A DNA stretch of 33,543 bases, from NCBI GenBank assembly GCA_026390675.1, contig JAPLFM010000303.1, positions 1,490 through 35,032 on the forward strand, written 5' to 3'. The first letter of the stretch is position 1. Each line of letters starts with the position of its first letter. Made by a program: the position numbers and the translations under genes. Positions 1 to 33,543 of this stretch are shown in pieces. Under the pieces are notes generated by a model. The model saw nothing but the letters and a program-made list of their open reading frames with translations, was not told where the DNA came from and made no database searches. This stretch comes from Candidatus Kapaibacterium sp. (lineage in GTDB: Bacteria > Bacteroidota > Ignavibacteria > Kapaibacteriales > UBA2268).

Positions 1-196
1 TTAAATTAAAATTATCAGGGAATAACTTTAAAGTTTCGCTTTTGCCAAATAAATTTATAATGAAATTTCCAGTATTAGCCAAACCACCACAAATTAATTC
101 TTGTAGCATATTACCAAACCAAAAAAGCAAAATAAAAGAGAAAATAAATACTAAAGCAAACTTAAAAATTCTATTGTGGAATATCTTGTTTAACAT
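1..196 (-). CDS. Partial ORF running off the window edge; putative exosortase-associated membrane protein
   Basis: Reverse strand from 196 reads MLNKIFHNRIFKFALVFIFSFILLFWFGNMLQELICGGLANTGNFIINLFGKSETLKLFPDNFNL with no stop to the window edge. It overlaps the 3' end of the exosortase ORF (171-707) by 26 nt, is in the same orientation, and has one hydrophobic N-terminal segment. Confidence 0.55.
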   Translation of the reverse strand, partial: MLNKIFHNRIFKFALVFIFSFILLFWFGNMLQELICGGLANTGNFIINLFGKSETLKLFPDNFNL

Positions 197-707
197 TCTT
201 CTTGTTCATCCATTTAATCCATAACAACCAAAGCCCAAATTCAATAATTACAATTGCAAAAGGGAAAATATCATTATGAAATACGTCCATATAATCGTGG
301 TGTCTATAACCAATGTAAAAAAGTGCGGCTATTCTTAATAAATTAACAAAATAAAGAATTGAAGAGCCAATAATCAGTGCAGGAAGTTTATTAAGTAAAG
401 ATGATGGAAAAGCAATTATAGCAAAAATGAAAATTAATATAGGTTCAGTGCCATCGCAACCAAAATTAACATTTACTCTAAAATCTTGAACCATCATAAA
501 ATTATCAGCAAATATTAAATCTTTATAAAAAAGTTTTAAAATTGGACCACAAATTTTAATTTCACTAAAAGCAAAGCTATTAGCAATGTGATTTAAGTAT
601 CCTAAAGCAGCAAAAGTGTAATACAAACTGGTTAAAATTCCAAAAATTAACACAAACTGTATCATATTGAACCTTTTTTCATCAATATTTTTGAATAATC
701 TTTTCAT
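171..707 (-). CDS. Exosortase/archaeosortase family protein, XrtH-like
   Basis: Multi-pass membrane protein with the exosortase Cys/Arg/His signature: NFGCDGTEPILIF (Cys), YFVNLLRIAALFYIG (Arg), DVFHNDIFPF (His). Confidence 0.85.
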   Translation of the reverse strand: MKRLFKNIDEKRFNMIQFVLIFGILTSLYYTFAALGYLNHIANSFAFSEIKICGPILKLFYKDLIFADNFMMVQDFRVNVNFGCDGTEPILIFIFAIIAFPSSLLNKLPALIIGSSILYFVNLLRIAALFYIGYRHHDYMDVFHNDIFPFAIVIIEFGLWLLWIKWMNKKNVKQDIPQ

Positions 708-792
708 AATGAAGTTTAATGCAATTAAAATGCCAAAAACGAAATAATTGTAAATCCATAAATAATTACTTTTATATAATTAAACTTATATG

Positions 793-800
793 TATATTTG
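793..800 (+). promoter_or_regulatory. Possible Bacteroidota-type -7 element (TATATTTG)
   Basis: TATATTTG matches the TAnnTTTG consensus and lies about 36 nt upstream of the probable ATG at 837. No clear -33 element was seen. Confidence 0.3.
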
Positions 801-836
801 ATAAATTTAAAAATAATATTCATAAAAAAGGGAAAT

Positions 837-2471
837 ATGAAAAAACTAATTTACTCAATAATAACATTTGTATTGATTTCTACAATTGTAATATCTGCTC
901 CAATACGTAAATCTGACTCTACTGAACTTTTAAAATTCTATACTGCAACTGGAAGTGGAGCTTGGAAAGTAACTACCAATTGGAGATCGGACAAACCTGT
1001 TAGCACTTGGTTTGGTATAACAACAGAAGTAAAAGACATAAGCGGTGTACCGACTGAAGTCGTTACAAAAATAAATTTGAGAGCAAATCAATTAGAAGGA
1101 GAGCTTCCAACTAATTTAGTTTTACCTGATTTACAAGTTCTAGATTTAAGTTTCAATAATCTTGTAGGTAGAATCCCTAAATATTTTATGAACAAATTAG
1201 TTACTTTAGATTTGAGCACTAATTCATTTGTTAATGGAGTTCCTGATTTAAATAGTTATTACCCAGTATTAGAAAATCTTATTGTATTTAATAATCAAAA
1301 GCTAGGTGGAACATTTGCAAACCAAACTATTAACACCTTAAAACAAATAAATATTGGTGGAAATGAAATTGGTGGCACTTTACCACTTTTAAACTTACCA
1401 AATCTTGAAGTTTTAGAATTAAGTAAAAATGCATTTGATGGAGAAATTCCTGCATTTGTTCTACCAAAACTTAAAGTTTTGAATTTAGCTGAAAATTACC
1501 TTACAGGTAGCCTCCCAGCAATGACAATATTAGTTATTGAGGATATTAATTTAGCAAGAAATCAATTTACTGGTAATTTCCCTAGTATAGGTTTAAATAC
1601 ATTGAAAAATATTGATATTAGGGGTAATCAGTTTAGTGGAAGTTTGGGTGATATAAATTTACCAAATTTAGAAACTTTTATAGCATTTGACAATGATTTT
1701 AATGGTCCAACACCTAAAATTATTGCACCTAATCTATTAGAACTAAATATAAGCTTAAATAAATTCTCTGGTAAAATGAATTCAATAACTGCTCCAAAAT
1801 TAAAAATTCTTGATGTAAGTAGCAATTTGATTACAGAACTAGCTGATTTAAGTAATTTTAAATCATTAACTTCTTTTATAGCAACTAATAACAAACTAAC
1901 ATTTGAAAAATTAGGATCTTTGCCAACAGTTGGTAAAACAGCTTATTCTCCACAAGATACGATTTTACCTTTAGATAGAGTTGTTAGTGGAACAGATTAC
2001 ACATTAACTGTAAATTTAGGTGGAAGTAATTTGATATATAAATGGTATCAAAGCAAGAAAGTAATTGCAGGGCAAACTACAAATTCATATAAAACTACAG
2101 TATCTAAAGCTGGAGCAATTTATTGCGAAGTAACTCATAAAACAATTTTAGGTTTAACCCTTACTTCTGTTTCAAGAGATCCTGCCTCTATTGCATTTTC
2201 AAATGAAGAATTTGGAAACTTGTTTCAATTTGAATCTTTTCCAAATCCAACAACAAACAAGTTAAATGTTAAAATATCAACTTTAGCATCTTTAAATCTT
2301 AGCTTTGAGTTGTTTGATGCTAATGGTAGTTTGGTTAATAATTTTGGAATTAGCCAAGTATCTAATAATTTTGCAAAAGAAATTGATTTGTCAGGTTTAA
2401 CATCAGGCTCATACTTTTTAAAAATTTCAAATGGTATTAATAATTTCACATCTAAAATTGTTAAAAATTAA
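837..2471 (+). CDS. Secreted leucine-rich-repeat protein with T9SS C-terminal sorting domain
   Basis: Signal peptide MKKLIYSIITFVLISTIVISA from the internal ATG at 837; repeated LxxLxxLxLxxNxFxGxxP units; C-terminal FQFESFPNPTTNKLNVKI...DLSGLTSGSYFLKISNG...KIVKN typical of Por_Secre_tail. Confidence 0.85.
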   Translation: MKKLIYSIITFVLISTIVISAPIRKSDSTELLKFYTATGSGAWKVTTNWRSDKPVSTWFGITTEVKDISGVPTEVVTKINLRANQLEGELPTNLVLPDLQVLDLSFNNLVGRIPKYFMNKLVTLDLSTNSFVNGVPDLNSYYPVLENLIVFNNQKLGGTFANQTINTLKQINIGGNEIGGTLPLLNLPNLEVLELSKNAFDGEIPAFVLPKLKVLNLAENYLTGSLPAMTILVIEDINLARNQFTGNFPSIGLNTLKNIDIRGNQFSGSLGDINLPNLETFIAFDNDFNGPTPKIIAPNLLELNISLNKFSGKMNSITAPKLKILDVSSNLITELADLSNFKSLTSFIATNNKLTFEKLGSLPTVGKTAYSPQDTILPLDRVVSGTDYTLTVNLGGSNLIYKWYQSKKVIAGQTTNSYKTTVSKAGAIYCEVTHKTILGLTLTSVSRDPASIAFSNEEFGNLFQFESFPNPTTNKLNVKISTLASLNLSFELFDANGSLVNNFGISQVSNNFAKEIDLSGLTSGSYFLKISNGINNFTSKIVKN

Positions 2472-2490
2472 ATTATTTTAAATTATTTTT

Positions 2491-2527
2491 AAGGCTATCT
2501 TGCTTAATTGTAGGATAGCTTTTTTTA
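2491..2527 (+). terminator. Intrinsic terminator after LRR gene
   Basis: GGCTATC ... GATAGCTTTTTTT hairpin followed by a T-run, just after the stop codon. Confidence 0.7.
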
Positions 2528-2575
2528 TTTTAATAAATTTGTATTATAATTTATTCAGATAACTATAGTTTTAAT

Positions 2576-5284
2576 ATGAAAATATTTGCAACCCTTATAT
2601 TATTAGTTTTAACTTGTAATATTTATTCGCAAGAGTACAAAGATTTAATCCCTTTACCAAAAGCATATTTTGAAAGGTCAGGTACTTTTGTTGTACAGCC
2701 TGAGATTCAAATTGCTTATGCTTCCAAAACAAACCAAAGCTCTGGCGAAAGAAAAGCAATAGAATATTTAAAATCTAATTTTCAGAAATACTTAAGTATT
2801 AAATTTTTAGAAGTAGAATTTAAAGATATTGATAAAACCAAAAGTACAATCTATATTTCAATCAAAAACACAAATCAATTTTTTGATAACTTCACTACAA
2901 AACAGAAACCTTCAACCTTTCAAACAATAAATGAAAAGGAAGGATATTGTTTGGATATAGATTTCAATGAAATTGTTATCTCTGGAGTTGATGAAGCTGG
3001 CTTAATGAATGCTGCAAGTACTTTAATTCAATTAATCGATAAAACATCAAACGTTACTAAAGTCAAATCGGGAAATATTATTGACTATCCAAAATACCAA
3101 GATAGGTGGATATTTTCTCAGCATAACCTACGAGGTGCAAATGCTATGACTCAGTTAGAACAACTTGCCGATACAATGGTTTACCGCAAACTGAATGGGA
3201 TACAACAAAATGATTGGAAATATAATGCTCTTAAAGATCAACCAAAGTATTATTTCGATAGTGTTACAAGATTTAAAAATTATTTTATAAATCGCAATAT
3301 TGAAATTATACCAGGTTTAGCTGGTATTGGTTGGTCTGATGGGATACTATATAATGATCCCAATCTTGCAGAAGGTTTGAAAACTTCAGTAGATTATATC
3401 ATAGAAAAAGATACAGCAAGATTAATTACTGACCCAAAAGCTGTTTTAAACAATGGTGGATTTGAAACAATTGGTGGTAATGGTAAATTTTCAGATTGGT
3501 CTTGGTATGATGAGCAGTATGTTAGTCAAGATAAAACTGTTTTTCATTCTGGCTCTGCTTCTGCTTTATGCACTAATTTTGATGGAGGTAATTGTAGATT
3601 TAACAAAAGTATTACTTTCCAAAAAGATAGAGGTTATCTTTTATCTGCTTGGGTAAAAACTGAAAATTTTAAAGGAGATGATCTTAGACTTTTTGCTTAT
3701 GCAAAAGAAGATGACGGAAATTATAGAGCAATAACTTTTACAAGTATTGGTGTTGCAAACACTTCAAAAAATTGGGTAAAACTTGAAGTAACTTTTAATT
3801 CGCTCAAATACACATCTATTAATTTATACGTAGGAGTTTGGGGAGCTAACCAAGGTAAGTTATGGATTGATGATATTGAATTAAAGGATATAGGATTGAC
3901 TAATATATTACGTAGAAGTGGCACTCCGTTAACAGTAGTAAATAAAGTTACTAAAGTAAATATGACTGAAAATAATGATTTTGAAAAAGTAGAAGATAAA
4001 TTACTTAGTTCGAATTATGGACCTTACCATCAAGCACCAACATTCAAGATTAAACAAGGTGGATTGATAAAAAATGGAGATATACTTACTATTAGTTCAT
4101 ACCATCCATTTACAGCAGTTAGCGATGAAAATGGTAATGGTTCAGTTATGGTTTGTGTTTCTGAAGATACTCTATATAAAATTCTTAACTCTCAAATGAA
4201 AGATTTATATAATTTATACAGTTATAAAAAAGGACTATTTGGACAAGATGAAATAAGAAACATGAATTGGGATGATGCTTGCTTGAGTAGAGCTTTATCT
4301 CCTGCAGATTTACTTGGTGAAAATATTACAAAGTGCTATAATATAGCAAAATCAATAAACAAAGATATTGAAACATTTATGTGGAGTGATATGGTTGATT
4401 CTTTACATAATGCATATAAAGATTATTATTTAATAAACGGCGACCTTAAAGGAGTTTGGAATAAAATCCCAAAGGATATTACAATAGTAAATTGGAATAG
4501 TAAAATGGTAGCATCACTTAAATTCTTTGATAATTTAGGTTTTTCTCAAGTATCTTCACCATATTATGACGTAAAAAATACTGTAAATATTAGATCTTGG
4601 AGAATTGCTCAAGAGAAATTCAATAAAATTAAAGGTATGATGTACACTACTTGGGGTGGGGATTATGATTTTCTAACACCTTTTTCATATTACGCTTGGG
4701 GAGCTGGACCAAATTATAATTTTACTCCTTTAGATATTTTAGAATCAAAAAATGACACATTGCATTTTAATTTAAATATATTAAAAGATCCTTATGATAT
4801 TAATGATAAGATTGATTCTTCCAGATTATATATTCAATATACTTTAGCAGGAAGTTTGAAAATAGAAGAGTTTAAATTAAATGCAAATTCAAATATTTTT
4901 AATATTAATATATTAAATAAATATAAAGATTTAAATATTAATTATATAAATTATAAATTTAAATCAACTAATGTGCAAGGTATAACTAACTATTCACCTA
5001 ATTATATTTTATATTTTCCAACTAAATCAATTATAAATAATAATATTTCTGAGTTTAAAATAAAACCCAATCCAGCAAAAGAATATATTGAAATTTGTTC
5101 ATTAAATATTTATAATTATCATTATGAATTAATTGATTTAAATAGTAATATAATATTAAATGGTAATTTGGATAAAGAAACTAATAAAATATATTTAGAT
5201 AATGTTGCAAGTGGAATATATATAATAAATATTATTTCAAACGGAATAAATATAAATTCAGAGAAGATTATAATTACAAAATAA
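2576..5284 (+). CDS. GH20-like glycoside hydrolase with internal carbohydrate-binding-like domain and T9SS C-terminal sorting domain
   Basis: Signal peptide; N-terminal GH20b-like domain (LIPLPKAYFERSGTFVVQPEIQIAY...GYCLDID...GLMNAASTLIQLI); barrel segment with FGQDEIRNMNWDD, a candidate D-E catalytic pair; inserted jelly-roll-like stretch NNGGFETIG...LWIDDIEL; tail FKIKPNPAKEYIEI...ASGIYIINIISNG. Confidence 0.75.
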   Translation: MKIFATLILLVLTCNIYSQEYKDLIPLPKAYFERSGTFVVQPEIQIAYASKTNQSSGERKAIEYLKSNFQKYLSIKFLEVEFKDIDKTKSTIYISIKNTNQFFDNFTTKQKPSTFQTINEKEGYCLDIDFNEIVISGVDEAGLMNAASTLIQLIDKTSNVTKVKSGNIIDYPKYQDRWIFSQHNLRGANAMTQLEQLADTMVYRKLNGIQQNDWKYNALKDQPKYYFDSVTRFKNYFINRNIEIIPGLAGIGWSDGILYNDPNLAEGLKTSVDYIIEKDTARLITDPKAVLNNGGFETIGGNGKFSDWSWYDEQYVSQDKTVFHSGSASALCTNFDGGNCRFNKSITFQKDRGYLLSAWVKTENFKGDDLRLFAYAKEDDGNYRAITFTSIGVANTSKNWVKLEVTFNSLKYTSINLYVGVWGANQGKLWIDDIELKDIGLTNILRRSGTPLTVVNKVTKVNMTENNDFEKVEDKLLSSNYGPYHQAPTFKIKQGGLIKNGDILTISSYHPFTAVSDENGNGSVMVCVSEDTLYKILNSQMKDLYNLYSYKKGLFGQDEIRNMNWDDACLSRALSPADLLGENITKCYNIAKSINKDIETFMWSDMVDSLHNAYKDYYLINGDLKGVWNKIPKDITIVNWNSKMVASLKFFDNLGFSQVSSPYYDVKNTVNIRSWRIAQEKFNKIKGMMYTTWGGDYDFLTPFSYYAWGAGPNYNFTPLDILESKNDTLHFNLNILKDPYDINDKIDSSRLYIQYTLAGSLKIEEFKLNANSNIFNINILNKYKDLNINYINYKFKSTNVQGITNYSPNYILYFPTKSIINNNISEFKIKPNPAKEYIEICSLNIYNYHYELIDLNSNIILNGNLDKETNKIYLDNVASGIYIINIISNGININSEKIIITK

Positions 5285-5304
5285 TTTTATTTTATCAAAT
5301 TATA

Positions 5305-5868
5305 TTAAATAAAATATGGCAAGAGTTTGTCCTCATAACCCCATACTTGTCCATGTTTTGGATTATTATTTTTTGAAAGTTTGGCAACATAAAAGACATT
5401 GTTTTTATTATATTCTAATATATTAATTATATTTTTTTTAATTTCTTCATATTCGTCTTTAAGACCTTTTGGATGGTCGCCCCAAGCAATAATTATATTA
5501 TTACACTTTGCAGTAAATTTTTTAATTGTAGCCAAATTATCTTTGTCAATTATATTAATACCTGAGACTGAAAGTAGGTGGGAATATGTTTCGTAATAAG
5601 GAATTAAATTAAGTATAATAATATTCCCAATATTATTAAGCTGAATATATTTGTGTTTATTTTTAAAAATATAATTTGTTACATTATAAACAGTTTTATC
5701 TGAAATATCTTTTGTAGCCCTACTAGGATTTTTAAGAATTACAATTATACTTTCATCAGAACTTTCATCAATTGTTAATGAAAGCCATAATCTTTTGTTT
5801 TCATTTATAATTCTTTTTTCAGATGTTTTGATTACAAAACTAGGATGTTTGTAAACTGGTTTTGCCAT
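5305..5868 (-). CDS. DUF1643-like protein
   Basis: Family-like features: VILKNPSRATKDISDKTVYNVTNYIFK, IIILNLIPYYET, NNIIIAWGDHPKG. Confidence 0.65.
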   Translation of the reverse strand: MAKPVYKHPSFVIKTSEKRIINENKRLWLSLTIDESSDESIIVILKNPSRATKDISDKTVYNVTNYIFKNKHKYIQLNNIGNIIILNLIPYYETYSHLLSVSGINIIDKDNLATIKKFTAKCNNIIIAWGDHPKGLKDEYEEIKKNIINILEYNKNNVFYVAKLSKNNNPKHGQVWGYEDKLLPYFI

Positions 5869-5934
5869 TTTAATATAACTATATTTACTTAGTAAAAATG
5901 TTTACTATCTCAACTATTTATAAATCAAATGTTG

Positions 5935-6438
5935 TTATTCTAATTCTATAATAACACTATCTTTTTCTACAACTGAACCTTCAGCAAGTTTAATACTTTT
6001 TACAATACCAGAAGTAAGTGAAGCAATAGCATTTTCCATTTTCATAGCTTCAATAATAACAAGCTTATCCCCTTTTTTAACTTCATCGCCAACTGCACAG
6101 TTAATTTTAACAATCAATCCTGGCATAGGAGATTTGATTGAGCCTCCCTTAGCACCAGCTCCAGATTTAACTTGCATATACTTTTCAAATTCAGCAGTAG
6201 ATTTGTCTTTTACATTAAAATTATAAGTAAAAGAATTATGCAGAAGTTTGAATCCTTCATCTGTTTTCTTCATTTGAACATGCATAATTCGATTATTCAC
6301 TGACAATGAATAAACTCCTTTACCATAGTTCTTTAAGATTTTAATGTTATATTCATTGTTATTAACTAAAATGAAATTGTCATTATATACAACATCTAAA
6401 ATTTTATCGCCATTATTTATTACTAAATCTCTGTTCAT
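5935..6438 (-). CDS. Biotin/lipoyl-carrier protein (acyl-CoA or pyruvate carboxylase BCCP subunit)
   Basis: C-terminal biotinyl domain SPMPGLIVKI...VIIEAMKMENAI with biotinylatable Lys in the AMKM motif. Confidence 0.9.
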   Translation of the reverse strand: MNRDLVINNGDKILDVVYNDNFILVNNNEYNIKILKNYGKGVYSLSVNNRIMHVQMKKTDEGFKLLHNSFTYNFNVKDKSTAEFEKYMQVKSGAGAKGGSIKSPMPGLIVKINCAVGDEVKKGDKLVIIEAMKMENAIASLTSGIVKSIKLAEGSVVEKDSVIIELE

Positions 6439-6459
6439 TTTCTTACTTTAACTTGTTAT

Positions 6460-7959
6460 TTAATTTAAATTGCGAATTGCCAATTGATTAGCTTTCCAAT
6501 TATTAATTTTTGGTGTTGGGTCTTTAACTACATTTTTATTTTCGTTTTTCGTAAATAAGAATGCTGCAACTGCTGTTAATTCCTCTTCAGGTGCAATTCG
6601 TCTTTGTTTTAATTTTTCAAAATCAAAATGATTTGGAATATATCCAGTATCAAAATATCCGTTCCTAAAGGTTTCATCTTCCATTACTTCAATCAAAAAA
6701 GGAATAATTGTGTTAAATCCTATAACTCTATAATCTTTTAATGCAGCAATCATTTTTGAAATTGCATCTTCTCTATTACTTCCCCAAGTTATTAATTTAG
6801 CAAGCATTGGATCAAAGTGCATGGATACTTCTGTACCAGTTTCGATACCTCCATCTACCCTAACACCACGTCCAACTGGGCTTCTTAAATAATCAATTGC
6901 ACCAAGATCGGGCATAAAATTTTCTAATGGGTCTTCAGCATAAATACGACATTCAATAGCATGCCCTTGCAAATTTACATCTTCTTGAGTAAAACCAAGT
7001 GGATAGCCAGCTGCAATTTTAATTTGCTCTACTGCCAAATCTAGACCACAAATAATTTCAGTTACAGGATGCTCTACCTGAAGCCTAGTATTCATTTCAA
7101 GAAAATAGAAGTTCTTATTAATATCCAACAAAAATTCTATTGTCCCAGCATTAACATACCCACAAGCTTTTGCAGCATCAATTGCAACTTTGCCCATTGC
7201 TTGTCTAATCTCTTCTGTTAATATATTAGATGGAGCTTCTTCAATTACTTTTTGATGCCTTCTTTGAATAGAACAATCTCTTTCGCCCAAATATACATAA
7301 TTACCGTGTTCATCACCTAAAATTTGAATTTCAATATGCTTTGGATTAATTACATATTTTTCCATATAAACTAAATCATCACCAAAAGATTTAATTGCTT
7401 CTCTTTGAGCACCTTCATAATTTTCAATTAAATCTTCTTCTCTTTCAACCAAACGCATTCCTTTTCCACCGCCACCTGCAGCAGCTTTCAATAGGACAGG
7501 ATACCCTATTTCAGAAGCTTTTCTTTTAAATTCATTCATATCAGTAGCTTTTTGGTTGTAACCGGGTACAATTGGAACACCTGCTTTTAACATAAGCTCT
7601 CTAGCACCAGTTTTAGAACCCATAACAGTGATAGCATGAGCTTTAGGACCAATGAATTTTACACCTGCATCTTCGCAAGCTTGTGAAAACCCACCATTTT
7701 CAGAAAGGAAACCATAGCCAGGGTGAATTGCTTCTGCACCACAAGTTCTTGCAATCTCAATTATTTGGTCAATATCTAAATAGCCACTTTTTGGAGTTTC
7801 TGCTTGAAGTTGGTAAGCATAATCTGCAAAATGAACAAAAGGCATTTCTCTATCAACTTCGTGGAAAATAGCAACTGTTTCAATATTAAGGCATTTAGCA
7901 GCTTGCATTATTCTAATAGCGATTTCACCTCTATTAGCAATCAAAATCTTTTTAAACAT
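6460..7959 (-). CDS. accC: Biotin carboxylase subunit (acetyl-/propionyl-CoA or pyruvate carboxylase subunit A)
   Basis: FKKILIANRGEIAIRI, HPGYGFLSEN, AAAGGGGKGMR, EMNTRLQVEHPVTE motifs. Confidence 0.9.
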   Translation of the reverse strand: MFKKILIANRGEIAIRIMQAAKCLNIETVAIFHEVDREMPFVHFADYAYQLQAETPKSGYLDIDQIIEIARTCGAEAIHPGYGFLSENGGFSQACEDAGVKFIGPKAHAITVMGSKTGARELMLKAGVPIVPGYNQKATDMNEFKRKASEIGYPVLLKAAAGGGGKGMRLVEREEDLIENYEGAQREAIKSFGDDLVYMEKYVINPKHIEIQILGDEHGNYVYLGERDCSIQRRHQKVIEEAPSNILTEEIRQAMGKVAIDAAKACGYVNAGTIEFLLDINKNFYFLEMNTRLQVEHPVTEIICGLDLAVEQIKIAAGYPLGFTQEDVNLQGHAIECRIYAEDPLENFMPDLGAIDYLRSPVGRGVRVDGGIETGTEVSMHFDPMLAKLITWGSNREDAISKMIAALKDYRVIGFNTIIPFLIEVMEDETFRNGYFDTGYIPNHFDFEKLKQRRIAPEEELTAVAAFLFTKNENKNVVKDPTPKINNWKANQLAIRNLN

Positions 7960-8122
7960 TTTATTTTCTTTTTAAAACTTAAATTTATTTAGTCATTTTT
8001 ATAAGTGTAATTTACTAAAAATATAAGAATTAAAAAATGATGTAGTTTAGAAGTTATGCAAAATTATAATTATACAACATTCAGAATACAAGTTAAGTTA
8101 AATCTTAAATTTATTATTATGA

Positions 8123-8761
8123 CTATCTACCTACTAATTTGAAAGCATGTGACCAATTCCCAGTTACCACACCATGAGTAATCCAAAGCATAGCAAATGG
8201 TTCAAGCAATCTTGATTGTTCAATATTTCCAAGGTCGTGAGTGTTCCAATTGAAAGCATCTAAAAATCCTGCTACAATTTTTTTTGCTTCAATATCGTTC
8301 CCAGCAATAAACATATCAAGTTTAGCACCATCAATCATTCCATTTGTCATATAAGAAGCTGTTATAATATTAAACGCCTTTACTACTTTTGCTTCAGGTA
8401 ACCATTTTTGAATTTGTTCACCAGCAGAATCATTAAAACCTAATGCTAGTTTAGGCACGCCACTACTAAATTCAAGTGGATTTACTACATCAACTAATAT
8501 TTTGTTTTTAAAATTATTTACACCTGAAAGATTTATTGCAGATTCTGTTCCTGACCATATTGTACATAGAAACAAAACATCACCAAAATCTGCTGTATCA
8601 GCAAAAGTTCCAATTTTACAAGTGGGATTTTCATTAGACCATTTAAGAACTTCTTCTTTTTGAGTATTTCTTGTACCAAGCATAACTTCATAGCCTAATT
8701 TAAGAAAACCAATTGCCAATGTTTGACCTACATTACCAGATCCTAAAATTCCTATTTTCAT
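8123..8761 (-). CDS. NADPH-dependent F420 reductase-like / NAD(P)-binding oxidoreductase
   Basis: N-terminal Rossmann motif MKIGILGSGNVGQTLAIGFLKLGYEVMLGTRN; KVVKAFNIITASYM; DAFNWNTHDLGNIEQSRLLEPFAMLWI. Confidence 0.8.
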   Translation of the reverse strand: MKIGILGSGNVGQTLAIGFLKLGYEVMLGTRNTQKEEVLKWSNENPTCKIGTFADTADFGDVLFLCTIWSGTESAINLSGVNNFKNKILVDVVNPLEFSSGVPKLALGFNDSAGEQIQKWLPEAKVVKAFNIITASYMTNGMIDGAKLDMFIAGNDIEAKKIVAGFLDAFNWNTHDLGNIEQSRLLEPFAMLWITHGVVTGNWSHAFKLVGR

Positions 8762-8872
8762 TTAAGACTCAATTTTAATATATGTATTTTTGAAAAAATA
8801 TAATCACGATTTATTTGTATTTTTGTTTTGAACTTTATGTATCTTAATAATTCATTAAAAGAAACATTGCAT

Positions 8873-8903
8873 ATTAAAACAAAAAAACTTATTTTGTTTT
8901 AAT
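8873..8903. promoter_or_regulatory. Perfect 12-bp inverted repeat in permease leader
   Basis: ATTAAAACAAAA - aaactta - TTTTGTTTTAAT, 12 nt upstream of the ATG at 8916. Confidence 0.5.
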
Positions 8904-8931
8904 TCATATTTCCCAATGGAATCTTTATATA

Positions 8932-10392
8932 TTGAAAATTGAAAATAAACATAGCGACGAGACTTCACTTGTTCCTAGATTAGGCTTATTTACAACTTTA
9001 GCAATTGTAATAGGAGCTGTAATAGGCTCTGGAATATTTAAAAAACCAGCATTAATGGCTTCAGAACTTGGTTCTTCAGAGTTATTAATTGCTGTATGGG
9101 TTATAGCTGGGATAATTACATTATTCGGAGCTTTAACAAATGCAGAAATTGCTGGAATAATAACTGCAACAGGAGGTCAATACATATTTTTTGAAAAGAT
9201 GTATGGCAAATTTTTTTCATTTCTTTATGGTTGGGCAATATTTGCAGTAATACAAACTGGATCAATTGCATCAATTACTTATGTCTTTGGTGACTATTTT
9301 CAAGCACTGGTACCCCTATTCCGTTTTTCTAAAGAAATTGAAATGTCTTTTATTTTACATATACCATTTATTGGTAATATATTACCTTTAGAAAATATTG
9401 GAGTTAAGCTCGTAACAATGCTTACAATATGTATTTTAACATTTATTAATTATTTTGGAGTGATGTTTGGAGGAGGAATTGCAGGTTTCTTTACATCAAT
9501 GAAAATAATTGCAATGCTGATTTTAGTTGGATTTGGTTTTATGTATGCTGGTGGTACAGTACATAATTTCACTTCAACTATTAATGGTTTTCATTATTCA
9601 GGTGGTGCATTTGCTGGCTTTATTGCAGCTCTTTCTGGTGCATTTTGGGCTTATGATGGTTGGAATAATATCACATATATAGCCGGAGAAGTAAAAAACC
9701 CACAAAAAACAATTCCAATTGCTTTGTTTGTAGGGACTGTAATTATAATCGCAATTTATTTATTAATCAATTTTGCTTATTTATATGTAATGCCAATTGC
9801 TGAAATGTCAAAATCAACTTTAGTTGCTGCTGATGTTGCTCGAAAAGCAATAGGTAATTTTGGAGCTGGGTTTGTATCAATAGCTGTTCTAATTTCTACA
9901 TTTGGTACATCAAATGGTACAATTATGGTAAGTGCAAGGGTTTATTTTGCAATGGCTCGAAAAGGTCATTTTTTCAAAAGAATTGGTAAAATTCATCCTA
10001 AGTATTTAACACCTGCCAATGCTCTTATTTTACAAGCGTTTTGGACTTGCATATTGGTTCTAAGTGGTACATTTGATACATTAACAGATATGCTAATTTT
10101 TGTAAGTTGGATTTTCTATGCAATAGGTGCTTATGGTGTTTTTGTTTTAAGAAAAAAAATGCCTGATGTTGAGAGACCATACAAAGTTTGGGGCTATCCT
10201 TACATCCCAATTATTTTCATTGTATTTGCTTCTGCATTTGTTGTTTTAACTTTATGGAATGATATTTCTGCATATATTAATGGTCAATCTCAAATAATAA
10301 ACTCAATTTTTGGTCTATTCTTAGTAGCTTTAGGAATTCCATTTTATTTGTATTTTGAAAGAAAAAGTTTGAAAGGCGACAAAGAGTCGTAG
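8932..10392 (+). CDS. APC-superfamily amino acid permease
   Basis: Multi-TM protein; [27 protein letters not shown] typical of APC permeases. Predicted start is TTG; see the finding on the alternative ATG at 8916. Confidence 0.9.
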
Positions 10393-10422
10393 TTTAGTCA
10401 ATTAAGGAAAGGAGTTTATGCT

Positions 10423-11052
10423 ATGGCGGCAGAAATTTTGACAATTCACTCTGTTACTCCAGAGATGAGAAAAATTGATATAGTAGTTACAGCAATCAAA
10501 AATGGTGCAGTAATTTTATATCCAACTGATACAGGATTTACACTTGGTTGTGATTTATCCAACAAAAATGCTATCGAAAAGATAAGACAAATAAGAAACT
10601 TAGAAACAAGTAAATCAATGACTTTTTTATGTGATTCATTATCTAATGTTTCTGAATTTGCCAAAGTGTCGAATGTGGCATATCGTACTATTAAAGGGCT
10701 AATTCCTGGACCATATACTTTTATTTTGCCAGCATCGAAATTAGTTCCTAAATACGCTCAAGATCCGAAAAAGAATACTGCCGGAATTAGAGTTCCTAAT
10801 AATGTTTTATCTCAATTACTTTTAAAAGAATTAGGCAATCCATTGATTTCAATAAGTGCAAAGACAGAAAATGGTACTGATCCTGAAGATATAATAGAAA
10901 GCTATTCTAAGCTTGTAGATATTGCTGTAGCTTGTGAAGCTTATAGTTTTGTAGGTGAATCTACAATAATTGATATGACTAGCGATACTGATCAATTTGA
11001 AATTGTTAGAGAAGGAGCTGGAATGGCAAAAGCCAAAGAGTTCATTGTTTAA
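10423..11052 (+). CDS. Sua5/YciO/YrdC family (threonylcarbamoyl-AMP synthase-like) protein
   Basis: GAVILYPTDTGFTLGCDLSNKNAIEKIRQIRN, SMTFLCDSLSNVSEFA, GPYTFILPAS, AGIRVPNN, ISISAKTENG. Confidence 0.88.
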   Translation: MAAEILTIHSVTPEMRKIDIVVTAIKNGAVILYPTDTGFTLGCDLSNKNAIEKIRQIRNLETSKSMTFLCDSLSNVSEFAKVSNVAYRTIKGLIPGPYTFILPASKLVPKYAQDPKKNTAGIRVPNNVLSQLLLKELGNPLISISAKTENGTDPEDIIESYSKLVDIAVACEAYSFVGESTIIDMTSDTDQFEIVREGAGMAKAKEFIV

Positions 11053-11078
11053 ACAAAAAGTTAGTTCAAATTCATTTT

Positions 11079-11110
11079 AATAGCCATTCGTTTTGAATGG
11101 CTATTTTTTT
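11079..11110 (+). terminator. Intrinsic terminator after the YrdC-like gene, possibly bidirectional
   Basis: AATAGCCATTC gtttt GAATGGCTATTTTTTT; sits between convergent genes. Confidence 0.85.
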
Positions 11111-11118
11111 AAATACTC

Positions 11119-13935
11119 TTAATTTGTTTTTATAAATTTTTCAAATTTAGTGACTTTATCATTATATAATTTTATAATATAAAAACCATTTATTAAATTT
11201 ATTAAATTAATTTCTTGATTTCCTGAAAGTTCTTTTTGACTAATAACAACTTGTCCTAATCCATTTAAAATATCTATAGAATAATTATTTAAGTTAGAAT
11301 TAATTTTTAGAGAATTAATAACTGGATTAGGGTTTAAGGAAAAATCTATTTTGGTTACATCATCAATAGAAGTTAATGAATTAAGGCAATTTGTAATATT
11401 TGATTTATATTCATTTTTGTTTTTAGCACCAGCAATACATATAAAACAAACTTTAGATTCTCCTTGCTTTAATTCTCCGGGATATCTCATTCCCACAATA
11501 CCGCTAATATCTGTTATAGCAGTTTCCTGAAAAGTTGTCCCACTATTTAAAGCTTTAATAATATCAGTATCCGAATAGTCGTGATTTGAATTTAAATTAG
11601 CTAGTTGAGCTATAGCACCACTTTCATAAGATGTAACTGCAGTACCAAATGTTATTGTGTCATTTACAGCTTTAACATAATTTGCAGCTGTATTTATTCC
11701 CTTTATTTTCACAGGAATAGATTCGTCGAATAGCTCTGCTTGATTTTTAGTATAGCCAAACTCATATCCAACATCCCAATCCATTTTATATCCGATTGAT
11801 AAGTTATTAAATACTTTTGAAGATTTATTGGTAGCTTTAATTTCTATTTTTGTAAAACCATTATTACCTGTTGGTGTATAAATTTTTTGTTGAATTTCAA
11901 TTGAATCTGAGTTGTCAAATTTACCAATAACTTTAATACTTTGCAAAGGAGCTAAATATGGTTCAGAATATTTAAAATCATTACTTTCATTTCCAAAACC
12001 ATTATTTGCACTTAAAACATTTTTATCATTAATTGTTGCAACTAAACCACCTTCATATAAAGCATCACCAAATCCATTTAATGAGAATCCATAACCCTGT
12101 CTATTTTCAAATGAAGTATTAAATCCAAAAGTTCCTGCAATCCCTGCTGAAAAAGTAATTGCATCATTTTTAAATGTAAGAACTTCAGGGATTGGATTAA
12201 AATCAACAAAAATCAAATCTCTATAGTTGTTATCTGCAGTAATATCAATTCTATAAACAAATTTACTAGTACCAATACCATTAACTTTTAGCAAAAAAGG
12301 TCCTAAGTCAAAATCTTGATTAGCTTCAATTTTACTGTAATTTACTTCGTCTAAAAGTATAGATGCAGCACTTGTATCTTCTGCCCAAGCTAAACTAAGT
12401 TTGAATTTTACATTACTTGCACCACCTAATACATTTTTTGATTTTATTAGTAATTTTACTTCATCTCCGATTGAATAATACTGTTTGGTTTGACCATTCA
12501 TATCAAGTATAAGTACTTCTTTTCTATGAAAGCCAGGATGTGAAAAAGGATCTATTTCAAGTGCCTTTTGGAGATTTAACCTACCAGGCATCTTGTTTTT
12601 GTTATTAATATTAATGCTTGAAATATCATCAGTTGACTGTCTAATATGCTGAATAGCTTGTAAGGCATTGAGATTTGGGAATTGAGATCGAACTATTCCT
12701 AAAGCACCTGCTACCACAGGTGAAGCAAACGAAGTTCCACTTGAACAGTTGGTATAACCAGTTAAAGTATTTGCAAGTGATACATTCCCAATTCCTTGAG
12801 CAAGTATATTGCAATGTGAGCCAAGGCTAGTATTTGAAGTTAACAAATCATCTTCATCAACTTCTCCAACACCTAATGCACCAATAAGACCGCCAGGATA
12901 ACGGGTTCTATATTTATCCAAATTTATATTACCTTCAATGTTACCTGAAACAGATACAACAGCTAAATTTTTAGCTACAGCATAATCAAGTACATTCTGA
13001 TAATAAGTAGAATAATTTGGATTTTTCCTATTTGCCCAACTGCAATTAACAACAGAAAATCCTTTTTGGGCGGCAAATAATAATGAAGTGTATCCAGCTC
13101 CTAAAGAAGTCTTACCAGTTTTAGCAATTTTAAGAGGAAAAATACTACATCTTCCTGCTATGCCAGCCATACCTAAACCATTATCAAAAGTTGCTCCTAT
13201 TATCCCTGCAGTTAAAGTTCCATGATCATCGTCATTTCTTGTGTTAGACCAATCAAATTGATTTTCAGGAAAAAAGTTATATCCATTATAGTTATCTATA
13301 TACCCATCTTTATCATTGTCATTTCCATCAATTGGATCTTTTTCATTTACCAAAAGAGACCCTTTAATATCATCATGGTTTTGGTTGGTTCCATCGTCAC
13401 TTATTCCAATTATTATTTTTGGATTACCTTGATTAACTCCCCAAGCTTCAAATACTTTTGAATTGAAAAGCACTCTTTGCTGACTTGTTTTTGGATCATT
13501 TGGTATAAATTGCTTTTGAATTTCTTGTAATCCATAAGGCTCTGCATTTTCTATTTTAGAATATTTCCTTTTTAAGTAAAAACAAAATTTATTTGGGTCA
13601 ATATTACCTTTGTAAGAAATTACAAAAGTTCTCAAAAGTTTTTCTTCAGATTTTAATATTGAATTATTTTCAATATTGTTTAGTTTGAAAAACCTATTAC
13701 CACTATTCATCAGTTCTGTTTGAAATGCCTTTAATATTTGTTCTTCAATTATAATATCAGGATCGTTTAGGATTTGACTTGCTGAAACTGAGTCATACAC
13801 TCCTTTTTCAAACTGAACTATTGCTGTATTGGCAAGTATTCCTTTGAATTTGTATTCAGATTGTTCTTTCCAATCAGCTGAGCAAATTCCAAAATTTAAT
13901 AATGTAAAAAGAATATAAGATAATGTTTTATTCAT
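11119..13935 (-). CDS. Subtilisin-like (S8) serine protease with T9SS C-terminal sorting domain
   Basis: Catalytic motifs GISDDGTNQNHDD (Asp), DDHGTLTAGIIGA (His), SSGTSFASPVVAGALG (Ser); C-terminal DFSLNPNPVINSLKI...LINGFYIIKLYN...FEKFIKTN. Confidence 0.9.
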   Translation of the reverse strand: MNKTLSYILFTLLNFGICSADWKEQSEYKFKGILANTAIVQFEKGVYDSVSASQILNDPDIIIEEQILKAFQTELMNSGNRFFKLNNIENNSILKSEEKLLRTFVISYKGNIDPNKFCFYLKRKYSKIENAEPYGLQEIQKQFIPNDPKTSQQRVLFNSKVFEAWGVNQGNPKIIIGISDDGTNQNHDDIKGSLLVNEKDPIDGNDNDKDGYIDNYNGYNFFPENQFDWSNTRNDDDHGTLTAGIIGATFDNGLGMAGIAGRCSIFPLKIAKTGKTSLGAGYTSLLFAAQKGFSVVNCSWANRKNPNYSTYYQNVLDYAVAKNLAVVSVSGNIEGNINLDKYRTRYPGGLIGALGVGEVDEDDLLTSNTSLGSHCNILAQGIGNVSLANTLTGYTNCSSGTSFASPVVAGALGIVRSQFPNLNALQAIQHIRQSTDDISSININNKNKMPGRLNLQKALEIDPFSHPGFHRKEVLILDMNGQTKQYYSIGDEVKLLIKSKNVLGGASNVKFKLSLAWAEDTSAASILLDEVNYSKIEANQDFDLGPFLLKVNGIGTSKFVYRIDITADNNYRDLIFVDFNPIPEVLTFKNDAITFSAGIAGTFGFNTSFENRQGYGFSLNGFGDALYEGGLVATINDKNVLSANNGFGNESNDFKYSEPYLAPLQSIKVIGKFDNSDSIEIQQKIYTPTGNNGFTKIEIKATNKSSKVFNNLSIGYKMDWDVGYEFGYTKNQAELFDESIPVKIKGINTAANYVKAVNDTITFGTAVTSYESGAIAQLANLNSNHDYSDTDIIKALNSGTTFQETAITDISGIVGMRYPGELKQGESKVCFICIAGAKNKNEYKSNITNCLNSLTSIDDVTKIDFSLNPNPVINSLKINSNLNNYSIDILNGLGQVVISQKELSGNQEINLINLINGFYIIKLYNDKVTKFEKFIKTN

Positions 13936-14068
13936 ATAAATTTGAATTTTATGTTTAATGTTTAAGAAATAGACAAATAAATGAAAAAAAAATTTTAGTC
14001 GAATGAGGCTTAATAGGTTTATTAAATAAATGAAATAAAAATTATTAAGATTTAATTAAAATAGTTGC

Positions 14069-14076
14069 TATTTTTG
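14069..14076 (+). promoter_or_regulatory. Possible -7 element (TATTTTTG)
   Basis: Matches TAnnTTTG about 31 nt upstream of the ATG at 14108. Weak evidence in AT-rich DNA. Confidence 0.25.
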
Positions 14077-14107
14077 TAATTAATTCTATAATTTTTAATG
14101 GTATAAT

Positions 14108-14809
14108 ATGCAACCAGTAATTCCATTTTATATTAATGCAACATTCCAAGCTTTGGTTTTTCTTTTGTTTGTTTATTTGCTATATAATGTAAAACAAATT
14201 TATCAAGATACAAAAAAGATCCCTGTAATTTTTGGAACTATTCTGATAATGTGGTTAGTAACTCAGTCTGTATTAGCTTCATCTGGGTTTTATCTCAATG
14301 ACAAAGGATTCCCCCCTAGATTTGTATTTGCGGTTTTGCCACCATTTCTATTTATTTTATATTTATTCTTTTTCAAAAAAGATTTTTTAAAGAAACTTGA
14401 TTTAGAGCAATTAAACTATATTCATACAAGTAGAGTAGTAGTAGAAGTTGTATTATTATGGCTTTTTCAAATTCATTTAGTTCCTCAACAAATGACATTT
14501 GAAGGAACTAATTATGATTTGATGATTGGTATCACAGCTCCTTATATTACTTATTCATTTTATGCAAACAAACTTAGTAAAAGACTTTACATAGTTTGGA
14601 ATATTGCTGGTGTCGCCATGTTACTAAATGTTGTAATAGCAGGAATACTTTCTGCACCAACAGCAATTCAAAAATTCAATTTAGACCAACCAAATATAGG
14701 TATTTTAATGTATCCATTTATTTGGCTAGCTTGTTTTATTGTGCCTTTAGTTTTCTTTATTCATTTTGTTACAATATGGCGAATAATTAAAGAAGGCAAA
14801 AACTCATAG
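14108..14809 (+). CDS. Multi-pass membrane protein of unknown function
   Basis: Several hydrophobic segments, e.g. FQALVFLLFVYLLY, IFGTILIMWLVTQSVLAS, PFIWLACFIVPLVFFIHFV. No recognised family motif. Confidence 0.7.
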   Translation: MQPVIPFYINATFQALVFLLFVYLLYNVKQIYQDTKKIPVIFGTILIMWLVTQSVLASSGFYLNDKGFPPRFVFAVLPPFLFILYLFFFKKDFLKKLDLEQLNYIHTSRVVVEVVLLWLFQIHLVPQQMTFEGTNYDLMIGITAPYITYSFYANKLSKRLYIVWNIAGVAMLLNVVIAGILSAPTAIQKFNLDQPNIGILMYPFIWLACFIVPLVFFIHFVTIWRIIKEGKNS

Positions 14810-14910
14810 GATATTGGGTTTGTTTTAAATTGTTAAATATTTTAAAAAATAGAAACTAATCATAAGTTTTAAACGTATCTAAAATATTATTTATTCAGAA
14901 ATATATTAAA

Positions 14911-15789
14911 ATGGCTAAAAAATCAAAAAAAGCAAGTGAACCAACAGGTATTGCAGCAATTATTGCTTGGTTTCGAACTTTATTGGGTGCAATTGTAGTA
15001 GTAATGTTAATTAATGGGGCGATAGTAGCTTCTTTTGTAGTTCCAACTGCATCAATGGAACGTACTGTAATGACAGGTGATTTCCTTTTTGTGAATAAAT
15101 TTATCTATGGTCCAACTACTCCTCAAGTGGTACCATTTATAAATATGCCTTTACCTTTTTACAAGTTCCCAGGATATAGAAAACCTAAATTAAGCGATGT
15201 TATAGTTTTCATTTACCCGGGCAATAGAGACGAAATAGAACCAAGTGTTTTTAATTACTATTTAAAAAGATGTTGTGGTACTCCTGGTGATGAAATTCAA
15301 CTTAAAGACAAACAACTTTTTGTAAATGGAACCAAAATTCCTTTAGCTCCTAATGGTGTTTATATTCCAGAATTACCAGATCATCCTGCAAATTTCCCTT
15401 TTGGCAATGATTTCTCTAGAGATAATTATGGGCCTCTCCGCATACCTAAAGCTGGGGATGTAATTAAAATTAATCCTGAAAACTTAAGAGTGTGGGATGT
15501 ATTAATCAAAAGAGAAGGTCATGAAGTAGTTTCAAACGGTAGTGAAATTCAAATAGATGGTAAAGTGGCTACAAGCTATACTGTTAAAAGAAATTATTAC
15601 TTTGGTATGGGTGATAATAGAGATAATAGTGAAGATAGTCGTTCTTGGGGATTTATTCCTGAAGACAATATCATTGGTTCTCCAATGTTTGTATATTGGT
15701 CATGGGATACAAATTTACCATTGATTTCTGAATTCTTTACAAAGCTTACAACTATTAGATGGTCTCGAATTGCTACTATAATTAGATAA
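14911..15789 (+). CDS. lepB: Signal peptidase I (first of tandem pair)
   Basis: Ser region PTASMERTVMTGDFLFVNKF; Lys region YYLKRCCGTPGDEI; C-terminal YYFGMGDNRDNSEDSRSWGFIP. Confidence 0.93.
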   Translation: MAKKSKKASEPTGIAAIIAWFRTLLGAIVVVMLINGAIVASFVVPTASMERTVMTGDFLFVNKFIYGPTTPQVVPFINMPLPFYKFPGYRKPKLSDVIVFIYPGNRDEIEPSVFNYYLKRCCGTPGDEIQLKDKQLFVNGTKIPLAPNGVYIPELPDHPANFPFGNDFSRDNYGPLRIPKAGDVIKINPENLRVWDVLIKREGHEVVSNGSEIQIDGKVATSYTVKRNYYFGMGDNRDNSEDSRSWGFIPEDNIIGSPMFVYWSWDTNLPLISEFFTKLTTIRWSRIATIIR

Positions 15790-15791
15790 TT

Positions 15792-16355
15792 ATGCAAGCC
15801 ATTAATTCCTCTTTTAAAGGCAATCGTAAATATTACTGGCTTCAGTTTACGATTGCCTTTTTTGTTTTAATAATTTTAATTACTTTTATTAAAGTATTTT
15901 ATTTAGGCTTTTACAGAGTCGGTTCATCTTCAATGTTACCAACTCTTCAAATTGGTGATATGGTTTTGGTTGATAAGCATTATTATAAACAAAATGGTTT
16001 AAATAAAGGAGATATTGTTTTTTTTCATCAAAACAATACTAATAAGGACTTGGTTAAAAGGATTTTTGCTATTGAAGGCGATACAGTCTTATATCTTAAT
16101 GATAATTTATTTGTAAATAACTTAGACTTTACAAATAAAGATGAATTTAACGAGAAATGGTTAAGCAAATACAAAAAAGTTATAGTAGAAAAGGGTAAAA
16201 TATTTTTAGTAGGCGACAATTTAAATATAAGTTCAGATTCAAGAGATTGGGGAACAATAGAAGAAAGTGAAATTCTTGGTAAAATTTCATTCATTTATTT
16301 TTCAAAAGATAGCAATGGCTTTCATTTTGATAGAATAGGAAACAATTTATATTAA
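15792..16355 (+). CDS. Short signal peptidase I paralogue (second of tandem pair)
   Basis: GSSSMLPTLQIGDMVLVDKHYY (Ser), KDLVKRIFAIEGDTV (Lys), IFLVGDNLNISSDSRDWGTI. Confidence 0.88.
   Translation: MQAINSSFKGNRKYYWLQFTIAFFVLIILITFIKVFYLGFYRVGSSSMLPTLQIGDMVLVDKHYYKQNGLNKGDIVFFHQNNTNKDLVKRIFAIEGDTVLYLNDNLFVNNLDFTNKDEFNEKWLSKYKKVIVEKGKIFLVGDNLNISSDSRDWGTIEESEILGKISFIYFSKDSNGFHFDRIGNNLY
15816..15863 (+). terminator. Terminator/attenuator-like perfect hairpin inside the second signal peptidase ORF
   Basis: AAAGGCAATCGTAAA - tattactggcttcag - TTTACGATTGCCTTT then TTT: perfect 15-bp arms, 15-nt loop, T6 tract (15858-15863), 27 nt after the lepB stop. Confidence 0.7.
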
Positions 16356-17539
16356 TGTACGGATTATATTTACATATTCCTTTTTGTCAGAAAATTTGCT
16401 ACTATTGTGACTTTTTTGTTGATAAAAATCTTGATTTGGTTCAAGCTTATGTAAATGCTTTATGTAAAGAAATTGAAAGGGAAATGCTTGGATATAATTC
16501 AAAGCCCAAACTATCAACTATATATATTGGTGGTGGCACACCATCATTGCTTAGCCCAAATCAAATGGAACAAATAGTTAATGCTTTGGTTAATAATTTT
16601 GATTTAAGCGAATTAGAAGAATTTTCTATGGAATCTAATCCTGGTTCTGTTTCTTTAGATACTTTAAAGGAGTACAAATCTTTTGGGATTGATAGGCTTA
16701 GTATTGGGGTTCAGTCTTTTGTAAAAAGAGAGTTAGGCTTTTTAAAAAGAAATCATTCGCCCAAGAAAGCAATCAAAGCAATTGAAGATGCACACAAAGC
16801 TGGGTTCAACAATATCAATCTGGACTTGATTTTTGCTGTCCCAGGTCAAACTAATGAATCGTGGCAGTATTCTTTACAAACAGCTTTTAATTTGGGAACA
16901 ACACATTTATCTACATATAGTTTGATTTATGAAGAGGGTACACCACTTTATAAAGCTTGGAAGAATGGAAAAGTAGCTAAAACAAGCGATGATGATGATG
17001 CTGATATTTATGAGCTTACAATTAATGAAGCTTCAAATTTTGGTTTTAAACAATACGAAGTTTCTAATTTTGCTAAATATGAACTATATTGCAAACATAA
17101 TTTAGGAAGTTGGCAGGGATCTGAATATTTTGCATTTGGTGCTTCGGCTCATGGACACCTTGATAATAAAAGATTTTGGAGAGTTAAAAATCTAAGTGAA
17201 TTTATCTCCTTTAATAATAAAAATAAAACAACAATAATCGGCGAAGAGATTATTTCATTAAAAGGAAGAATTGAAGAATCTATTTTTTTAGCTTTAAGAT
17301 CAACTGGAATTGACATTTTAAAACTAAATACTAAATTTAATTTAGACTTAGCTAAAGTTTTTGAAAAAGAAATCGAATATTACATTAAGAATGATTGCGT
17401 TATTTTAGAAAACAATTTGATAAAGCTAACTAGCAAAGGATATGCTATTTGTGATAGCATTACATTATCTTTTGTTAGTAAAATAGAAAATTATTTAGAA
17501 AAGAACTTAAAATCTCTTAACTTGCATAATATAAATTAG
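16355..17539 (+). CDS. hemW: HemW-like radical SAM protein (heme chaperone / coproporphyrinogen III oxidase-like)
   Basis: YLHIPFCQKICYYCDFF radical SAM cluster motif; TIYIGGGTPSLL; DRLSIGVQSF; NINLDLIFAVPGQT; FGASAHGHLDNKRFW. Confidence 0.92.
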   Translation: MYGLYLHIPFCQKICYYCDFFVDKNLDLVQAYVNALCKEIEREMLGYNSKPKLSTIYIGGGTPSLLSPNQMEQIVNALVNNFDLSELEEFSMESNPGSVSLDTLKEYKSFGIDRLSIGVQSFVKRELGFLKRNHSPKKAIKAIEDAHKAGFNNINLDLIFAVPGQTNESWQYSLQTAFNLGTTHLSTYSLIYEEGTPLYKAWKNGKVAKTSDDDDADIYELTINEASNFGFKQYEVSNFAKYELYCKHNLGSWQGSEYFAFGASAHGHLDNKRFWRVKNLSEFISFNNKNKTTIIGEEIISLKGRIEESIFLALRSTGIDILKLNTKFNLDLAKVFEKEIEYYIKNDCVILENNLIKLTSKGYAICDSITLSFVSKIENYLEKNLKSLNLHNIN

Positions 17540-17551
17540 CACGAGAAAAGA

Positions 17552-18481
17552 ATGAAACGAACATTATCTGTTTTCTTTAATATTGATAGAACTTATGTTA
17601 CTATTACAGAGCCCAATGAAAAGGGAATTGAGCTACTATATCTTAATTCTACCGATACTAATATCGACTTAGAGAACTTAGATGACGATTTTGCTCAAGT
17701 AGGTATAGAAGACTTGGAAGCTCTTTTGAAACCTATCGAAATTGAAGTTGATAGAATATGTGTTACTATCCCAGCAGAAAGTGTTTTAGTTTCTCAATTT
17801 CCAGGAAGACCTGGGATGGAAGAATCTGAATTGCGCAAACTTGTAAGTTTGGAAATTAGGAATGCTTATCCAACTTTTAACCCAGACGATTTTACATCAA
17901 ACGTAATTCCACTAGCTCAAAGACAAGATGGACAATCATTGATGCTTGCCGTAATTATGCCTAAGCAAATAATTATGTCTTGTATAGATATTTTAAAAGT
18001 TTATGATTTGCCCATAGAAAATATAGAAATTAGCCAGTTAAATGCTCATAGTGCTTTTTTATATAATTATCCAGAAATGATGGATAAAAATGTTATCATA
18101 ATTGGAGTTCAAGATCAGTTTATGGATGTAAGTGTAATTTCAGCTGGCAAACCTATTTATTATGATTTAGTATCTTTAGGTGATAAATCTGAAATTGGAA
18201 ATGTTTTTGAAGCTGAATATGAGAAATTGACTAAAACTGCAATTCAAAACATTGATTGTGCTTATTTTTTTGGAACAGGTCTTACCCGAGATATGTATAT
18301 ATCAGTTTGGGAAACCTCAATGCTACTAGGCATTGGTATTGGAAGACTTAATGCATTTAGAATGATTACTACAAAATTAGATTCAAGAGATAGGGAATAC
18401 TGTTCTAGAACTATGCATATTTATCCACCATGCATAGGGTCAAGTTTTCCTGCTTATCATGAAAAGATCAAATTAAGTTAG
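17552..18481 (+). CDS. PilM/actin-like-fold protein of unknown function
   Basis: PilM-like layout: VTIPAESVLVSQFPGRPGMEESELRKLVSLEIRNAYP and NVIIIGVQDQFMDVSVISAGKPIYYDLVSLGD resemble ATPase-fold segments. Lies between hemW and rsmD. Confidence 0.5.
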   Translation: MKRTLSVFFNIDRTYVTITEPNEKGIELLYLNSTDTNIDLENLDDDFAQVGIEDLEALLKPIEIEVDRICVTIPAESVLVSQFPGRPGMEESELRKLVSLEIRNAYPTFNPDDFTSNVIPLAQRQDGQSLMLAVIMPKQIIMSCIDILKVYDLPIENIEISQLNAHSAFLYNYPEMMDKNVIIIGVQDQFMDVSVISAGKPIYYDLVSLGDKSEIGNVFEAEYEKLTKTAIQNIDCAYFFGTGLTRDMYISVWETSMLLGIGIGRLNAFRMITTKLDSRDREYCSRTMHIYPPCIGSSFPAYHEKIKLS

Positions 18482-18487
18482 AAAATT

Positions 18488-19036
18488 ATGAGAATAATTA
18501 GTGGGATTTATGGCGGAAGAAAGCTTTTCCCCAAATTACCAAATTCTGTTAGGCCAACAACCGATTCAAATAAAGAATCAATATTTAATATTTTAACTAA
18601 TCATATTGATTTTGAAGGCAAAACAATATTAGATTTATTTGCAGGAAGTGGTTCTTTAGGTATTGAATCTTTAAGTAGAGGTGCTTCAAATTGCACTTTT
18701 GTAGAAAATGATTTTAATGTTATTAATTCACTTTCAGAATCACTAATCTCTTTAGGAACTATTAAAAACAAATTCGAATTAATTAAAAAAGATGCTTTAA
18801 GTTATACTAAATCTTGTAAATCTTCATTTGATTTAATTTTTTCAGACGCACCATATAATTTGAAAGTTTCCAATCAAATCTTAAATGAAATTATCAATAA
18901 CAATTTACTAAACAAGGATGGTTTGATAATGCTTGAATATGGAATAAATGAAATGGTTCTTCCTCAAAAAAGCTATAAAACAATAAATCAAAAAAAGTTA
19001 GGCGAAACTCAATTTTCGATATTTCTAAATTGCTAA
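18488..19036 (+). CDS. rsmD: 16S rRNA (guanine(966)-N(2))-methyltransferase
   Basis: MRIISGIYGGRKL..RPTTDSNKESIFNIL, LDLFAGSGSLGIESLSRGA, FDLIFSDAPYNL. Confidence 0.93.
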   Translation: MRIISGIYGGRKLFPKLPNSVRPTTDSNKESIFNILTNHIDFEGKTILDLFAGSGSLGIESLSRGASNCTFVENDFNVINSLSESLISLGTIKNKFELIKKDALSYTKSCKSSFDLIFSDAPYNLKVSNQILNEIINNNLLNKDGLIMLEYGINEMVLPQKSYKTINQKKLGETQFSIFLNC

Positions 19037-22000
19037 ATTGAATTTTTTAAGACTAAACTAAATTTTGACCCTTTTCCTATTTCTGATTCAACAAAAATAT
19101 CTGCGTCAAGATCTCTTGCAGTTCTTTTAGCTATAGCTAATCCTAAACCAGTACCTACAATAAGACCTATAACACTTTTAGATCTAAAAAATGGATTAAA
19201 AATACTACCTAGATCATCTTGACTTATTCCTGTACCTTTATCAATAACCTCTATTATAGTATTATCACTATCTTTTATTACATTAATTGTAATTTCTTCC
19301 AATTTAGAATATCTAATTGCATTTGTAATTAAGATATTTAACACTATTTTAAGGTTATTTGGATTTAAATAAAGTACTATGTCTTGACTACATTTTAGAA
19401 CTAAATTGTTTTTTTTGTTGTCAAAATTAATGAATTCATCTATTGTTTTTTGTAGCAGAGAGTATAAATTTACTTCTTTATTTCTAGAGTATTTTGCCTC
19501 ACTTTCCTGTGAGTTCATTTGTAGTGCATCATCAACAAATTTAGTTAGCAAATCTACTGATTTTTGTATTTTAATTAAATAGTCGTTTACTTTATCATAT
19601 CTTTCTTTAAGAATTGCAGCTTCAATTACATAAGTTGAAGATAAAATAACTGTCAATGGAGTACGATACTCATGTGAAATCATTGAGATAAAGTTTGACT
19701 TTATTTCATTTAAAACCTTTTCTTCTTGAAGTGCTATAAAAGTTTTCTCTTTTTCTAATTTCAAGTCAACTAAAATCAACTCTAAATCTTTAGTTTTTTC
19801 TATTACCTTTTGTTCTAAAGAGTCGTTTAATTTTTGTAATTGATTAATTGCATCTTTTCTTTTTCTAATGTTAATTACTACATTAAATAAAGCAAAAAAT
19901 AAAATACTTAATAATGGTAAATAAAAATAGATTTTTAAATATAAAGGTCTTTCTTTTTCAAAAGTAATTGAACTACCCTTTTCGTCAAATAGACCATAAG
20001 AGCTAAGAGCTTGTATCTGAAATCTATGGTTTCCATAAGAAAGTTCGTTGAAATTAATTTTTCTTTCCAAATTCCACTTTGACCAAGACCCATCGTCTAA
20101 TTTATATCTTATTGGTATTTGATCTTGTTGTCTTTTACCTAAATAAGAGAAAACATTCCAAGAAATTTCAATATTTCCTTTTGAATATAGTGGTGATTTA
20201 ATTTCTATTTTTGGTAGAGGATTGTGCTCTTCTTTTAAATCTAAAACATTAATACCTAATCCATTTGTTCCAATTACTATGCTATCTTTTTCAATTAAAA
20301 ATGACCAAATGTTATTTGTTTTTAAACCATTCAGTTTGTTAAAAGGTGTCAAAACATTGTTTTTAAATGAAAAAAGTCCTCTTTTACTTGAAATCCAAAG
20401 TTTTTGAGAAAAATTGTCAAATGAAATTTGCATTGCTTCAGTTACATCAAAATCTTTAAAAACCTCAGGATAAGTAACAGAATCATTTTGAATTAAACCC
20501 ACTGTTTGTTTGCCACCACCAAACCATAAGTTCCCTTTGTTATCTAAACAAAGAGTATAAATTACTGAATTAATTCCATTTGAATGATTCCACTTACTCC
20601 ATTTACCATTTTTAAGTCTAAAAATACCATTGACTGTACCAAACCATGTTGTACCGTTTTTTTCTACCAAAACATCATAAACTCTATCAGAAGATAAACC
20701 ATTAGTTTTGTCAAGAGTTTCTATTTTCCCACTTGGTTTAAGTTTGTACGCTCCCTTGCCTCTACTATAACTATTTTTTGACAAAGTCAAAAACCATATA
20801 TTCCCTTTAATATCTTCTTCAATTTTATGAACTGGAGCTTCGGGGAATCCTTCTTTTTTGCCAAAGTGTTGCCATTTATTTTGACTAAATTTATAAACAC
20901 CATCAAAGTTGCTCCCACTTGAAACCCATATATTACTTTTACTATCAACTAAAACAGAAGTTAACCCATCTATACTTTTACCATTTATTTTAGAAGTCAT
21001 TTTAAATTCTCTCTTGTTATTTAAAACTCCCAATCCATGATAAGATGCTAAATATAGATTGTTGGCATTATCCCTACACATTCCATTTATTGAAAGTTGA
21101 TTCAACTCTTTGACATCATTGTAATAATTCCATTTGCTACTACCTAACCTACATAAAAAGATATTGCTATTATCGTGAGTAAAAAGCAAATTGTTTTTTG
21201 TAAATAGTATGTCGCTTGCTACTTGCAACTGATCTGGTGTATTTGGATCTTTTAACTCAATTTTTATATCTTTTTTATTTACTTGGACATTGCCAAGCTT
21301 ATCAGTAATAAACAATTCATTGTTCAGATTAAGTGCATAAGAACTTATATGATCTGAATATGGAAAAATATTTTTTAAGAATGAATTCTTTTTATTGAAA
21401 ATCCATATTCCATTATAATCCTGTGGATAATCAACTCTTATATAATAGGAACCAGAATTATCAGCAATTATATCTTTAACCCATAATCTTTTAAAATCAA
21501 TTTTAAATATTTTTTTCCAAACTTCATTTTCAAAATAGTAAATATTTTTGTTTGTAGTAATCCATAAATTTTTATCGTTACTTTTAAAAATATCTTTAAT
21601 TGAACCATTTGCTTTTTCACTAAATTTTAAATAAGTTGAAGCCTGTTCATATTTATCTTTACTAGAAGTAAAGTACCAAATATCCTTTTCAGTTTTTAGA
21701 TCATAGCTTACACCAAAGTAGCTTCCTTCTTTAATTTCTAAAACATGAGAAAAAATTTTACCAATAGGTAACTTTGTTTTCTTAATCCCATATTTAGTGT
21801 ATTTATAAATGCATTGATTATAATAAAGATTAACCCCGTCATATTCATCTATTTCAATATCACCAATTCTAGAATACGGTAAATTAAAAGTATCTTTTAT
21901 CAAATTCCATTTATAATTATCATACCAAATCATTCCTTTAGATGTTTGTGCAAACACTGTCCCATTTTTTGTTTCAAAAAGATTAATTATTTGATTTGAA

Positions 22001-22155
22001 GGAAGACCTGAATATGTTCCAAATGTAGTCCAACGCCATTGTTCCGTTATTTTTTCTTTAATTGAGGAAAAAGGAAGTTCAGCAAAAAGATAATTATAGC
22101 TTATCATAGCTATTATTATTAGAATTAGAGTTTTATTTATTTTTAATTTATTCAA
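19033..22155 (-). CDS. Two-component sensor histidine kinase with beta-propeller and Y_Y_Y-type sensor region
   Basis: Repeated propeller-like units (NGTTWFGTVNGIFRLKNGKWSKW, KGNLWFGGG); IRYKLDDGSWSKW...YGNHRFQIQALSSYGLFDEKG; one TM; H-box ISMISHEYRTPLTV; HATPase VIDKGTGIS and GTGLGLAI. Start codon is TTG. Confidence 0.9.
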   Translation of the reverse strand: MNKLKINKTLILIIIAMISYNYLFAELPFSSIKEKITEQWRWTTFGTYSGLPSNQIINLFETKNGTVFAQTSKGMIWYDNYKWNLIKDTFNLPYSRIGDIEIDEYDGVNLYYNQCIYKYTKYGIKKTKLPIGKIFSHVLEIKEGSYFGVSYDLKTEKDIWYFTSSKDKYEQASTYLKFSEKANGSIKDIFKSNDKNLWITTNKNIYYFENEVWKKIFKIDFKRLWVKDIIADNSGSYYIRVDYPQDYNGIWIFNKKNSFLKNIFPYSDHISSYALNLNNELFITDKLGNVQVNKKDIKIELKDPNTPDQLQVASDILFTKNNLLFTHDNSNIFLCRLGSSKWNYYNDVKELNQLSINGMCRDNANNLYLASYHGLGVLNNKREFKMTSKINGKSIDGLTSVLVDSKSNIWVSSGSNFDGVYKFSQNKWQHFGKKEGFPEAPVHKIEEDIKGNIWFLTLSKNSYSRGKGAYKLKPSGKIETLDKTNGLSSDRVYDVLVEKNGTTWFGTVNGIFRLKNGKWSKWNHSNGINSVIYTLCLDNKGNLWFGGGKQTVGLIQNDSVTYPEVFKDFDVTEAMQISFDNFSQKLWISSKRGLFSFKNNVLTPFNKLNGLKTNNIWSFLIEKDSIVIGTNGLGINVLDLKEEHNPLPKIEIKSPLYSKGNIEISWNVFSYLGKRQQDQIPIRYKLDDGSWSKWNLERKINFNELSYGNHRFQIQALSSYGLFDEKGSSITFEKERPLYLKIYFYLPLLSILFFALFNVVINIRKRKDAINQLQKLNDSLEQKVIEKTKDLELILVDLKLEKEKTFIALQEEKVLNEIKSNFISMISHEYRTPLTVILSSTYVIEAAILKERYDKVNDYLIKIQKSVDLLTKFVDDALQMNSQESEAKYSRNKEVNLYSLLQKTIDEFINFDNKKNNLVLKCSQDIVLYLNPNNLKIVLNILITNAIRYSKLEEITINVIKDSDNTIIEVIDKGTGISQDDLGSIFNPFFRSKSVIGLIVGTGLGLAIAKRTARDLDADIFVESEIGKGSKFSLVLKNSI

Positions 22156-22156
22156 A

Positions 22157-23149
22157 CTATCTCATTAATAGGTTCATTTCAATTACCTTTTCTGCAATTT
22201 GAACAGCATTAGTTGCAGCACCTTTTCTTAAGTTGTCTGCAACAACCCACATATTAAAAGTATTAATTGAACTACTGTCTTCACGTATTCTACCTATATA
22301 AACTTCATCAGTATCATTAGCAATAAATGGTGTAGGATACTCTTCTTCACTTGGATTATCTAAAATCTTTATCCCTTCAAAACTTGATAAACACTTTTTA
22401 ATGTCACTTATAGCAAAGGGGTAATTTGTTTCTACATTTACAGATTCTGCGTGACCACCCAATATTGGTAATCTAACACATGTTACATTTATTTTTAAGT
22501 GGGGCAAATCTAATATTTTTTTACTTTCAGCCATCATTTTGTTTTCTTCAACAGAATTTAATGACTCATCTATAGGGTGAAATATAGCGTTAAAAGCAAT
22601 TTTATGTTTGTCTTTAGACTCACCTGTTTCAATCTCATAATTTAGTTTGTCCATACCTTTTTGACCAGCACCACTTATAGATTGATAAGTAGAACATATA
22701 ACTCTTTTCAAACCGTACAAATCGCTGATTGGTTTTAAAGCTACCATAAGTTGAATAGTAGAGCAATTAGGATTAGCAATAATTCCACTATGATTTCTTA
22801 AATGATTAGAGTTTACTTCAGGTACTACAAGGGGAGTATTTTCATTCAATCTCCAATAACTACTATTATCAATTGCTAAACATCTATTCTTAACTGCAAT
22901 AGGTGCATACAATTTACTAATATCACTACCAGCTGAAAACAAAGCTATATCTACATCATTAAATGAAAGTTCATTTAATTCTTCAATTATTAACTCTTTA
23001 CCTCTAAATATAATTTTTTCACCTGCAGATTTTGATGATGCAAGCAATTTTAGCGAAGTTAATGGAAAATCCCTTTCTTCTAATACTTGAATCATTTTTC
23101 TTCCAACCAATCCACTAGCACCAACAATAGCAATTTTTAACTCAATCAT
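22157..23149 (-). CDS. asd: Aspartate-semialdehyde dehydrogenase
   Basis: MIELKIAIVGASGLVGRKMIQVLEERDFPL; ANPNCSTIQLMVALKP; STYQSISGAGQKGMDKL; HLKINVTCVRLPILGGHAESV. Start set at the internal ATG (23149); the 33-residue extension in the ORF track lacks homologue character. Confidence 0.93.
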   Translation of the reverse strand: MIELKIAIVGASGLVGRKMIQVLEERDFPLTSLKLLASSKSAGEKIIFRGKELIIEELNELSFNDVDIALFSAGSDISKLYAPIAVKNRCLAIDNSSYWRLNENTPLVVPEVNSNHLRNHSGIIANPNCSTIQLMVALKPISDLYGLKRVICSTYQSISGAGQKGMDKLNYEIETGESKDKHKIAFNAIFHPIDESLNSVEENKMMAESKKILDLPHLKINVTCVRLPILGGHAESVNVETNYPFAISDIKKCLSSFEGIKILDNPSEEEYPTPFIANDTDEVYIGRIREDSSSINTFNMWVVADNLRKGAATNAVQIAEKVIEMNLLMR

Positions 23150-23226
23150 GAAATAATATAAATAAATGTAACAAATTATAACGCAAATTAAATAAATCTC
23201 ACCTCTTTTTAAAACTAATATGTTTA

Positions 23227-23249
23227 TTTGGCTAATAATATTAGCCAAA
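23227..23249. promoter_or_regulatory. Perfect 10-bp inverted repeat, possible operator or hairpin
   Basis: TTTGGCTAAT - AAT - ATTAGCCAAA, 77 bp upstream of the asd ATG. Confidence 0.5.
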
Positions 23250-23256
23250 AAGTTAT

Positions 23257-23270
23257 TATTTGTACAAATA
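23257..23270. promoter_or_regulatory. Perfect 14-bp palindrome
   Basis: TATTTGTACAAATA, adjacent to the 23227-23249 inverted repeat. Confidence 0.4.
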
Positions 23271-23649
23271 TGAACATAATATATTTTAGCTATTTTTTGA
23301 AATACAAAACAATTCGATTATTTTTTGATTTTAATTATTGCTTTATAATTATTTTTTTAGTTTTTGGTTTTTACAAATTGTGTTCATATTTAACCAACTG
23401 CATTTAATCAAGCATTTTATAAATTTGCATTTGTTGATAAGTAGCCATTAAGTAAAATCTATTTTTTGAACATTCAATTAATTAGAGTTCCCTCTATCCT
23501 TTGCTGTATCAGACTTTTACACACATACAAGTGTATAAAAAAAAGTTTGGCAAGCTATTTTCATTAGTAATCCTGTTGATAGAAAGTAAAATTGCTGAAA
23601 ATTTAAGTATTAAAGCAAATTACTTATACTTTAAAAAATGATTTTATTT

Positions 23650-23666
23650 TTGGCATAAGTGTTGTA
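23650..23666 (+). promoter_or_regulatory. Candidate sigma-54-like -24/-12 element (or overlapping TAnnTTTG element) upstream of flagellin
   Basis: TTGGCATAAGTGTTGTA aligns without gaps to YTGGCACGRNNNTTGCW with three mismatches, including -12 GC to GT. TATTTTTG (23645-23652) overlaps it. Confidence 0.25.
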
Positions 23667-23759
23667 TTGTTTAACACGTAGCCAAAATATGTTTTTAACA
23701 AAAATTTAGTTTTTTTTGTTTGAAACATCAATTTTGAAATAAATTTTATACATTCACAT

Positions 23760-23766
23760 GGAGGTG
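23760..23766 (+). promoter_or_regulatory. Strong Shine-Dalgarno sequence of first flagellin
   Basis: GGAGGTG ending 4 nt before the ATG at 23771. Confidence 0.75.
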
Positions 23767-23770
23767 AATT

Positions 23771-24706
23771 ATGGCTTACGCAGTTGGCGGGAACGCTAGA
23801 ATTCGCACAAATATTGCAGCTCAAAATGCATATAACGCTCTTGATACGTCGGCAAAAGATATATCATTGAGACAACTCCGCTTATCAACTGGTAAACGTA
23901 TTAATAATGCGGCAGATGATGTAGCTGGATATATTACTTCTCGTGCACTTTCTGCACGTAATGGCTCGCTTAAAGCTTCATTGAAAGCAGTTGGTGATGC
24001 TCAAAACTCTTCTTATATCATAATGGATTCACTAGAAAATATTGGTGATTTACTTAATAGTATAAAAAGTAATGTTGCTACTGCAGCTTCGGGTGCAATG
24101 GGAACAGATGAAAAAGTAGCTCTTGCAAAAGCAGCATATAGATTGGTTCAACAAGTTCAAACAGTTGTTTCTTCTACTGTTTTTGGTGGAAGACAATTAA
24201 TAGATGGTACTTTCTCGGCTGATTTCGTAATTGGTACTATGGCAAATCACAATTTGTTAACTTTAGCAGTAGATTTAACTACAAACAATGTTGATTTCAA
24301 TGTTGAAAGTAACAATTTTGATTTAAACTCTCTTAACGTTTCTAGTTTTGGTGGAGTTTCTGGTTTGGATATGAATGTATTTAATAATGTTAGCTCAACA
24401 GATCTTGGGATTTTCTCTAAAGGATCTATAGGTCAAACATTACTAAGCTTAGCTCATGCTATTGACAATGTTAGTAAAGTAGCATCTTATGTTGGTGGAG
24501 TAGTTAATAGACTAGATTCTCAAGAAGTTATTATTAATAGTCAAATAGTTAATTACAATGCAGCAATTTCTAGAATTGAAGATTCTGATGTGGCTAAAGA
24601 GCAATTAGAATTAGTTAAATCACAATTCTTGCAAAATGCTTCGTTAAGTTCATTGACTCAAGCAAATCAAAACACTCAAGCATTCTTACAATTATTACAA
24701 AGATAA
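23771..24706 (+). CDS. Flagellin, copy 1
   Basis: N-terminal D0/D1 RIRTNIAAQNAYNAL...LRLSTGKRINNAADDVAGYITS; C-terminal YNAAISRIEDSDVAKEQLELVKSQFLQNASLSSLTQANQNTQAFLQLLQR. Confidence 0.93.
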   Translation: MAYAVGGNARIRTNIAAQNAYNALDTSAKDISLRQLRLSTGKRINNAADDVAGYITSRALSARNGSLKASLKAVGDAQNSSYIIMDSLENIGDLLNSIKSNVATAASGAMGTDEKVALAKAAYRLVQQVQTVVSSTVFGGRQLIDGTFSADFVIGTMANHNLLTLAVDLTTNNVDFNVESNNFDLNSLNVSSFGGVSGLDMNVFNNVSSTDLGIFSKGSIGQTLLSLAHAIDNVSKVASYVGGVVNRLDSQEVIINSQIVNYNAAISRIEDSDVAKEQLELVKSQFLQNASLSSLTQANQNTQAFLQLLQR

Positions 24707-24772
24707 TTTTTGAATTTTGGTTTTATTTTTTGAGTGTTTTATTTTTAATTATTTTTATTTTAAGGTATTACT

Positions 24773-25708
24773 ATGCCATTTGCATCAGGTATGCTATCTC
24801 GCATACGTTCAAATGTATCAGCTGAAAATGCTTATAATTCGTTAGCGTCAGCAAGTTTGGATATATCGCAAAGACAACTTAGATTGTCAACTGGAAAGAG
24901 AATTAATAATGCTTCTGATGATGTAGCTGGATATATTACATCAAAAGCTTTAATTTCTAGAAATGGATCCTTGAAATCTGCAATAAAAACTGTAGGTGAT
25001 GGAAAGAATGTCGCTAATATTTCAATGGATGCCTACGAAGGTGTTAATAATTTAATAACATTGATTAAAGATTCGACAGCTTCAGCTTCTTCTGGAGCTT
25101 TAGGTACTGATGAAAAGGTTGCATTAGCTAAAGCTGCATATAGAATGGCTCAACAAATTCAGACTGTTGTTGATTCAACTGTATTTGGTGGTAGACAATT
25201 AATTGATGGAACATATTCAGCTGATTATTTTATTGGTACAAACAATAAAAGTTCTTTAATAACACTAAATATTGACTTGTCATTTAACAATACTGATTTT
25301 GACGTTTCTAGAAAAGATTTTAATATAAATTCTTTAACAACAAGTAATTTTGGTGGTGTTACAAATTTAGATTTAAAAGAGTTAAATAATATAACTTCTG
25401 AAGGTCTTGGAATTTTTGCTTCAACAGCAATTGGTTTGACTTTATTTAGTCTAGCTGAAGCTTTGAATAATGTTAATAAAGTAGGATCATATTTAGGTGG
25501 AATTTCAAATAGATTGGATTCTCAAGATTCTTTACTAAGTATTCAAATTACTAACTATAATGCTGCAATTTCAAGATTAGAAGATGCTGATGTAGCTCAA
25601 GAACAGCTATCATTAGTGAAATCACAATTCTTACAAACAGCATCATTGACTTCACTTTCTCAAGCAAACCAAAATCCAAATGGATTTTTGCAATTGATTA
25701 GGCAATAA
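24773..25708 (+). CDS. Flagellin, copy 2
   Basis: Paralogue of the preceding ORF with the same length (311 aa) and conserved terminal D0/D1 regions. Confidence 0.93.
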   Translation: MPFASGMLSRIRSNVSAENAYNSLASASLDISQRQLRLSTGKRINNASDDVAGYITSKALISRNGSLKSAIKTVGDGKNVANISMDAYEGVNNLITLIKDSTASASSGALGTDEKVALAKAAYRMAQQIQTVVDSTVFGGRQLIDGTYSADYFIGTNNKSSLITLNIDLSFNNTDFDVSRKDFNINSLTTSNFGGVTNLDLKELNNITSEGLGIFASTAIGLTLFSLAEALNNVNKVGSYLGGISNRLDSQDSLLSIQITNYNAAISRLEDADVAQEQLSLVKSQFLQTASLTSLSQANQNPNGFLQLIRQ

Positions 25709-25791
25709 TTTGAATTACACAATTTAATTGATTTTAGAATATTTGATGATTTAAAATGAATTTTGTTTTAATTAAACTTTCATTTAGTTAG

Positions 25792-25822
25792 TATTATTAT
25801 TAACTAGAATAATAATATTTTT
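25792..25822 (+). terminator. Possible AT-only hairpin terminator downstream of flagellin copy 2
   Basis: TATTATTATT - aactag - AATAATAATA - TTTTT. Confidence 0.4.
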
Positions 25823-25849
25823 GGTTTAGGAATTGACATTGACTTAATA

Positions 25850-28669
25850 TCAATGTGCTTCAAACCAATTTAATCCTTTTCCTGTATCAACAATTACAGG
25901 CACTCTACCTAATGGCAGAGCTTTTTCCATTTGTACTTTTACCAATTTTTCTAAAAGTTCTATTTCATCTATCTTAGCTTCAAAAACTAACTCATCGTGA
26001 ACCTGAAGCATCATCAAAGATTTCAACCCAGCTTTAGTCATCTCCTTATCAATATTAATCATTGCGATTTTCATCATATCAGATGCTGTACCTTGTATTG
26101 GCATATTGATAGCTGCTCTTTCAGCTTGCTGTCTAATAGTACGATTGTTGTTTTTTAAATCAGGGAAGTATCTCCTTCTACCGCAAAGAGTTTCAGTATA
26201 ACCTTTTTCTTGAGCTTCCAAAATTGTATTATCTATATATCCTCTAATTCCAGGATATTTTTCAAAATAATTTGTTATAATGTTTTTTGCTTCAGTCCTT
26301 GATATTCCTAATCTTTGCGAAAGTCCAAATGTTCCTAATCCATACATAATGCCAAAATTTACTGTTTTTGCTACTCTTCTCATATCAGAATTTACTTGAT
26401 CTAACTGAATTCCATATAGAGTTGCTGCAGTAGCTGCATGAATATCTTGTCCTTTTTCAAAAGCAACTATTAATGATTCATCTTCACAAATATGAGCCAT
26501 AATTCTTAATTCTACTTGAGAATAATCTGCTGAAAGTATTAATGCGTCATTAGCCTGAGGAACAAATGCTTTTCTTATTTCTTTTCCAAGTTTTGTACGA
26601 ATTGGAATGTTTTGTAAATTTGGCTCAACTGAAGAAAGCCTCCCAGTGCTTGCAATAGTTTGATTATATGTTGTGTGCAACCTTCCAGTAAATGGATTAA
26701 TTAATTTAGGAAGTGCATCAACATAAGTAGATTTTAGTTTAGTAAGCGAACGATACTCAAGCATATACTCTGCTATCTTATATGAAGGAGCTAGTTCTGT
26801 TAAAACATCGACATCAGTGCTATAACCAGATTTGGTTTGCTTAATAATTGGTAATTTTAATTTTTCAAAAAGAACAAATCCCAATTGTTTTGGTGAGTCT
26901 AAATTAAACTCGTAATCTGCTTCTTCAAAAATATTCTTTTGAAGTTCATTCATACTATTTTGAATTTTGATTGCCATTTCAGACAAAGCTATTACATTAA
27001 TTGCTACACCATTGCTTTCCATTTTTGTCAATACTTCTACTATTGGAAACTCAATTTGAGTAGCAAGTTCTGTTTGACCAGTTTTGCCAAGTGAAGGACC
27101 TAACACATTCATTAATTTCAATGCAATATCAGCATCTTCGCAAGCATAATCAGATATGTCACTTGGTGCCAAATCTTTCATTGACTTCTGATCTTTTTTC
27201 TTTTCACCGATTAAAGAAGTAATACTTACTGTTTTATAATTTAACCATTTCAAACTTAAAGCATCCATATTGTGCTTATCATCAGGATTTAAAATATATG
27301 AAGCAAGCATAGAATCAAATACAATTGGACTAACTTCTACTCCAAATCTTCTTAAAATATATGTATCAAATTTACAATTTTGTCCTATTTTCCCAACAGA
27401 TTGACTAGTAAGTAATAATCTTAATTTGTTTACTACATAATCGATTGGTAAAGAAGGATAAGAAATTTCTTGTTTAACAATTTCTTTTGGCGAATCAAAT
27501 AAAGAGTTTTGTCCTTCATCTTGATTTTGAGAATTTACTTCACTAGTAGCTATATAATATGCTGAATTTTCTTTTATTGACAAAGCTATACCAACTATCA
27601 CACAAGAATTTCTATCTAGTGAAGATGTCTCCAAATCGAATGATAAAAGTTTAGTTCCACTAATTTCTTTCATCATTAATTCAAATTTCGTTTCGTTATC
27701 AACTAAATTGTAATCTCTTTTTTTGCTATTAATATTATCTACTTCTTCATTTCCAATTGCTTCAAATGCTTCTATTATATCTTTAGGAATTGGCTTGCCT
27801 GATTTTGCATGCCATTTTTGCCTGAGGGTTTTAAACCCAGCTTCGTTTAAAAAATTATCTAATTCAGTATAATTTGGAGTCTTTAATATACAATCTATAT
27901 GAGTTTCATCAAGAGGTACATCTAGTTTTAAAGTAACTAACACCTTTGATAAAAATGCCATTTCTTTGTTTTCTTCAAGTTTTGCTTTTACTGCTTTTTT
28001 ATCAATTTTATTCAAATTCTGATATAGATTTTCCAAAGTTCCAAATTCTTGAATCATAGGTATTGCAGATTTTTCACCTATACCTTTAACTCCTGGTATA
28101 TTATCAACACTATCACCAATCAAAGCCTGTACATCTATTACTTGGTCTGGTCTTACACCAAATTTTTCTTTTACTTCATCAAAATCTACTAATTCTAAAT
28201 CTGGTCCTGTTCTGGAAGGTTTTAAGATTTTAATGTAATCATCAACTAACTGATAATAGTCTTTATCTGATGTTATACAAAAAGTAAGGACTTTGTGCGA
28301 TGAAGCATGTTTGGCAATTGTTGCAATAATGTCATCTGCTTCATATCCTGGTAGCTCAATTTGTGTAATTCCTAAAAGGCTAATAAATTCTTTAATCTTA
28401 CCTAATTGTGGAATTAAATCTTCTGGAAATTCAGCTCTATTTGCTTTATACTCAACATACATATCGTGTCTGAATGTAGGATGAGGTGTATCAAATACAA
28501 CTGCAATTTTTTCAGGTTTGTTTTTTTCAAGTAACGATGTAACAATATTAGCAAATGCGAAAACAGCACCAGTCAATTCACCATTTGAATTAGTTAAATT
28601 GGACTTTGACATAGCGTGATAAGCTCTAAATACAAGCGACATTCCATCAATTAGATATAATTTTGACAT
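25850..28669 (-). CDS. polA: DNA polymerase I with 5'-3' exonuclease, 3'-5' exonuclease and polymerase regions
   Basis: N-terminal LIDGMSLVFRAYHA...GYEADDIIAT; LLSFDLETSSLDRN with putative exo acidic residues; DYSQVELRIMAHI; RRVAKTVNFGIMYG; MMLQVHDELVFE. Confidence 0.96.
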   Translation of the reverse strand: MSKLYLIDGMSLVFRAYHAMSKSNLTNSNGELTGAVFAFANIVTSLLEKNKPEKIAVVFDTPHPTFRHDMYVEYKANRAEFPEDLIPQLGKIKEFISLLGITQIELPGYEADDIIATIAKHASSHKVLTFCITSDKDYYQLVDDYIKILKPSRTGPDLELVDFDEVKEKFGVRPDQVIDVQALIGDSVDNIPGVKGIGEKSAIPMIQEFGTLENLYQNLNKIDKKAVKAKLEENKEMAFLSKVLVTLKLDVPLDETHIDCILKTPNYTELDNFLNEAGFKTLRQKWHAKSGKPIPKDIIEAFEAIGNEEVDNINSKKRDYNLVDNETKFELMMKEISGTKLLSFDLETSSLDRNSCVIVGIALSIKENSAYYIATSEVNSQNQDEGQNSLFDSPKEIVKQEISYPSLPIDYVVNKLRLLLTSQSVGKIGQNCKFDTYILRRFGVEVSPIVFDSMLASYILNPDDKHNMDALSLKWLNYKTVSITSLIGEKKKDQKSMKDLAPSDISDYACEDADIALKLMNVLGPSLGKTGQTELATQIEFPIVEVLTKMESNGVAINVIALSEMAIKIQNSMNELQKNIFEEADYEFNLDSPKQLGFVLFEKLKLPIIKQTKSGYSTDVDVLTELAPSYKIAEYMLEYRSLTKLKSTYVDALPKLINPFTGRLHTTYNQTIASTGRLSSVEPNLQNIPIRTKLGKEIRKAFVPQANDALILSADYSQVELRIMAHICEDESLIVAFEKGQDIHAATAATLYGIQLDQVNSDMRRVAKTVNFGIMYGLGTFGLSQRLGISRTEAKNIITNYFEKYPGIRGYIDNTILEAQEKGYTETLCGRRRYFPDLKNNNRTIRQQAERAAINMPIQGTASDMMKIAMINIDKEMTKAGLKSLMMLQVHDELVFEAKIDEIELLEKLVKVQMEKALPLGRVPVIVDTGKGLNWFEAH

Positions 28670-28785
28670 TTTATTTTTGTTTTATGTTTATTATTTTTTT
28701 CAAATTGCCAAAATAATCATTATCAAAAAAGAATTAAATTTAAAGATTTGTTAAAAAAACAAATTAGTAATATTCAAATTTGAAC

Positions 28786-28823
28786 AAAAAAAAGGCTTCT
28801 GCAAGAATAATGCAAAAGCCTTC
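28786..28823 (-). terminator. Intrinsic terminator of the rho gene
   Basis: On the minus strand AAGGCTTTTGCATTATTCTTGCAGAAGCCTT followed by a T-run; 21 nt past the rho stop. Confidence 0.8.
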
Positions 28824-28843
28824 GTAAATTAAGATATGTTATT

Positions 28844-30310
28844 TTAACTATTCATACCAGTTAAAAATTCTTTATTATTGCGAGTACCTCTCATTCTACT
28901 TAGCAACATTTCAATCGCTTCAACTGGAGGAAGTTCATTAAGTACTTTACGTAACACCCAAATTTTATTTAGTTCTTCAGTACCAAGCAATAAGTCTTCT
29001 CTACGAGTACCAGATTTATTAACTTCAATTGCAGGGAATACTCTTCTATCAGCAATTTTTCTATCTAATACAAGTTCCATATTACCAGTACCTTTGAATT
29101 CTTCAAAGATTACCTCATCCATTCTACTACCAGTATCAACTAATGCAGTTGCAATAATAGTTAGTGATCCACCTTCTTCAACATTTCTAGCAGCTCCAAA
29201 AAATCTTTTTGGTCTGTGCAATGCATGAGCGTCCACTCCACCAGATAAAATTTTACCAGAGTGAGGAACAACTGTATTGTAAGCTCTTGCAAGTCTAGTA
29301 ATAGAGTCCAAAAGGATAACCACATCTTGTTTGGCTTCAACTAATCTTTTAGCTTTTTCAAGTACCATTTCAGCAACTTGAACGTGTCTTTCTGGTGGCT
29401 CATCAAATGTTGATGAAACTACTTCGGCTTTAACCGAGCGTTCCATATCTGTTACTTCTTCAGGTCTTTCATCAATTAAAAGTACAATCAAAATTACTTC
29501 AGGATGATTTTTTGCTATTGCATTGGCAAATTGTTGCAAAAGTATAGTTTTACCAGATTTCGGTGGAGAAACTATCAATCCTCTTTGCCCTTTACCAATT
29601 GGAGAAAGCATATCAACTACACGCATTGAAGATTCACTAGCTGTAGTCTCTAAATTTAATCTTTTATTTGCATATAATGGAGTTAGATTATCAAAAATAG
29701 TTCTATCTCTCATCACATCAGGATTAGAAAAGTTTACGCTATCTACTTTTAATAAAGCATAAAATCTTTCAGATTCTTTTGGAGGTCTAACCATTCCTCT
29801 AATAGTATCACCTGTTCTCAAAACAAATCTTTTAATTTGAGATGGTGAAACATAAATATCATCAGGTGATGGTAGGTAATTGTAACTTTGTGATCTCAAA
29901 AAACCATAACCATCTGGAAGCACTTCAAGTACACCACCACTAGCTATTAAGCCTTCGCTATTATTACTGTCTTTGTTTAATTGCTGACTTGCAGCTTGCA
30001 CTTCGACAATTTTTAATATGAGTTCTTGCTTTCTAAGATCTGCAATACCTGAAATTCCAATAGTTTTGGCTATTTCAGCTAATTCAGCAATTTTTTTAAG
30101 CTTTAAAGCTGCCAAATCTATTACATCTTGATTTGTAGCTGATGGATGAGTAGGTGGAGCTGGAGGAGCTGGAGGAGTACCCAAATTTTGTTGAGATGGT
30201 TTTCTCTGCATCATATCTCTTTTTTGATGTGGAGGTGCCATTCTTCTTGGGCGGTTATTATCACGACTATCTCTACTATCTCGAGAGTCTCTATTATCTC
30301 TATTAATCAT
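28844..30310 (-). CDS. rho: Transcription termination factor Rho
   Basis: [18 protein letters not shown]-binding domain; [21 protein letters not shown] Walker [40 protein letters not shown]. Confidence 0.96.
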
Positions 30311-30499
30311 ATATTATTAAATGATAAGTTGGTATTGCAAATGAACTGATTAAGAGCAATTCTTATTAGACACAAGAACAATTTAAAAATCGGATTTGTA
30401 TTAATTTATTCACTATTAAACAGTGTAAAAATAAATGAATTGCTATTTTTGGAGTTAAACGATTAGCAAATATATATTTTTATTTTGACAAATGCAAAT

Positions 30500-30533
30500 A
30501 AAAAAAATAGCTGCCGTGTAGTGCGCGGCAGCC
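30500..30533 (-). terminator. Intrinsic terminator downstream of the UmuD-like gene
   Basis: Minus strand GGCTGCCG cgcactaca CGGCAGC TATTTTTTTT, preceded by a C6 run; GC-rich stem in AT-rich DNA. Confidence 0.8.
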
Positions 30534-30564
30534 GGGGGGTTTTGTGTTTCTTAGGGAATAAGAG

Positions 30565-31050
30565 TTACATTGTTTTTATAATTGAGCTTACTACGCCCCA
30601 TATATCAAATTTGTCTTCTATATTTATTTTTATCGGAGCAAAATCATCACTTTCGGAAACTAGATAAGTACCTTCATCAGTATATCTCAAGCGTTTTACT
30701 AATAGTTCATCATTGATTGCTGCAACTACTATTTTTCCATTTGAAGCTCTAATAGATCTATCTACTACTAGTATATCACCTGAATTTATGCCAGCTTTTA
30801 ACATAGAATTACCAGTAACTCTTATTAAAAAAGTTGTAGATGGATTATGAATTAAGTATTCATTCAAATCTAATCTACCTTCTCTACAAGTAAATTTTTC
30901 TGCTGATGTAGGAATTGCTTTGGGATTCATAAATAGTGGCAATCTAAAAACTGTACTTTTAGCTGCACCATAAATATTTTCTACCTTAGCTGAAGCCAAA
31001 AAGCTTCTATTTGAATGGTAATTCATTGTTTCATTTGCTGAACTTATCAT
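30565..31050 (-). CDS. UmuD/LexA-like S24 family self-cleaving peptidase
   Basis: REGRLDLNEYLIHNPSTTFLIRVTGNSMLKAGINSGDILVVDRSI (Ser) and GKIVVAAINDELLVKRLRY (Lys). Layout resembles UmuD rather than LexA (no DNA-binding domain). Start could instead be the internal ATG near 31026. Confidence 0.85.
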   Translation of the reverse strand: MISSANETMNYHSNRSFLASAKVENIYGAAKSTVFRLPLFMNPKAIPTSAEKFTCREGRLDLNEYLIHNPSTTFLIRVTGNSMLKAGINSGDILVVDRSIRASNGKIVVAAINDELLVKRLRYTDEGTYLVSESDDFAPIKINIEDKFDIWGVVSSIIKTM

Positions 31051-31248
31051 TTAATGTTTCCCCGATAAAATTATTATTAATTCTTTAGATTAATTCTAAC
31101 ATTTACCGTGCCAACATTTATGAGCTTTTAGGATTATGTTTTTTTCTTGAAATCACAACCTAATGTCAGTTATATCCGTATTTTGGAAGGAAGAAATTTA
31201 TTTGAAGCCTTGTCTTAGACTTGTTGAAAAGTTGGTTTGTGGAGTTAA

Positions 31249-31326
31249 CCAAAAGGTTTGTTAATCATTGCCCACTCCTATTCCTTCCACTCGTAAAGAA
31301 CCTAAATGGTCAAATACTTTGTAGCT
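31249..31326. repeat. Degenerate dispersed intergenic repeat, copy A
   Basis: Contains CCAAAAGGTTT (31249-31259), CCTTCCACTCGTaaAGaACCTAA (31283-31305) and CTAAATGgtcAAATACTttGTAgCT (31302-31326), shared with copies B and C. Confidence 0.5.
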
Positions 31327-31368
31327 AATACAAAAAAATTAATTTTAGTTTTTTCATAAAGCTATAAA

Positions 31369-32400
31369 TTACCATATTAAACTAACGTTTCTACGTTTTA
31401 ATTTTAAATCTTCAAGTTGACTAATTGGTATTTTAGTACCATTAAATTGAATATTTCTTAATTTAGGAATTTTATAAAAACCTTCATCCAATTCATATAA
31501 TGGATTACCTAAAAAATATAATGATTCTAATTTTAACAATTTAAATAACTTGGGATTAATTACTTCAATTTTGTTATTACTTAAATCAAGATATTCTAAA
31601 TTAATAATTAACTCAATTTCATCTGGAATTTGATTCAATGAACAATCAATAATATTAATTTTTGTTAATTTCTTGAATTTAGCAAGACAATTAAACAAAT
31701 GATTTTTATTAGAAATTACACATTCCCATAAATCAATAAATCTTAATTTATTCAATATTGTAAGGGTTGAATCTAGTTGAAAAGAATTACAATGATCAAA
31801 ATGAATTGTTTCTAAATTCGTGCATTTATTTAATTGATTACTAATCATTGTTTCAGAAGAATTTGAAATTGTAAGTTGACGTAACTTTTTTAATTCAAGT
31901 TGAAAACTATGATCAAATATAAAATTTTTACTATTAATAGTTAAATCTTCTAAATCATAAAGTTGATTAAAATTGTCTGGTAAAGATCCATAATTTCCAA
32001 TAATTTCAAGATGTTGAGTTTTGTTAAATAAGACAATAGAATTTGGAATAACTTTTACGTTAATATTGTACAAATACAATGACATAATATTTGAACTAAA
32101 TTTATATGAATTAAAAAATGAATTTGGGTCATTAATGAATTTACAATCTATATCTAATATTATAACATCATTTAATTTCTCACATAAATTTTCAAATAAT
32201 TTATTGTCATTAACTTTAGGAATAATACGAATTCTGTATGTTTCTTTCAATTCATCAATTGATTTTATAAAAGAATGTAAATCATTCCCAATTAAAACAA
32301 CTTTATTTGTATCTAAAATATCAATTTGATTACATAATGAATATTCAAATGTTATAAATAAAAAGGAAATATTTATTAAAAATTTTAAAAAAGGTTTCAT
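31369..32400 (-). CDS. Small secreted/periplasmic leucine-rich-repeat protein
   Basis: N-terminal signal peptide MKPFLKFLINISFLFITFEYSLC; LRR units such as INLEYLDLSNNKIEVINPKLFKLLKLESLYFLGNPLYEL. No T9SS-type C-terminus evident. Confidence 0.75.
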   Translation of the reverse strand: MKPFLKFLINISFLFITFEYSLCNQIDILDTNKVVLIGNDLHSFIKSIDELKETYRIRIIPKVNDNKLFENLCEKLNDVIILDIDCKFINDPNSFFNSYKFSSNIMSLYLYNINVKVIPNSIVLFNKTQHLEIIGNYGSLPDNFNQLYDLEDLTINSKNFIFDHSFQLELKKLRQLTISNSSETMISNQLNKCTNLETIHFDHCNSFQLDSTLTILNKLRFIDLWECVISNKNHLFNCLAKFKKLTKINIIDCSLNQIPDEIELIINLEYLDLSNNKIEVINPKLFKLLKLESLYFLGNPLYELDEGFYKIPKLRNIQFNGTKIPISQLEDLKLKRRNVSLIW

Positions 32401-32513
32401 ATATTTTTGTTGATTTATTTAACTTTTGGCATATCTTAATAGCCGAAAATAAGTTTCTTACATTCCCAGCTTTGACTTATCTATTTTAATACAAAATCAA
32501 GATAGCGGAAGAC

Positions 32514-32531
32514 AAATTGCTCTCGCAATTT
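32514..32531. other. Short perfect hairpin
   Basis: AAATTGC TCTC GCAATTT in the intergenic region, next to the putative repeat copy C. Confidence 0.4.
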
Positions 32532-32532
32532 T

Positions 32533-32558
32533 CTAAATGTTTTAAATACTGTGTAACT
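32533..32558. repeat. Degenerate dispersed intergenic repeat, copy C (partial)
   Basis: CTAAATGttttAAATACTgtGTAaCT resembles 31302-31326. Confidence 0.35.
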
Positions 32559-32641
32559 TTTCACCCAATCTCCTTGATTATTAACACTTCAAACAATATT
32601 TACGTTCTGATTTGCAATATAATAATATGCTTTGATTTTCG

Positions 32642-32649
32642 TATATTTG
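32642..32649 (+). promoter_or_regulatory. Possible -7 element (TATATTTG)
   Basis: TAnnTTTG match 26 nt upstream of the ATG at 32676; same octamer as at 793-800. Confidence 0.3.
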
Positions 32650-32675
32650 TAAAATAACATTATCACAGAAATAAA

Positions 32676-33224
32676 ATGCAAGAAAATACTTTAACTTATG
32701 AGCAATTAATCAATCTTTTTGAAAGAACTGATAGAAAAATTGAATTATTAACTGAAGAAAATAGAAAAACTGAAAAGCAAATCAAAGAACTTGGAATTCA
32801 GATAGGTGGAGTATCAAATAAATTTGGTACTTTTACAGAAGGTTTAGTTTATCCTTCAATTGAAAAAGAGCTCTATGATACATTCAAAGTTACACATGTT
32901 TCTCAAAGAGCAAAAAACAAAACAAAACAAGTAGAAATTGATATTTTAGGTTACTCAAATGGTACTAAAAACGAAGCTTATGTAGTTGAAGTGAAAAGTC
33001 ATTTAAGAGAAGAAGCATTAGATCAAATTTTAAATATTTTAGAACATTTCAAAGAAAACTTTCCAGAACATAAAGACAAAAAAGTATATGGAATGATAGC
33101 GTCAATTGATACAAACGATGATGTTTTAGCAAAAATCGAAAAAGCTGGAATTTATTATGCAAATGTTGCAAATAATATATTTGAACTCAAAACATCAAAA
33201 AATTTCAAACCAAAAGTATATTAA
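32676..33224 (+). CDS. DUF3782-like putative PD-(D/E)XK nuclease-fold protein
   Basis: N-terminal coiled coil (ERTDRKIELLTEENRKTEKQIKELG), GGVSNKFGTFTEGLVYPSIEKEL, then QVEIDILGYSNGTKNEAYVVEVKSHL: a D...ExK nuclease-like core. Confidence 0.7.
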   Translation: MQENTLTYEQLINLFERTDRKIELLTEENRKTEKQIKELGIQIGGVSNKFGTFTEGLVYPSIEKELYDTFKVTHVSQRAKNKTKQVEIDILGYSNGTKNEAYVVEVKSHLREEALDQILNILEHFKENFPEHKDKKVYGMIASIDTNDDVLAKIEKAGIYYANVANNIFELKTSKNFKPKVY

Positions 33225-33233
33225 ATTTGCCTT

Positions 33234-33276
33234 AAATTCCCCTTTCCAACAGACTTTAGGCTGTCATAGAGGGGTG
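33234..33276. repeat. Imperfect palindrome / structured repeat unit
   Basis: AAATTCCCCT...ACAGactttaggCTGT...AGGGGTGGATTT: nested inverted repeats immediately downstream of the nuclease ORF. Confidence 0.45.
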
Positions 33277-33325
33277 GATTTCTTAACTTTAGTTATGAAA
33301 GACGGGGTGTTTGACTTCTAGCCCT

Positions 33326-33398
33326 CCAAAAGGTTTATAGTCGTAATATGAATGCATATCATTATTAAATCGATACCTTCCACTCGTTTAGTACCTAA
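33326..33398. repeat. Degenerate dispersed intergenic repeat, copy B
   Basis: CCAAAAGGTTT (33326-33336) followed by CCTTCCACTCGTttAGtACCTAA (33376-33398): same two blocks in the same order and orientation as copy A. Confidence 0.5.
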
Positions 33399-33430
33399 GT
33401 TTTATTTTATTTTCTTTTTCCTTCTTAAGG

Positions 33431-33477
33431 TGGGTTCTAAAAATTGATTTTTAAAATTTCTTGCAAAACAGAACCCA
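33431..33477. repeat. 8-bp inverted repeat pair
   Basis: TGGGTTCT (33431-33438) ... AGAACCCA (33470-33477), perfect arms with a 31-nt spacer. Confidence 0.4.
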
Positions 33478-33543
33478 ATAGTTTTGCTCAATTAATTTTT
33501 ATATTAATTCAAATATAATGTTTTATATTGATTAAAACAAATA

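Follow-up and report, generated by a model that had tools for sequence, protein, structure and literature searches.

Predicted intragenic terminators are often dismissed as noise. Intrinsic terminators within coding sequences have been described in rsxC and narY of E. coli (PMC5021804) and in Borrelia (PMC10319736), either gene by gene or genome-wide. In the ABC importer operons of Clostridia, a hairpin with a T-tract lies in a long intergenic region between operon genes, giving more of the first product (PMC9045158). The pyrBI attenuator, as it is cited in two papers (PMC5021804, PMC4824070), has its terminator inside the translated ORF pyrL, and a ribosome following closely can block it there. 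Terminators in E. coli work well when they lie more than about 27 nt beyond a stop codon, out of the ribosome's reach, or inside a gene's first 100 bp; in a construct whose second ORF started 30 bp ahead of the terminator, translation lowered the efficiency by only about 10% because the ribosomes were still lagging behind RNA polymerase (PMC4824070). A literature search for a signal-peptidase attenuator found none. Here we describe the junction of two signal peptidase genes, lepB and lepB2, in a stretch of 33,543 nucleotides from Candidatus Kapaibacterium sp. (the window, the whole of the DNA analysed), where a terminator-like hairpin is made of lepB2 codons. The sequence and its relatives suggest that this hairpin is probably no coincidence but a real brake on lepB2 that has been conserved.

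Results

The genes at this junction are closely packed (Table 1). The lepB stop codon occupies 15787-15789, and the stop of lepB2 and the start of hemW have one base in common (TAATG). The first-pass annotation had described a perfect 15-bp inverted repeat with a 15-nt loop and a T6 run, crossed by a reading frame that starts just after lepB. Both statements are exact in the sequence: the arms are perfect reverse complements (15816-15860), and the lepB2 frame, whose ATG at 15792 is 2 nt past the lepB stop, runs through both of them. The stem begins 26 nt from the lepB stop and 24 nt into lepB2. Its T-run (15858-15863) is followed by GTTTT, giving a tail of T6GT4, and TTTGTTTT stands directly after the last TTT of the stem.

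Table 1. Features of the lepB-lepB2-hemW junction (positions in the window)
Feature	Coordinates	Strand	Description
lepB	14911-15789	+	First signal peptidase I, 292 aa; Pfam PF10502 1.9e-39; TIGR02227 1.6e-36
lepB2	15792-16355	+	Second signal peptidase I, 187 aa; PF10502 1.8e-36 from residue 17; TIGR02227 5.8e-38
Hairpin 5' arm	15816-15830	+	AAAGGCAATCGTAAA; lepB2 codons 9-13 (K-G-N-R-K)
Hairpin loop	15831-15845	+	TATTACTGGCTTCAG, 15 nt; inner ACUG/CAGU pairing predicted
Hairpin 3' arm	15846-15860	+	TTTACGATTGCCTTT; lepB2 codons 19-23 (F-T-I-A-F)
T-tract	15858-15868	+	TTTTTTGTTTT; overlaps the stem end and also encodes the membrane segment
hemW	16355-17539	+	TIGR00539 3.1e-89, above cut-off

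A wrong start codon for lepB2 could be ruled out. No in-frame ATG, GTG or TTG occurs between codon 1 and Met48, which lies at the catalytic serine motif, and the Pfam homology begins upstream of it, so both hairpin arms are coding if lepB2 is made. A motif scan found no Bacteroidota-type promoter motif on the + strand from 14325 to 16593, a weak hint that lepB2, and probably hemW too, may depend on read-through past the hairpin. Across the whole window TANNTTTG was enriched (108 sites against 69 expected; 0 of 100 shuffles reached that number), as would be expected if Bacteroidota-type promoters are used, and codon effects may also contribute. The surroundings include a 233-aa membrane-like ORF upstream of lepB (14108-14809) with no Pfam or NCBIfam match, a 309-aa ORF between hemW and rsmD (17552-18481) whose sole match, to PilM_2, is weak (E 0.022), and a neighbouring subtilase-like protein with a T9SS-like C-terminus, which hints at an origin on the Bacteroidota side.

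The predicted minimum free energy of the hairpin RNA was -21.2 kcal/mol (z -4.66), which none of 200 shuffles equalled. An intrinsic terminator is recognised by a stable stem that runs at once into a T-rich stretch of the transcribed strand, and these canonical parts are present here on one strand only. A simple terminator scan did not report the hairpin because it allows loops of up to 8 nt. Typical terminators have short loops; here the nominal 15-nt loop would be shortened by the predicted inner 4-bp helix, and intergenic T-tailed hairpins with loops of 10-16 also occur in this genome. The lepB2 hairpin resembles the genome's own intergenic terminators, for example AAAGGCTGTTAAA..TTTAACAGCCTTT. 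Elsewhere in the same genome, two near-identical terminator-like palindromes, AGATTGTCCACC..GGTGGACAATCT, stand about 860 nt apart (L078:4225-4257 and 5088-5116). In Rfam no match exceeded the gathering score, the only hit being RF02844 on the - strand, which scored 30.8 bits where the cut-off is 49.

Chance alone could let a positively charged, A-rich n-region pair with a T-rich membrane segment: the AAA and TTT codons that close the two arms match each other in any case, and synonymous recodings drawn from the genome's codon usage already average about 10-11 of the 15 pairs. However, none of 200,000 recodings reached 15 pairs (146 reached 14), and the fold energy of the hairpin was 4.6 sd below that of the recoded versions. 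The hairpin is therefore left unexplained by the peptide sequence. The product of the codon frequencies required for the arms was about 3e-6, with rare codons among them (ACG, 2% of Thr; GCC, 5% of Ala; GGC, 10% of Gly; CGT, 11% of Arg). In 911 kb of the genome (27.5% GC, 639 ORFs) it was the most stable sense-strand T-tailed hairpin inside any ORF, and it ranked first among 146 closely abutting gene pairs. Only two of these pairs reached -14 kcal/mol, lepB-lepB2 being one of them, and a general habit of this genome was thus ruled out. Next in strength among the T-tailed hairpins at abutting pairs is one at L153:16771 (-15.1), which lies inside the opening codons of a gene for a small membrane protein. 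Along with the recodings and this rank, the recurrence of the hairpin in relatives with unrelated arms and the freezing of the arms in one genus (both below) make chance pairing very improbable.

A long perfect palindrome within an ORF could also have come from a palindromic mobile or repeat element copied in frame. The exact pattern occurs only once in the 3.66-Mb assembly, though, and the arms are unrelated between relatives, so that such an origin is scarcely credible.

We compared 11 genomes of the family, the window's genome included, that were readable with lepB directly followed by lepB2; the others are distant from the window's genome, and close comparisons were confined to genus g24. 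A search for close relatives for direct covariation returned only distant Firmicutes from genome contigs and none from viral contigs. A T-tailed hairpin was present in the first 30 or so codons of lepB2 in seven of the 11 genomes, from three genera: the window's genome, G071, G072 and G023 (genus g24), and G032, G017 and G067 (genus g18). The sequences are unrelated between lineages, with AAGACATACTG..CAGTATGTCTT in g24, CTTCGGCAACTGCTCT..AGAGCAATTGTCGAAG in G017 and AACACTTCAG..CTGAAGTGTT in G032. All seven hairpins start 13-44 nt inside lepB2, and each of the stems leads straight into a stretch of 8 nt with 5 or more T. The distance from the lepB stop varies (15-27 nt; 52 nt in G067). Among 1000 recodings for each genome, none was as good as the observed hairpin in G071, G072, G023 and G032; in G017 and G067, whose hairpins are only moderately better than the recoded controls, 16 and 22 were.

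The four other tandem genomes, G024, G074 and G075 (genus g25) and G005, have no such hairpin, indicating that it is not essential to the lepB-lepB2 tandem. Furthermore, a compact T-tailed hairpin of this kind was missing from the lepB2 junctions in family f2 of the same order, so the feature does not extend to the whole order. Eight genomes of the family in which lepB is abutted by an unrelated gene served as a rough control, and none had a hairpin within 90 nt. In one of the eight, with hemW directly after lepB (G004, L226), a T-tailed hairpin, AAATAGCCTTAGGGAATCCCCTTTGGCTATTT (-16.8), lies 92-124 nt into hemW, and 1 of 400 synonymous recodings was as good; it is possibly the same device acting on hemW. 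The contrast of 7/11 with 0/8 gives a Fisher p of 0.013, and 0.06 against 1/8 when G004 is counted, both generous values since members of the same genus do not count as independent. In three loci of the family without a gene abutting lepB (L194, L200, L216), and in one of another family (L205), a plain terminator follows the lepB stop at 24-32 nt. In a further genome of another family (G046, L169) the order is lepB, intergenic terminator, lepB2.

Within g24, all 26 arm nucleotides, nine third positions among them, are identical between G071 and G023, while 7 of 12 loop bases differ, as do 85 of 294 bases (49 of 98 third positions) elsewhere in lepB2. The difference between the arms and the rest of the gene had a Fisher p of 0.0003 for all bases and 0.004 for third positions, on few sequences and with nine third positions a small sample. 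In G072 the arms carry just one change, GTA to GTG, which retains a G-U pair, and a partial copy in G073 has identical arms. As far as these sequences go, the pattern is one of a constrained stem and a free loop, and the hairpin has apparently been kept by selection in the relatives. The first-pass view that the hairpin is dual-coding and terminator-like was borne out by the recodings, the recurrence and the frozen arms. Its refuting outcome, orthologues with the same amino acids but without the pairing, was reversed in seven genomes: amino acids and arm letters differ between lineages although a hairpin persists, and the g24 arms are frozen. In the other four genomes the hairpin is absent.

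Synonymous freezing of the arms demands an RNA or DNA function without saying which. The hairpin could act after transcription, by protecting the lepB 3' end, by serving as a processing site or by slowing ribosomes as the first membrane segment emerges, with the T-tract reflecting membrane coding only. T-rich codons would follow here regardless, a point that also counts against the terminator reading in that the tract is partly given anyway, and the hairpins lie inside lepB2 in all seven genomes. What speaks against a post-transcriptional role is that every one of the seven stems runs directly into its T-tract, and that this position is taken by plain intergenic terminators when lepB has no abutting gene. 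We consider such a role quite unlikely.

Discussion

Codon statistics and relatives indicate selection on a predicted terminator that also codes for protein. We favour, with a probability of roughly 0.62, a genuine intrinsic (Rho-independent) terminator within the first 25 codons of lepB2, which would end most transcripts after lepB while a minority read through into lepB2-hemW. Most transcripts would stop at this terminator, 26 nt beyond lepB, and the fraction reading through, presumably a minority, would yield lepB2 and the joined hemW. A low and roughly constant ratio of lepB2(-hemW) to lepB would thereby be fixed. On the simplest reading, the lepB terminator stayed in place and the lepB2 reading frame runs through it, because plain or intergenic terminators occupy that spot in relatives without an abutting gene. 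Efficient termination with minority read-through, setting a ratio as in the ABC operons of Clostridia (PMC9045158) rather than working as an on/off attenuator, would be expected because the spacer and the position of the stem in lepB2 fit the E. coli measurements (PMC4824070).

The stem could instead be a translation-sensitive attenuator, as the first-pass annotation proposed. Ribosomes that finish lepB and restart at 15792 would reach codons 5-13 in time to block it, and lepB2 and hemW would be transcribed only when lepB2 initiation is efficient. The short gap between the lepB stop and the lepB2 start permits coupled restart, and the apparent start of lepB2 in g24 is a weak TTG. Within coding regions, pyrL being an example, an intrinsic terminator can be suppressed by closely coupled ribosomes, and the intragenic terminators of rsxC and narY have been tested (PMC5021804). 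However, translation cost the E. coli terminator 30 bp inside a second ORF little of its efficiency (PMC4824070). Blocking would require RNA polymerase pausing or an unusually fast restart, and no sign of either was evident. There was also no significant antiterminator: an alternative fold that pairs arm 1 with the region of the start codon (-10.2 kcal/mol, z -1.5; 16 of 200 shuffles as good) was within chance. Moreover, terminated transcripts under translation would be non-stop mRNAs. For these reasons the first-pass proposal that initiation at 15792 melts the hairpin is not supported, and we regard translational control of the stem as unlikely. Equally doubtful is a wider class of dual-coding attenuators, in which codons of the n-region and first membrane segment would form the terminator and read-through would be set by lepB2 initiation or insertion. 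If it were true, secretion or translation status would be fed back on lepB2-hemW, and the device would be kept while its sequence turns over between lineages.

Returning to the intrinsic terminator, the lepB2 hairpin would offer a clean natural case for measuring how far a terminator placed within a gene's first 100 bp functions ahead of the ribosomes. It would also show how codons for a charged n-region and a membrane segment (AAA.../TTT...) come to serve as a terminator.

The lepB2 hairpin would be a variant of the known intra-operon terminators, built from codons of the downstream gene. With the ABC importers of Clostridia (PMC9045158) it shares a hairpin and T-tract between operon genes; its stem, however, is not intergenic and lies 24 nt past the start of the second gene. 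In construct W48, tR2 likewise sits about 30 bp into a second ORF placed behind an upstream stop, and it keeps most of its efficiency (PMC4824070); W48 is artificial, whereas the lepB2 hairpin is natural and conserved. The likeness to pyrL is the terminator inside a translated ORF. In the citing papers (PMC5021804, PMC4824070), pyrL is a leader peptide with transcription pausing, while lepB2 encodes a full signal peptidase in which neither a pause site nor regulatory codons were seen. Finally, the terminators of rsxC and narY (PMC5021804) and of Borrelia (PMC10319736) are also within coding sequence, but the lepB2 element recurs at an orthologous junction, with a sequence that has turned over between lineages and with frozen synonymous sites.
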